This document shows positions 1 to 48,641 of a stretch of DNA of 48,641 bases, piece by piece; position 1 is the first letter of the stretch, and every line of letters begins with the position of its first letter. Source of the DNA: a virus. Made by a program: the position numbers and the translations under genes. The stretch is from positions 1 to 48,641 of the IMG/VR virus record IMGVR_UViG_3300047471_000555; one strand, given 5' to 3'. A model generated the notes under the pieces. That model searched no databases. It was not told the DNA's origin and worked only from the letters and a program-made list of their open reading frames with translations.

Positions 1-139
1 GGCCGAGGGCCAAACACCAAGCTCGAAGAAATCAATCGCTGCGTTATTGGCCGCAGCGGTAGAGCCGCTGATGCGATAGGTGGTCGACGCAAACGCAGTA
101 GCATTGCCGAGGGCGAATGAGGTCTGGGTGGCGTCCACG
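1..139. repeat. Terminal direct repeat, left copy (circular overlap)
   Basis: Bases 1-139 match 48503-48641 at every position except one (G at 127, A at 48629). The coding frame of the leftward gene passes through both copies unchanged, and the difference is a silent Thr codon change. Either an assembly overlap of a circularly permuted genome or a short true terminal repeat would look like this; the sequence alone cannot separate the two. Confidence 0.95.
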
Positions 140-885
140 GTCAGATAACTGGTCCCGGCGTTATTCGACACCATCTGATAATTGTGAGCGGCACTGTCAG
201 ATGCCGTTTGTGTGGTATTGCCAGCGCCCGAAACGTAGACCGCGTTGTTGATCGTGACCGCATAGGCCACCTGAAATGCAGCGTCGCAGCAGACCACTTG
301 ATAGGTTGTGAAACTGGCTATACGTTTCGAGACGCTTGAGAAGGTGAAAGGCTGGCTGACAGCGGCGTGACTGGTGGCGGAGGCAAGGGTTAATTTGGCA
401 GCGACAGTGGCCGCTCGAAGGCACGGTAGACCGCCAAGGCAAGAGGTGATGTAGTCAGGCCGATTGGCATTCGTGGCGTTGGTTACATCACAAGGCGACG
501 CAGAGGAATTGCATTTGTTCGAGCCCGATTGGTCATAAAGCGTCACGACTTTGCAGGCTGTGGCACAGGTCGTGGCGAGGGCCGAGCAGGCATTACCGGT
601 GACGAAGGTGCAAGCAGAGCCACTGACTAGGGCCGAGACAGTGCCACTGGCGCACTGGAGGCGAGTGCCAGTTGTGTTGCCAGTGGAGGTGTCTACGACA
701 TCCGCGACGTTGCCAGCGTAGGCACTAGTATAGCAGCGTAGGCCCCACCAAGCGACGGCGCCGGAGATGACATCGCCTGGGCCGGTATATGCTGGAGGCG
801 GCCCGACGCTAACCTGTAGGACCGAATGCCAACTCGCAGAAGCCGGCGAGACGAGAAGTAGAAGGGCGAAGAGCCATTTCTTCAT
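1..885 (-). CDS. Exported cysteine-rich protein, arabinofuranosidase-B-like/LamG-like fold; continues at 48502
   Basis: The gene starts at ATG 885, overlapping the previous stop as ATGA. It runs to base 1 and continues in frame at 48502, ending at 48431, for a full length of 318 aa. The first 18 residues form a clear Sec signal peptide (KK, then a run of Leu/Ala, then ASA before SWHS). The mature part has the pattern AWWGLRCY, then TLYDQSG, then a C-terminal MCHNQFAYWGT. This resembles the ArabFuran-catal/concanavalin-type proteins seen in phages of alphaproteobacteria; that assignment rests on remembered family patterns. About 14 cysteines, many in close pairs, suggest disulfides formed outside the cytoplasm. 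It lies among virion genes and may bind or cut host surface glycan. Catalytic residues were not identified. Confidence 0.85.
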   Translation of the reverse strand, partial: MKKWLFALLLLVSPASASWHSVLQVSVGPPPAYTGPGDVISGAVAWWGLRCYTSAYAGNVADVVDTSTGNTTGTRLQCASGTVSALVSGSACTFVTGNACSALATTCATACKVVTLYDQSGSNKCNSSASPCDVTNATNANRPDYITSCLGGLPCLRAATVAAKLTLASATSHAAVSQPFTFSSVSKRIASFTTYQVVCCDAAFQVAYAVTINNAVYVSGAGNTTQTASDSAAHNYQMVSNNAGTSYLTVDATQTSFALGNATAFASTTYRISGSTAAANNAAIDFFELGVWPSA

Positions 886-1634
886 AGCTGGTAGCCCCAG
901 GCCGACACCGAGACGACGCCACCCGAGCCAGGGGCGGCCGAGATCACCGCGATGCCAGTGTTGATGGCCGAGGAGGGAACGCAGGGGTTGAAGATCATCT
1001 CAGTGAGACCGATGCCACTGGCCAATGGCGCGGTCCATTGAGTGAAATTCATAGTGGCGGTGACAGTGCCAGTCACGGTCGAGTTGGCTGTGGCGGCTGC
1101 TGTGGCATTGGCACGAATGGAGAAGCCACAAAGGTAGGTGTGAATTGAGGCCGAGGCCGCAAGGGTAGCGGTCGTGGCGGCGGTGGTGCCAGTGGCCGAG
1201 GCGGTGATTGGCACGGCGCCGAAGGGATACTGGCTCGACAAGGTTGCTGGAGCAGCAGCGGTCGTGTTCAGAGTAGTGAGGTCAGTATGGAGGGTGGCAA
1301 GACTGGTGTCAAGGGCAGCGCCATTTAAATTGCCCAATGGAAAGACAGCCGTGGCTGAAGGGACTATCGAGACTGCGGCTGCATCGGCAGTGGCGTGGCC
1401 AAGGGGAGAGATGATAGTTGAGTTCCCTCCCGCACCCCCACCAGCCACGAGATGGCCAGTGCTATCGCATTGAGCATAAGCAGGCTGGCCAGTGGTGAGC
1501 GTTGGAGGGGTCAGGTTATAGACACAGGCCATCAAATTGACACCGGCAGGCGGTGGGATTGTGATGACCTGGGCCACTGCAATCGCCGCGCCAATAGCGA
1601 CAACTGCAAGCGCGGCGAGTGCATACTTTTTCAT
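882..1634 (-). CDS. Predicted exported Ser/Thr/Ala-rich virion-region protein
   Basis: This is a 250-aa protein. ATG 1634 was chosen because it follows the upstream stop by one base and is directly followed by a signal peptide (MKKYALAALAVVAIGAAIA, cleavage near VAQ-V). The mature protein is low in charge and rich in Ala, Thr and Ser. Its C-terminal 110 residues (YLCGFSIRANATAAA ... SVSAWGYQL) look like the beta-sandwich repeats common at the C-terminus of phage head or tail decoration proteins. Four cysteines are present. It ends with an ATGA overlap into the next exported gene. Function is unknown; a surface appendage or a secreted factor is an inference from context. Confidence 0.82.
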   Translation of the reverse strand: MKKYALAALAVVAIGAAIAVAQVITIPPPAGVNLMACVYNLTPPTLTTGQPAYAQCDSTGHLVAGGGAGGNSTIISPLGHATADAAAVSIVPSATAVFPLGNLNGAALDTSLATLHTDLTTLNTTAAAPATLSSQYPFGAVPITASATGTTAATTATLAASASIHTYLCGFSIRANATAAATANSTVTGTVTATMNFTQWTAPLASGIGLTEMIFNPCVPSSAINTGIAVISAAPGSGGVVSVSAWGYQL

Positions 1635-1635
1635 G

Positions 1636-2115
1636 TCATTGAGTCCTATACCAGACTTTATCAGTTTGGCGGAATTGGAAGACAACCGGAGTCAGCGCCG
1701 TCAGGGTCTGACTATTGTAAGTGGCGTGGAGGGTGGTGCCCGTGCCTGCGGTGACGGTGACTAGGGTAGTGAGGGTGGTGTCGGTGGTGAGGGTCACTTG
1801 TTCACCGCCCCAAGCCTCAGTTAAGGCCGGTAGGGTCACCGCCCAAGTGGTTGGAGCGGTGGAGATCCACATAAGCGTTCCGCCAAGGGCCGTGGCCGTG
1901 GCGGCTCCGGAGCCAGACTGGATCCGCATCGACTGGCCATTGCGGACGGTGTCGATACCGAGGAACTGACCTGGACCGCCAGGGCCCTGAGCCGCCTCCC
2001 AGACCTCATTGCCAGAGATTTGTTTCTGGACAACGCTTTGGCCAAGGGCGATTGATACGCCTAGGAAGCCGGCGATGAGGCCGGCTACAGCTAGGGCGAG
2101 TTTTCCGCTCTTCAT
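1636..2115 (-). CDS. Predicted exported protein downstream of the cement gene
   Basis: This is a 159-aa protein starting at ATG 2115, one base after the stop of the cement protein gene. The in-frame codons further upstream overlap that gene and are not needed. Residues 1-27 form a signal peptide (MKSGKLALAVAGLIAGFLGV, then SIALGQS). The rest is Thr/Gly-rich, with alternating short strands (LTTDTTLTTLVTVTAGTG) typical of phage beta proteins, and ends in FRQTDKVWYRTQ. No cysteine is present. It is the first of four consecutive signal-peptide genes. No family was recognised; a capsid or tail decoration role is an inference from position. Confidence 0.8.
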   Translation of the reverse strand: MKSGKLALAVAGLIAGFLGVSIALGQSVVQKQISGNEVWEAAQGPGGPGQFLGIDTVRNGQSMRIQSGSGAATATALGGTLMWISTAPTTWAVTLPALTEAWGGEQVTLTTDTTLTTLVTVTAGTGTTLHATYNSQTLTALTPVVFQFRQTDKVWYRTQ

Positions 2116-2116
2116 G

Positions 2117-2680
2117 TCAATTCGCGATGTTGATGCCGGCCGGATAGCCGGAATAGCGGCCGGTGATACCGACGACTTGGTCATCACGGTCGATCACGAT
2201 TTGGCCCTCGAGGAGGCCAGTCGTATTCGTCGCCACAGCCGTGATAAACACGAGCTTGAGGTATCGGGGAAGTGGCTGGGTTGGCACCGGCCGAGGGACA
2301 TCGATGTTGCAGAGTTGGCCGATGATTTGCATTGTCGCAGTGGCGAAGACTGGCGAGGACCACATTGTGATCCAAGAGCCGGGAGTGTTGGAGCCAGCAT
2401 CAGCGGCGCCCTGAAGCAAGATTTGGAGGGTCGCTGTTGCAGTCCAGGCTGCGGTGTTCATCACCGACAGCTTGAGCATCGGGTCATCGCCGGTGCCGAT
2501 ATCTCTGGCGCCGCCACCGTTTACAGCGGAGGCGGGAATGCCAGAGAGGACACCGAGGTCGACGATGTTCGATGAGTCCTGGGTGCCCGTGCTTGGCAAG
2601 TCGGTCTGGGCACCAGAGGTGATGCCACCAGTGGCGCCATTGCTCGTCCCGGTGAAGGTGAGTAGGTTGTCGAGAATCAT
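2117..2680 (-). CDS. Bbp16-like capsid cement/decoration protein
   Basis: This is a 187-aa protein. ATG 2680 follows GGAAGG at good spacing; an upstream in-frame TTG at 2695 is less likely. The sequence opens MILDNLLTF, has NIVDLG and ARDIGTGDD in the middle, PRYLKLVFI, and ends YPAGINIAN. This is the pattern of the Bbp16 family, which in phage BPP-1 is the jelly-roll cement protein stabilising the capsid. The gene lies just downstream of the major capsid gene, as in BPP-1 relatives. The assignment is from recognised family pattern, not a search. Confidence 0.82.
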   Translation of the reverse strand: MILDNLLTFTGTSNGATGGITSGAQTDLPSTGTQDSSNIVDLGVLSGIPASAVNGGGARDIGTGDDPMLKLSVMNTAAWTATATLQILLQGAADAGSNTPGSWITMWSSPVFATATMQIIGQLCNIDVPRPVPTQPLPRYLKLVFITAVATNTTGLLEGQIVIDRDDQVVGITGRYSGYPAGINIAN

Positions 2681-2814
2681 GTCTTTACCTTCCAAGTAAA
2701 TTCGCCGAGTGCCTTATCCATTTCCCAATGGAAGGCGGTTCCACGGCTGATGATGCCAACGCGCCAAAGATATGCCATCTTGGCACGGATCCATAAAACT
2801 GATTTTAGGATCAT
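2677..2814 (-). CDS. 45-aa basic/aromatic protein between capsid and cement genes
   Basis: This small gene starts with an ATGA overlap on the capsid stop and ends with another ATGA overlap on the cement start, so it is precisely coupled at both ends. The product is rich in Trp, Lys and Arg (MILKSVLWIRAKMAYLWRVG at the start). It has no signal peptide and no clear membrane segment. The double coupling and the absence of stop codons argue that it is translated. Function is unknown. Confidence 0.6.
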   Translation of the reverse strand: MILKSVLWIRAKMAYLWRVGIISRGTAFHWEMDKALGEFTWKVKT

Positions 2815-3857
2815 GTGATTTGCGCCTCATTGTTCAAAATGGCGTCACAGGTCCTGATGGGGATGCCACGGAAGGTGGTGACGACCATGCCATTGAATTC
2901 TTCCAAGCGAAGCAAGACGTTCGTTTTGTTCATGGCTTGGAGGTCGAGATAGGTGCGGACGACACGGTTGCAATAGATGACAGTCCGACCCATGTTGGCA
3001 CGGACCTCAGGGGTGTCGGAGGTCTGGATCGCCGTCGCTCCGCTTGGGGCCGTCGGGAGGCGATAAAGAGCGCGGACAAGAAGGTTAATCAGGTTGGCCG
3101 CCGAGACGCCAGTCAGCGTCGTCACGTCGATGTTGGCGATGCGAGCGACGTAGCGCCAATCCCTAAGGACCAGGCCGATTTCCCACTTGAAGTGATCTCG
3201 GTAGGCCTGATAGGTATTTGAGGACGAATCAAGGACAGGCCACTCGCCCATGTCCCGGTGTTGAAGGCCGGTGATTTTGCCCTTTGGGAAAGTCGCGTGG
3301 AGGGTGTCATCGCCCCAGGTGGTGATCCAGATTGAGGTCTGGGTATTGGTGCCGGTGCCGAGGCCGTCAAGGACGTTATTGGCGGTCTGGGAGTTGGCGG
3401 TAGTGAGGGTAGAGTAGCGAGGGGCAAGGCCAGTGAAGCGTTCGGGATTGGTGTGTTGGTTGCCATAGATCAGAGTGGCGGCGACTTGCTGAGACATGCC
3501 CTCCAAGAAGGCCCGGACCTCAGAGAGGCGGAACTCAGGGGTGTTGCCGTTCAGGTCAGCGATGTCCTTGTCGATGACGGAGTAGGTCTCGAGATTGCCA
3601 CAAGTATCCACAATCTGTGCTGTGGTTGACTTGGCATTCGGGACGCCACTGTTCAGCAGGCGCCAAGTGGCTTGGGGGATGCCAGTCCGGACCGTGGTCT
3701 TATGACCGGTTGGGAGATTCCCTTCCATAACCAACATATCATCGAGAATCTCGTTGGTTTGGGAGAGCAGTTCGATGATGTTGGCGACACGATAGTTGTC
3801 GTCCATTCGCTTGGCCCAGTCAGCATAGGTTAGGGCCGTGTTACCGATGGTTGCCAT
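2811..3857 (-). CDS. Major capsid protein, Bbp17-like (HK97 fold)
   Basis: This is a 348-aa protein starting at ATG 3857 after GGAAACTTAA. It opens MATIGNTALTYADWAKRMDD and contains the stretches GNLPTGHKTTVRTGIPQATW, RYSTLTTANSQ and FRGIPIRTCDAILNNEAQIT. These are typical of the BPP-1 Bbp17-type capsid family, which adopts the HK97 fold and assembles in the cytoplasm on a scaffold. Length is normal for the family. It lies after the scaffold gene and before the 45-aa and cement genes. The 67-bp gap upstream holds the ribosome-binding site and no obvious promoter. Confidence 0.9.
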   Translation of the reverse strand: MATIGNTALTYADWAKRMDDNYRVANIIELLSQTNEILDDMLVMEGNLPTGHKTTVRTGIPQATWRLLNSGVPNAKSTTAQIVDTCGNLETYSVIDKDIADLNGNTPEFRLSEVRAFLEGMSQQVAATLIYGNQHTNPERFTGLAPRYSTLTTANSQTANNVLDGLGTGTNTQTSIWITTWGDDTLHATFPKGKITGLQHRDMGEWPVLDSSSNTYQAYRDHFKWEIGLVLRDWRYVARIANIDVTTLTGVSAANLINLLVRALYRLPTAPSGATAIQTSDTPEVRANMGRTVIYCNRVVRTYLDLQAMNKTNVLLRLEEFNGMVVTTFRGIPIRTCDAILNNEAQIT

Positions 3858-3924
3858 TTAAGTTTCCTTTGGCGTTGGGTGGCCCGATGCTGATCTGAGC
3901 GTAAGCTGTTCTACCACAAGGGTT

Positions 3925-4620
3925 TCAGCGACGGTTTTGGACAAGATTTGGATAGAGAGATTCGGCCGCCGAGGGGCGACTGGCACGGCCATTGGCGACT
4001 TGGCCATGTTCTGAAGGGCCAGAGCCGGTGACGTGGGTGCCTTCGTTGACGGCGGCTGAGAGGCGATTGATCATTTTGATAATGGCCGGATTGTCACCGG
4101 CGCCGGTCAGGTCCATGGCCGCTTTAAAATCGGCGACGAGCTTCGGGTCCCCAGCGGAGGCGACGGTGATGGCCTTGCCAATGTCGGCTTTGATAGTCTC
4201 GAGCTTTGGGCCGAGTTCGGAATCTTTCATGACGGCATCGCGCCATTCAGTTCGCATCGAGGTCACGGCCTCGGCGGCGCGCTTGGCCTCAGAGACTTGG
4301 GCCTTCGCGTAGAAGTCGACTAGTTTCTGAGCCGAGTCCTGAGACAGTTTCATTTCCTTGAAGAGCGGCGTTACTTCGGCGAGGGCTTTGTCGTCGAGCT
4401 TGATTCCTTCAGGGGCTTTGAAGGTATAGGCTTCAGGGACCCCAGGCCCTTCGGTCTTGGCAGCCTCAAGGACCTGGGGCTCAGTCCCAGACGCGGGTTG
4501 GGACTGATCTTTGATCTCGCCCTGAGGGGTGCGGGAGGCAGGGTCATTGGCGAGAATAGGCGTCGGCGAGCTCGTCGTCTCCGCTGGAGCCGTCGTCGTC
4601 GTTGAGGTCACGTCGCTCAT
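3925..4620 (-). CDS. Capsid scaffolding-like protein
   Basis: This is a 231-aa acidic protein with an Ala/Thr/Pro-rich disordered first 60 residues and a helical remainder (GIKLDDKALAEVTPLFKEMK, then a KRAAEAVTSMRTEW region). ATG 4620 was chosen over an earlier in-frame start because AAGGA lies just upstream. Even so, the gene overlaps the previous one by 77 nt. Position directly before the major capsid gene, acidity and predicted helix content fit a scaffold. Family identity is inferred, not recognised. Confidence 0.72.
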   Translation of the reverse strand: MSDVTSTTTTAPAETTSSPTPILANDPASRTPQGEIKDQSQPASGTEPQVLEAAKTEGPGVPEAYTFKAPEGIKLDDKALAEVTPLFKEMKLSQDSAQKLVDFYAKAQVSEAKRAAEAVTSMRTEWRDAVMKDSELGPKLETIKADIGKAITVASAGDPKLVADFKAAMDLTGAGDNPAIIKMINRLSAAVNEGTHVTGSGPSEHGQVANGRASRPSAAESLYPNLVQNRR

Positions 4621-4924
4621 TGGTAAGGTCCTTGATTTGGGCTTCACGCATCATCGAGATATATTCGCTGGGGCAATGGGCGATAATATCGCTGAACAAA
4701 CGTAATCCCACATTCCGTTCACCTTTGGAATAGGCCTCACGAAGTGGGTCGCCAGTGAATGGGTCATTGAAGAGGTGGCAGAATTCGAGGAGGTCGTAGA
4801 ACCAGACCCGACCTTGAAGGGTTCCCATTGCGGCTCGGATGAAATCGATCCGGTTCTTTTCGGCGAGCTCGCTGGCTTTCTCGGCACGGCGGATGTCCTT
4901 TCGGGACGAGGCATTGTAGGTCAC
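4544..4924 (-). CDS. Bbp19-like structural protein
   Basis: This is a 126-aa protein whose ATG overlaps the portal stop (ATGA). It matches the remembered Bbp19-type domain: helical, with FIRAAMGTLQGRVWFYDLLE, then CHLFNDPFTGDPLREAYSKG and GLRLFSDIIAHCPSEYISMM. The C-terminus is acidic (NDDDGSSGDDE). In BPP-1-type phages the gene sits between portal and capsid, as here. The exact role is unknown; it is usually called a phage structural domain protein. Confidence 0.75.
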   Translation of the reverse strand: MTYNASSRKDIRRAEKASELAEKNRIDFIRAAMGTLQGRVWFYDLLEFCHLFNDPFTGDPLREAYSKGERNVGLRLFSDIIAHCPSEYISMMREAQIKDLTNERRDLNDDDGSSGDDELADAYSRQ

Positions 4925-6648
4925 TGACCCTGTCCAGTCATGGCCTGAAGGGCGTTTTGGCCATTGCCCATATCAGCCCCCGCGAGGTTCTTGGCACCAA
5001 CACTGAGCTTCTGGGCGATATCGGCTTGCTGAGCGGCTTGGGCCTGTTGGGCTTGATCGGCTCGGATCTTGGCCGTCTCGGTCTTGGTCCGGATCATCTT
5101 CGGGTCGTTGTTTAGAAGGGAGTTGAATTTCTCGAGGGAATAGTCAGTGTCGATGTTGTCCATGATGTGAGGGACGACGCCGACCAGGTTCCCAGCAAAG
5201 CCAAGGACTCGTTCGATTGAGGCTGCTTGGGTGGCGGCTTGGGCTTGGGCAAGCATCGAGACAAATTCGATGTTCATCATCTTGCCCTGGATCTCGGCCG
5301 GGGCGGGAGGGAGGATTCCGGCTCGATGAGCCATACCCCAGACCCGTTCGATAATCGGCTTCAGGACTTCGTTGTCGATTCGCTCCAAGGCAGGTCCGAG
5401 CATAACAAGACTCTCGCTTTTGCGAAGATCCCACTCAACCGCGGTGACGTTGCTGCGTGTCTCGTATTGAGATGCCACTCGGAGTATGTCGTTATAGAAG
5501 ATTTGGGAGAGGCGTTGCTTGACCATTTCGAGGTCGGCGGTAATCGCCTCGACGGGGAATTTCGACTCATAAACGGATGCAAGCCCTGGCTTCCCTCCAG
5601 CGGTGAATCCGGTGACATAGGTGATTCCTCCAGGGGTTAGGTTGGCGGGTTGGTTCTTTAGTTGCATGTCGGCGACGAGGGGAGGGTTGACCATTTTGTC
5701 AATGGCCTGGGCCTTGCGACGGGTTTCTAACTGGACTTGCTTTTGATCTGGGAGGCCATCCATTCCAGGAGAGCGACCATAAGCGTCGTTCGAGACAACG
5801 TCCCAGCGCCCAACGATGGCAGGAAGGTCATAGTATCCCTTTCGACGGAGGAAACCGCCATTAGATGTAACTCCTCCCTGCGGGGATGTGGTTCCGCCCC
5901 ATTCGTAGTAGGCTTCGCGGTATTTGAACCGGGGGGAGAAGCCGAATTCACTAGCTTTGCCATCATCATTTGGCTCGATTATGTGGGCGACAATTAGTTC
6001 TCTGGTTCGGTTGGCACCTGCTTGATCGTTGTAGAGTTGGGCAACGGGGTCACTGACGTTGTCGATACCGAATTCATTGACAAGGGCATCGACAGTAAGG
6101 GTGAACTCCCGCATGAATATGACGGGACGGTATTTGCCGTTAAGGTCCACGTAGTATTCGCCAAGGCATGGGTTAATGCAGTTGATGACATTGTCATAGT
6201 CCTCATAGATCAGCAGAGCAGCGGTGCCGAAAATAACGAGGTCGAAGTAGAAGACGGCGATGGAGTTGTAGAAATTGCTCTCAGCGAATATCAGATACAG
6301 AAGCCGTTCGCACTCCGCGAGCCACAAGCTGACGGGCGATGTTTCGGTAGAATCGAGCCTCCCAATCCGAATCCGAAACCAGGGCTGCGTCGGTGAGGAC
6401 TTGCCCGAGACTAAGCCAGAGGCTAAGTTGCGAGCGTAGATGGTCCCCGAGGAGTCGAGCATGTGTTGGTTGATCGGGGCGCCTCGGGCCATCTGGTTGG
6501 GGGTGATGATCCATTTATACCTTCGGGGGAGGAAATAGTCCGCGAGTTCGCGCCAATGGACCCACCAAGAATAGCGGTTGACCCGTTCGCCAATGAGGCG
6601 ACCTTCGCAGTAGCGACGATAGGCGATGTCGGAGGCGGAAGGGGTCAT
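4921..6648 (-). CDS. Portal (head-to-tail connector) protein
   Basis: This is a 575-aa protein, normal for podovirus connectors (Head-tail_con family). It opens with a helical region containing YSWWVHWRELADYFLPRRYK and has LASGLVSGKSSPTQPWF, then YFDLVIFGTAALLIYED near residue 140, then GVTSNGGFLRRKGYYDLP, and a helical C-terminal third ending with Ala/Gln-rich coiled segments (AQQAQAAQQADIAQK). Twelve copies would form the ring that admits DNA and binds the tail adaptor. It is coupled by overlap on both sides. Confidence 0.92.
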   Translation of the reverse strand: MTPSASDIAYRRYCEGRLIGERVNRYSWWVHWRELADYFLPRRYKWIITPNQMARGAPINQHMLDSSGTIYARNLASGLVSGKSSPTQPWFRIRIGRLDSTETSPVSLWLAECERLLYLIFAESNFYNSIAVFYFDLVIFGTAALLIYEDYDNVINCINPCLGEYYVDLNGKYRPVIFMREFTLTVDALVNEFGIDNVSDPVAQLYNDQAGANRTRELIVAHIIEPNDDGKASEFGFSPRFKYREAYYEWGGTTSPQGGVTSNGGFLRRKGYYDLPAIVGRWDVVSNDAYGRSPGMDGLPDQKQVQLETRRKAQAIDKMVNPPLVADMQLKNQPANLTPGGITYVTGFTAGGKPGLASVYESKFPVEAITADLEMVKQRLSQIFYNDILRVASQYETRSNVTAVEWDLRKSESLVMLGPALERIDNEVLKPIIERVWGMAHRAGILPPAPAEIQGKMMNIEFVSMLAQAQAATQAASIERVLGFAGNLVGVVPHIMDNIDTDYSLEKFNSLLNNDPKMIRTKTETAKIRADQAQQAQAAQQADIAQKLSVGAKNLAGADMGNGQNALQAMTGQGQ

Positions 6649-6977
6649 CCAGATTTCCAGATGTGAGGCGGCTTGGCGGGCGGAAAGGCTTGTCCTTCGG
6701 GGGCCATGGGCTTGGACGGATCGGGAATGCCACTGGGGCGAATACGTTTGACTTCGGCGTCAGGGTCGTCGGCAGGGCCATGGGTCGGGGGCTTCTCGCC
6801 GAGTTGTTCGTAGCCGCCCCGGATCATGTCCTGGACTTGAGTGTCGGAGCCAGGATTAAATCGACCAATGCTTTGCATATGCGCCGCGGCCATCAGGAGC
6901 CATTGCGGATCGACATCCGGCAGCGGGCGCTGGGCGGGTTGGTTAGAATTGGCAGATTTAGGAACTTCAAGGCCCAT
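6645..6977 (-). CDS. 110-aa proline-rich protein upstream of portal
   Basis: ATG 6977 follows a strong GGAGGG site. The protein has a short helical stretch (DVDPQWLLMAAAHMQSIGRF) and a long Pro/Asp-rich tail ending AKPPHIWKSG, and its stop overlaps the portal start. Small proteins of this type often accompany podovirus portals, but no named family was recognised. It could be a minor virion or assembly factor. Confidence 0.7.
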   Translation of the reverse strand: MGLEVPKSANSNQPAQRPLPDVDPQWLLMAAAHMQSIGRFNPGSDTQVQDMIRGGYEQLGEKPPTHGPADDPDAEVKRIRPSGIPDPSKPMAPEGQAFPPAKPPHIWKSG

Positions 6978-6983
6978 CGACTA

Positions 6984-7320
6984 GCCCTCCGGGGAGCAGC
7001 TGTTACTGACCAAGCAGCGTTTTCTGGGCCGATTGGCCAGTGTTTGGCGCCTGTGTCGCCACACTGCTGAGGAAGCTGGGCCGCCCAGTGGCCGGGTTAC
7101 TTCCAGGGTTTTGCACCGGCTGTTGCTGAGGGGGCGGAGTGGCGGGTTGGCCAGCCTTGGCCCCGGCCTCGCTGATTTGGGCCTCGCGCTGCTGGTGGGC
7201 TTGGCTGCCGCCACCAATAAGAATCGAAAGGGGATCGGCCATCAGATATCTCCTAGGGCTAGCATGGACGAAGGCCCTTCGGGGAGCCACCTGGGGCGGC
7301 ACCTCGCTAGCCCTCCGGGG
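6984..7320. repeat. GC-rich 14-16-mer repeat cluster (CTGCTCCCCGRAGGGC)
   Basis: On the minus strand CTGCTCCCCGGAGGGC lies at 6999-6984, GCTCCCCGAAGGGC at 7287-7274 and CCCCGGAGGGC at 7320-7310. A further copy, CTGCTCCCCGAAGGGC, lies on the plus strand at 11726-11741. Two of the minus-strand copies provide GGAGG ribosome-binding sites. The second copy overlaps the perfect palindrome CGAAGGCCCTTCG at 7269-7281. Function is unknown. Confidence 0.5.
7003..7242 (-). CDS. 79-aa Gln/Pro-rich protein between terminase and portal blocks
   Basis: The product opens MADPLSILIGGGSQAHQQRE and is rich in Gln, Pro and Ala. Many podoviruses carry a similar small disordered protein near the portal. ATG 7242 has AGGAG at good spacing. 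An in-frame GTG at 7302 also follows a strong GGAGGG box and would add 20 residues, so the true start is uncertain. No domain was recognised. Confidence 0.65.
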   Translation of the reverse strand: MADPLSILIGGGSQAHQQREAQISEAGAKAGQPATPPPQQQPVQNPGSNPATGRPSFLSSVATQAPNTGQSAQKTLLGQ

Positions 7321-7340
7321 GACAGCCTGCGGCTGCTCAT
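7242..7340 (-). CDS. Possible 32-aa coupling ORF after terminase
   Basis: This short frame starts with an ATGA overlap on the terminase stop and ends with TGATG on the next start, so ribosomes could pass through without a gap. The product is Arg/Pro/Gly-rich with no recognisable fold. The same bases in another frame would be the N-terminal extension of the next gene if its GTG start at 7302 is used. Only one of the two readings is likely to matter. Confidence 0.3.
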   Translation of the reverse strand: MSSRRLSPGGLARCRPRWLPEGPSSMLALGDI

Positions 7341-8899
7341 GCAACCATCCGCTCGGGTTCGTATGGGTTCCATTCAGTCTCAACAAGGTCCTTGTGGGGA
7401 TAGTCGCCTCCGGCAATGGCCGATTTGGCGATTGGGCCGCCGAAGGTCAAGGCAAGGGCGTCAAGGTCATCGAGTAGAAGGACTGTGCCGGGATTGTCAT
7501 CGACAAGGTCTTCTTTCGGCGTGAGAAGGATTTCGTCCTTCTTATTGTGAGTATACCGAATGGCGAGCATGGTGCGACGAAGGTCGGAGTCGAGCGGTAT
7601 AGCACCGGTTTTGAGCCAAGCGCGAAGGGCCCCAAACATAGCAGCTCGTTTATTTGCATACCGCTCGCCTTGGGTGTCGAAGACGATGCCTGTGATGTCG
7701 TCCTTGGCACCGAACTGAACCTCCGTTACATAGAGCCGTCGCTGTCGACACTGATCGACCACGCCGCCACCAACGCCGCCACCATCGACGAATATTCCGT
7801 CGGGCCGGTATTGTTCATGGACTTCAAAGATTTGATTGGTGAGTTTGGTGGTGTCGATGCCGGAGAAGACCCGACGCTCAAGAGAGCGGGCATCTCGGCC
7901 CTTGCGGGGGAAGATAACTGAGTTGTTGCGGCCGAATCGAGCGACGTCCACGCCAATCGCCAATGGGGTTGATCGGTCCACATAAGGAATCTCCCGATTC
8001 ATCGCAAGGGTTATTTCCTCGTCGGAGAAGAATTCTCGTTCGCCGAACTTGGGGAACTGACCCAAGACTCTAATCTTGACGAAATCGGACTCGAGGCCGT
8101 AAGCCTCGATCCAAGAGTCAAAGCGATGCTTATTAGTGATATTAACTGTTCGTGAGTCGATATTACGGCTGACCCAGTATTTAGAATGGCCACCTCCAGG
8201 AAAGCATTCTCGGAATCGTCCAGACGAACGAGTCGGGTTGCCAAAGACCAGCCAGATGATTTGTGTGTCACGATCTGTAAGGGCCCCTTCAGCGGTCTCC
8301 CAGATTATGTCCACGATCTCTGAGGCTTCGTCAAAGATTAGGATGATTCGTTTGCCTTGGTTATGCAGTCCTGCAAAGGCTGTTGGGTTCTTCTCTGACC
8401 AGGGAATGGCGTCGATTCGCCAAGTCCGTTCACGCTCAGGGTCCTTCGAGATCAGGGCCGTCGCCGTGAGGACGAAGTGGATCTTGGTGAACCAGCAGAG
8501 GTTGAACCACTTGCCGAGTTCGGCCCAGGTTTTGGTCTTGAGCTGGGTTTCGGTGTTGGCGGTGATGACACCCCGCGTATCCGGAAATGTGCAAAATGCC
8601 CAAAGAATAATCCAGGCAACCGTGGCTGATTTGCCGATACCATGGCCGGAAGCTGTAGCAATCTGAATAGCCTGCTCTGTGTTGATAAGGCCATCTTTAA
8701 TCTGAGCAAACAGATCTCGCGTCCATTGGTCAGGGCCATCGAATTTCTCTAAGACTGTTCCAGGTTCGCCCCATGGATAAGCCCCAAGGGTGAAGGCGAG
8801 TGGGTCATCTGAGACCTCGCTTAGCCACTCGAACAGTTGCGCAGTTTGATCTGCCTGGGAGGCCGACGAAAGCCCATTGAACGCCGGCCTCCCAAGCAT
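7337..8899 (-). CDS. terL: Terminase large subunit (packaging ATPase/nuclease)
   Basis: This is a 520-aa protein. The ATPase half has Walker A ATASGHGIGKS near residues 81-91 and Walker B IILIFDEAS near 185-193. The RNase H-fold nuclease half has its acidic residues in IGVDVARFGRN (about D318), GIFVDGGGVGGG (about D372) and LLDDLDAL (about 478-480). It pumps DNA through the portal and cuts it. The start at 8899 shares a base with the small subunit stop. Length and motif order are normal for this family. The packaging mode (cos or pac) cannot be read from the protein alone. Confidence 0.95.
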   Translation of the reverse strand: MLGRPAFNGLSSASQADQTAQLFEWLSEVSDDPLAFTLGAYPWGEPGTVLEKFDGPDQWTRDLFAQIKDGLINTEQAIQIATASGHGIGKSATVAWIILWAFCTFPDTRGVITANTETQLKTKTWAELGKWFNLCWFTKIHFVLTATALISKDPERERTWRIDAIPWSEKNPTAFAGLHNQGKRIILIFDEASEIVDIIWETAEGALTDRDTQIIWLVFGNPTRSSGRFRECFPGGGHSKYWVSRNIDSRTVNITNKHRFDSWIEAYGLESDFVKIRVLGQFPKFGEREFFSDEEITLAMNREIPYVDRSTPLAIGVDVARFGRNNSVIFPRKGRDARSLERRVFSGIDTTKLTNQIFEVHEQYRPDGIFVDGGGVGGGVVDQCRQRRLYVTEVQFGAKDDITGIVFDTQGERYANKRAAMFGALRAWLKTGAIPLDSDLRRTMLAIRYTHNKKDEILLTPKEDLVDDNPGTVLLLDDLDALALTFGGPIAKSAIAGGDYPHKDLVETEWNPYEPERMVA

Positions 8900-9477
8900 T
8901 AGGCTGACTCCTTCAGTAGGGAGGGAGCGGAGTCAGCCGTCGCGTCAATTTGGGACGAGGCCCTCCGTCGAGCGGCCTCTAACCTTCCGGCGAAATCAAC
9001 ATTCACGTTGACCGTGGTGGATTTCTTCCCATAACCGACGCGATCCGCAGAGTCGCTAGCAATCGCGGTGAGGAGACGAAGGGGAACAGGCTCATCCTCT
9101 TCGTCTGCTTTATCGAGTTGATCGCCTATCTGGCGCTGGGCCTTAATGCCATTGGCGTAGATCAGGCGGTGATATTCGTCTTGGTTCTTGGCCCATTCAT
9201 CAGTGATGATTTGGCGATAGTGTTCGATCAGTTCCTTGACGCCGGGGTCGGCGGCTAGGAGCGAGATTCGGTTAATAGAAAACCCACAGACCTGAGCGGT
9301 TTCGGTCTGGCTCATGCCCGAGGCGAGGTATCGGGCAATGGCGTGATGCGAGTCCCGAATCTTCCGCAGCATCGGCACCACGCGCTTCTCCTGCAAGAAC
9401 GCCAAGTCCTCGGGGCGGAGGACTGCGATCTCGAGGATCCGAGGGGAATTAGGCTGCCGCTGCGGCTTCATAGCCAA
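8899..9477 (-). CDS. terS: Terminase small subunit (DNA recognition)
   Basis: This is a 192-aa protein with a helix-turn-helix near residues 47-75 (IARYLASGMSQTETAQVCGF), a helical middle and a Val/Asn stretch (KSTTVNVNVDFAGRLEAARR) typical of small terminases. It precedes terL directly. The start at 9477 overlaps the upstream gene by 29 nt; the Met three codons in is an alternative. It would bind the packaging site and regulate TerL. Confidence 0.85.
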   Translation of the reverse strand: MAMKPQRQPNSPRILEIAVLRPEDLAFLQEKRVVPMLRKIRDSHHAIARYLASGMSQTETAQVCGFSINRISLLAADPGVKELIEHYRQIITDEWAKNQDEYHRLIYANGIKAQRQIGDQLDKADEEDEPVPLRLLTAIASDSADRVGYGKKSTTVNVNVDFAGRLEAARRRASSQIDATADSAPSLLKESA

Positions 9478-9742
9478 GCTCCGATTTTAGACTCTCAATC
9501 ACTTCGTGGGACTGGTGTTCGGGGCAGGGCCAGAGGGACACGCCATCGAACCGGATCCCTTGGATTGGTTGCCAATGCGCCACCCGCTCCCCACAGAGAT
9601 TTCGATGGGCGACTACCCGAGTCATCATCGACTTGGTCCAGGCAAGCTTCTTCACCCGCCCCTGCCACCAGAGGACGTAAACCCCAGGCCCAAGCATCTC
9701 CGTCGCGTCCATCCACTCAGCTTTCGCCACCAGCTTCAACAA
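9449..9742 (-). CDS. Degenerate GIY-YIG-like protein
   Basis: This is a 97-aa product, probably from a TTG start at 9742 preceded by GGAGGGAGG. The layout resembles a GIY-YIG domain: GVYVL at 20-24 for the GIY strand, KKLAWTKS at 31-38 where YVGKS is usual, an AHR helix, then FDGVSLWPCPEH and a Glu at about 80 where the catalytic Glu would sit. The second strand has lost the YIG/YVG residues, so nuclease activity is doubtful. Its place next to the terminases may mean an accessory role in packaging or cleavage, which is an inference. Confidence 0.6.
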   Translation of the reverse strand: MLKLVAKAEWMDATEMLGPGVYVLWWQGRVKKLAWTKSMMTRVVAHRNLCGERVAHWQPIQGIRFDGVSLWPCPEHQSHEVIESLKSELGYEAAAAA

Positions 9743-9767
9743 TCGCCTCCCTCCATTCTTGTCTCCG

Positions 9768-9796
9768 ACTATGAACTATCCGCTCCGAAAAATCAA
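9768..9796 (-). promoter_or_regulatory. Putative leftward late promoter
   Basis: On the minus strand TTGATT (9796-9791) is followed after 17 bp by CATAGT (9773-9768), a fair sigma70-type match lying just upstream of the GIY-YIG-like and terminase genes. The surroundings are AT-rich. It is predicted only from consensus and spacing. Confidence 0.4.
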
Positions 9797-9985
9797 ATAA
9801 ATTTTTTTTATTATGGCTAAGTGAAGGGTCCAGATTCCCAAAATCAATAATTTTTTGTCTGAGGGGGTGTGGGGCCAAAATCAAAAATTTAAAATTTATT
9901 CTGTCAGGGGGTGTGGGGCCGGCCGAAGGACAAAATTTTGGCCCCGGGGGATGCCCGAGGCCAAATCGCAGTCTGGGATCAGGGA
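9797..9985. other. AT-rich interval with two exact 15-bp G-rich repeats
   Basis: AGGGGGTGTGGGGCC occurs at 9862-9876 and again at 9906-9920. Each copy is preceded by an A/T block, and AAATCAA-type words recur at about 9790, 9841 and 9879. No reading frame of note covers the stretch. It lies between the small leftward operon and the terminase block, where a packaging site, terminator or promoter cluster would be expected. Confidence 0.6.
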
Positions 9986-10198
9986 TCAGATCAGAGGGCG
10001 GATGCCATGGACCTGGCCGTTGAAGCCAGGTCCGCCCTGGCTGCGGTCGAGGGGCTTGGCGATGCCGATCGGCAGGGTGGCCTTGAAGCGCCGACGGTAG
10101 CGGGTGAGGATGAGCCAGGAGCGGGCCGTGTAGAGGAACGGGTCCAGCTTCAGGCCATGGGCGAGGCAGACTAGGATTGTGCGAGCTTCGGCGGTCAT
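9986..10198 (-). CDS. 70-aa basic protein of small leftward operon
   Basis: ATG 10198 begins one base after the stop of the 38-aa frame upstream. The product opens MTAEARTILVCLAHGLKLDP and has a Tyr/Arg-rich centre (SWLILTRYRRRFKATLPIG) and a Gly-rich end. No family was recognised. It could bind nucleic acid given the basic centre, but that is a guess. Confidence 0.6.
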   Translation of the reverse strand: MTAEARTILVCLAHGLKLDPFLYTARSWLILTRYRRRFKATLPIGIAKPLDRSQGGPGFNGQVHGIRPLI

Positions 10199-10199
10199 A

Positions 10200-10316
10200 T
10201 CAACACCAAATGAGTGAGGGGCAACGACGGAAGGCAGCGCGCCAAAGCCAGATGGGATTGGCGCGGAATGGGACAACACCGGTGAGGTGATAGACGATCT
10301 CGCGGCAGGTGAGCAT
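10200..10316 (-). CDS. 38-aa coupled small protein
   Basis: The ATG at 10316 overlaps the preceding stop (TGATG), and the frame stops two bases before the next ATG at 10198. The product (MLTCREIVYHLTGVVPFRAN at the start) is basic and Trp/Arg-rich. Tight coupling at both ends is the main evidence. Function is unknown. Confidence 0.45.
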   Translation of the reverse strand: MLTCREIVYHLTGVVPFRANPIWLWRAAFRRCPSLIWC

Positions 10317-10624
10317 CACTGGTCCTTCCAGGCGAGAGCGGAACGGTTCGCCTCGATAAAGGCGCGGAGTTCATCAGCCTTGTCGAGGATACGCAGCCAC
10401 TGACTGGCATAGGCGAAGATGGGGCGCTGGCCAAGGCCATAGATGCTCAGGCCGCGAGAGCCTGGCTTCATCTCGCCAGTGGTGGGGTCTTTCACTAAGG
10501 TGTTCACCTTAAAGCTGATCTCGTTGCCGTGGCGCTTCTTCTCAGCGAGGAGGCGCTGTTGCTCAGCGATGATGTCCATCAGCTGCTCATAGGTGGGCTT
10601 GGTCTTGTCTTGAAGAACTGCCAT
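10316..10624 (-). CDS. Conserved phage/plasmid-type small protein
   Basis: This is a 102-aa product from ATG 10624, preceded by GGAG; two upstream in-frame Met codons lack a site as good. It has a coiled N-terminal part (TYEQLMDIIAEQQRLLAEKK), an ISFKV segment, GSRGLSIYGLGQRPIFAYAS, then a helix (WLRILDKADELRAFIEAN). Small proteins with this LSxYGLGRxP ... ADELRAFI layout are widespread in phages and plasmids, without an assigned function. It is the first leftward gene after the divergent intergenic region. Confidence 0.75.
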   Translation of the reverse strand: MAVLQDKTKPTYEQLMDIIAEQQRLLAEKKRHGNEISFKVNTLVKDPTTGEMKPGSRGLSIYGLGQRPIFAYASQWLRILDKADELRAFIEANRSALAWKDQ

Positions 10625-10746
10625 TGGTGGCTCCATAGGTGAGTGCCGCACAGTCATGGCCCGCAAGGCATATAGCCTTGCCTTCTCGTATCAGCCCTGA
10701 GGGCTGACCGGAACCACGTCCTGTGCGACCAGTCGACTAAGCGCCT

Positions 10747-10804
10747 CGATTGTGGCCGGAATATGGCGCTGCACCGCACAATCGCATGTTGCGCCGCACA
10801 ATCG
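10747..10804. promoter_or_regulatory. Operator-like repeats
   Basis: GCACCGCACAATCG (10771-10784) and GCGCCGCACAATCG (10791-10804) are direct repeats exactly 20 bp apart, about two helix turns. A related word in the opposite sense, CGATTGTGGC, lies at 10747-10756. Such phased repeats suggest binding of a multimeric regulator or initiator. Confidence 0.5.
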
Positions 10805-11028
10805 ACGACATGGCTGCTATGCGCTGGACGCATGGCCCAGTGTGACTAATCTATCTCAGTGTATCCCATATGCCACATAGACTACGCATGCCCAGGCGCC
10901 CCCGATCCAACCTGCGCCCACTCTCACAAATCCCCTAGATATCCCTACAGACTATCCTTCTGATTTCCCTCACATTATCAGATCTCAGCCATTCTCGCTA
11001 ACCCCGTCGCCCACCCAACCCCTCATGC

Positions 11029-11091
11029 CTCTACCCTACCCTTCTAGTCTCTCTCATTTTTTCAGAGAGTAGAGGAGGGGTAGGGGGTAGG
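11029..11091. other. Long imperfect hairpin at pyrimidine/purine switch
   Basis: A pyrimidine arm containing CTCTACCCTACCC and CTCTCT pairs imperfectly with a purine arm containing AGAGAG and GGGGTAGGGGGTAG, around a T-rich loop (CATTTTTTC). It could be a cruciform, an origin element, or a terminator insulating the two arms. Confidence 0.45.
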
Positions 11092-11261
11092 TGACGGTAT
11101 GAGCGACCTTAGCCCACTTATACCTATATAGGGAAGTTCAGAGGGGAAGTGTAGAGGGATATCTGGGGAGTTTGTGGGAATGGAATAGAGAGGGATTGGG
11201 GGAATTAATCAACAGAGGCCACGTTGCTTAGACATTCTTGACTGTTCTGGGAATAATGTTG

Positions 11262-11290
11262 TTGACTTTTGGGCGAAAGTGTGGTAAGGT
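11262..11290 (+). promoter_or_regulatory. Putative early rightward promoter
   Basis: TTGACT (11262-11267) is followed after 17 bp by TAAGGT (11285-11290), 25 bp before the first early ATG, which has an AGGGAG ribosome-binding site. The -35 is strong and the -10 is weak. A second TTGACT at 11238-11243 lacks a -10 at proper spacing. Confidence 0.5.
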
Positions 11291-11314
11291 AATGGGATAA
11301 TCAGGGAGATAAAA

Positions 11315-11533
11315 ATGACTCAGCAGGATATTGCTAATGGGGCGAGTGCCTTTGTAGATTTTATGAAGGACAGGGAGATGAATCCAGTGGATGCGGTGAC
11401 GTTCATGGGCTGTGCAATATCCTCAATTATATGTGAATGCTTCAATGGCTCAGAGAGGACAGAATTCGTTAATGACTTCGTGGATTGTCTATGGATGGCA
11501 ATTCAGGCGGATCACAGTGGGCGAGGGCATTAA
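11315..11533 (+). CDS. First early gene, 72-aa acidic protein
   Basis: The product opens MTQQDIANGASAFVDFMKDR, is acidic and cysteine-containing (SSIICECFNG), and ends QADHSGRGH. AGGGAG lies just upstream of the start. It is the promoter-proximal gene of the rightward arm and may be a host take-over factor, which is inferred only from position. No family was recognised. Confidence 0.7.
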   Translation: MTQQDIANGASAFVDFMKDREMNPVDAVTFMGCAISSIICECFNGSERTEFVNDFVDCLWMAIQADHSGRGH

Positions 11534-11574
11534 ACACGCGTGATGGAACAACACACCATGATGAAACTCGTCCC

Positions 11575-11694
11575 ATGATAGAAGGTTCATTGTTTTTTCT
11601 TTTGGGTGGCATGTTCATTATGATGTTTGTCATGATATTCCAACTTGAGAACATCCGATCGACGTTGGACAAGATCCGCGAGAAGAAGCCATGA
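11575..11694 (+). CDS. 39-aa single-span membrane protein
   Basis: From ATG 11575 the product has a strongly hydrophobic segment at about 5-23 (SLFFLLGGMFIMMFVMIFQL) followed by a charged tail (ENIRSTLDKIREKKP). No good ribosome-binding site is seen. However, an 11-codon frame (11543-11578) ends in an ATGA overlap on this start, so translation may be coupled. Longer in-frame starts upstream lack support. It is probably inserted in the inner membrane; function is unknown. Confidence 0.55.
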   Translation: MIEGSLFFLLGGMFIMMFVMIFQLENIRSTLDKIREKKP

Positions 11695-11762
11695 AGCTTG
11701 CCCTCCTCTACATCGGGCCCCTGGGCTGCTCCCCGAAGGGCGGCCAAGGCTGGATACACTAG
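11691..11762 (+). CDS. Possible 23-aa peptide
   Basis: The ATG overlaps the previous stop as ATGA. The product is short and hydrophobic at the start (MKLALLYIGPLGC). The reading frame also contains the GC-rich repeat at 11726-11741. It could be a coupled small peptide or simply non-coding leader. Confidence 0.3.
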   Translation: MKLALLYIGPLGCSPKGGQGWIH

Positions 11763-11817
11763 GGTGCGACAATCGGTCGCAGCCGGCCGCCACAAAAAAG
11801 CCCGAATCGGCCGGTAG
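11763..11817. other. Two adjacent inverted repeats
   Basis: TGCGAC ... GTCGCA (stem 6, loop 5) is followed by CCGGCCG ... CGGCCGG (stem 7, spacer containing a run of six A). On the minus strand the spacer shows six T. They sit between the leader genes and the gene at 11850. Terminator, processing site or operator are all possible. Confidence 0.45.
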
Positions 11818-11849
11818 GATACACGCGAGTCGGAAAGTGGGAGATAGCC

Positions 11850-12035
11850 ATGTCACAGTATAGAGGCAAAGCACAGATGATTAGGCGAATGGACTTATTG
11901 CAAATCTCAACCAACGCATTGATTAAGTATCTCACTGATATGGAAGTGCCTCATAAAGCCAATTGGGCTGAGTATTCACGAGAAGAGTTGATTGAGAAGC
12001 TCAGCAACTATGTATTTCAGGGAAAGTTTGACTAA
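11850..12035 (+). CDS. 61-aa early protein
   Basis: The start follows GGGAGATAGCC, a variant of the recurrent early start box. The product is helical and mildly charged (MDLLQISTNALIKYLTDMEV; YSREELIEKLSNYVFQ). The second half reads like a small SAP- or Rho-N-type helical motif, but this is not firm. It is preceded by the word ACACGCGAGTCG, which recurs before the next gene. Confidence 0.68.
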   Translation: MSQYRGKAQMIRRMDLLQISTNALIKYLTDMEVPHKANWAEYSREELIEKLSNYVFQGKFD

Positions 12036-12066
12036 CACGCGAGTCGACAACCGGGAGATAAGCCCA

Positions 12067-12348
12067 ATGACAAGCCCAGAGCATATGGTGATTAAGCTGT
12101 CTGAGGAAACTCCTAGAGCGACACACTACGATCACGTAGTTGGATGGAGAAAGCCCATGACCAAACACACACTCACCTTCAACAGCATGGATATAGAAGT
12201 CGTAGTGAATACTTCTGCGGCCGAGCATCCACTCACAGTGAAGAATGCGCAGAGCCTGGATAAGGTATTGAAGTGGGTTTATAAGCAGATGAGGCATGTG
12301 CAGCCTCCCACCTCAATCATCATGACCATTATCCCAAGGAAGGGATAA
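12067..12348 (+). CDS. 93-aa early protein with two boxed in-frame starts
   Basis: ATG 12067 is preceded by GGGAGATAAGCCCA. A second in-frame ATG at 12157 is preceded by GGAGAAAGCCC, giving a 63-aa form (MTKHTLTFNSMDIEVVVNTS). The C-terminal part contains LDKVLKWVYKQMRH and ends MTIIPRKG. Either the gene makes two products or the upstream 30 codons are a later addition. Function is unknown. Confidence 0.6.
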   Translation: MTSPEHMVIKLSEETPRATHYDHVVGWRKPMTKHTLTFNSMDIEVVVNTSAAEHPLTVKNAQSLDKVLKWVYKQMRHVQPPTSIIMTIIPRKG

Positions 12349-12352
12349 GCCA

Positions 12353-12481
12353 ATGACCTTACCAGAACAGTATTGGTATCTCCCATGGCGAAACCATATA
12401 ACCAAGTTCGTCTTCGCCTATAAGCGAACTCTAATGTTTCATTCCATGCCCATTCATGCGAATGACAATATGAAGGATTAA
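12353..12481 (+). CDS. 42-aa early protein
   Basis: The start follows GGAAGGGATAAGCCA, the recurrent early start box. The product is aromatic and basic (MTLPEQYWYLPWRNHITKFV at the start) with His-rich central residues. Its stop lies 5 bases before the next ATG. No family was recognised. Confidence 0.5.
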   Translation: MTLPEQYWYLPWRNHITKFVFAYKRTLMFHSMPIHANDNMKD

Positions 12482-12486
12482 GCCCA

Positions 12487-12699
12487 ATGAAAATCTCCGA
12501 AATGAACACCACCCTGCCAGAGTTCATGAGTGAGATCAATCGAGTGATTAGGGAGAATAAGGTCTATGGCGCGGCCATTGTCCTATTCACTAAGGATGGC
12601 GAATGTCACTCATACGCATTTGGTTGTGAACAACAGGACTTCGCCATTGCGAGTGATTTGATGAGCGAGTATGTTTCACTCTGTGGGGAGGCGAATTGA
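12487..12699 (+). CDS. 70-aa early protein
   Basis: The start is preceded by AAGGATTAAGCCCA. The product has an alternating helix/strand pattern (TLPEFMSEINRVIRENKVYG; AAIVLFTKDGECHSYAFG) resembling small phage proteins with a roadblock-like or PAS-like short sheet. The assignment is not firm. Its stop overlaps the next start as TGATG. Confidence 0.68.
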   Translation: MKISEMNTTLPEFMSEINRVIRENKVYGAAIVLFTKDGECHSYAFGCEQQDFAIASDLMSEYVSLCGEAN

Positions 12700-12938
12700 T
12701 GGGACGGTATTATGATAACTCAGACTATGATGGTTATGATGACTACGTGGCTGAGACAGGCGATCACTTCGCTGATCCAGGGGGAAGGTCAGCACTACGC
12801 GCTGCCAGCAAGTCCAATCCTCGCAATCTTCCATGTCCAACTTGTGAAGAGCCTAATAGGCTAACCCCACAAGATAGGGGCTTGGGATATCAGTGTGATG
12901 AGTGTGCGGATCGGGCTGAAAGTGGGAGAGATTACTAA
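12699..12938 (+). CDS. 79-aa zinc-ribbon protein
   Basis: The N-terminal half is Asp/Tyr-rich (GRYYDNSDYDGYDDYVAET). The C-terminal half has two CxxC knuckles (CPTCEEPN and CDECADR), the layout of a small zinc ribbon. It may bind nucleic acid or host RNA polymerase, an inference from fold type and early position. Start and stop overlap the neighbours. Confidence 0.7.
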   Translation: MGRYYDNSDYDGYDDYVAETGDHFADPGGRSALRAASKSNPRNLPCPTCEEPNRLTPQDRGLGYQCDECADRAESGRDY

Positions 12939-13108
12939 TGTCATATCGCAAAATCGGTGGAATACACTGGCTGAGCATCGGCCGGCTTCGCATCTCTTGG
13001 TGCCTGAAGCGAAAGCCCTCGGAGACTGAGATCTATCAAGAGGCCCTGCGACTGGGCCTTGAGGATATGATCAAGATGCCGATGGCGAAGTGGGAGGATG
13101 TTATATGA
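12938..13108 (+). CDS. 56-aa early protein ending in WEDVI
   Basis: The ATG overlaps the previous TAA (TAATG). The product is basic at the start (MSYRKIGGIHWLSIGRLRIS) and helical at the end (SETEIYQEALRLGLEDMIKM). Its last codons carry GGAGGATGTTATATGA, which is both its stop and the ribosome-binding site/start of the next gene. The same junction recurs after the next two genes. Confidence 0.6.
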   Translation: MSYRKIGGIHWLSIGRLRISWCLKRKPSETEIYQEALRLGLEDMIKMPMAKWEDVI

Positions 13109-13299
13109 TCAAAGAGACATACAATCTCATCCGTCTCTATTCAGATGGCCGACCTCCTTCCCCTGGTAAGTTTGACTTCCACACCATAGAAGAGGCCGTC
13201 AGGGAGGCTAATCGAAAGAACAGAGCCTTGTCAGACCTTGGGGCCGATGCCTTTCGATGGGTAGTGGCAGGGCCAATTCAGGTGGAGGATACGATATGA
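13105..13299 (+). CDS. 64-aa early protein ending in VEDTI
   Basis: The start is at the ATGA overlap after GGAGGATGTTAT. The product opens MIKETYNLIRLYSDGRPPSP and has TIEEAVREANRKN and RWVVAGPIQ, a layout seen in small phage proteins of unknown function. It ends with the recurrent GGAGGAT...ATATGA junction. Confidence 0.68.
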   Translation: MIKETYNLIRLYSDGRPPSPGKFDFHTIEEAVREANRKNRALSDLGADAFRWVVAGPIQVEDTI

Positions 13300-13457
13300 C
13301 CTATCTCCAAGCCAGATTGATCATCTGGAACCCCAAGGCTTATCCCTCTTGGCGAGTCCGTGAGGCAATTCAGTTCATAGTCTGTTCGGACTATGCAACG
13401 GCTCAGGATAAGCGTAGGGCGTTTGCCTTCAAGGATTGGTTGGAGGATGTTATATGA
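13296..13457 (+). CDS. 53-aa early protein ending in LEDVI
   Basis: The start overlaps the previous stop as ATGA. The product is helical and basic (MTYLQARLIIWNPKAYPSWR; REAIQFIVCSDYATAQDKRR). Its last 18 bases match the end of the gene two upstream, again serving as stop, ribosome-binding site and next start. Confidence 0.65.
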   Translation: MTYLQARLIIWNPKAYPSWRVREAIQFIVCSDYATAQDKRRAFAFKDWLEDVI

Positions 13458-13633
13458 TCTATCCCGACAAAGACCGAGACACAATCAAGCTCACTGAAAA
13501 GGGCAAAGACCATGCCCGTATGATTGCCGAGATTTGGTCAATCAAATACGAGGGCCAAGCCCCAGTTAAGGGTTGGGTCAACGGAGTGGCGATGCCACAT
13601 TCTGCCGAAATGGGAGAGAACTATGGTCGATAG
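13454..13633 (+). CDS. 59-aa early protein
   Basis: The start is at the third copy of the GGAGGAT...ATATGA junction. The product opens MIYPDKDRDTIKLTEKGKDH and ends AEMGENYGR. The ITL/TEKG-type beginning recalls a short winged-helix edge, but too little is left to assign. The stop overlaps the next start by 11 nt. Confidence 0.6.
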   Translation: MIYPDKDRDTIKLTEKGKDHARMIAEIWSIKYEGQAPVKGWVNGVAMPHSAEMGENYGR

Positions 13634-13862
13634 CCATGGCAATGAATACGCTAAGATTTCCCAACTCATGCCTGGGCAGAAGATATGGCATGATGGCGGA
13701 TCGCCATGTTGGCGAGGCCATTGGTCAAGGCTTCGCTATGAAGATGGATTTTACTTCCCTTGCCGCCGTGGTAGGCACTACTTATCTGGCCAAGCGGACA
13801 ATGGCGAAGACTGTGTTGGTATCTATGTCTGCAAGCCAGTCTATAGGAGGATTGAGCCATGA
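13623..13862 (+). CDS. 79-aa early protein
   Basis: ATG 13623 follows GGGAGAG. The product has LMPGQKIWHDGGSPCWRGHW and YFPCRRGRHYLSG, with three Cys and many Trp/Gly, giving a small beta-rich domain. The GxxI.H.G pattern resembles an SH3-like fold, which is tentative. It overlaps the next gene as ATGA. Confidence 0.62.
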   Translation: MVDSHGNEYAKISQLMPGQKIWHDGGSPCWRGHWSRLRYEDGFYFPCRRGRHYLSGQADNGEDCVGIYVCKPVYRRIEP

Positions 13863-14122
13863 CCGACAATATCCAAGCCTTCAATCTCCGCCTTGCCAAA
13901 GAGAAGCGGCGCATTGGCAATGCCAAAGGAACGCTACTGACCAAGGCCGCAATCACCAAGCAGGCCGTGATCAATCTCCGCCTTCGTGACCCTGAGCGAT
14001 TACGCAGAGCAAGACAGGCGGTGAAGCGAGCTATTATAGATTCAGGCAATAAACTGTCCTGGGTCAAATCACGAGATATTGACAATGCCGCCAGGGGCTT
14101 GATTATAGCCGGCGACTACTAG
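13859..14122 (+). CDS. 87-aa basic helical protein, paralogous to part of the 218-aa protein downstream
   Basis: The product is very basic (RLAKEKRRIGNAKGTLLTKA; RLRDPERLRRARQAVKRAII). Its last 40 residues (AVKRAIIDSGNKLSWVKSRD, then IDNAARGLI) match a segment in the centre of the protein at 14513-15169 at about half the positions, so the two share a domain. Nucleic-acid binding is plausible from charge. Confidence 0.7.
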   Translation: MTDNIQAFNLRLAKEKRRIGNAKGTLLTKAAITKQAVINLRLRDPERLRRARQAVKRAIIDSGNKLSWVKSRDIDNAARGLIIAGDY

Positions 14123-14130
14123 CCCAAGTC

Positions 14131-14153
14131 TAAGCCCCTGTGCGAGGGGCTTA
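14131..14153 (+). terminator. Intergenic hairpin with GTGCG loop (copy 1)
   Basis: A perfect 9-bp stem, TAAGCCCCT / AGGGGCTTA, closes the loop GTGCG, starting 8 bases after the preceding stop. No T-run follows, so it is not a standard intrinsic terminator; it could be an RNA-processing or protein-binding hairpin. Related loops occur at 16291-16297 and 24998-25004. Confidence 0.5.
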
Positions 14154-14182
14154 TGCGAGGGCTAAAGCAAGGGTGAAAGCAA

Positions 14183-14356
14183 ATGGACACAAGCACAGAC
14201 AGAGTAGCGACTTTGGGTATTGAATATTTCAACGGTAGTTACAATGTAGTGGATCACATGGGTAAGGTCTACTACACACATCCATACCGAGCTTATTGTG
14301 AGGGATTCATCGCTGGTATGAAATACGCCCAAGATAATATCTTCTCAATCTGGTAG
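14183..14356 (+). CDS. 57-aa early protein
   Basis: This is a short gene between two strong hairpins. The product opens MDTSTDRVATLGIEYFNGSY and contains YTHPYRAYCEGFIAGMKYAQ, a Tyr/Gly-rich helix seen at the end of small phage proteins of unknown function. The upstream site is weak (GGGTGAAAGCAA). Confidence 0.6.
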   Translation: MDTSTDRVATLGIEYFNGSYNVVDHMGKVYYTHPYRAYCEGFIAGMKYAQDNIFSIW

Positions 14357-14364
14357 ATTCAGAT

Positions 14365-14387
14365 TAAGGGGCCACAATGGCCCCTTA
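14365..14387 (+). terminator. Strong intergenic hairpin
   Basis: A perfect 9-bp stem, TAAGGGGCC / GGCCCCTTA, closes the loop ACAAT, 8 bases after a stop codon. The downstream bases (TTCGG) lack a T-run. A second weaker stem follows (AACCCCTA ... TAGGGTT, about 14452-14474). Possibly a terminator or stabilising element before the gene at 14513. Confidence 0.5.
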
Positions 14388-14512
14388 TTCGGACTCTGTC
14401 CGACACCAAAGACCAAGACGGGTAGGTCTATGACCGACAACCTTGGTGGTGTGAACCCCTAAAGACTAGGGTTAAGTGTCGACCATAAAACCCAAGTGAA
14501 AGGAAACTAAGT

Positions 14513-15169
14513 ATGTCTGAGATTACCGTCCAGATCAAGAAGGCTGGGCAGACTATGAGCTTTGACCCTCAAGAGTGGCCTATTGAGATGTATGCGGAGG
14601 CACTGAGGCTCGGGGCAGAGGCTATGCTTAATACTAAACAGTCCAAGGTCAAGACACCAAAGGCTCAGCTGGAGATGACGCCTGAATTGGCCAAGGAAGA
14701 GCGGGATAGTGCGATGAAAATCGCTCAAGCGAACTTGGAGGCCATCATGGCCAATAAGTTCAAGGTTGGCCGCAAAGCTACTGCGGCTAGCAAGGTCAGC
14801 CGCGAGGTCACTACTGAGGCCCTGCGACTGGCTCGCAATACTGTGAAGGATGCCATCAAAGCCGCAGGGGAGAAAATCTCCCATGTCAAGGCGTCCGACA
14901 TTACCAGTGCCGCTAGGGACCTCATTGCCCAGGACCCGGAGTATTTGGTCAAAGCTAAGGAGAATCTTGAAGCCAATGCTCTGAAGCCCAAGCAGAAGTC
15001 CAAGGAAGAGCTCGAGGCTTATGTTGCCAAGCTAGTCGACCCTGCTTTGGTGACGAAGGCCAAAGAGAAGGCCGCTGCTGATAAGGCCAAGTCCGCTGGG
15101 ATCATCTCTTCGACCCAGGCAGGCTTGGTCAAGGGGAGGAAGAAGCCCTCTGAGGCGACGGCACACTAG
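14513..15169 (+). CDS. 218-aa Lys/Ala-rich helical protein
   Basis: AAAGGA lies upstream of the start. The first 55 residues carry a short sheet (MSEITVQIKKAGQTMSFDPQ, WPIEMYAEALRLG). The middle 100-140 region is the domain shared with the 87-aa protein upstream (NTVKDAIKAAGEKISHVKAS). The rest is Lys/Ala/Glu-rich helix ending TQAGLVKGRKKPSEATAH. It may be an abundant nucleoid- or RNA-binding protein, which is an inference from composition. It is followed by a long ORF-free interval. Confidence 0.75.
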   Translation: MSEITVQIKKAGQTMSFDPQEWPIEMYAEALRLGAEAMLNTKQSKVKTPKAQLEMTPELAKEERDSAMKIAQANLEAIMANKFKVGRKATAASKVSREVTTEALRLARNTVKDAIKAAGEKISHVKASDITSAARDLIAQDPEYLVKAKENLEANALKPKQKSKEELEAYVAKLVDPALVTKAKEKAAADKAKSAGIISSTQAGLVKGRKKPSEATAH

Positions 15170-15170
15170 G

Positions 15171-15401
15171 ATTATCTAGGTAGCTAAGTTGGATATGAGG
15201 GCGACAGCCTAACAGCCACACCTAGATGATATGGAAGCAACACTAGCAATGAGCACGCACTGATCCATACCAATCATCGAAGCTCAGGATAGTGTTGAAC
15301 ACTGAGGGAAGCTACGAAGAAGCCAAATGTTGGAATGATCTCTAGCTGACTAATAATCAGCCGGAACTATAAGTCTAACAATGGCCGATCTAGCTTCCCT
15401 C
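15171..15401 (+). ncRNA. Candidate structured RNA: three tandem nested stem-loops
   Basis: Within an ORF-free interval (15170-15477) three elements follow each other at 6-7 nt spacing. Element 1 (15171-15230, 60 nt) has an 11-pair outer stem around ATCTAGGT / ACCTAGAT. Element 2 (15238-15297, 60 nt) has outer stem CAACACTA / TAGTGTTG and nested GAGC/GCTC and TGAT/ATCA pairs. Element 3 (15304-15401, 98 nt) has the 11-bp stem GAGGGAAGCTA / TAGCTTCCCTC enclosing hairpins CCAA-ATG-TTGG and GCTGA/TCAGC. No tRNA T-loop is present. Whether it is a small RNA, a leader for the next gene or a DNA element is unknown. Confidence 0.5.
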
Positions 15402-15477
15402 TCTTTCCCGCAACAGACAATGGCGAGTGGGATGCACTATCAACCCGAGGGCCATTGTAATCGGAGACAAAGCCCAA

Positions 15478-16272
15478 ATGACACACGTTAATGTAAGGGA
15501 AGTCTTGGAGAGCTTGACGCTTGCCAAGGAAGCCTATGACGCCGTGCCTGATATGCGACGGCAGATTGATGATCTCCAGGCCGCGGTGGCGAGTAAGGAT
15601 CGGCTCTTGTCACAGACCAATGCCAATCTTCAAGAAATCATCCAAGGCAAGGCCAACGTCGAGGCCAAGCTCAAGGAGGTAGAGTCTGAAAGAGACGCAT
15701 ATGGCTTTCGGGCCATTGATGCAGAAGAGAAGCTGGAGAAGGTATTTGGGGTTGTTAGGCCGGCGACTCCTCCTATTCAGCCTCAGGTGAGCGAAGTGGG
15801 TCAGAGTGCCACGGACCCTACTATGTCTTCAGTGGAGCAGCCACTGGAAAGTGGGACCTTAGTAGACCCTATTAAGGGCCAGAGTGCCGTCCCTTCTTTC
15901 CAAGAGCCTTTGACTACTACTGGCACGACGGCCAGTATCGACGATATTAAGGGTCAGAGTGTAACGGACCCTACGAAGGCTGGCCTTGGCGTTACTGAGC
16001 CAATGGTTAATCCCACTCAGGATTGGGGTCAGAGTGCATCCCACCCTACTGCTCAAACTGCATTCGTCCAGAGTGGTGTCAATACTTCAGACGTTGCGAA
16101 AAGCAGCGATCAGTCCTTCACTACTCAATCTGATCACGGCGATGAAAGCCACGCCGTGATTGACAAGCCTTACCTTGGCCATCCGAGTTGGGAAAAGCCC
16201 CACGATATGAACTGGAATGAATGGGAAGCCAAGGGCGGCACCGTCCCAGGGTGGATGAAGTCGGCTCACTAA
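15478..16272 (+). CDS. 264-aa coiled-coil protein with GQS repeats
   Basis: ATG 15478 is preceded by GGAGACAAAGCCCAA, the early start box; an upstream in-frame Met at 15427 is less likely. Residues 1-100 are a coiled coil (AVASKDRLLSQTNANLQEII). The middle is a Pro/Thr/Ser linker with four degenerate repeats containing GQSATDPT, GQSAVPSF, GQSVTDPT and GQSASHPT. The C-terminus (MNWNEWEAKGGTVPGWMKSA) is a short Trp motif common at the end of phage proteins. Function is unknown. Confidence 0.75.
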   Translation: MTHVNVREVLESLTLAKEAYDAVPDMRRQIDDLQAAVASKDRLLSQTNANLQEIIQGKANVEAKLKEVESERDAYGFRAIDAEEKLEKVFGVVRPATPPIQPQVSEVGQSATDPTMSSVEQPLESGTLVDPIKGQSAVPSFQEPLTTTGTTASIDDIKGQSVTDPTKAGLGVTEPMVNPTQDWGQSASHPTAQTAFVQSGVNTSDVAKSSDQSFTTQSDHGDESHAVIDKPYLGHPSWEKPHDMNWNEWEAKGGTVPGWMKSAH

Positions 16273-16317
16273 GCACAATCCAAGGGGCGAGTGCGATTCG
16301 CCCCTTGAGTGGTGCTT
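16271..16317 (+). terminator. Extended hairpin with GTGCGAT loop (copy 2)
   Basis: CAAGGGGCGA / TCGCCCCTTG forms a perfect 10-bp stem around GTGCGAT. It is extended by AAGCAC / GTGCTT across a 4x4 internal loop. It starts at the stop codon of the preceding gene. No T-run follows. The loop matches those at 14140 and 24998. Confidence 0.55.
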
Positions 16318-16332
16318 AACAGAGGCAAAGCC

Positions 16333-16593
16333 ATGCAAATACTCTTGATCTGGGAAGAAGTCCCTGAGAAGATTTGGTGGGTGGCACTAGACGAAGATAG
16401 CGAGATTGGAAAGCTCGCCCTACAATGCAGCGGTAAGTATATCAACGCTGGGGAATATGCCGATACCGACCCAATCATGAAGCTAAATGAGCTTATCAAT
16501 GCTGATTACAACTATCTCAGTCTACAGCAATGTGGCGACAGTGTTATAACTGGCCCATTCTCCAAGGTCGTTGTCTGTGGCTTTGTGATGTGA
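16333..16593 (+). CDS. 86-aa small phage protein
   Basis: ATG 16333 follows GAGGCAAAGCC. The product opens MQILLIWEEVPEKIWWVALD, is acidic, and ends TGPFSKVVVCGFVM. This single beta-alpha-beta layout (LLIWEEVPE ... ITGPF..V) resembles small phage proteins of unknown function seen in several podoviruses and siphoviruses. No activity can be assigned. Confidence 0.7.
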   Translation: MQILLIWEEVPEKIWWVALDEDSEIGKLALQCSGKYINAGEYADTDPIMKLNELINADYNYLSLQQCGDSVITGPFSKVVVCGFVM

Positions 16594-16603
16594 AGGAAAG
16601 ATC

Positions 16604-16735
16604 ATGGCCAAGAACTCCCCCAAGCTCACCTCTAGAGCCGATCGCCGCAATGATTGGCGAGAGCAGCGCAGGCTACATAAGGCCAAGCTCGCCTGGAAGC
16701 CAGAGCCGATTAAGCGAAAGGCAAAGACGCCATGA
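16604..16735 (+). CDS. 43-aa highly basic protein
   Basis: GAAGGAAAG precedes ATG 16604. About 40 percent of the product is Lys or Arg (SRADRRNDWREQRRLHKAKL). It ends in an ATGA overlap. A nucleic-acid-binding or host-interaction role is possible, but nothing specific is recognised. Confidence 0.55.
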   Translation: MAKNSPKLTSRADRRNDWREQRRLHKAKLAWKPEPIKRKAKTP

Positions 16736-16884
16736 CCTGGGAAAGAATGGACGATATAACATTCACTGTTCATATCAAATACACAGTTGTTTGGTATTTG
16801 GGAGGTGCGCAATGTAATCTTGTCCCTTGGTGGAATTCGCCAAGCCGCTCAACACGCAAATTCTACTGGGAGCCAGATCAATGA
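16732..16884 (+). CDS. 50-aa early protein
   Basis: The product opens MTWERMDDITFTVHIKYTVV and is Trp/Tyr-rich. It is coupled at both ends by ATGA overlaps. The stop lies inside the repeated word GATCAATGACGGCTAA that starts the next gene. No family was recognised. Confidence 0.5.
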   Translation: MTWERMDDITFTVHIKYTVVWYLGGAQCNLVPWWNSPSRSTRKFYWEPDQ

Positions 16885-17078
16885 CGGCTAAACTCGCCCC
16901 ATCCATCCCCAATAACTACACTCGCTTCCTTTCCATCGGCCCAGGTGGGCGGAAATGCACTTGTTGCTTCCCTGGTCCTAGAACCAAAGACAGGCGAGCA
17001 CAATACCGCTCTGCCAAGCGACGCTATCGTTGCGAGATTCGCAAACTCATCTGTGAGGAGATGATCAATGACGGCTAA
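16881..17078 (+). CDS. 65-aa basic Cys-containing protein starting MTAKLA
   Basis: The product begins MTAKLAPSIP, has KCTCCF near its centre and a basic helix (RTKDRRAQYRSAKRRYRCEI). The closely spaced Cys residues and basic helix suggest a small nucleic-acid-binding protein, unproven. Its last 22 bases and the beginning of the next gene repeat its own start region. Confidence 0.6.
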   Translation: MTAKLAPSIPNNYTRFLSIGPGGRKCTCCFPGPRTKDRRAQYRSAKRRYRCEIRKLICEEMINDG

Positions 17079-17355
17079 GCTCGCCTCCCCCGATGCTGAG
17101 GGCTACTATGCCAAGCCAAATAATCCATTGGTTATGTGGACAGATGGAAGGTGGATTTATATAGAGCTTCCCTCCAAGACCACGCCATGTATCATGAAAT
17201 ACGCTCTCCACGAGGGCGGGCTGTGGAAAGCCCTGAACACCCTCCGCAAGCATAGCTATGAATTCACGGGCGAGACAGTCAAGGTCATAGCAATGACCAA
17301 TCCTAAAATCGCCCATGCCATGAAAATCTTGAAGGATAGGGGGACACTTCGATGA
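17068..17355 (+). CDS. 95-aa early protein starting MTAKLA
   Basis: The start lies in the second copy of GATCAATGACGGCTAA, overlapping the previous gene by 11 nt. The product begins MTAKLASPDA, then has NPLVMWTDGRWIYIELPSKT and KALNTLRKHSYEFTGE. No family was recognised. The identical first six residues as the preceding gene come from duplicated start DNA rather than homology along the whole length. Confidence 0.68.
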   Translation: MTAKLASPDAEGYYAKPNNPLVMWTDGRWIYIELPSKTTPCIMKYALHEGGLWKALNTLRKHSYEFTGETVKVIAMTNPKIAHAMKILKDRGTLR

Positions 17356-17435
17356 GCTGCGATATCATAACCATCATATCCGCCATCATCGGTGCCATTG
17401 TAGGAAGCGCCCTTGCTTTCAGATACTATCCATGA
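17352..17435 (+). CDS. 27-aa membrane microprotein
   Basis: The ATG overlaps the upstream stop, and the stop overlaps the downstream start, both as ATGA. Almost the whole product is one hydrophobic segment with small-residue spacing (IISAIIGAIVGSALAF) and a short Arg/Tyr tail. It should insert in the inner membrane; a role in membrane stress, exclusion or lysis control is speculative. Confidence 0.5.
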   Translation: MSCDIITIISAIIGAIVGSALAFRYYP

Positions 17436-17707
17436 CCCTAGAGTCCCTCCTATCCGAACTCACTCTTGGCTGGCGACTCCGATACCTCACACAAGAACGA
17501 TCCTACTGGGCAGCTATGCTATGGCACTACAATGGCCTCGTCACGCCTAGGGCCACTGGCCTGTCCGCCTGTGAGGCGCTCGCCAATGCCCTCAGCTCCA
17601 TCGCCGATGCCGCGCCCGACGTTTACAACTATTCCGTCCAACCTGCGACGGTCAACCTGCGACAAATGCTGGGGATTGTCCCGAAGGATTTTGTGAAACG
17701 GTTCTAA
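17432..17707 (+). CDS. 91-aa small phage protein ending FVKRF
   Basis: This is a helical protein (MTLESLLSELTLGWRLRYLT; WAAMLWHYNGLVTPRATGLS; EALANALSSIADAAP) with the compact layout of small phage proteins of unknown function. The last five residues, FVKRF, are shared with the protein at 22321-22521. It is coupled to the membrane microprotein upstream and directly precedes the PEP-CTERM gene. Confidence 0.68.
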   Translation: MTLESLLSELTLGWRLRYLTQERSYWAAMLWHYNGLVTPRATGLSACEALANALSSIADAAPDVYNYSVQPATVNLRQMLGIVPKDFVKRF

Positions 17708-17708
17708 C

Positions 17709-18113
17709 ATGATCATCACCCTCAACCTAGTCAATGACTTTGATCAATGGATCGACCTTGGTCAGCCAGTAACTATATTCCCTGGCGACACCCTCTCCGC
17801 CACTGTCACCTGGACGATGCCAGTTGAGCTTAAGCTCATTCCTAATGTTTATATATTCACCCCCTACGATCCACCAGGGTTTAACAATGGCTTCGACCAT
17901 TTCCATCAATTCGCTCAGTGGCGATTAATCGGCCATCAATCCATTGGTTTGGATTTCTCCCTTGCCTACAATGGCCCCAATTTCATTGACGACGGCCGAG
18001 TCTTCCAAACCATTCCCTGGGGAGTCGGAGCTGTCCCCGAACCTGCGACTTGGGCGCTGATGCTCCTTGGCTTCGCTCTCATCGGCAGGCGAATCAGAAA
18101 GGCAATCATATGA
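17709..18113 (+). CDS. PEP-CTERM-tailed protein without signal peptide
   Basis: This is a 134-aa product. The last 27 residues are a textbook PEP-CTERM sorting signal: VPEP at 109-112, a hydrophobic span (ATWALMLLGFALIG) and a basic end (RRIRK). The preceding 105 residues are beta-rich (DTLSATVTWTMPVELKLIPN; GFDHFHQFAQWRL; SIGLDFSLAYNGP). In bacteria such tails are processed by exosortase on proteins exported by Sec. Here no N-terminal signal peptide exists, and the start lies one base after the previous stop, so none can be added. It probably derives from a host surface protein. Function in the phage is unknown. Confidence 0.85.
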   Translation: MIITLNLVNDFDQWIDLGQPVTIFPGDTLSATVTWTMPVELKLIPNVYIFTPYDPPGFNNGFDHFHQFAQWRLIGHQSIGLDFSLAYNGPNFIDDGRVFQTIPWGVGAVPEPATWALMLLGFALIGRRIRKAII

Positions 18114-18397
18114 AAAAGCTATTAAGAAAATGGCTGGGGATTGATGATACCATCACTTATCTCGACAGCCTATCAATCACAGTCTCACAACAACACGCCA
18201 ACACGCGCGATGCGATTGCAATTCATAATCGCGCCCTCGGTCGATTAATCGCTCGCATTGATCCGATGTTCTTCGCTGAGGACAACCTGCTAAGTTCAGA
18301 TGAATATAAGAAACGTCGTGCCGAGTCAGATGAGCTTGGGGATAAAGCCATAGCTCGGATCATTGCCGAACACAAAGCCCAGAAACCATACGGATGA
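18110..18397 (+). CDS. 95-aa helical early protein
   Basis: ATG 18110 overlaps the PEP-CTERM gene stop. The product opens MKKLLRKWLGIDDTITYLDS and then forms an amphipathic, probably coiled, helix (QHANTRDAIAIHNRALGRLI). The short basic beginning is not hydrophobic enough for a signal peptide. Function is unknown. Confidence 0.65.
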   Translation: MKKLLRKWLGIDDTITYLDSLSITVSQQHANTRDAIAIHNRALGRLIARIDPMFFAEDNLLSSDEYKKRRAESDELGDKAIARIIAEHKAQKPYG

Positions 18398-18891
18398 ATC
18401 ATATGAACGACATCGCCACAATCGAACGGGCCTTGAAGGACGCTGACCTGGGAATTGAATGGCTTGCAAAGGGAGGGCCGTTTATGCAAAAGGAAGTGGC
18501 CAGCTTGCATGATCAAATAACCGCGGCCCTCATGCTCCTTCGTCAAATCCCCGGCCAACATTCCCCCACCACCGCAGCGCGCCAGGGTTTCCAGGCCCTT
18601 CAGAACGCCCTCCACCAATACGAGGCGATTGGACCTGCGAAGATGGAGCGGAAGGATCTAAACCTTATCCGCGACGCCGTGCCTTCTCATGGTCCTGGCC
18701 ACGACGCCGCTAATCTTCAGGTCAAACGTGAAGGTGAAGCCTGGGACGCAGGCGCAGAGGCGATGCGGGAGGAAGTGGCGCTGCGCATCATTCGGGACAG
18801 AGATCTATTGCCTGATGATCGCATCTTCGATGATCCGGTGCGGCAGGCTATCGAAGTCCGCGCCCTCCCTCTCCCCCGGAGGCCGGCATGA
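18394..18891 (+). CDS. 165-aa early protein
   Basis: The first half is helical (ATIERALKDADLGIEWLAKG; DQITAALMLLRQIPGQHSPT). The second half (EAWDAGAEAMREEVALRIIR, then AIEVRALPLP) follows a pattern common in phage proteins of unknown function, where a helix-rich segment ends in RALPLP. GC content rises from here to about 19330. Coupled at both ends by ATGA. Confidence 0.65.
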   Translation: MNHMNDIATIERALKDADLGIEWLAKGGPFMQKEVASLHDQITAALMLLRQIPGQHSPTTAARQGFQALQNALHQYEAIGPAKMERKDLNLIRDAVPSHGPGHDAANLQVKREGEAWDAGAEAMREEVALRIIRDRDLLPDDRIFDDPVRQAIEVRALPLPRRPA

Positions 18892-19109
18892 GCGAGCGCA
18901 GGAGACACACCGGCCGGCCGGACTACTGCCCGGACGATCTGCGCGAAGACGAGATTTGCCCGGCTTGCGGCGCGTCGGTCGAGAACCTACTCGCTTGTAA
19001 CGCTCGCTTCAATGGGCGGCGCGGGCGCCCACTCTTGGAATTCGTTCTCGTCGACAAGCAGACTGGCGAAGTCATCGCCAAACAAACAGTTCTTAGGAGA
19101 CGCGCATGA
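18888..19109 (+). CDS. 73-aa Cys-containing protein in GC-rich patch
   Basis: The product has YCPDDLREDEICPACGASVE with a CPAC knuckle and further Cys near residue 37, then a basic/beta tail (LLEFVLVDKQTGEVIAKQ). It could be an incomplete zinc ribbon. The local GC content is visibly higher than in neighbouring genes, suggesting a different origin. Confidence 0.6.
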   Translation: MSERRRHTGRPDYCPDDLREDEICPACGASVENLLACNARFNGRRGRPLLEFVLVDKQTGEVIAKQTVLRRRA

Positions 19110-19333
19110 CGGCTCCCACAGAGCGAGAGGCGATTACGCGGATCATCGCCCGCACCGTTGTGCAGGACAAGCCTTTTGTCGACCACATCATCGCCGCCGA
19201 CCGCATCATCGCCGAGCACATCGCACCGCTCCGAGACCGCGCCTCTACGCTCGAAGCCGCCATTAAACGCTGGCTAGAGTCTCCAAATACCGAATCCTTC
19301 AACGCTCTCAAGAGGCTAGTAAATCATGAGTGA
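19106..19333 (+). CDS. 75-aa helical early protein
   Basis: The product opens MTAPTEREAITRIIARTVVQ and has repeated Ile/Ala helices (HIIAADRIIAEHIAPLRDRA). Overlaps the next gene by 8 nt. The REAITRIIA ... AADRIIA pattern is common in small phage proteins; no activity is known. Confidence 0.62.
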   Translation: MTAPTEREAITRIIARTVVQDKPFVDHIIAADRIIAEHIAPLRDRASTLEAAIKRWLESPNTESFNALKRLVNHE

Positions 19334-19562
19334 AATGATCCCCACCTTCGGCGGCCACGCCTCTCGGTCTGAAACCTTCGCCAAGCTCCTCCATCACATT
19401 CGCGAAGCCCAATCCCTTGCCGCGGTGATGGGACACCTGCATAACACCGAGGGCAACGACGCAGATCGCCTCCACGCCAAGGGCTGGCTCGGGATGTCGG
19501 AGATGTTCAACCTAATCGCTCATCAGGTGACAATGCTCGCTCAAGGGAAGTTACTTCAGTAA
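19326..19562 (+). CDS. 78-aa helical early protein, last of first early block
   Basis: The product opens MSEMIPTFGGHASRSETFAK and has a helical, His-containing core (LLHHIREAQSLAAVMGHLHN). It is followed within two bases by a hairpin and then a promoter, so it ends the first rightward block. Function is unknown. Confidence 0.65.
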   Translation: MSEMIPTFGGHASRSETFAKLLHHIREAQSLAAVMGHLHNTEGNDADRLHAKGWLGMSEMFNLIAHQVTMLAQGKLLQ

Positions 19563-19563
19563 T

Positions 19564-19590
19564 TTCTCATTCCGATGAGAAGTTTCTTGA
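19564..19590 (+). terminator. Short hairpin after first early block
   Basis: TTCTCAT-TCCG-ATGAGAA is a 7-bp stem with a four-base loop, followed by GTTTCTTGA. It begins two bases after the stop at 19562. It is AT-rich for a terminator and the T-tract is broken, so it is a weak terminator or a regulatory hairpin. Confidence 0.45.
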
Positions 19591-19615
19591 TTTCCCGACA
19601 AAAGTCTGCTATACT
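19587..19615 (+). promoter_or_regulatory. Putative middle promoter for the replication block
   Basis: TTGATT (19587-19592) is followed by exactly 17 bp and TATACT (19610-19615), a good sigma70-type pair. The next gene starts at 19639 behind GGAGAAAGCCCA. It would drive the coiled-coil and helicase genes and the replication genes beyond. Confidence 0.65.
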
Positions 19616-19638
19616 GTCTAGACAATGGAGAAAGCCCA

Positions 19639-19881
19639 ATGAAACGAGAATCCGCCGCAGAGACGGCCCTGAGGCGACAGGTCAAGATCCTCCGTGAGAA
19701 GCAAACCGAACTCACTCAAGCCAGGGATGAAATCCAAACTAAGATTAACGTTCTCGCCGAAATGATTGGTCAGTTTCTTCTAGAGATCGATCATTCCAAA
19801 GCCCTAAGGGAGAAAGCCAATGAAGCCCGAAAGCCCAACAATATCCCACGCGCCTACCAGCGAGCAGCAGGCGATTCTTGA
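19639..19881 (+). CDS. 80-aa coiled-coil protein overlapping the helicase start
   Basis: The product is mostly a charged coiled coil (RRQVKILREKQTELTQARDE, then a DEIQTKINVLAEMIGQ region). It overlaps the helicase gene by 62 nt, unusual here because most overlaps are 4 nt. It is probably a small accessory to the helicase; this is inferred from coupling. Confidence 0.68.
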   Translation: MKRESAAETALRRQVKILREKQTELTQARDEIQTKINVLAEMIGQFLLEIDHSKALREKANEARKPNNIPRAYQRAAGDS

Positions 19882-21232
19882 CTTTGTCGCCTCCCGTCAA
19901 GACAATCTTATGATCCGTGCCCTCGCAGGCACAGGCAAGTCCGCTACGCTACTTATGATCGACAAGGCATCGAAGATTAAGCCCATCCTTTACCTTGTCT
20001 TCAATCGCGAGAATGCCAAAAAAGCTCGAAAGGAATTCTCCGACACCACCACGGTTAAGACCTTCAACTCTGTCGGGCAGGGAGTCTGGGGCGATACCTG
20101 CGCCAAGGGACTGACCGTCAACAAGAATAAATTCCATGAAATCTTCCTTCGCCTCTGTGAAGGTCAGTCCCGTAGTGAGGCCCGCGCTCTATGGGCGACT
20201 TATGATATTGTCCGTGATGGCGTCGCTATGGCCAAGGCCCTCGGGTATATACCTGCGAATCACCCTAAGGGACGAAATAGCCTTTGTGAAGATTGGGACC
20301 TATGGAATGCCCTCGATGAAAACCCCTCGCCTCTGGCCAAGGAACTTATTACTCAAATTCTCGAAGAGTCTATCCGACAGGCCTATTCTGGAATCATTGA
20401 TTTTAACGATCAGTGTTACATGGGTAGCCTATTCGGTGGGGTTTATCCTCGTTTTCCTCTGGTGTTGGTTGATGAATACCAAGACCTAAGCCCCGTCCAA
20501 CATCACCTGCTTTCCAAGCTCTGCAAGCATTCCCGTCAGATAGGAGTCGGCGATGACGCACAAAGTATCTACGCCTTCCGAGGCGCCGTCCAAGGCGGAA
20601 TGGCCAAAGCAATCAAAACTTTCAGTATGGCCGAGATGTCCCTTACAGTTTCGTTTCGGTGCCCCACGGCGATTGTTGATAACGTCCGCTGGAGAGTTCC
20701 AGACTTTAAGGCAGCGCGAGTGGGCGGCACGGTTCGAAAGGGAATGGAGCAAATAGTCGATAATAGCACGGTCATCTGTCGAAACAACGCCCCCCTCCTC
20801 ACGGAGGCGATGCGAATGCTCTACTCAGGGCGGTCAGTGAATGTGGCTGGGGTCGACATCTCCACCCGCCTAATCAAGCACATGACCAAACTCGGCGATG
20901 GGGATATATCCGCAAATGTTGCCATGGATTTGATTGAGGTTTGGGAGGCCAAGAAGGAAGCCTCTGGGGCCAAAAACGCCAAGGACATGGCCGACTGCAT
21001 GCGAGTCTTTGTTAAACGGTCAGAGACCTTGGGTGGTGCAATCGCCAGGGCCCGTGATATCTTCCAGCGATCCGGGACAGTATCCTTCATGACCGGCCAC
21101 AAGGCCAAGGGCTTGGAGTTCGATCGAGTCTACCACCTCGATGAGGGACTTTGCCTTGCGGGCAATGGCCAGGATCAGAACATCCGCTATGTCATCGACA
21201 CTCGGACTACAAACGAATTGATTTACATCTAG
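19820..21232 (+). CDS. UvrD/Rep-like superfamily 1 DNA helicase
   Basis: This is a 470-aa protein. Motifs in order: Q-motif TSEQQAIL near 13, Walker A ALAGTGKSA near 34, a TFNS motif near 81, Walker B VLVDEYQD near 215, motif III GDDAQSIYAFRGA near 244, motif IV VSFRCP near 277, motif V TGHKAKGLEFDRVY near 416, and a terminal motif VI-like RYVIDTRTTNEL. It unwinds DNA using ATP, for replication or recombination. The protein is shorter than UvrD, like phage Dda- and RecD2-type helicases. The start follows GGGAGAAAGCCA. Confidence 0.92.
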   Translation: MKPESPTISHAPTSEQQAILDFVASRQDNLMIRALAGTGKSATLLMIDKASKIKPILYLVFNRENAKKARKEFSDTTTVKTFNSVGQGVWGDTCAKGLTVNKNKFHEIFLRLCEGQSRSEARALWATYDIVRDGVAMAKALGYIPANHPKGRNSLCEDWDLWNALDENPSPLAKELITQILEESIRQAYSGIIDFNDQCYMGSLFGGVYPRFPLVLVDEYQDLSPVQHHLLSKLCKHSRQIGVGDDAQSIYAFRGAVQGGMAKAIKTFSMAEMSLTVSFRCPTAIVDNVRWRVPDFKAARVGGTVRKGMEQIVDNSTVICRNNAPLLTEAMRMLYSGRSVNVAGVDISTRLIKHMTKLGDGDISANVAMDLIEVWEAKKEASGAKNAKDMADCMRVFVKRSETLGGAIARARDIFQRSGTVSFMTGHKAKGLEFDRVYHLDEGLCLAGNGQDQNIRYVIDTRTTNELIYI

Positions 21233-21239
21233 GTGCAAT

Positions 21240-21404
21240 ATGATCACACTGAAAGAGTTCGCTGATCGTATCATCGAACCTATGGTCAAGGCTCTTGAGC
21301 AACGCGAAGGCAAGACCCGAGAGGAATTGCTTCGTGAATACGAAGCTAAACTTCGTCCGGTGCGAAAGATCCTAAAGCGTTTTCGATTGGAGTCTGATCG
21401 ATGA
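21240..21404 (+). CDS. 54-aa charged helical protein
   Basis: The product is a single charged helix (MITLKEFADRIIEPMVKALE; then GKTREELLREYEAKLRP). It starts 7 bases after the helicase stop and ends in an ATGA overlap. No family was recognised. Confidence 0.55.
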   Translation: MITLKEFADRIIEPMVKALEQREGKTREELLREYEAKLRPVRKILKRFRLESDR

Positions 21405-21727
21405 GCCTTCCCCTCCAAATCGCGGCCTATGGCGATTGCTTCGATGTTTTCGAAAAGGCCAAGGCCGATCCCCGAGGCGTCCGCGTCCATATGGGGCCAA
21501 AGAACTCCGCCGAGCGAATGCGATATCGCATGCAAATGGCCCGACGACTGGCCCGGGACGAATCCCGTCGTATGTATGATCGCACCGCTCCCCAGTGGAA
21601 TAAATCCGAATTCGACGACCTAATCATGCTACTCCGTCAGGACGAAGACGGCGATTGGTGGCTCTATGTCGAGCGCTATGGCATGGACATCGGAGTGATT
21701 GAATCCCTCTCGGAGGAAGCAGAATGA
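21401..21727 (+). CDS. 108-aa small phage protein
   Basis: The product opens MSLPLQIAAYGDCFDVFEKA, contains GPKNSAERMRYRMQMARRLA and DDLIMLLRQDEDGDWWLYVE. The layout, a short N-terminal sheet, a basic helix and an acidic strand pair, is not diagnostic. It lies in the replication block and is coupled to both neighbours. Confidence 0.65.
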   Translation: MSLPLQIAAYGDCFDVFEKAKADPRGVRVHMGPKNSAERMRYRMQMARRLARDESRRMYDRTAPQWNKSEFDDLIMLLRQDEDGDWWLYVERYGMDIGVIESLSEEAE

Positions 21728-21942
21728 AAATCGAACTCATAGACAATGAAGCTGAAGCGTTCTTAATGCTTCGAAGAATGTTTTATGATGCCTCAACCCC
21801 ACCATGTGAGTTTATGAGTTGGGTTGCGGATAGATTATCAACGCAATATGGAGATCCTCCACAAGCAGATTTCATCCAAAAGCTTCGTGAATATGGTGAT
21901 AGAATGTCTGAGATGCAACATTTATTGGAGGTAAGAAAATGA
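21724..21942 (+). CDS. 72-aa early protein
   Basis: The product opens MKIELIDNEAEAFLMLRRMF, is acidic and helical, and ends LREYGDRMSEMQHLLEVRK. Coupled by ATGA overlaps. Function is unknown. Codon use is more AT-rich than in the gene before. Confidence 0.62.
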   Translation: MKIELIDNEAEAFLMLRRMFYDASTPPCEFMSWVADRLSTQYGDPPQADFIQKLREYGDRMSEMQHLLEVRK

Positions 21943-22148
21943 ACCCCGCCAACATCGAAGCCATGCTTCTTCGGGCCCAAGAGGAAGAAATCGGCCTTGC
22001 AATTAAGACCAACAATACCCAACGAATGCAAATGGCCCTGAGCGATTTCGTCCGAGGGAATGAGCGATTCTCCGATCTTATGTTCTGCCTCCCCTCCCTT
22101 CCAGACCTTGTCTTCATTGTGAAGAAATCAGTGGAGTTGCCGGAATGA
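21939..22148 (+). CDS. 69-aa helical early protein
   Basis: The product opens MNPANIEAMLLRAQEEEIGL, continues with a basic helix (NNTQRMQMALSDFVRGN) and ends DLVFIVKKSVELPE. The pattern is widespread in small phage proteins; no activity is assigned. Confidence 0.62.
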   Translation: MNPANIEAMLLRAQEEEIGLAIKTNNTQRMQMALSDFVRGNERFSDLMFCLPSLPDLVFIVKKSVELPE

Positions 22149-22324
22149 ATATCACCGAACATGAATATAAAGTCTTAGAGATGTTAGCCGGTAAGCGTGA
22201 AGGTGAGTGGGGCGCGTGGGTTTCAGCTTGTCTAGAATTCCTACAAGGAGGCGGCTTATGCACTTCAGGGCCGAATTATAAGATAACTGAAAAGGGATTG
22301 AAAGCTTTGGAGAGTAGAAAATGA
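22145..22324 (+). CDS. 59-aa winged-helix-like protein
   Basis: The product reads MNITEHEYKVLEMLAGKREG, then WVSACLEFLQGGG, then YKITEKGLKALESRK. The order helix, helix, glycine turn and an ITEKGLKAL wing is the usual layout of small winged-helix domains. It may bind DNA or a partner such as the neighbouring nuclease. The assignment is by pattern only. Confidence 0.6.
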   Translation: MNITEHEYKVLEMLAGKREGEWGAWVSACLEFLQGGGLCTSGPNYKITEKGLKALESRK

Positions 22325-22521
22325 ACGATATCAACCTGCTTATGTCCAAACCACTCGACGAGCTAATCCCTTCAGACATCGACGCCATCATCGCATGGCA
22401 TAGAGCAATTCGGGAAAAGCCACAAAAAGAGCGCCCAACCGAAGAGAAGCTGGACCTATCGAAGATACTTAACACTGTTAAGAAATCCACCGCACCTGTG
22501 GGATTTGTGAAGAGGTTCTAA
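22321..22521 (+). CDS. 66-aa early protein ending FVKRF
   Basis: The product is acidic and helical at the start (NLLMSKPLDELIPSDIDAII) and has a Lys/Glu-rich linker and the C-terminus APVGFVKRF. FVKRF is also the end of the unrelated protein at 17432-17707. It directly precedes the Cas4-like nuclease. Function is unknown. Confidence 0.65.
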   Translation: MNDINLLMSKPLDELIPSDIDAIIAWHRAIREKPQKERPTEEKLDLSKILNTVKKSTAPVGFVKRF

Positions 22522-22522
22522 A

Positions 22523-23476
22523 ATGTCGGAAAGCCCATTCCTTCCCAATTCACAAATCCGCTATGCCTGGGACAGCACCTGCCTCGGGGCGTTCAAAACA
22601 TGTCCTAGACTCTATCAGTATCTCTACCTCGATGGCTGGCAGGCCAAGGGCGAGTCAGTTCATTTCCGTTTCGGCCGTGAGTATCACACGGCCCTGGAAC
22701 AATACGACGCCAGCCGCAACAACGGAGTGGAGCATGAAGACGCCATTCATGACGTTATTGCGGATCTTCTTGCTCGCACAGCTGATTATGATCCTTCTCC
22801 TGATACCAAAGCCGGGCGCTACAAGTCTAGAAACAATCTTGTGGGTCTTGTGGTTGATTATCTGGATCATTTTAGCAATGACCCTGCACAGACGGTCATC
22901 CTAAAGAATGGCAAACCAGCAACGGAATTGAGTTTTAGATTCGACCTGCCTTGGGCACCACAAATTCAATCAACTGAGCCATATCCAGTAAACTATCTTC
23001 TCTGCGGCCACCTTGACCGGATCGTCAACCTGAACGGAGGGGTCATGGTCATGGACCGAAAGACAACGACCCAGACCCTGGGCGATTACTATTTCGCTCA
23101 GTATGAGCCAAATAATCAAATGTCCCTCTACACCCTCGCTGGCAAGGTCGTCCTCGGCTCCCCGGTCAAAGGAGTGATTATCGACGCCGCCCAGATCAAA
23201 GTCCGAGAGCCGAATGTCTTCATCCGCGGCTTCACCTACCGAACGCCGGATCAGATCGAAGAATGGCTCGAGGACCTGCGGATTACCCTTCAGGTGGCCG
23301 AATCCTACGCCACCGCTGGTTACTTCCCAATGAACGACACCGCCTGTGATAAATTCGGTGGGTGTCAATTCAGAGGCATCTGTTCCAAGAGCCCTCAGGT
23401 CCGAGAGACGTTCCTAAAGTCCGACTTCGTTAAACTCCCGGAGGATGAAAGATGGAATCCCTTAAAGGTAAGATAA
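22523..23476 (+). CDS. Cas4/AddB-like PD-(D/E)XK exonuclease with Fe-S cysteines
   Basis: This is a 317-aa protein. The nuclease core shows the helix REYHTALE near 52, GHLDRI near 162 (Asp 164) and VMVMDRKTT near 175-182 (the D-x-K pair), followed by the helix YEPNNQMSLYTLA. Cys 27, 275, 281 and 287 lie where Cas4-type enzymes bind a 4Fe-4S cluster. It lies before a Sak4-like ATPase, as in phage recombination modules, so it most likely resects DNA ends for single-strand annealing or replication repair. There is no CRISPR context. Confidence 0.87.
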   Translation: MSESPFLPNSQIRYAWDSTCLGAFKTCPRLYQYLYLDGWQAKGESVHFRFGREYHTALEQYDASRNNGVEHEDAIHDVIADLLARTADYDPSPDTKAGRYKSRNNLVGLVVDYLDHFSNDPAQTVILKNGKPATELSFRFDLPWAPQIQSTEPYPVNYLLCGHLDRIVNLNGGVMVMDRKTTTQTLGDYYFAQYEPNNQMSLYTLAGKVVLGSPVKGVIIDAAQIKVREPNVFIRGFTYRTPDQIEEWLEDLRITLQVAESYATAGYFPMNDTACDKFGGCQFRGICSKSPQVRETFLKSDFVKLPEDERWNPLKVR

Positions 23477-23694
23477 TCAAAATCTCCATAACCCCCACAT
23501 CGAACTTCATCTGGAGGCAGATTGTTTGGGACTATGTAATAACTTGCCTGAACTACAAGGGACGGAAGGTGTATGTTCGAGGGCGATGTGACACCGAAGC
23601 ACAAGTCAGCGATCTATTAAGGAAAATAGCCAAGCAAAATGCCCATGAATTTCCTGACGTGGAAGAAGGGATAGATAGATATGCCGAACCTTAG
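23452..23694 (+). CDS. 80-aa small protein between nuclease and recombinase
   Basis: GGAGGATGAAAG lies inside the end of the nuclease gene, which this gene overlaps by 25 nt. The product is beta-rich then helical (KGKIIKISITPTSNFIWRQI; DLLRKIAKQNAHEFP). No family was recognised. Its place suggests an accessory of the recombination module. Confidence 0.62.
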   Translation: MESLKGKIIKISITPTSNFIWRQIVWDYVITCLNYKGRKVYVRGRCDTEAQVSDLLRKIAKQNAHEFPDVEEGIDRYAEP

Positions 23695-24517
23695 AGATCA
23701 CCAATCCAACACCTTGGTCAAGCTACTTCTCCTCGGAGACAGTAAGACCGGCAAGACCGGCTCTCTAGCTAGCCTAGTCGCTGCGGGGTATAAACTTCGC
23801 ATCCTTGACTTCGACAACCTCCTAGACTATTTTACATCTCGTGTCATGGCCGAATGCCCAGACCAAGCCGAAAACGTCGAATACTTCACTGTCAGGGACA
23901 AGATGAAAGCCGGGGCGATGGGTATGTCCATGGCCGGTGCCCCAAAGGCCTGGATCACAGCCATTAAGATGCTGGATCGCTGGGCCTACGAGGGCACGGA
24001 CTTGGGGGTCCCTGCTGAGTGGGGAGCGGATTGTATCCTAGTCATTGACTCCCTCAGTCGCCTCGCTGATGCCGCCTATGCCTTCCACGAGTCAGTGACG
24101 CCCTCGGGCAAGGGAGGGCAGGATGGGCGAGCAATCTACGGCAATGCTCAGCGGGACATTGAGAAAATGCTCGCTATGCTGACCTCGAGTTCCTTCGCCA
24201 CCAACGTAATCGTCATCTGCCACGGAACGTATCAGGAGATGCCCGACGGAAAGACGAAGGTCTGGCCACAGTCCCTCGGTCAGAAGCTCGGCCCAGTGAT
24301 CCCTGAATATTTCCCGAACTTCATCAAGTATTCCACCGCCTCTGGCAAGCGAACCATTCAGCTGGATGGCGACAGCATGATTTCCCTGGCCAACGGCAAT
24401 CCGGCCCTGCTCAAGGGCACGCTGGATGTCGAGACTGGTCTTGCGAAATTCTTCGAGGCCCTGAGGGAGGCCCCGAGGGAGAAACCGAAGTCCCTCATAA
24501 TGAAACGTGTCATCTAA
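23681..24517 (+). CDS. Sak4-like RecA-fold ATPase
   Basis: This is a 278-aa protein with Walker A LLGDSKTGKTG near 17-27 and Walker B CILVIDSLS near 118-126, followed by a NVIVICHGTYQEM strand (the usual position of the RecA motif 3 polar residue). This is the layout of phage Sak4-type single-strand annealing recombinases (AAA_24). It would act with the DUF669-like protein next door and the Cas4-like nuclease. Length is normal for the group. Confidence 0.82.
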   Translation: MPNLRDHQSNTLVKLLLLGDSKTGKTGSLASLVAAGYKLRILDFDNLLDYFTSRVMAECPDQAENVEYFTVRDKMKAGAMGMSMAGAPKAWITAIKMLDRWAYEGTDLGVPAEWGADCILVIDSLSRLADAAYAFHESVTPSGKGGQDGRAIYGNAQRDIEKMLAMLTSSSFATNVIVICHGTYQEMPDGKTKVWPQSLGQKLGPVIPEYFPNFIKYSTASGKRTIQLDGDSMISLANGNPALLKGTLDVETGLAKFFEALREAPREKPKSLIMKRVI

Positions 24518-24533
24518 TCAAAGGAAAATCTAA

Positions 24534-24983
24534 ATGTCCGGACCAAATTTTGCCTCAATTCTCGACGAAGAGCCGACTGAAATCGTTCGCCCCGAGCCGA
24601 TCCCGGTGGGGACCTACACGGCCGTGGTCGGAATGCCGCGCTACGACAAGTCCTCGAAGAAAAAGACCGACTTTGTCGAATTCCCCCTGAAGATTATCGA
24701 AGCCCATGACGACGTCGATGATGAAGCCCTGGGTCAAGCCCTCGGCGATGGGAAGCTCTCGGACAAAGAAATGAGGATCACCTTCTATCTCACCGAGGAC
24801 GCGGCCTATCGCCTCGACGAATTCCACGAGCATTGTGGACTTGATATCACAGTCAGGGCCAAGCGCAAAGTGCGGAACGAGGCCGTGGTTAACCAGGAGG
24901 TTGGGATCGTGATTAAGCACACCGCCTCTGACGACGGCACGAGGATTTATGCGAATATCGCCAGGACCCTGGCCGTTAACTAA
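24534..24983 (+). CDS. DUF669-like ssDNA-binding candidate
   Basis: This is a 149-aa acidic protein that opens MSGPNFASILDEEPTEI, then PVGTYTAVVG, FVEFPLKIIEA and RITFYLTEDAAYRLDEFHEH, and ends IYANIARTLAVN. This strand-helix-strand layout matches the DUF669 group found beside Sak4 in phages, thought to be single-strand DNA-binding partners. The spacing from the ATPase gene is 16 nt. Confidence 0.7.
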   Translation: MSGPNFASILDEEPTEIVRPEPIPVGTYTAVVGMPRYDKSSKKKTDFVEFPLKIIEAHDDVDDEALGQALGDGKLSDKEMRITFYLTEDAAYRLDEFHEHCGLDITVRAKRKVRNEAVVNQEVGIVIKHTASDDGTRIYANIARTLAVN

Positions 24984-24989
24984 GCTCTT

Positions 24990-25012
24990 TGGGAGGGGTG
25001 CGATCCCTCCCA
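24990..25012 (+). terminator. Intergenic hairpin with GTGCGAT loop (copy 3)
   Basis: TGGGAGGG / CCCTCCCA is a perfect 8-bp stem around GTGCGAT, 6 bases after a stop codon. No T-run follows. The loop is identical to that at 16291-16297 and shares GTGCG with 14140-14144, though the stems differ in sequence. Confidence 0.55.
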
Positions 25013-25028
25013 TCCTTCGGAGACGAGA

Positions 25029-26138
25029 ATGAAATTCAAGCCCATAGTCCTTGTCGGCGAGGCCAGAGGCGAGCATGAAGACAAGTATAAATCCTGCTTC
25101 GTTGGCCCCAGCGGCGCCATGCTACTCCGAATGCTCAACAAGGCCGAAGTCATCCGCCTCAGCGCCTTCGACAAGGAATTCCTCTCCCGCTGGTATACCG
25201 CCAAGGACCCTAAGGCCCTCGAAAGTATCTGGTCCCTCCACCCTGAGGTCTACCGAACCAATGTATTCCAAATCCATCCCCCCAAGAACGATCTCGATTT
25301 CTTCACCGGGCCAAAGGCTCAGGCCCTGGCAGGTTTCCCGGCACTCACGAAGAAATATGTCCGTCAGGAATTCATCACAGAGCTTGAAAGGCTCAGAGAC
25401 GAGATTATTCTTCGAGACCCAAATATTATCATTTGTCTCGGTAACACAGCGATATGGGCGTTGGCTGGCAGAACGGGGATTACTAAACTCCGAGGAACCA
25501 CCCTCTTATCCACCCATACAGTCGAAGGGTTTAAACTCCTCCCTACCCTCCACCCTGCATCCCTCATGTATCAGGGTCAGTATAACAACCACCCCACAGT
25601 CATTGCCGATCTTCAGAAGGCCCACCGAGAATCAGAATTCCCCGAAATCAGGAGACTAGCCCGTGAAATCTGGATCGAACCTACCCTCGCCGATATCCAG
25701 TTCTTCCATGATGCTCATATCCATGGATGTAGCCTTCTCTCTGTCGATATTGAAACAAGTGGATCACGCATTACTTGCATCGGTTTTAGCCCCAGCGCAC
25801 GAATCGCGATCGTTATTCCTTTTGATGACGAAAGACGACCGAATCGAAGCTATTGGCCGACTGAAGCGAGTGAGCGAGAGTGCTGGGCAATTGTCCGACA
25901 TATTCTCGGCGATCCAAGCATCCCAAAGCTATTCCAAAACGGCCTCTACGATATAAGTTTTCTTTATCGGGCCTATGGGATAAAGACCTTCGGAGCGGAG
26001 CATGATACAATGCTGCTTCAGCATGCGTTGCAGCCAGAGTCCCTGAAGGGACTGGGCTATCTAGGCAGTCTCTACACTGATGAATTCGCCTGGAAGAATA
26101 TGCGCAAGCGAGTCAAGACAATCAAGAGGGATAACTAA
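25029..26138 (+). CDS. Uracil-DNA glycosylase fused to first part of 3'-5' exonuclease domain
   Basis: This is a 369-aa protein. Residues 1-200 follow the UDG family 4/5-like order: VLVGEARGEHED near 8, TNVFQIHPP near 77, IICLGNTA near 134 and LPTLHPAS near 171. Residues 230-350 carry Exo I SVDIETSG (D240, E242) and Exo II LFQNGLYDIS (D308) of a DnaQ-like proofreading domain. Exo III is missing here and lies at the start of the polymerase gene. SPO1-type polymerases have the order UDG-exonuclease-polymerase in one chain. The two proteins probably reassemble, which is an inference. Confidence 0.82.
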   Translation: MKFKPIVLVGEARGEHEDKYKSCFVGPSGAMLLRMLNKAEVIRLSAFDKEFLSRWYTAKDPKALESIWSLHPEVYRTNVFQIHPPKNDLDFFTGPKAQALAGFPALTKKYVRQEFITELERLRDEIILRDPNIIICLGNTAIWALAGRTGITKLRGTTLLSTHTVEGFKLLPTLHPASLMYQGQYNNHPTVIADLQKAHRESEFPEIRRLAREIWIEPTLADIQFFHDAHIHGCSLLSVDIETSGSRITCIGFSPSARIAIVIPFDDERRPNRSYWPTEASERECWAIVRHILGDPSIPKLFQNGLYDISFLYRAYGIKTFGAEHDTMLLQHALQPESLKGLGYLGSLYTDEFAWKNMRKRVKTIKRDN

Positions 26139-26335
26139 TGCCGCGAATCGCAAAGATGAAAACCGACAACGGTCAGGTCTGGGTGCAGATAGATCCAGAT
26201 CTATATAATGAAGCTGATGCTGTCACTCTGTGGACCGATAAGGAAATCAAATGCCATGATTGGGATATAGCCAAACTAATAATGGATTCTTTACAGGAAA
26301 TCGTCGACGCTAACTATCCCAATCCATACAAATGA
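26138..26335 (+). CDS. 65-aa protein inserted between the two halves of the polymerase
   Basis: It starts in TAATG at the previous stop and ends in ATGA at the polymerase start. The product is a strand-then-helix protein (NGQVWVQIDPDLYNEADAVT; DIAKLIMDSLQEIVD) with many Asp/Trp. No homing-nuclease motif (GIY-YIG, LAGLIDADG or HNH) is visible. It may be a clamp-like or bridging subunit, or a neutral insertion. Confidence 0.65.
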   Translation: MPRIAKMKTDNGQVWVQIDPDLYNEADAVTLWTDKEIKCHDWDIAKLIMDSLQEIVDANYPNPYK

Positions 26336-27834
26336 AAATCATCAACACCGCCACCGACAATCTCGATTCCCTCACAGAATGGGAACGAGATCAAACCTAC
26401 AACGGCCTCGACTGCTGCGTCACACTCGAGGTCTTCGAGCAAACCAGCCAGCAACTGGATAACGCCACTGGGGCGACCTACGCCTTCTCCCGCTCCCTTC
26501 AGGGCCCAGTCCTTGAGATGCAAGCCCGAGGCGTCCTTGTCGACCGTGCCCGCAAAGCCGAGGTCATCGATGAATACATGGATAAAATGGACCGCCTTGA
26601 GCGCCAGCTTGATCGTATTGTCCTGGAAGGCGTCGGAATGGCAACATTCAACTGGCGAAGTCCCAAGTCCCTCCAAGAGTTATTCTACGACCACTTGGGT
26701 TTACCAGTCCAGCGAAAGCGAGGACGGCCAACAACCGATCGCGGAGCACGTGAGAAGCTCGCAATCTACCAGTCAGCCGAGTGCATTATTAATCACATCA
26801 ATGCCCTGGCAGATTTGGGAAAAAAGGTCTCCGTCCTCCAAACTGAGATCAGCAAGTCTGGGCGAATCCATACCTCCTACAACATCGCCGGCACTAACAC
26901 CGGTCGCTTCTCCTCCTCGATGTCTGAGTTTGGAGATGGGACTAACCTTCAGAATATTGAAGAAAGCCTGCGGAGCATCTTCATTGCCGATCCGGGAATG
27001 AAATTCGCCAAGTGCGACGCGAAGTCTGGCGAATCCTTCTGTGTTGGCGCAATAGAATGGAACCTGTTTCATGACGGACGATACCTCGATGCATGTGAAA
27101 GTGGCGACCCTCATACAGCGGTTGCTCGAATATGTTGGCCAGCCCTCCCCTGGACTGGTAATCTCGAATCGGATAAACATATTGCGGAGCGGGACTACTA
27201 TCGTCATTACACTTACCGCATTATGTGCAAAAAGCTCGGACACGGTACAAATTACGGTGGACAGGCACCCGCCCTCTCAGAACAAGCCCGAGTCCCTATA
27301 GAGCTAGTCCTGGACTTTCAGCCAAAATACTTCAAGGCCTTTCCAAGCCACTTGCTTTGGCACGAATGGACCGATAACGCACTCCGCAGAGAGGGCAACC
27401 TCATCTCCCTTATGGGCCGAAAGCGTTGGTTCTTCGGCCGAAGGGATGATCCCTCAGTATATAGGGAAGCCTTGGCCTACAACCCTCAATCAAGCTTGGC
27501 AGATATCGTCAACTCGGCCCTCATTAAGCTTTGGCGCAATGACTACACCATCGTAATGCACGACCACGACGCCCTCACATTCATGTATCCCGAAGAACAA
27601 GAAGAAGAAATCCTTCCCAAAATCATGAAGGAACTAATTGTCCCAGTTCCCCTGGCTCACGGCCGGGAGTTGAGAATCCCCTACGATTGCGCCGTCGGCT
27701 GGAATAAAGGCAAATTTAATGAGTCAAGTAATCCAAATGGGCTCAAGGAATATTCTGGACGGGACACCAGGACCCGGGTCAAGGAAGCTGGGATCTTGGA
27801 TCGGGACGTTCGTGGGCGAAACCGTAGGCGCTAG
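26332..27834 (+). CDS. Family A DNA polymerase with Exo III remnant at N-terminus
   Basis: This is a 500-aa protein. YNGLD near 23-27 fits Exo III (Y-x3-D) of the split exonuclease. Polymerase motif A is KCDAKSGES (D229, E234), motif B is RIMCKKLGHGTNYG (296-309), and motif C is VMHDHDALTF (H410, D411). At the position of E. coli Phe762 a His is found, and the usual HDE of motif C reads HDH. The last 38 residues overlap the next gene by 116 nt in another frame and have no polymerase-like features, so the natural end may be near GWNKGKF. Confidence 0.9.
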   Translation: MKIINTATDNLDSLTEWERDQTYNGLDCCVTLEVFEQTSQQLDNATGATYAFSRSLQGPVLEMQARGVLVDRARKAEVIDEYMDKMDRLERQLDRIVLEGVGMATFNWRSPKSLQELFYDHLGLPVQRKRGRPTTDRGAREKLAIYQSAECIINHINALADLGKKVSVLQTEISKSGRIHTSYNIAGTNTGRFSSSMSEFGDGTNLQNIEESLRSIFIADPGMKFAKCDAKSGESFCVGAIEWNLFHDGRYLDACESGDPHTAVARICWPALPWTGNLESDKHIAERDYYRHYTYRIMCKKLGHGTNYGGQAPALSEQARVPIELVLDFQPKYFKAFPSHLLWHEWTDNALRREGNLISLMGRKRWFFGRRDDPSVYREALAYNPQSSLADIVNSALIKLWRNDYTIVMHDHDALTFMYPEEQEEEILPKIMKELIVPVPLAHGRELRIPYDCAVGWNKGKFNESSNPNGLKEYSGRDTRTRVKEAGILDRDVRGRNRRR

Positions 27835-28975
27835 ATCACCGGAGATATTTAGGAAGTGGGTGGCCATCTCGACGATCGCTGCGGTCCTAGAGCAGAAGGT
27901 CTGGCTCACGACCTTTAAGAATCTCTACCCTAATCTCTACGTGATGATAGTTGGCCATCCGGGGATGGGGAAGACCAATGCCATAGTGATCGCCAAGACC
28001 CTGCTTATGAAGCTGGCTGAGTTCCATCTGGCCCCGGTGTCTCTGACTTGGGCCAGCCTCGTCGATGCCCTCGTAGAAGCCAAGCGGTATATAATCAGGC
28101 CGATGGATATTGAGAAGGAGATTAAATACAACTCAATGTTTATTTGTGCCGATGAACTCGGAGCCTTCATCCACAAATATGACGATGAGATGACTAAGGG
28201 CCTATCGGCCATGTATGACCCAACGCCCTACTCGCAGAATCGCCGAACAAGCTCGATTAAGATCAAGATGGATTCGCCCCAGATTAATATGCTAACCGGG
28301 TCAACACCGCAGGATCTGTTGAAGATGCTCCCTGAGAATGCCTGGGGCCAGGGATTTATGTCCCGGGTCATAATGATTTTCTCAGACGAGCGGAGGATTA
28401 CGGATGATTTCGCCGAGGCGGTTCTGCCCAAGACCGACGATCTCATGGCTGATCTCGAGATGATCAACGGCCTCTGGGGCCAGTTCCATGTCACTGAGGC
28501 CTACAGAAGTGCAGTGAATGATTGGCAGGCCCTTGGTGAACCGCCAGTCCTCGGGCATCCCAAGCTAACCCACTACAATACCCGCCGCAGAATTAATCTA
28601 TATAAACTATCTATGATTGCCGCCGTCGACAAGAGCAACGCCCTCGTCTTGACGAAGGATGAATTCAACACCGCAATGGGATGGCTCCTAGAAGCCGAGT
28701 GTTACATGGAAGAAATCTTCAAGGCCGGAAACGCGAATGCAGACGGGCAGGCGATGGATGAGATCCTGCACTTCATTATGCTCACCGATCGGGGAAAGGG
28801 AGTCAGTGAACACGCCATCACCCGCTTCGCTCGGGACCGAGTCCCGCTGCATTCAATCCTTCGGATCGTTGAGATCCTCGAACGCAGCGGGCAAATCGTC
28901 GATCTCGGCCTAGATCGCCGGACTAATGTTAGATATTATTCCAAGACTAAGCCGCTGGCGGAGTCGCTGGCATAG
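27719..28975 (+). CDS. DUF3987-like P-loop ATPase (replicative helicase/primase-associated)
   Basis: This is a 418-aa protein with Walker A VGHPGMGKTN near 78-87 and Walker B MFICADELGAF near 140-150. They are followed by SSIKIKMDSPQINMLTGSTP, a sensor-type strand, and a helical C-terminal part with a winged-helix-like end (VPLHSILRIVEILERSGQIV). Phage DUF3987 proteins are replication ATPases. It is the last rightward gene. ATG 27719 lies inside the polymerase gene. It ends tail to tail with the leftward arm by a 29-nt overlap. Confidence 0.8.
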   Translation: MSQVIQMGSRNILDGTPGPGSRKLGSWIGTFVGETVGARSPEIFRKWVAISTIAAVLEQKVWLTTFKNLYPNLYVMIVGHPGMGKTNAIVIAKTLLMKLAEFHLAPVSLTWASLVDALVEAKRYIIRPMDIEKEIKYNSMFICADELGAFIHKYDDEMTKGLSAMYDPTPYSQNRRTSSIKIKMDSPQINMLTGSTPQDLLKMLPENAWGQGFMSRVIMIFSDERRITDDFAEAVLPKTDDLMADLEMINGLWGQFHVTEAYRSAVNDWQALGEPPVLGHPKLTHYNTRRRINLYKLSMIAAVDKSNALVLTKDEFNTAMGWLLEAECYMEEIFKAGNANADGQAMDEILHFIMLTDRGKGVSEHAITRFARDRVPLHSILRIVEILERSGQIVDLGLDRRTNVRYYSKTKPLAESLA

Positions 28976-29177
28976 TCGAGGCGATGGCCGAGAGCCGATC
29001 GCTCAGCGCCTGGAGTTTCGAGATCGAATCATTAATCGCCGCATCTGGCGTCCCCGTCGCCGGGTTGTTATTCGCGGCCGCCAGGGCAGCGATCTCAGCC
29101 GCAAGGTCAGAGCCGACCGTTTCGATCTTCGTCCCAACCTCGGCAATCTTTGCATTCAGATCGTCAATTGCAGCCAT
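28947..29177 (-). CDS. 76-aa coiled-coil protein, last gene of the late arm
   Basis: ATG 29177 follows TTAGGAGAAAAGATT, a strong site. The product is a heptad-like helix (MAAIDDLNAKIAEVGTKIET, then VGSDLAAEIAALAA) with a second helix. The frame is open up to ATG 29285, which would add 36 residues and has a GAGGG site, so two forms are possible. Small coiled coils of this sort often sit in phage lysis cassettes. Its end overlaps the opposing ATPase gene by 29 nt. Confidence 0.65.
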   Translation of the reverse strand: MAAIDDLNAKIAEVGTKIETVGSDLAAEIAALAAANNNPATGTPDAAINDSISKLQALSDRLSAIASTMPATPPAA

Positions 29178-29346
29178 AATCTTTTCTCCTAAGGTTAGCA
29201 GTTCGCGCACTAGGCGCAGGGTGAGGCGGGCGATGTCGTCCGCCGAAGTGGAAGGGCCGGGTGGCCCATGTGCTGGGTGTCTCATCTAACAGCCCTCACA
29301 GATTGGAGGCGGTGCGGGTGGGACATGGATATTATCCGGCACCCGA

Positions 29347-29562
29347 CTAACGGATGAACGCGGGCCGAAGACTGCCTCCCGCCAACAAGGTGAGCGCGCC
29401 AATGATAATGAGCAAGAGCACAATGAACCAGACGCCCTGCTCGATCCTGGGCGGGATCTGCGTGATGAAATGGTCGATGCCGTAGAGCACGAGCCAGATC
29501 ACCCCTGCGAGGCAGATCGCCCCAATCAATAGCCACAACACTTCAATAGCGATAGCGATCAT
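29347..29562 (-). CDS. 71-aa two-span membrane protein (holin-like or lysis-associated)
   Basis: The product has two hydrophobic segments, about 5-30 (IEVLWLLIGAICLAGVIWLV) and 43-60 (VWFIVLLLIIIGALTLLAGG), linked by a short loop, and ends in a basic tail. It is a holin-type candidate by topology and by neighbourhood with the Pam3-gp28-like protein and the lipoprotein. Which gene is the actual holin cannot be decided from sequence. Confidence 0.65.
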   Translation of the reverse strand: MIAIAIEVLWLLIGAICLAGVIWLVLYGIDHFITQIPPRIEQGVWFIVLLLIIIGALTLLAGGSLRPAFIR

Positions 29563-29571
29563 TTCAGCCTC

Positions 29572-29826
29572 CTAGTGATCCCTGGGCTCCTTCGGCAGCC
29601 CGCTTCTATATTGCAACTCGGTTATCTTATCATGGTCGATTCGACTCCGGGAATCGATGTCCCTTAGCGTATTATCGATCCCATCCAACCTTCCCCCCAG
29701 ATGCTCAAGCTGAATTGAAAGCTTGTCGATGTAGGTGATGCCTGTCCATATCATCCCCACTAGGACTATAGTGACCGTGATGATACTGGTCCACTGAGTC
29801 ACCCGGCCCTGGAGGTTCTCTTCCAT
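29572..29826 (-). CDS. 84-aa single-span membrane protein with coiled-coil tail
   Basis: One hydrophobic span lies at about 14-32 (IITVTIVLVGMIWTGITYI), followed by a helical, charged tail (LEHLGGRLDGIDNTLRDIDS). The topology (N-in, periplasmic coiled tail) resembles an inner-membrane spanin or a DUF-type accessory of holins. A spanin pair would need an outer-membrane lipoprotein, and one is encoded two genes upstream. Confidence 0.65.
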   Translation of the reverse strand: MEENLQGRVTQWTSIITVTIVLVGMIWTGITYIDKLSIQLEHLGGRLDGIDNTLRDIDSRSRIDHDKITELQYRSGLPKEPRDH

Positions 29827-29829
29827 GGT

Positions 29830-30261
29830 TCACTTCAGCGCTTCTGGCACCGTGGCTATAGGCCCAATCACCTTCGGTGAGGGATTCGCCTCAGCCGCGG
29901 ACGGGCTCTTCAATACCACGGCCACCACACCAGGGTCATTCGCCACATGGGACAGATCCTCAGCCGGAGAGAGAACCTTATCTGGCTGTGGGACTCCGAC
30001 GGCATCCTTAGGGGCGATCGCATCAGCCGAAGCCTGACTGTCCATCACAATCTTAGTCACGCCCGGTGTGGCGGCGGCGGCCTTCACAGTATTAGCCGGT
30101 GTGTGGACAACGATGCCCCACACAAGTGGCACCAGTGAGGCGAGCAATCCGCCAACAAGCACTAACTGATCTTGCGAGAGATATCCCCGCCCCACGGCCC
30201 AGCCACCAACCACAGCCAAGATGGATCGCAAGGCACTAAGGAGTTGTTCCTGATTTATCAT
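29830..30261 (-). CDS. Pam3-gp28-like putative holin
   Basis: This is a 143-aa protein. The first 55 residues have two hydrophobic helices (ALRSILAVVGGWAVGRGYLS, then LVLVGGLLASLVPLVWGIVV followed by HTP), the pattern of the putative holin family named after Pam3 gp28. The remaining tail is Ala/Pro/Val-rich with two partial repeats (ATPGVTKIVM and NDPGVVAVVL) and is probably soluble. It lies in a membrane-protein cluster after the last virion gene, which fits lysis. Confidence 0.7.
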   Translation of the reverse strand: MINQEQLLSALRSILAVVGGWAVGRGYLSQDQLVLVGGLLASLVPLVWGIVVHTPANTVKAAAATPGVTKIVMDSQASADAIAPKDAVGVPQPDKVLSPAEDLSHVANDPGVVAVVLKSPSAAEANPSPKVIGPIATVPEALK

Positions 30262-30500
30262 CCCTTGATTATCCTCTTCGTGGCTAAAATTCCCTTTACC
30301 CTGGCCTGCGCCGCAGTGATCACTGCCCCCGAGGCGTCCTCACACAACAAATCCAGCGCCACATCCGGCGACAGCTTGGCGCATTCATACCTAGCCGCAG
30401 CGCCCACAATGGCCCCGGTGACGGAACTGACCGCGGCCCAATTCGCCGATGAAGACTGACAGCCGCCAAGGGCCAGGGACAGAAATAAGATTTTCTTCAT
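30258..30500 (-). CDS. 80-aa predicted lipoprotein (candidate outer-membrane spanin)
   Basis: The product opens MKKILFLSLALGGCQSSSAN, a clear lipoprotein signal with lipobox LGGC and Cys 14 as the lipidation site. The remainder is Ala-rich, with a single Cys pair (CAKLSPDVALDLLCEDASG). Small lipoproteins in phage lysis cassettes are often outer-membrane spanin parts. It is coupled to both neighbours by overlaps. Confidence 0.72.
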   Translation of the reverse strand: MKKILFLSLALGGCQSSSANWAAVSSVTGAIVGAAARYECAKLSPDVALDLLCEDASGAVITAAQARVKGILATKRIIKG

Positions 30501-33500
30501 CGTTGCACACTCCCGGTTCTGAAGCCACTATAATAATCCCCGAGATTCCTCGGCCGCTGAACGCCAGAGTTGGTATCCATCAGGAACCGAATCCACTTCC
30601 CAGTTTGGGCCGGGGTTACACCGAACAAAGTTCCTGTGAGGCCAAGGGAGTCCTGGACAAGCCGCCCTCGATGCTCGGCAGAGAGCGGATGGTCCTTAGT
30701 AAAGTCACGGTAGGTGCTGGTGAATTCCTTGGCGGCGGTGCTGAGGAGGCCGACCTGGGGATCAGACTTATGAAGCATAGCGTCGACGACATCTCGAACG
30801 CCGATGAAGTTGGCGCTGATGTTATGGGCCATCGACTCCACGCCCCATTGAGTCCAAGACTTGTCCTTCTCGCCCTTGCCGCCGAGGAAGAGGGAGCCGA
30901 CCATGCCGCCGATCAGGGCTGGGAAGACTTGGTAGGCGAAGATCTGGCCAATGACTGGCTGGAAGCGTTCCTTGGCAGCGTCAAAGTCGCCCGCCCTACG
31001 TAGCTGAAGGGCCTCTTGGGATCGCCAGATGATCTCCATGTTCTTGTTCATCATATGATTGTAGAAGTTATAGACTGAGGTGAACCACCTCCCAGCAGAC
31101 CCGGTTCGCATAATCGCAGGGGCATTGGTGATAGCAGAGGAGCCGTGGGCGAAACGGACTGCACGGTCGCCGAGGTAGATCGCATCGCCTTCGCTCCGAC
31201 CCTCGCCTATGGCCTTCTTATACGCAGCCAGCCAAGTCGGCACCGCGGAGAGCATGTCGGTGAAGGCGACTGGCGTTGAGGCATAGCGGATGATATTGGC
31301 TCGCCAAGTATCAAACCCCTTCCTTGGGACGATTTGCTCACTGGCACCTCCGAGGGTTTCTTGCCAATTCCTAGACCTACGTTGAAGCTCTAGGGATTTA
31401 TTAATGGCAAAGTCCCAATTAGTCTCCCCAGTCGCTTCATCCTTCGCGTTAAGATTCATGACCTCATCGAAGAATGGCTTGGCGCCGACTTCGTTAATCG
31501 ACTGAATGGCGGCTGTTGGGGCGTGCTTAAGCACAGTGCCGGGGTTGAACCCGACCAGGGTCGAGATCATATTCTGGCGAATGTATTCCGAGAACCGCCC
31601 TGCTTGGGCCTGCCAGCCAGACTTAAAGTTCGGAGCGTTGGCCACATCACGGAGATAAGGGATCAGCAGGTCCCGATACTCAGTGCCATAATGGACCCTA
31701 ATCGCCTCTTGGATTCGCTGATCATAAAATATCTTCCCTACTTCCGTGATCGCCGGGCGAAGGGCGATGTCGTGGAGCATCTGCTGAATCCGCCCAGGCA
31801 TCTGATTCATATCCACCGCCAGGGGGCGAATGTCGCCTGTGCGGGCCTTGGTGTATCCAGCTGGAGGGCTGGCCTTGAAGTATTCCTGCTCTAGTAAGCC
31901 CTTGGGACCGAGGCTCTTCGGGGTCTTACCCTGAATCTCAGCGTGATGAATGATTGGATAATAGCCCCCGGCAAACGTGCCATGATCAGTCTTAATGGCC
32001 CTGGCTGGAATGTCTTCCGCCGCAACGCCTCCAGTCATAGAGCGATACATCGTGTCGGACATTTGCTTAATGTCCTTGAACATATCCCAGATGCCTTGGA
32101 CAAAAGTCCAGTCTTCCTTCGTTCCAGCTTGGCGAACCCAATCAAGGACGGCCTGGGGATCCTTCCCATAGCCGCCGGCCATTTTAGTTAGGTTAGACTC
32201 AGAGCCAGTATTGAGCATAATCGCCCGTAGCTGGCCACGGGTCAGTTGCTGGCGATTCCCTGGGAACTTCGGGTCCCCAAAGCCAAGCGGATTATCCACC
32301 AACGCCGACATATCCAGATGATCATCCAGGGCCGTCAACCGCTTGGCGAATTCCTTCACATAAGCATCGCGCTGGGTGACACCCTCGATCAACGGCCGAA
32401 GGGCATATTGCTGCCAATCGCCAAAGGCATTGTATTGGTCCCAACGATTAAACAAGGCCTCAAGTTTGATATGAGCGGCCGTCACTAACGAGCCGACTCG
32501 CTTGGCCCTGGCCCCAAAGGATCGGCTCTCTGAGAGTTGAGTCGGGGTGGCGAGGAACTGAGTCAGCCCAGGGCTCGTGACCAATCTACCAACGAGCTCA
32601 TTAAGGGCAGTTGTCTCTCCGGTCTTGGCATTCCGGTAGACCATTCGGCCATTATACCGCAGGGCCTTCAACGTGCCATTAGTGGCGTTGAATCCCTCAA
32701 CGGTCATATCATTCAGGTTCTTCTGATATTTCGGATCGAAGAACTCAGGGGCGACCGGGACCTCAAGCCCTTCGTCCTTAGTCGCCTCGATGAATTTCTC
32801 CAGATTGTTGACACCGGCGTCTCGAGCCTCGGCATCTTTCATCATCCCTTCAATGGTCCGGTTCTTAATCGAGAAGCCGATTTGTTGGAGGATGGTGTGG
32901 ATGAAGTTGGTGTATTGGGGATCAATAGTTGGCTGCTTCTCCTTCCGCAGGCTCTTGACCATACGATCGAATTTCATCTTCTCAGTACGGAATTTCCGGG
33001 CTTCACTCATTAGGACTGCCGAGTAGAGCTTACTCTGCATGGCGACTAGCGCGCCGGCCGGATCGCCATTGAGCAGGGCTCGCTCGGCCTCGCGGGCATG
33101 GCGGGCCAGAGAGTCAGCGAAGGTATCGGGGGTTAGCTTAGCCACCTTCACTTTCTGAAAGGCCGCCTTCGCATCCGCGATAAGCAAGTCCTTATCAATT
33201 GGCACCAGCTTGGCTATGCTTGCGGCCGCATACATCTCCTGCGCCAATATATTAACGTCGGCCTCCGATAGAGCCTGGTCTTTGGCCTCTTCCATAATGT
33301 TGTTTTCGAGGCTACCGAATTTCTCTTGCATTTGGCGATCGGCTGTGTCACGGACTAGCCTCCCTAATGCTTCCTGGGCGGTGCCCTCGCCTCGGGTTTC
33401 TCGATAGGCCTTGACCCCTTCGGCCATAGAGTCGACTGAGGTGAAGCCGAAGAGCTTGGCCATCTGATCCGCAGGTAGGCCCTCTTTGGCATAGTATTGC

Positions 33501-36500
33501 TTGGGCAGCGAGGCCTTCTGTTCCTCAGTCAGTGTATCAGAGGCGATTCGGTAGATCTTATCCGTCTTGCGACCGAAGAGATCGCCGGTTGAGAAGAATA
33601 GATCAGCGGCAATGTCTGGCCGCTGGCGGAGTTGGCTCTCGACTTCTTTCCTAGTCTGAGACAGGTTGTCCTTCCAGGTCTGGGTCTGCTCAGTCTTCTG
33701 TTGGCGTTCAGCTCGGTCCTTGGCAGCCTGAAGGTCGCTGGCATAACGTTCGTGGATTGCGGTCTGGATGGCCTGAAAGGACTTTAGGTCGAGGCCAACG
33801 CCCGAGGCACGGATTTGGTCCAGGACATCTGCGTAGGCTGGGCGGTCGGGGCCGACGGAGAATTGGGGCATATCCTTGCCCCTATCCCGAGCAATCTTCT
33901 GCCCATCATGGTATAGAGTCCGCTTGCCTGTCGGCCCCACGACAATCGTCGTCTTCCCACCTTTGCTATATTCCTTGGCGGCGGAGAATGGATTACTACC
34001 GGTCTGAAGCTCAGTTCCTAAATGCTCTTGCTCAGCAACCTTCCACCAATCCTCGAAGCTTCTAATATCGGCGTCTTTGTCTTTAAATCGATCGAATTTC
34101 TGTTTCGTGACTGCTGCTGAATAGGTCGGCTTCCTTACTTGTTCAAAGACATCTGGTTCGTTAGCAGCCTTGGGCGGCATAGAGGCAGCGGGCTCAGCTG
34201 GGTCAGCCTCACGCTCCATTCGATCATAAAGCGATTCCTCACGGCCCCCAACCTCCCCCGACTGCACTCGCTCAAAGATATCATCGGCAGTGCCTGGGCG
34301 ACCGAGAACATCGTTGATCCGCTTCCGGATGGCGTCGAGGAATTCTTTAATCTTCTGAAAGATCGGATGAAGCCTGGGGCCGACATCAGCCTTGCCAGCT
34401 TCCCAAGTGCGATAGGCTTCAGCAATGGATTCCTCTAGCCTCTGCGACATCCCAAGTTGATCATATTTACGATTAATATCAAATCGATCCAGCCAACCGC
34501 CCTCCCGAGCAGCCTGTTCGAGGGTCATCCATTCCTTGTCAGTGAAGAGTTGTCGCAGGGCGTGGATCGCCTCATGATGCATAACGCCCATACGATCTTC
34601 AACGTCAGTGGCGAGCATGATAAGGGAATTGGCCGTGCGACGAAGATTAACTCCCTGGATTCGGTCATTGCCCTTGGCTCTAATGCGCTGGACAAACTCA
34701 ACCTGCCCTCTAGGCACACGCTTAAGGAATTCATCCTTAACAGCATCATTGATCGCCTGAGTAGTTGGGTCGAATTTCTCCTTCACGTATCCATGAATGC
34801 CTTCGCTGAATTGATTCCAGAATCCGCCCTCCAAGACCTGGCGAATGCTCTCAACGTCTCCAACATCCATTCGGGCCCGGAAGCGATTTAGGTCAATGAC
34901 CGGCATGGCCGAGGGCTGCATATATGAGCCGGCCTTGTCCCTAGCGCCGCTAACCCGGTGGCCGGTCAAGGTATCGGCCTCTGGGAATTCAGCCGCAACC
35001 TGTTTAGCGAGGTCGATCATGAGACTGGGACCAAAGTCTCGGGGGCCAAATCCATTATCCCCAGAGATCCCATCAACGTGAAGTTGCTTGCCGCCTTTCT
35101 GTTCAGAGATATTAAGCGCCCCTACGATATTGCCCTTATGATCTAGAAGTTGAAAATCATGAAATCCTTGCTCAGGGCCATATCTTACATCTAATGGCTG
35201 AAACCTCTCTAGCTGTAGCTTCCGATCCCCGATCGAGAACATCGGCTCCAGGCCCATGCTGCCACGGATCGCCGCCATGGGCGAATCCACCATTGGGCGA
35301 TAGTCCGGAGCCACTCCGCCAGAGGTCCCGACCTCGACAGTGTCGGGGACTATGGTCTGGACCGTAGCGCCTCGGGCCTCATCCGTCGTGATCCCATGAG
35401 GGACAACACGAAGATGATCATTCAATTGGGCCGCAAGCGCCGGGTCGACCTTGGCAAGCCAGTCTCGAATCGGCACGCTGACGTCCTCACCAACCTCACG
35501 AGCCAATTTAATCTGATCTTCGATCCCAGGAACCCAGCCTAAGAGGCCATCATCCGGAGCCGGCTCCTTGGCGCCATAAAGGTCAGCGACCGCTCGGCCA
35601 GAGATCCCCATCTCCGAGTTGCCATAGTCCCGCTCTAAGAGTCGGGCGAGTTCGTTAGGATCCTTCTCACGAAGTAGGGATTGCTGAGCGAGGTCAAGGC
35701 CGCGATTTAGTTCCTGAAGGGCATTCGCATTGGAGACTTGCTTCATCTCATCGATGAAGGGATGAACGCCAACGGGAGGTTCTAGGTTGTTGTCATACCA
35801 CTGACGACCAGCCTGATAGGCGGATTTCCCTCGATCAATGGCGGCCTGGACTGCGGCGTCCTGCTTCTTCAGGGCCTCAATTGCCGCCCCTGCACCTTCC
35901 TTACCGCCGATTTCCCTGGCCCTGGCGACCAGCCCAGCTCGAGCCTGAACCTCCGGCAGGTCATGGCCAGCTTCGAAGGTCTTCATCTCCACCAGTGATG
36001 AGACTGCTCGGCCGAATTGCTGCGAGGTGGCTTCATCACCAAAGACGTTGTAGTGCGCGACCCTAGCCGCTTCCCCGGCTCCGGCTGTAACAGCCCCAAT
36101 GCCGGCGCCAAGGACCCCAAGGCCAGTCCTAGCAGCCAGTTCAAATGGAATCCCCGCCACACCAAGGATTCCAGCAGTGATGGGTTTGTCTTTATAGGCT
36201 GGATCCTGGGTGATCCAATCACCAAGGTTTCCCTGGAAGGCACTCTTGAAGGAATCCGAGATGGCATCATTGACGGAGTCGGGGTTGAATCCCATCATCG
36301 ATGGGTTCAGGGTCTGGTTCCCAATCAGGGACTTAGTCGTCCTCGCGTGCCGAGTCAGCTGGTCCAGGTTGCCATAATCATTATTGGCAATGATCGACGC
36401 GAAAGGATTCGAGTTCACCCAATCGGTCAGGGACTTGTTATTCCGGACAATATCCGACGCCATCTGCGCCTTCGTCTTTTGTCGAAAAGCCGGAAGGTCA

Positions 36501-36646
36501 TCATACACCGCCTGAGCTGGGACCCCAGAGGCGTGGCTCAGGGCCAAGGCATCCAGCCCGTCATCGGGATTGTCATTAGCCGTGGTATAGGCCTGGGCCG
36601 AGGCGGCTGAGCCCTGGGAGGAAATAAAGTCGTCAAGCTCGCTCAT
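30497..36646 (-). CDS. Giant 2049-aa internal virion/ejection protein with HExxH motif
   Basis: Very long internal virion proteins of this place and size in podoviruses (T7 gp16-type or large polyvalent protein) are ejected into the host and help DNA entry. An N-terminal hydrophobic Gly/Ala stretch (GLGVLGAGIGAVTAGAGEAA near 175) could be membrane-active. MHHEAIHALRQLF near 689-701 contains HEAIH, a zinc-metallopeptidase HExxH, with downstream EESIAEAY as a possible third ligand. A long helical central part (about 800-1300) and a conserved-looking C-terminal third (NQMPGRIQQMLHDIALRPAI; YASTPVAFTDMLSAVPTWLA) follow. No transglycosylase motif is seen; that lies in the next gene. Confidence 0.85.
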   Translation of the reverse strand: MSELDDFISSQGSAASAQAYTTANDNPDDGLDALALSHASGVPAQAVYDDLPAFRQKTKAQMASDIVRNNKSLTDWVNSNPFASIIANNDYGNLDQLTRHARTTKSLIGNQTLNPSMMGFNPDSVNDAISDSFKSAFQGNLGDWITQDPAYKDKPITAGILGVAGIPFELAARTGLGVLGAGIGAVTAGAGEAARVAHYNVFGDEATSQQFGRAVSSLVEMKTFEAGHDLPEVQARAGLVARAREIGGKEGAGAAIEALKKQDAAVQAAIDRGKSAYQAGRQWYDNNLEPPVGVHPFIDEMKQVSNANALQELNRGLDLAQQSLLREKDPNELARLLERDYGNSEMGISGRAVADLYGAKEPAPDDGLLGWVPGIEDQIKLAREVGEDVSVPIRDWLAKVDPALAAQLNDHLRVVPHGITTDEARGATVQTIVPDTVEVGTSGGVAPDYRPMVDSPMAAIRGSMGLEPMFSIGDRKLQLERFQPLDVRYGPEQGFHDFQLLDHKGNIVGALNISEQKGGKQLHVDGISGDNGFGPRDFGPSLMIDLAKQVAAEFPEADTLTGHRVSGARDKAGSYMQPSAMPVIDLNRFRARMDVGDVESIRQVLEGGFWNQFSEGIHGYVKEKFDPTTQAINDAVKDEFLKRVPRGQVEFVQRIRAKGNDRIQGVNLRRTANSLIMLATDVEDRMGVMHHEAIHALRQLFTDKEWMTLEQAAREGGWLDRFDINRKYDQLGMSQRLEESIAEAYRTWEAGKADVGPRLHPIFQKIKEFLDAIRKRINDVLGRPGTADDIFERVQSGEVGGREESLYDRMEREADPAEPAASMPPKAANEPDVFEQVRKPTYSAAVTKQKFDRFKDKDADIRSFEDWWKVAEQEHLGTELQTGSNPFSAAKEYSKGGKTTIVVGPTGKRTLYHDGQKIARDRGKDMPQFSVGPDRPAYADVLDQIRASGVGLDLKSFQAIQTAIHERYASDLQAAKDRAERQQKTEQTQTWKDNLSQTRKEVESQLRQRPDIAADLFFSTGDLFGRKTDKIYRIASDTLTEEQKASLPKQYYAKEGLPADQMAKLFGFTSVDSMAEGVKAYRETRGEGTAQEALGRLVRDTADRQMQEKFGSLENNIMEEAKDQALSEADVNILAQEMYAAASIAKLVPIDKDLLIADAKAAFQKVKVAKLTPDTFADSLARHAREAERALLNGDPAGALVAMQSKLYSAVLMSEARKFRTEKMKFDRMVKSLRKEKQPTIDPQYTNFIHTILQQIGFSIKNRTIEGMMKDAEARDAGVNNLEKFIEATKDEGLEVPVAPEFFDPKYQKNLNDMTVEGFNATNGTLKALRYNGRMVYRNAKTGETTALNELVGRLVTSPGLTQFLATPTQLSESRSFGARAKRVGSLVTAAHIKLEALFNRWDQYNAFGDWQQYALRPLIEGVTQRDAYVKEFAKRLTALDDHLDMSALVDNPLGFGDPKFPGNRQQLTRGQLRAIMLNTGSESNLTKMAGGYGKDPQAVLDWVRQAGTKEDWTFVQGIWDMFKDIKQMSDTMYRSMTGGVAAEDIPARAIKTDHGTFAGGYYPIIHHAEIQGKTPKSLGPKGLLEQEYFKASPPAGYTKARTGDIRPLAVDMNQMPGRIQQMLHDIALRPAITEVGKIFYDQRIQEAIRVHYGTEYRDLLIPYLRDVANAPNFKSGWQAQAGRFSEYIRQNMISTLVGFNPGTVLKHAPTAAIQSINEVGAKPFFDEVMNLNAKDEATGETNWDFAINKSLELQRRSRNWQETLGGASEQIVPRKGFDTWRANIIRYASTPVAFTDMLSAVPTWLAAYKKAIGEGRSEGDAIYLGDRAVRFAHGSSAITNAPAIMRTGSAGRWFTSVYNFYNHMMNKNMEIIWRSQEALQLRRAGDFDAAKERFQPVIGQIFAYQVFPALIGGMVGSLFLGGKGEKDKSWTQWGVESMAHNISANFIGVRDVVDAMLHKSDPQVGLLSTAAKEFTSTYRDFTKDHPLSAEHRGRLVQDSLGLTGTLFGVTPAQTGKWIRFLMDTNSGVQRPRNLGDYYSGFRTGSVQR

Positions 36647-38790
36647 GGGGCGGCCTGGGGCTTACGGCCATAGAGCGATTGATACATCTTCCCCACGGCG
36701 ATGCTATGGATCTCAACGTCGGTCGGATTGGTGCCGGGATAGGCTCTTTGATAAGCCTCTTTAGTCTGATCCAAGGTATCCTGCGGAACGTCCATCTGGT
36801 AGAATTTCTGAACCGGTTGGAAGATGCTTCGGCGATACTTGGTCAAATCCTGGACAAGCCTAGAGCCCATAGCTTTGACTTCGTCATCCTTTGGCTTTCG
36901 GCCATTATCAGTTATATAACTTTTATAAGCTTCGGTCAGGGCCCCGACGAACTGGTTGTATTCATCCTTATGATGCCCCTGGCTGTCGCGCTTATTGTCG
37001 ATATCTGACGCTGACATCAGAGAGTCGAGAATCTGAAGGGGATGGGCCATTTGCGGATCGGCCGCTTCATGGTCCAGCAGCTTATTATACATCACCAACG
37101 CCGCCTTCTTCTCAGTCGACGGCCAATGTTTAGATCCAATGTCTTCGTTGAGGAGTTTATCATTATCTTCAGGGGAGCGATTAGGATTGTTATAAAGCCC
37201 AAGGAAATTCATGTAATCCGCATGTGATTGCGGAGTGAAAGCATAGCCGCCTTTATTAACATTATTCTGCAAGGCCGCTCGGACTTTATTCTGTTGATCC
37301 TGCGGCATTGCGTCGAAGATGGATTTAACCTTGGGACTGAATTCATCCTCCGACATCTTAAGTCGGCCATCGGAGTCTGGGAGAAGCTCGGCGGTCACGG
37401 CCGAGGCGGCTCGGCGTTGGTCATCCAATCGGACTTGGAGGTCTCGGGAATGTTGCCTCTCTGAAGCCCCAGAGACGATATCGGCGAATTCATTGTCGCC
37501 AGGAATGGCCTTATCCGCAGCCCGACGACTGACATTGTCGACATCGCTCCGTGAGGCGGAGCGAGCTAGAGCAGCGTCGGTCACAGCCTGATATTTATCT
37601 TGGGTTGTGAAGCCATCACTACGGGCAGAGCCAAACCAAAGCTTCCTGGCGGCGTTGAAAGAACCAGTCTGTTGCATATATTGACCGAATTTAAAATCGA
37701 AGAGCTTGTCCTGTGCATCGTGATCTCGAAGGAATTCTTGCTCTGACATATCCGCATTCATGCCAGCCTCTCTTAGCCAGGGCTTTAGATTGCCCTGCAT
37801 AATACCATATTTGCCAAGGGCATGCTGGCCATAATATTGACTATTAGGATTGGTGATTGTTTTATGAGGTGGATCGTAATTGCCACTACTCTCCATCGCC
37901 GAGACCGCATCCCTAGCCCGCTCAGGGGAAACAATTCCAGTGCCGAATTCGCTATTCGCTCCAGCCATCACATCGCTGGACAGTTTCCTAGCACCAACGG
38001 TGTATTGCTGGCGCTGGACATAATCGGCGATTTTCCCTGCATCGGCCCCAGTGATCAAACCATCCTTAACGTATTGATCAAGTCGAGCCTTCGCTGTGAA
38101 TGGCGCCGACTTCGCCATTCCCTGAACCTGGGAATAGGCTAGGTCGGATTTCTTCTGCTGAATAAAGTTATCCGTCTGCTCTTTGGACCAGCCCATAATC
38201 TGGCCACGCTGTTGGGCCTCCTGCTCAATAGTGGCGAGCCCGGCTTTGAAGCCAGCTTGATCATCAGGGTTGGAAAGGGCCGAATTATTAGCCGCCCCCA
38301 TCCTGGCGTCGCTGGCACCGATTGTATATTGCTTGCCCTGCTCGCTTGCGTGGATGCCGGCCGAGAAGATGATTCGGTTAGTGGCATTGCGGGATTCGTT
38401 ATCATAAAGCCGTTGGGCATAGGGGGATTTAAGAGTGCCTCGGATCTGCTGGCGGGTGGCATCGGCCCCATCCATAAATCCCGGAAGGCCATCGACGGCA
38501 TCCTTTCCCATTTTATTGGTTTTAAAATCAATGAAGCTAGACATTTGGGCACGTTCATTCGCGGCAACCGCTTCATTCGCCTCTGCTTGTTGATTCAATT
38601 CCTGCATCGCCACGGCGCGAGCATAGATTTCCCCGCCAGCCTGCTGGAAAGCACCGCCAAGCTGTTCAGTTGCCTGGGCCCGCCCCAAGCCAAAGGCGCC
38701 GCCAGGGACATTCAGCTGAGTATACGGAACAGGCCGGTCCTCAGGTGCGACCTGAGGGGCGCCGCTATAGGGGACTGGAGTTGCCATCAA
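36643..38790 (-). CDS. Internal virion protein with lytic transglycosylase domain
   Basis: This is a 715-aa protein. Residues 280-400 contain an SLT-type core: AMESSGNYDPP with the likely catalytic Glu 300, then LGKYGIMQGNLKPWLREAG near 325 and an AARKLWFGS helix. Flanking regions are Gln/Ala-rich helices typical of internal core proteins. It is probably ejected during infection to open the murein. It is the only clear peptidoglycan-cleaving enzyme in the window. Confidence 0.87.
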   Translation of the reverse strand: MMATPVPYSGAPQVAPEDRPVPYTQLNVPGGAFGLGRAQATEQLGGAFQQAGGEIYARAVAMQELNQQAEANEAVAANERAQMSSFIDFKTNKMGKDAVDGLPGFMDGADATRQQIRGTLKSPYAQRLYDNESRNATNRIIFSAGIHASEQGKQYTIGASDARMGAANNSALSNPDDQAGFKAGLATIEQEAQQRGQIMGWSKEQTDNFIQQKKSDLAYSQVQGMAKSAPFTAKARLDQYVKDGLITGADAGKIADYVQRQQYTVGARKLSSDVMAGANSEFGTGIVSPERARDAVSAMESSGNYDPPHKTITNPNSQYYGQHALGKYGIMQGNLKPWLREAGMNADMSEQEFLRDHDAQDKLFDFKFGQYMQQTGSFNAARKLWFGSARSDGFTTQDKYQAVTDAALARSASRSDVDNVSRRAADKAIPGDNEFADIVSGASERQHSRDLQVRLDDQRRAASAVTAELLPDSDGRLKMSEDEFSPKVKSIFDAMPQDQQNKVRAALQNNVNKGGYAFTPQSHADYMNFLGLYNNPNRSPEDNDKLLNEDIGSKHWPSTEKKAALVMYNKLLDHEAADPQMAHPLQILDSLMSASDIDNKRDSQGHHKDEYNQFVGALTEAYKSYITDNGRKPKDDEVKAMGSRLVQDLTKYRRSIFQPVQKFYQMDVPQDTLDQTKEAYQRAYPGTNPTDVEIHSIAVGKMYQSLYGRKPQAAP

Positions 38791-39404
38791 TATAAAGTCC
38801 CAAGATTGAATGTCGAATCGGACGAGCCACCAAAAAGGCTACTAGCAGCTTTGCTGATACCGCTCCCGACATCATTGAAGAGGCCGACCTGAGAACCCTG
38901 AGTCCACTTAGAGGCGACTGAGCCAACGGTCCCGACAATACTGGCCTCGGCTTTAGTGGCCCCAGCAGCAGCCGCATCGGTCCCAGCCATCTTATATAGC
39001 TGGGCTTGCTTATCGAAGTTCACTGACTGAACGTCGTAGTCATAGGCGACCTTGGCGGCATTGGAGCGAATCTGGGTCAGGTCCTTAAGATCCACGTAGT
39101 GTTGACTCTTCTGAACATCGCGATTGGAGCCGAAGTTCACATCCGTCCCCGACGATGCCTGGGAGGCGACGATTTGCCCCTCTCGCTCCCCTGCGGCCAT
39201 GCCGAATTTCTGGGCTTGCTGCTCGCCCTGATTCATAGCATAGTCAGCGTTTTGCTTGGCGATCTGAGAATTCAGCTCGGCGACGCCAGCCTGATAGTAG
39301 TTCTGCTTCTCCTGAGCGGCCCCAGCCTGACTCGCCCCCTGAGCGCCGAGGATGCCCCCGAAGATGGTCGAGCCAAGTCCGACTAGGGCTAATGGTGCGG
39401 CCAT
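38787..39404 (-). CDS. Internal virion protein (gp14-like)
   Basis: This is a 205-aa protein that opens with a Gly/Ala-rich hydrophobic segment (LALVGLGSTIFGGILGAQGA) followed by long Gln/Ala helices (AGVAELNSQIAKQNADYAMN). This is the usual layout of T7 gp14-type internal core proteins that form the first part of the ejection channel. Position between the GNAT-like and transglycosylase genes is as in other podoviruses. Confidence 0.78.
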   Translation of the reverse strand: MAAPLALVGLGSTIFGGILGAQGASQAGAAQEKQNYYQAGVAELNSQIAKQNADYAMNQGEQQAQKFGMAAGEREGQIVASQASSGTDVNFGSNRDVQKSQHYVDLKDLTQIRSNAAKVAYDYDVQSVNFDKQAQLYKMAGTDAAAAGATKAEASIVGTVGSVASKWTQGSQVGLFNDVGSGISKAASSLFGGSSDSTFNLGTLY

Positions 39405-39796
39405 GATACAATCTCAAAAGTGGTGGGGGAGGTCTTGACAGCCCCGAGGGACTCAAGCCAATGGCAGGAAGTCTCATCAAAACAGTGGCCGTAGATCACG
39501 GGGTAGGTTTGGCGAAGCTGGGCCATAAGCCGTCTTGCATGGCGAGTGAAGGCGATTTTATGGTCCCTGATCTCTTCGGTGACGTAGCACCAAATATAAA
39601 CATTATCCGACAGCAAGCTCGGGGGAATCAGACCGACTAGACAGACCAAGGCCTCGCCAAACATCCCCGAATAAATCGGCCGAGAGATCCGAGCCGCTGC
39701 CATCATCGCCTCATATTCATTTGGCTTTAAGTCGAGGTGATACTCCATCAACCTTTCCAGGGCAAATAGAGAGATTTGCTTCAGCTCGCCATTCAT
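39389..39796 (-). CDS. GNAT-like internal virion protein
   Basis: This is a 135-aa protein. The order of elements (ALERLMEYHLDLKPNEYEAM; GEALVCLVGLIPPSLLSDNV; a strand YIWCYVT; then YPVIYGHCFDETSCHWLESL; GAVKTSPTTFEIVSW) is that of the acetyltransferase-like proteins found beside the ejection proteins in podoviruses. Whether it binds acetyl-CoA is unknown. It overlaps the next gene by 16 nt. Confidence 0.68.
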   Translation of the reverse strand: MNGELKQISLFALERLMEYHLDLKPNEYEAMMAAARISRPIYSGMFGEALVCLVGLIPPSLLSDNVYIWCYVTEEIRDHKIAFTRHARRLMAQLRQTYPVIYGHCFDETSCHWLESLGAVKTSPTTFEIVSWPHH

Positions 39797-41382
39797 CGAT
39801 CATCTCCTTGAACAACCGCTGGAAAGACCCCGAGGACAGTCGCTGGAAGGGGAAGGTTTTGGCGAATGCAGTATTGGCCAGGGACGGTATAGGTCGGGTT
39901 AAGGAATGTCCGAGCATCGCCATCGGTCAAGGTTGGCACAACTTGAGTCTGCTGACCAGTTAAGGTTGAGGAGACATTTGTCACAACCAAATCCTTCATC
40001 ACCGTCAGGTTATTGAAGTCATTGCCAATAAGAAGGTTCTGCGTCTTGTGGACACGAATGTCAACGTAGGGGATTTTCTTCACCTTACCCTGCACGCTCG
40101 GCTCACCAACATCAAGCGGCAGGGTTTGGAGATCGCAATTATACCCAATTCCAACCTTTACATTTGAGGCCGGAGCTGCAAGGGTGAAGAAGCCTGTGGC
40201 AGGCATGGTGAATGGAGGGATCACCGCTCCATCGGCAAGGCCGGTCACAACTTGACCGGTTAATTGCTCTGCCCCAGAGAAGGTTGATTTAGGTGTGCCG
40301 ATATAGCCAAGACCAGCGTCAACAAACCACGCATCAGCGATTCCATTGCTAAGAATTCGATCTGCCATTCGCTCGATATAGTTTGGTGTCCCTGCAGGGG
40401 GAGGAGGCGGGGGAGGAGGCGATGTTGGTGTATAGTTGACGATGATAAGACCATTCGCTCCTGGCGCTCCAGGCGACCAGCTATTGGCAGCGACGAGCGC
40501 AAAGGCTTTGCCACCGCCACCACCTGCCCCATATAAACCCCCAGCACCTGCCATCTTCGCCGTGGTGGAGTTCGCACCCGTCCCACCGCCTCCGCCCCCA
40601 GGGCCTGCCACAGCCGAATCACTAGTTTGAATATATCCTATTCCAGCCCCACCAACTCCAGCATTCCCATTATTGTCATGGCTACCACCGCCGCCTGAGC
40701 CATGTGATCCAGCCCCACCATCTGGTGTCCCGGCTGTGCCTCCTACACCTCCAAGAGTGCCATCATGGGCTGTGCCTCCTACACCCCCATCAATCGATCC
40801 TGGCGCTGTATTGGCCCCTGCCGTTCCGCCATCCGAGGCACCGCCACCTCCACCACCAGTGCTCGAATTACCTCCACCTCCAGTGCCGCCATTGGCGCCA
40901 GAGCCATTCGGTCCACCAGCTCCAGCGCCACCACCACCAGCACCTTCTTGGATAAAGGCACTACCACCACCCCCACCATTGCCACCAGAATGAGCCCCAG
41001 TCGATGGCGTGCAACTAGCCGCGGCACCGCCAATGCCATTGCCAAAGGCCACACTTCCACCCTGACCACCCTTGGCAACCAACGTATTGAGAGAGGTATT
41101 GAAGATAGTATCAGTGCCATTCCCACCAGCGGCGGCATCCGTTGCACCACCACTGCCGCCAACACCAATCTGAACATTGACCGTCGTGGAGGGGGTTAGG
41201 GTGACATTAGAGATGATGGCGTAGGCGCCTCCGCCTCCACCCGGGCCGGCCTGAACGGCACTCTGCCCTGCGCTACCCCCGCCCCCGGCGCCGATGGATG
41301 CAATAGAATTGCTCGCATTGTTCCAATCGCTTGGAACTGACCAGACCGAAACGCCAGGAAGGATGAATATAGTTGTTGTCAT
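39793..41382 (-). CDS. Glycine-rich domain fused to displaced C-terminal part of the tail nozzle
   Basis: This is a 529-aa protein. Residues 1-318 are a beta/glycine-rich domain (AGQSAVQAGPGGGGGAYAII; GGTGGGGNSSTGGGGGGASD), similar to Gly-rich adhesion tips of phage tail proteins. A proline run (about 320-331) follows. Then PNYIERMADRILSNGIADAW, LTGQVVTGLADGAVIPPFTM, LQTLPLDVG, QGKVKKIPYVDIRVHK and LPLPATVLGVFPAVVQGDD are the conserved C-terminal domain normally joined to the nozzle protein (tail tubular B). The gene starts as an ATGA overlap at the nozzle stop. Confidence 0.8.
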   Translation of the reverse strand: MTTTIFILPGVSVWSVPSDWNNASNSIASIGAGGGGSAGQSAVQAGPGGGGGAYAIISNVTLTPSTTVNVQIGVGGSGGATDAAAGGNGTDTIFNTSLNTLVAKGGQGGSVAFGNGIGGAAASCTPSTGAHSGGNGGGGGSAFIQEGAGGGGAGAGGPNGSGANGGTGGGGNSSTGGGGGGASDGGTAGANTAPGSIDGGVGGTAHDGTLGGVGGTAGTPDGGAGSHGSGGGGSHDNNGNAGVGGAGIGYIQTSDSAVAGPGGGGGGTGANSTTAKMAGAGGLYGAGGGGGKAFALVAANSWSPGAPGANGLIIVNYTPTSPPPPPPPPAGTPNYIERMADRILSNGIADAWFVDAGLGYIGTPKSTFSGAEQLTGQVVTGLADGAVIPPFTMPATGFFTLAAPASNVKVGIGYNCDLQTLPLDVGEPSVQGKVKKIPYVDIRVHKTQNLLIGNDFNNLTVMKDLVVTNVSSTLTGQQTQVVPTLTDGDARTFLNPTYTVPGQYCIRQNLPLPATVLGVFPAVVQGDDR

Positions 41383-43604
41383 CGCTGCACAGCCAAATAG
41401 ACCGCGTCCACAAACACATCACCGGTTTCTTCATCCGGCTCCGTCACACTAGCAACCGCTTCATATGTTCCATTAGTAACATGATGGGCCCAGCCGACAA
41501 ACTCTTGTTCCTTCATAATGGTGCAACTGAGCATAATCCCGTCATCTCGAATGGCCCAAACAACCTTAAACGGCTCCTCGGCCCAGGTCCAATCAATTAT
41601 CTGATGGCCGAAGAATAGATGCGAGGGCATTATAGAAATGTCAGTGCCAGTAAACACATTAAAATAGATATTAAAAGCGAGGTCCCGAACAGACGATCCT
41701 TTTTGCTGGGGATAAAGGACATCATAATTGGCCACAATCGGTGCTGGGTTGGACCGAGAGCCGTTGAAGGATTGGGCATTAGCCACAAGCGCCGTTGGGG
41801 TAATGGCCGCGCCGGATTGACCACCGTTGACGATCCAAGACCCATGGTCAGTCAGTAGCAGCATGCCCGAAGTGGATGAGACAAGATGCTCAATGGTATT
41901 GAGGACTCCGGCCACAAGAGTTGAGGAGATAGAGTCATCTGGACGGATCGGGAACGAAACGTCAAAATTAAAGAACTGCCCTGGCTTAGACATCCAGAAC
42001 GTCTGGGGCGCTGCGGTTGGGGCAGCCAAGACAAGGCGTTGCTGGAAGAATCCAGGGACGGTTGGGTTGCCGGCGAAGGCAGGGGCGATAGTCACCACGG
42101 CCACGGCGCCAGAGGGGGTGAACACCGCCGTCGGGTTAGAGAGATAGCCGGCGCCAGGCGAAAGAATGGTTAGATATCCGACGCCCCAGGTTAAATTAGC
42201 GCTGACGCCAGTCCCGGCTCCGGATGTGGAGACCTGAGTCACTGGATTGGCTGGAGTGGCGCCAGAGGTCACAGCGCCACCTGAGGAGAATGGATCGGTG
42301 ATCGGCTCCCAGGTGGCAACGGCCGTCACCGTGAGCGTCGCCACACGAAGGATGACGCCATTGGTGAAGACAACGGTGTCACCGACGGCATAGCCTGCGC
42401 CACCAGCCGACACCGTTGGGGTCCCTTGAACTTGAAGGACCGCCGCCACTGAGCCGCCGATTGTAGGCGTGCCTCCAGTCAGGGCGACTGAAGGGACAGT
42501 AGTATAAGTCCCCGGGGTTGTGATGGAGGTCTGATAAAGCCCCGAGCCCGAGAAGGGATTAGTGGCAACTGGTGGGGTTATGGTAAAGTCCGGGGCAATA
42601 TTCGAATCGATAAAAGTTCCGTCAGTAGAAAAGCCAATGAAGCCGAAAGTAGCGCCAGGAGGCACAGCGCCAATATAGGATACATCAGCTTTGTAGACAT
42701 TGTATGATACCGCCCCCGAGACGTTTGACCAAGTCAATTGAATCGAGCCGCCAACGGTGCGGAGATCCTGGGCGCCAAGGTAATTCCCCGTTGGCGAGGC
42801 CACAGATTCCTGGCCATTGCTGTCGACCGAGGTCACTTGATAGGCGTAGTTGACCGGGCCAACCGCAAGCGATGAGGCAAGCGAGATAACGCCTGGGGCG
42901 ATGGCCGTCGTTCCGAAGACAATTGGGTTCAGGGTCCAGTTATTGGCGGTGACAATGGTTAATAGATATGGGGGTTGATCAGGATGGCACAGGACCATCT
43001 GGCTGACGTTCTGGGCATACTTAATATCAGCTAGTTGGGTGCCGGAATATGGTGTGGCGATCGTATAGATTCTGGCCGCCGTTCCGCCAGAGACATAGGC
43101 GCCATAGCCAGTCGAGTCGATTGGGTTGCCGAAGAAATCGTCAAGGGTGACGGTGCTGCCGCCACCAGTTGAGTGAACGAGGAAGAATCGGTCGTTAAGC
43201 TCCGTCATCCCCACAATGCCAGTGATGAAGATCAAATCACCAGCGACAAAGTCGTTACTTGTGGCGGTTATGACAGCGGGATTAGCTTGGGTGGCGGCGG
43301 TGATGTTGAAGGCGGCCTCAGTGATCACGGCTCCGCGACTCACAAACTGAAGCTTCAGGTGAGTGAAGACTAAGACATAGCCAAGTTCAGAAGTCTCTTG
43401 GAAGGGAATCAGCCGAATTTGACCGTCAGGGGCGGGATAAATGAATCGGGTCCCTGCCCTAGTGCTGGCCCCTCCTCGATAATCGACGAAGAAGTTTTCC
43501 AGCAGGGCGGCGCCAGAGCGATATTTCTGAATATCGACCCGAGCGAATAGGGCCGGTGCCCACTCACCAGAATTGAAACTGGCCTGGACGGCGATGTCGG
43601 CCAT
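41379..43604 (-). CDS. Tail nozzle (tail tubular protein B-like), lacking its usual C-terminal domain
   Basis: This is a 741-aa protein. It opens MADIAVQASFNSGEWAPALF and has YRSGAALLENFFVDYRGGAS, GTRFIYPAPDGQIRLIPFQE, a Gly/Tyr-rich inserted beta module (VSAGGAGYAVGDTVVFTNGV), then TVPGFFQQRLVLAAPTAAPQ and TLVAGVLNTIEHLVSSTSGM, all typical of podovirus nozzle proteins. It ends GDVFVDAVYLAVQR, exactly where most homologues continue into a YIERM segment. That segment is found in the next gene. Confidence 0.88.
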   Translation of the reverse strand: MADIAVQASFNSGEWAPALFARVDIQKYRSGAALLENFFVDYRGGASTRAGTRFIYPAPDGQIRLIPFQETSELGYVLVFTHLKLQFVSRGAVITEAAFNITAATQANPAVITATSNDFVAGDLIFITGIVGMTELNDRFFLVHSTGGGSTVTLDDFFGNPIDSTGYGAYVSGGTAARIYTIATPYSGTQLADIKYAQNVSQMVLCHPDQPPYLLTIVTANNWTLNPIVFGTTAIAPGVISLASSLAVGPVNYAYQVTSVDSNGQESVASPTGNYLGAQDLRTVGGSIQLTWSNVSGAVSYNVYKADVSYIGAVPPGATFGFIGFSTDGTFIDSNIAPDFTITPPVATNPFSGSGLYQTSITTPGTYTTVPSVALTGGTPTIGGSVAAVLQVQGTPTVSAGGAGYAVGDTVVFTNGVILRVATLTVTAVATWEPITDPFSSGGAVTSGATPANPVTQVSTSGAGTGVSANLTWGVGYLTILSPGAGYLSNPTAVFTPSGAVAVVTIAPAFAGNPTVPGFFQQRLVLAAPTAAPQTFWMSKPGQFFNFDVSFPIRPDDSISSTLVAGVLNTIEHLVSSTSGMLLLTDHGSWIVNGGQSGAAITPTALVANAQSFNGSRSNPAPIVANYDVLYPQQKGSSVRDLAFNIYFNVFTGTDISIMPSHLFFGHQIIDWTWAEEPFKVVWAIRDDGIMLSCTIMKEQEFVGWAHHVTNGTYEAVASVTEPDEETGDVFVDAVYLAVQR

Positions 43605-43915
43605 TAGCCAAGGATACGATAGTTATAGGTTGACGAATCACTCGCCGATCCGGCAACGGTAAAGCCAGTTGTCGGGGTTATTGTCTTGACTGCCGGGACT
43701 GCCCCGACTGTGCCGCCAACGGTCTTCAGGGTGCAAATAACAACTGAATTGGCAGTCACATTAACGTCAGCCACAGTCACTGGGGTGACGCCATTGCAGA
43801 CGAAGGTGCCGGTGAAACTGGGAAGGGAGAAGCTGGAGACCAACGCGACATTGGCCTGATCGCCACCAGCGAGGTTGACTGTCTCGTGGCCGGTTAGAGT
43901 TGGGAGTATTGCCAT
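43604..43915 (-). CDS. 103-aa beta-rich virion protein
   Basis: GGAGACTTTAA precedes the start. The product is beta-rich (NGVTPVTVADVNVTANSVVI; TVGGTVGAVPAVKTITPTTG; ASDSSTYNYRILG). This is a small sandwich domain recurrent at the end of phage head or tail proteins, here standing alone. It lies between tail adaptor and nozzle. Probably a minor tail or capsid-surface protein. Confidence 0.75.
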   Translation of the reverse strand: MAILPTLTGHETVNLAGGDQANVALVSSFSLPSFTGTFVCNGVTPVTVADVNVTANSVVICTLKTVGGTVGAVPAVKTITPTTGFTVAGSASDSSTYNYRILG

Positions 43916-43925
43916 TTAAAGTCTC

Positions 43926-45011
43926 CTAACCAAATAAGGGATAAAGTCCGCCCCAATCAAAGCCAGTATACGGACCCGAGTAGGGAGTGGCGAAATCAAT
44001 TCCACGGATCCGGATCCAGTCAGGGGTGATATCATTGACCGTGAAGCCCTCATTCCCATCACTGACGCGGGCCTGAGCAATAACCGAGTTGGCCCGGCCA
44101 ATGGCCAAGTTGGCCAGTTTCTTATCCCCGGTCAGCGGGATGGTGATCTCGGCTCCGAGCAAGTCGGCCCAAGCCTGTTGGAATTCGTCGTCCATGATAT
44201 TCGGATCAGTGATATCCTGGACATAAGTCATAGTGGCGAATTCTTGATTCGTCAGAATGACTCGTTGCGACGCTGGGCCGACAAAGGTCAGATTGAAGGT
44301 AGCCCCAGTGCCGACTCCGGTCGTCGAGCCCTGGGCGACGGGATTGGTCTGTTTGGCGAAGTAGGCCCCACCCATGGCTGGAACGGAGTCGATGACCGAA
44401 TTGACCACAGTCACAGTGGCCACGGAACTGCCGGTAAGGGTGGCGACAAGGAGTTGGGCCGGGGCCCCAATCGGAGGCGAGGTGTTAGGGACACTGGCCA
44501 GAGTGATCACATCCCCAACTACATAGCCAGTCCCACCAGCCGCTACCGCTGCCGCACTCACGGAGTAGAATTGATCATTCTGAATCTTGAACTTAACCGG
44601 CGGCCCTTGCCAGAAGCTCGCAGCGCCGCCAGTCACCGCCGTGGTGATCGGAATGCCTCCAGCGAATCCGGTCTGGGTGGCGGGGATGATGAAGCAGGCC
44701 CGCAGACAGTCGACCGGGTATTGATATTCATACCCCCAGGGCGGAGTCGGCTGGCCGGGCTCCCACAGCGTCGTCGGAGCGGAGGTGTTCTCAGGAGTGC
44801 CAGGGGCGGAGGAGATATAGACTAGGTTAATTGTCTTCAGGGACATATTCCACGGCGCCATTCGAAGAAGGCGCTTGCGGATGCCCTGGATCAACAGGTT
44901 GATCTGGATGGCTTCGTTAGTAGTGGCGTTGGCCAACTCAGCAGCGGTCACAGATGTCCGTGTGCCGGGGATCTGCAAGGCCCGATTTGCTATTTCGACC
45001 AACGTAGTCAT
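43926..45011 (-). CDS. Tail adaptor (tail tubular protein A-like) with inserted domain
   Basis: This is a 361-aa protein. The helical N-terminal part (ALQIPGTRTSVTAAELANAT; LLIQGIRKRLLRMAPWNMSL) and the strands and helices from 250 (VILTNQEFATMTYVQDITDP; QAWADLLGAEITIPLTGDKK) form the gp11-like adaptor that sits between portal and nozzle. Residues 150-243 are an extra beta module (AAGGTGYVVGDVITLASVP; STTGVGTGATFNLTF). The usual length is near 200-250. The same kind of module occurs in the nozzle. Confidence 0.83.
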   Translation of the reverse strand: MTTLVEIANRALQIPGTRTSVTAAELANATTNEAIQINLLIQGIRKRLLRMAPWNMSLKTINLVYISSAPGTPENTSAPTTLWEPGQPTPPWGYEYQYPVDCLRACFIIPATQTGFAGGIPITTAVTGGAASFWQGPPVKFKIQNDQFYSVSAAAVAAGGTGYVVGDVITLASVPNTSPPIGAPAQLLVATLTGSSVATVTVVNSVIDSVPAMGGAYFAKQTNPVAQGSTTGVGTGATFNLTFVGPASQRVILTNQEFATMTYVQDITDPNIMDDEFQQAWADLLGAEITIPLTGDKKLANLAIGRANSVIAQARVSDGNEGFTVNDITPDWIRIRGIDFATPYSGPYTGFDWGGLYPLFG

Positions 45012-45203
45012 CTAGTGCTTCCCTTGCGAGCCGCAATCGTGGACAGTGCCGCCGAGGCCCGGTTGGCGACGCATCTGCTGGGTTGGGCCCACTGGAGTCT
45101 TATAAGGTAGCTCCTTGACTTCGCGGACCCCACCACATTCGGCCCTGGCCTTCTGCCCTGCGCCAGAGTCTTTGCCGTATTCAGAGAGGATGTCCTTACT
45201 CAT
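45012..45203 (-). CDS. 63-aa small protein with CGSQGKH tail
   Basis: The product opens MSKDILSEYGKDSGAGQKAR and ends GTVHDCGSQGKH. The last seven residues are identical to those of the 67-aa protein at 45645-45848. Small proteins of this kind, with a C-terminal CG(S/T)QGKH, recur near podovirus tail genes. The Cys and the two His residues could bind metal, unproven. Confidence 0.72.
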   Translation of the reverse strand: MSKDILSEYGKDSGAGQKARAECGGVREVKELPYKTPVGPTQQMRRQPGLGGTVHDCGSQGKH

Positions 45204-45204
45204 G

Positions 45205-45645
45205 TTAGATCCTCTTCACTGAATCAGCGGCGGTCGGGGCCGAATTGGCTGGCATTGCCCTGGGCGGATGGGCGGCTGCCTCAGCGGCTTTCAGCGCATC
45301 GGCATAGGCCCGACTGGCGGCTTCATGGGCAGCGATGTTCACCGCGGTCGGCGCCTTCTCGGCAGCGACCTCAGTATCGTCAACGTTCTTCTTCAGGGCC
45401 GTGAGACTGGCGGCCGTGTCGGGATGGAAGTTCTTATGCTTGGCGACGGCCTCGGCCGCTTTCGCATCGGCTTTGGCCTTCGCGTCGGCCACTTCCTTTT
45501 CCTTGGCGACTTTGAGTGGGATTGAAATCGCCTCAAGTTCCTTGGCCGCGGCGTCACGGATTGTTTCCATTCCAGTGAGGTTGACGGTATCGTGGATGAT
45601 TCGAAGAAGCGCCCCTACGCGGGCGTGGTCAAAGGTGTCGGTCAT
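45205..45645 (-). CDS. 146-aa alanine-rich coiled-coil protein
   Basis: Residues 45-130 are Ala/Lys/Glu helix (KVAKEKEVADAKAKADAKAA), with a hinge near FHPDTAAS and a Pro-rich tail. The first 40 residues are a compact helical part (FDHARVGALLRIIHDTVNLT). A virion assembly or scaffold-type role is possible. No family was recognised. Confidence 0.7.
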   Translation of the reverse strand: MTDTFDHARVGALLRIIHDTVNLTGMETIRDAAAKELEAISIPLKVAKEKEVADAKAKADAKAAEAVAKHKNFHPDTAASLTALKKNVDDTEVAAEKAPTAVNIAAHEAASRAYADALKAAEAAAHPPRAMPANSAPTAADSVKRI

Positions 45646-45848
45646 TAGTGTTTTCCTTGGCTGCCGCAGTGGTGGGAGGTGGAGGCGATTCCAGGGGCCT
45701 TAAACCCACGACCATCATGCAAGCCGGGTTTAGAGCTGACGTAGACTTTGTGAATGCCCAAGGCAGCGACCGCTGCGGGATTCATCGCCTTTGGCCGAGG
45801 TTCGACTTTAGAGTCGCCATGTCGACTAGTGCCGGTTCCTTGTTTCAT
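45645..45848 (-). CDS. 67-aa small protein with CGSQGKH tail (paralogue)
   Basis: The product ends STSHHCGSQGKH, the same tail as the 63-aa protein. The first 55 residues are basic and unrelated in sequence (MKQGTGTSRHGDSKVEPRPK). The start overlaps the upstream stop as ATGA. The two genes flank the coiled-coil gene. Function is unknown. Confidence 0.7.
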   Translation of the reverse strand: MKQGTGTSRHGDSKVEPRPKAMNPAAVAALGIHKVYVSSKPGLHDGRGFKAPGIASTSHHCGSQGKH

Positions 45849-46213
45849 CCTTCATTCCTCTTTGGTAAGAGTTGCTCATGCTGCCAGCGATTGCCTTCGC
45901 GCTGGGTCATATCCTGGCGGACCTGCTCGAAGATGCCGCCGTCTTTATAGACATCTTCGAGCAGGTGGCGAAATCTATCATCGCAGCGCTCCATCTCACG
46001 GAGGACATGTTTTGGGGGATGAAGGCCTCGTTCTTCATACATATATGAGATATCATGGACATCGTGCATATACATAACGAAGCGCCGCATCTTCTCCGGA
46101 ATTTCCGATTCGGCCTCGGCAATGGCATTGACGACTTGAGTCATCATCGACCGAATCGCTTGAATGTCTTTGGCTATACGGGCGAGATAGTCTTTGTCTT
46201 CAGGTTCGCTCAT
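45845..46213 (-). CDS. 122-aa helical late protein
   Basis: The product opens MSEPEDKDYLARIAKDIQAI, a coiled helix, then has EKMRRFVMYMHDVHDISYMY and DDRFRHLLEDVYKDGGIFEQ. This charged helix pattern is found in small late proteins of several podoviruses without assigned role. It is linked to neighbours by ATGA overlaps. Confidence 0.7.
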   Translation of the reverse strand: MSEPEDKDYLARIAKDIQAIRSMMTQVVNAIAEAESEIPEKMRRFVMYMHDVHDISYMYEERGLHPPKHVLREMERCDDRFRHLLEDVYKDGGIFEQVRQDMTQREGNRWQHEQLLPKRNEG

Positions 46214-46368
46214 TTCTTCTTCATCGCCTTCGAGAGGCGCTTGGTGCCAGTGTCGGCGGCGTTGAATTCCTTCGCTACCTTCACAGGGATTTTTACCTTC
46301 TTGGCAAAGGTAGGATTATGAGCGGCTGCGGCCATCGTTCGAGCTTGTTTCTGGGAATTTGAGGGCAT
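46210..46368 (-). CDS. 52-aa conserved basic phage protein
   Basis: ATG 46368 overlaps the upstream stop as TGATG, and the stop overlaps the next start as ATGA. The product reads MPSNSQKQARTMAAAAHNPT, then AKKVKIPVKVAKEFNAADTG, ending in Lys. Proteins with this pattern (xSKxQxxxMxAxAxxPxFAKK...VxKEFxxAD) are widespread in phages near head-tail genes and are of unknown function. Confidence 0.75.
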   Translation of the reverse strand: MPSNSQKQARTMAAAAHNPTFAKKVKIPVKVAKEFNAADTGTKRLSKAMKKK

Positions 46369-46865
46369 CACACTCTCCGTTTAAGGACTTCGCCAATCAC
46401 CTCAGACTGTTTGGTGATGGCGGCGACAAGGTCGGATAGGCCAGGGATCTCGGCGGGTTTGACCTGGACATTCGCCATTTCGATCTGGAACTTGTCCACA
46501 AGAGATTGGGAGTAATTGCCGGGCATATCCGTGTCAGGCTTATACTTCCATCGCTCTGAGAAGCTGGCCGAGATGGCCTTGGCCTCGTCGTCGATTGGGA
46601 TCATGTCCGGAGTGGGATCGCCCAGGAAGGCGTGATCATGGTCTTCGCCCTTGCCGGGTTGGCAGACAATGACTTCGCCCTCTTCGTTGTCCTTCCCACC
46701 CCAGCGATTGTTCCAATCCGACGGATCGTTGGGGCTGAAGTAGCGAGGGACCGGGATCCGCATCCGCTTCTCGCGGCCGGTCTTTCGATCGGTTTCTTTA
46801 TATTCCCACTCATTGGGTTCGACGGTGTTGAGGTAGTGAGGGGTAGCGAGTTTCCATCTTGCCAT
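46368..46865 (-). CDS. 165-aa conserved late phage protein
   Basis: GGAGACTAAC precedes ATG 46865. The product has WKLATPHYLNTVEPNEWEYK, NDPSDWNNRWGG, EGEVIVCQPGKGE, FLGDPTPDMIPIDDEAKAIS and NYSQSLVDKFQIEMA, then a helical end. This order of motifs recurs in podovirus late operons of proteobacterial phages. Its function is unknown; it may be virion-associated. Confidence 0.78.
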   Translation of the reverse strand: MARWKLATPHYLNTVEPNEWEYKETDRKTGREKRMRIPVPRYFSPNDPSDWNNRWGGKDNEEGEVIVCQPGKGEDHDHAFLGDPTPDMIPIDDEAKAISASFSERWKYKPDTDMPGNYSQSLVDKFQIEMANVQVKPAEIPGLSDLVAAITKQSEVIGEVLKRRV

Positions 46866-46874
46866 GTTAGTCTC

Positions 46875-48437
46875 CTAGTAGGGGGCTGCGATAGTTGAGC
46901 CAGTGCTCATATCGATGTTGTTCGAGAAGGTCGGACTCGTGACGGAGCCCGTTCCAGATACTGTCACGGCGACGCCAGTGGCTGAACCGGAAGCGTTATG
47001 ATCTAGTGTTATCGAGGATGAGCTATTCACAGTTAGAACCCTCGACCCAGCTGGACAGACTGAGCAGGCCACTTGCGAGGACTGGAACACACTGTTCGTT
47101 GAGGTAAGGCCGGTGATAGTTGGGCTTCCCGAGGTGGCGACACCGCCAGTCATCGGATTCGGCGACGGGAGAGGGGATGATGCCTGTGGATAGAATGCAC
47201 TAAACATAGTCGCGCCTATGTAATTATTCGACGCAACTGGCGATACCATATTGCCGGTGCAGCCATTACAATTCGTCAAATTGATTTGAAATGGCCGGCT
47301 GAAGGCGTTGGCATTGGCTTGGCCTCCAGCTTGGCCATGATTGGTCCCGACGCCAATGGCTGTGTTATTTGAAACATCCAGTCCGGCGATATTCCCCGCG
47401 CCTTGGCTATTTGAATTAACCACGGAATTATTCAAGCCCGGGACGTTATAACCCCCAGCATCAGTGCCAGTGACCGCAGGGACATACATAGTATTGAATT
47501 TAAACGCCATAGCGGTCGCTCCATGCGACCCCTGGAAGCAGTCTGAGTGAAGCAATTCAGGGAAGTAATTTTGCGAATAGCATACATTGAATTGGATATT
47601 GAAAGATTGCGATCCAGTGGCGCCATCGTAGAATATTGCATCATTTGGCAGATTATGGAAGTAGCTATATTGAACAGTTAGCAACCCAGCGCCGTGATAA
47701 TACAGAGCGTTAGGTGAACCAGACGTTTTGCCAAGCAGCCCTCCACCATCAAAATCAACTGCGGTTACGGTCAAATTTCCAGCGGTCGCCGAATTTACGC
47801 CGATCTGTTGACCCGATGTGTCGGTGATGACGAATGCGGAGTTGGTCAAGAAATTGTCGTGAGGCGTGCCTGTAGGCATACCAAAAGAGGCGTTGTTGAA
47901 TTGGGAATTCTTGACTGTGATGTTACTGGAAGTTCCGATGATCGAGATCCCGCCACCCGAGGGAAAGGTCCAGCCATCAAAAACGCACGGACCAGTGACA
48001 TTGTTGACCGTCACAATGAAAGCTGGCCCAGCTCCGACAGTGCCACACGGCAATGTATCCGTCCCCGGCACCTTCGTTGGCGTGAATGGAGCCGGGCCAA
48101 CGCCGTAATCAACACCGGCCACATTCCACGGCGGCCGATGGGCTGAGTAGCCAGTATCAGCGAATAGGGTCGGGAATTGCCCAGCGGCGACGGAAGCACC
48201 TGTGCAACCATCAAAGTAACCAGGGCGTAAAGCACAGCCAGTTGGAGGCGGCGTGACCGTCCCTTTCAGCTTTAGCCCTGCTAGACAAAATTCCTTTCCA
48301 AGCGCAACGTCGCCATCGCTACAAGGGACTTTGTAGATAGTCCAAGCCTCAACCCCTTCCGGAGGGGCGGCGGTCAGGGCCTGTGCCGCGCCGAAGCTCA
48401 AGGCAAAAGCCAGGATGAAGAATGTCGATTTCAACAT
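46875..48437 (-). CDS. Exported right-handed beta-helix protein (tailspike-like)
   Basis: This is a 520-aa protein. ATG 48437 overlaps the previous stop by 7 nt and is followed directly by a signal peptide (MLKSTFFILAFALSFGAAQA). The mature part has repeating short strands (ISIIGTSSNITVKNSQFNNA; TVQYSYFHNLPNDAIFYDGA; IQFNVCYSQNYFPE) of a parallel beta-helix as in pectate-lyase and tailspike folds, then a Ser/Thr-rich beta tail. About 12 Cys, many in close pairs, suggest disulfides. It might be a secreted or surface glycan-acting spike; enzyme residues were not identified. Confidence 0.85.
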   Translation of the reverse strand: MLKSTFFILAFALSFGAAQALTAAPPEGVEAWTIYKVPCSDGDVALGKEFCLAGLKLKGTVTPPPTGCALRPGYFDGCTGASVAAGQFPTLFADTGYSAHRPPWNVAGVDYGVGPAPFTPTKVPGTDTLPCGTVGAGPAFIVTVNNVTGPCVFDGWTFPSGGGISIIGTSSNITVKNSQFNNASFGMPTGTPHDNFLTNSAFVITDTSGQQIGVNSATAGNLTVTAVDFDGGGLLGKTSGSPNALYYHGAGLLTVQYSYFHNLPNDAIFYDGATGSQSFNIQFNVCYSQNYFPELLHSDCFQGSHGATAMAFKFNTMYVPAVTGTDAGGYNVPGLNNSVVNSNSQGAGNIAGLDVSNNTAIGVGTNHGQAGGQANANAFSRPFQINLTNCNGCTGNMVSPVASNNYIGATMFSAFYPQASSPLPSPNPMTGGVATSGSPTITGLTSTNSVFQSSQVACSVCPAGSRVLTVNSSSSITLDHNASGSATGVAVTVSGTGSVTSPTFSNNIDMSTGSTIAAPY

Positions 48438-48641
48438 GACGTTGACGTTCCCCAATAAGCGAATTGATTGTGGCACATACTAGTTTGGTTTCCGGTCGAG
48501 AAGGCCGAGGGCCAAACACCAAGCTCGAAGAAATCAATCGCTGCGTTATTGGCCGCAGCGGTAGAGCCGCTGATGCGATAGGTGGTCGACGCAAACGCAG
48601 TAGCATTGCCGAGGGCGAATGAGGTCTGAGTGGCGTCCACG
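48431..48641 (-). CDS. C-terminal end of the exported protein starting at 885 (second copy of the join)
   Basis: The frame enters from the right edge with the 46 codons that duplicate 1-138, then adds 23 unique residues (FSTGNQTSMCHNQFAYWGTS, then TSC) and stops at 48431. Joined to 1-885 it gives the full 318-aa protein. The stop overlaps the start of the beta-helix gene. Confidence 0.85.
   Translation of the reverse strand, partial: VDATQTSFALGNATAFASTTYRISGSTAAANNAAIDFFELGVWPSAFSTGNQTSMCHNQFAYWGTSTSC
48503..48641. repeat. Terminal direct repeat, right copy
   Basis: This is the second copy of bases 1-139, with A instead of G at 48629. The exact match covers the first 126 bases and the last 12. 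It closes the genome into a circle of about 48,502 bp. Confidence 0.95.

Follow-up and report, generated by a model that had tools for sequence, protein, structure and literature searches.

Ordinary PEP-CTERM proteins are exported by the Sec pathway, held in the membrane by their tail and processed by an exosortase (PMC12188702). The MYXO-CTERM substrates of myxosortase carry a motif, a helix and a basic end, and in M. xanthus all 35 of them have signal peptides (PMC11980579). In the literature searched, exosortase/PEP-CTERM sorting was described only for bacteria and, as archaeosortase, for archaea. No report of phage-encoded PEP-CTERM proteins was found in the titles and abstracts of that literature, most subscription journals lying outside its scope, and one of the papers found, PMC12642866, concerns host genes.

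The DNA analysed here, whose full 48,641-base stretch we call the window, is the virus record of a podovirus-like phage. It encodes a head-to-tail connector matching PF12236, a terminase with about 42% identity to that of epsilon15-like phages and, on the + strand, a replication block composed of a helicase (phrog_1967), a PD-(D/E)XK nuclease, an AAA protein, a uracil-DNA glycosylase/exonuclease and a family-A DNA polymerase. Judged by the DNA polymerase, the closest isolate is Caulobacter phage Kuura (32% identity), which gave no PEP-CTERM match. PF09721 detected no exosortase in the window record, nor in any of 36 further phage records. Three late-strand genes (882-1685, 1636-2187 and 46875-48476, all on the - strand) have N-termini resembling Sec signal peptides (e.g., MKKYALAALAVVAIGAAIAVAQ, MLKSTFFILAFALSFGAAQA), and similar starts were seen in late genes of another contig, L002.

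A sorting tail in a protein without a signal peptide

A sequence-only reading of the window had drawn attention to a 134-residue product with a clean tripartite PEP-CTERM tail (VPEP, hydrophobic span, RRIRK), no signal peptide and no room for one. The open reading frame is present as described, at 17709..18113 on the + strand, and its tail, residues 109-131 (VPEPATWALMLLGFALIGRRIRK; 18033..18101, +), runs from V109-PEP to RRIRK131. Three curated models matched this tail above their cut-offs. The best was NF035944 (PEPxxWA-CTERM), with 43 bits against a cut-off of 35 (E 3e-11), which places the tail in the PEPxxWA-CTERM subclass; PF07589 gave 30.8 bits (cut-off 20.7) and TIGR02595, the model proposed in that reading as a check, gave 24.7 (cut-off 16). 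When all six frames of the record were searched, the tail was the sole TIGR02595 match (E 5.5e-7), and the same search of 14 control genomes gave none, so we do not regard the tail as a chance match. Its identity as a genuine PEP-CTERM sorting signal is confirmed at the level of these models.

Signal peptides in the window and related proteins were called by sequence rules, and by these rules the 134-residue product has none, as its N-terminus (MIITLNLVNDFDQW) does not show a basic n-region leading into a hydrophobic core. The open frame comprises 138 codons, and only NGSN precedes the ATG. Since the frame opens four codons upstream, behind an intact and conserved gene that we call gene A, no signal peptide is hidden 5' of the ATG, and the earlier view that the gene arrangement leaves no room for one was borne out. 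The gene begins 1 nt after the gene A stop codon and shares an ATGA overlap with the next gene; promoter and terminator scans near it returned weak matches only.

An assembly error, a frameshift or host contamination might mimic a missing signal peptide, and it is true that the contig is metagenomic and from an uncultured phage and that a single copy of the 134-residue gene is available. However, the frame upstream holds a whole, conserved gene, phage genes with homologues in related phages lie on both flanks, an unrelated contig (L180, below) has the same architecture, and sorting-tail genes occur in the same zone of related phages. Based on these observations, we consider an artefact of this kind very improbable.

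The tail has a G+C content of 61% against 49% in the body of the gene; because 12% of gene windows are equally rich, this contrast was not taken as a sign of fusion. Weak matches to NF038129, in which the last strand and the tail align with the end of the model, were obtained for both the window protein (27.4 bits) and the L180 protein (24.1 bits), far under the cut-off of 65. That both proteins lacking a signal peptide match the end of this model is consistent with truncation.

The variable slot ahead of the replication helicase

The 134-residue gene lies in a slot bordered on the left by gene A (17432..17707, +; 91 residues), which is preceded by gene C (17068..17355, +; 95 residues). Both are conserved, gene C having tblastn matches and gene A alignable counterparts in L012, L013, L014 and L016. 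After the 134-residue gene come the gene sharing its ATGA overlap (18110..18397, +; 95 residues) and three more of 165, 73 and 75 residues (18394..19333, +), none of which has a family match. The right border is gene B (19326..19562, +; 78 residues), conserved in the comparison with related phages, and the helicase follows at 19820..21232 (+). In L014 gene B directly follows gene A, and L012, L013 and L016 have other small genes between the two, so that by this comparison the 134-residue gene is accessory and variable among close relatives. The corresponding position between a gene A-like gene and gene B of L127 is occupied by an outer-membrane beta-barrel protein with a signal peptide (8762-9463; PF13505, 51 bits). 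A rough rule, many of whose matches are noise, indicated signal-peptide-like starts in several further slot genes.

Two small features of the region were also observed. A 27-residue membrane mini-ORF (MSCDIITIISAIIGAIVGSALAFRYYP; 17352-17435, +) overlaps gene A, and a tiny membrane ORF resembling it is found just ahead of gene B in L180. Near-identical 18-base gene ends encoding FVKRF and a stop codon lie directly 5' of two genes of the window (17690-17707 and 22504-22521, +), and gene A proteins of related phages have similar KRRI or KRRF endings, perhaps because the DNA there doubles as a ribosome site for the gene that follows.

A search for related phages with gene A alone found none. Gathering them by the helicase gave 107 distinct helicases including that of the window, 90 of them with at least 1 kb of upstream sequence, and sorting-tail profiles were run against all open frames of these loci. 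Five of the 107 phages, the window included, carry a sorting-tail gene, and in all five it lies no more than 2.6 kb upstream of the helicase. This zone accounts for 15% of the locus bases, and the chance of all five falling within it under random placement is approximately 9e-5, a figure to be read with the 2.6-kb bound having been set after the genes were seen and with L097 and L103 not being independent. A sixth carrier, L242, came from a later scan for PLPA-type tails, outside the profile survey. Across the 50 whole records of related phages searched with TIGR02595, nothing was found beyond these carriers.

Four of the six carriers have signal peptides, the window and L180 being those that do not. 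The gene of L134 (8470-9102; 210 residues, signal peptide MKKLLLATAMAMTPIAAMA, PF07589 36 bits) sits between that phage's own genes A and B, the same slot as in the window. In L097 (4418-5050) and L103 (8453-9103; identical protein in L196) the product has a signal peptide beginning MRKFLL and a VPLPA-like tail, and the gene is placed between gene B and a gene A-like gene adjoining the helicase. The L180 product (1040-1270) has only 76 residues (MTDYVLGLGTGYYG...VPLPPGVVLFITGLAMLGILRRKRNGRDE) with a VPLPA-like tail; its gene overlaps gene B at the start and the helicase at the end. L242 carries a VPLPA-type gene with a signal peptide just downstream of the helicase, between it and the nuclease. 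The VPLPA-like tails of L097, L103 and L180 narrowly missed the TIGR03370 cut-off of 25.35 (20.9, 19.8 and 22.8 bits, and 23.6-23.8 in the record search), and L097 and L103 were just over that of TIGR02595 in the record search (16.3 against 16).

On the helicase tree four changes are needed to account for the five carriers, which points to repeated gain and/or loss of sorting-tail genes. L097 and L103 have almost the same helicase. Their sorting-tail genes have both ends in common, with approximately 80% DNA identity over the signal-peptide end (104 bases) and the tail (143 bases), but differ entirely in between. From their sequences, it looks as though a displayed domain had been exchanged between constant ends. 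L101 (9533-9691) and L096, equally close relatives, have no sorting-tail gene.

Together, these comparisons revised the sequence-only reading, which was partly supported overall. It was right in seeing a true PEP-CTERM tail in a phage gene. The check that it proposed, looking in related phages for this gene at this position, gave no homologue of the N-terminal part; what recurs is the tail, and where it lies. The lone tail that it described stands as regards the missing signal peptide but not as regards isolation, since related phages carry sorting-tail genes near the helicase, mostly with signal peptides. As judged from these sequences, the window gene belongs to a recurrent pattern that had been overlooked.

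The rapid gain, loss and domain exchange in the zone upstream of the helicase would also suit a remnant, that is, a full-length exosortase-substrate gene acquired as in the related phages that is now drifting after the loss of its signal peptide and of most of its function. The tail is the only recognisable portion of the window protein, and the L180 protein is even shorter. Against this, the 134-codon frame is intact and packed between overlapping genes, the tail, at 43 bits, ranks with the better matches of its model where drift would erode it, and the form without a signal peptide occurs in two separate cases. We therefore regard a drifting remnant as unlikely.

The frequency of such forms was compared with that in other viral sequences. 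An exact IMG/VR scan for VPEPATWA-x-M gave 43 matches in 41 stretches, and every match whose start lies inside its contig begins with a hydrophobic or signal-peptide-like segment at the N-terminus, as judged by rule and in one or two cases loosely. The PLPA-type scan gave 20 stretches; among those uncut and outside the window lineage, one is without a signal peptide (L225, which has no early start codon and is probably broken). By hand count, 1 of 52 forms outside the lineage lacks a signal peptide, and within the lineage 2 of 6 do (one-sided Fisher 0.026), numbers that are small, with some near-duplicates in the outside sets and groups drawn from different searches. This is only an indication that such forms may be commoner inside the lineage.

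The scans also uncovered a second, unrelated phage group with sorting-tail genes, a family of VPLPA-CTERM-type proteins with signal peptides exemplified by L226 (5262-5813, -) and L231 (62-613, -). Their genes adjoin those for the terminase large subunit (phrog_9) in L226 and small subunit (phrog_83) in L231; similar proteins occur in L230, L236, L237 and L239, and cut ones in L229, L234 and L240. A VPLPA-tailed protein with a signal peptide in L227 (5218-5862, +), a contig that also encodes a primase, an HNH endonuclease and the large subunit of terminase, has a body like that of L134 by eye. L054, L067 and L068, from a 417-kb virus record, contain two PEP-CTERM-model matches in low-complexity, Gly/Ser-rich proteins.

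Composition and predicted orientation of the N-terminal part

Residues 1-107 of the window protein (17709..18029, +) form an acidic part poor in lysine and arginine, which is probably beta-rich, the structure model being of low confidence. No relatives were found for its first approximately 80 residues or for the part as a whole, full-protein searches of phages, plasmids, viral contigs and genome contigs gave tail matches or noise only, and nothing was found for this part in PHROGs or Pfam. Matches to Klebsiella tail fibres (E 6-8), to an Anaerotignum protein and to PDB entry 7bgg (E 0.15) were discarded as chance, and a marginal likeness of the N-terminal part to L002, whose score was reached by 3 of 500 shuffles, was not relied on. 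The structure prediction was poor (pLDDT 43), with residues 112-133 modelled as a helix.

The 107 residues contain 3 K/R and 10 D/E. Windows of this length with so few K/R make up 0.2% among the other early genes and 17% over all genes, the latter because phage structural proteins are also K/R-poor. The mature parts of the L134, L097 and L103 proteins have 4, 2 and 2 K/R in about 160 residues, and the 47 residues ahead of the L180 tail have none. With an acidic, K/R-poor part before the helix and RRIRK after it, the positive-inside rule favours an N-out/C-in orientation, which would turn the PEP motif towards the periplasm. In E. coli ProW, an N-tail of 100 residues is reported to be translocated independently of Sec (Whitley et al. 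1994, cited in PMC6110835). Given this precedent and the positive-inside rule, it is possible that a protein without a signal peptide could present its PEP motif to the periplasm.

The tail might instead be a plain C-terminal hydrophobic anchor, with a cytoplasmic N-terminal part (N-in) and no involvement of exosortase. Such an anchor would account for the absent signal peptide; taken by itself the tail could plausibly form a single helix, as in the low-confidence model, and the operon encodes other small membrane proteins, such as the 27-residue mini-ORF. However, an anchor would not need a PEPATWA motif and basic end kept far over the sorting-signal cut-off, related phages have retained complete sorting signals, along with signal peptides, in this zone, and the basic C-terminal end speaks against N-in. 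A plain anchor thus appears doubtful.

Proposed role and comparison with known systems

The reading that we put forward, tentatively and as somewhat short of probable, is that the 134-residue gene is an early envelope-cargo gene derived from an exosortase substrate, whose product lacks a signal peptide, inserts by its tail and maybe engages the host exosortase. The gene would have come from a host-type PEP-CTERM gene, its signal peptide probably lost with the 5' part, and would occupy a slot that, in this lineage, appears repeatedly to house envelope-directed cargo. Expressed early, the product would enter the inner membrane of the host by means of its own C-terminal helix, N-out/C-in, so that the PEP motif would lie at the periplasmic side, where the substrates of exosortase are held. 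The tail might then be processed by, or occupy, the exosortase and so alter the host envelope during infection, resulting in superinfection exclusion or interference with surface-protein sorting. Decoy or titration of exosortase, a changed host surface and a plain anchor, all raised in the sequence-only reading, are each possible.

This envelope-cargo reading draws support from the three curated models, the sorting-tail genes of L134, L097, L103 and L180 in the same zone and of L242 beside the helicase, and the outer-membrane barrel in the L127 slot. It is further supported by the tight packing on both sides of the window and L180 genes, as for a retained gene, by a K/R content that is rare among early genes and nil before the L180 tail, by the ProW precedent, and by the shared matches to the NF038129 end. 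Against it stand the signal peptides of described exosortase substrates, which the window protein lacks, an N-terminal part without relatives, and the poor structure model; in addition, the scarcity of K/R may simply go back to an exported ancestor, and it is likewise seen in phage structural proteins. The PEPxxWA tail, the L127 barrel gene and the link to Kuura give a hint of an alphaproteobacterial host.

More broadly, we speculate that a podovirus-like lineage uses the host exosortase pathway as a platform, repeatedly gaining PEP-CTERM or VPLPA-CTERM genes beside the helicase, swapping their displayed domains while the signal peptide and the tail stay constant, and in some members producing tail-only forms that lack the signal peptide, enter the inner membrane N-out and act as exosortase decoys or inhibitors; as a whole this is improbable. 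Phages that repeatedly carry exosortase substrates would tie infection to how surface and exopolysaccharide-associated proteins are sorted. The forms of 76 and 134 residues could serve as small natural constructs for questions of exosortase substrate recognition and titration, and the slot as a handle on envelope-directed cargo of uncultured phages.

Compared with the PEPxxWA-CTERM proteins (NF035944, within PEP-CTERM TIGR02595/PF07589), which are exosortase substrates, the window protein has the same tripartite tail over the cut-offs, and its acidic, K/R-poor body is like the mature parts of the sorting-tail proteins of related phages. It differs in being without a signal peptide, in being phage-encoded, in its replication-side operon and in the absence of an exosortase from the record; as the defining signal peptide is absent, we do not file it as a member of these substrates. 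VPLPA-CTERM (TIGR03370) is the tail type found near the related helicase in L097, L103 and L180, whereas the window tail is of the PEP type. MYXO-CTERM and LPXTG/sortase systems follow the same tripartite logic with other motifs and enzymes, and their substrates have signal peptides. ProW, a multi-span permease subunit, is unlike the window protein, whose insertion is predicted, but it too has an acidic N-terminal part of about 100 residues before its first helix and no signal peptide. Finally, unlike the envelope and superinfection-exclusion morons of phages, the window gene lies inside an operon with no obvious promoter of its own, and its exclusion role is putative; like them, it is an accessory gene in a variable slot, and its relatives carry envelope-directed cargo.
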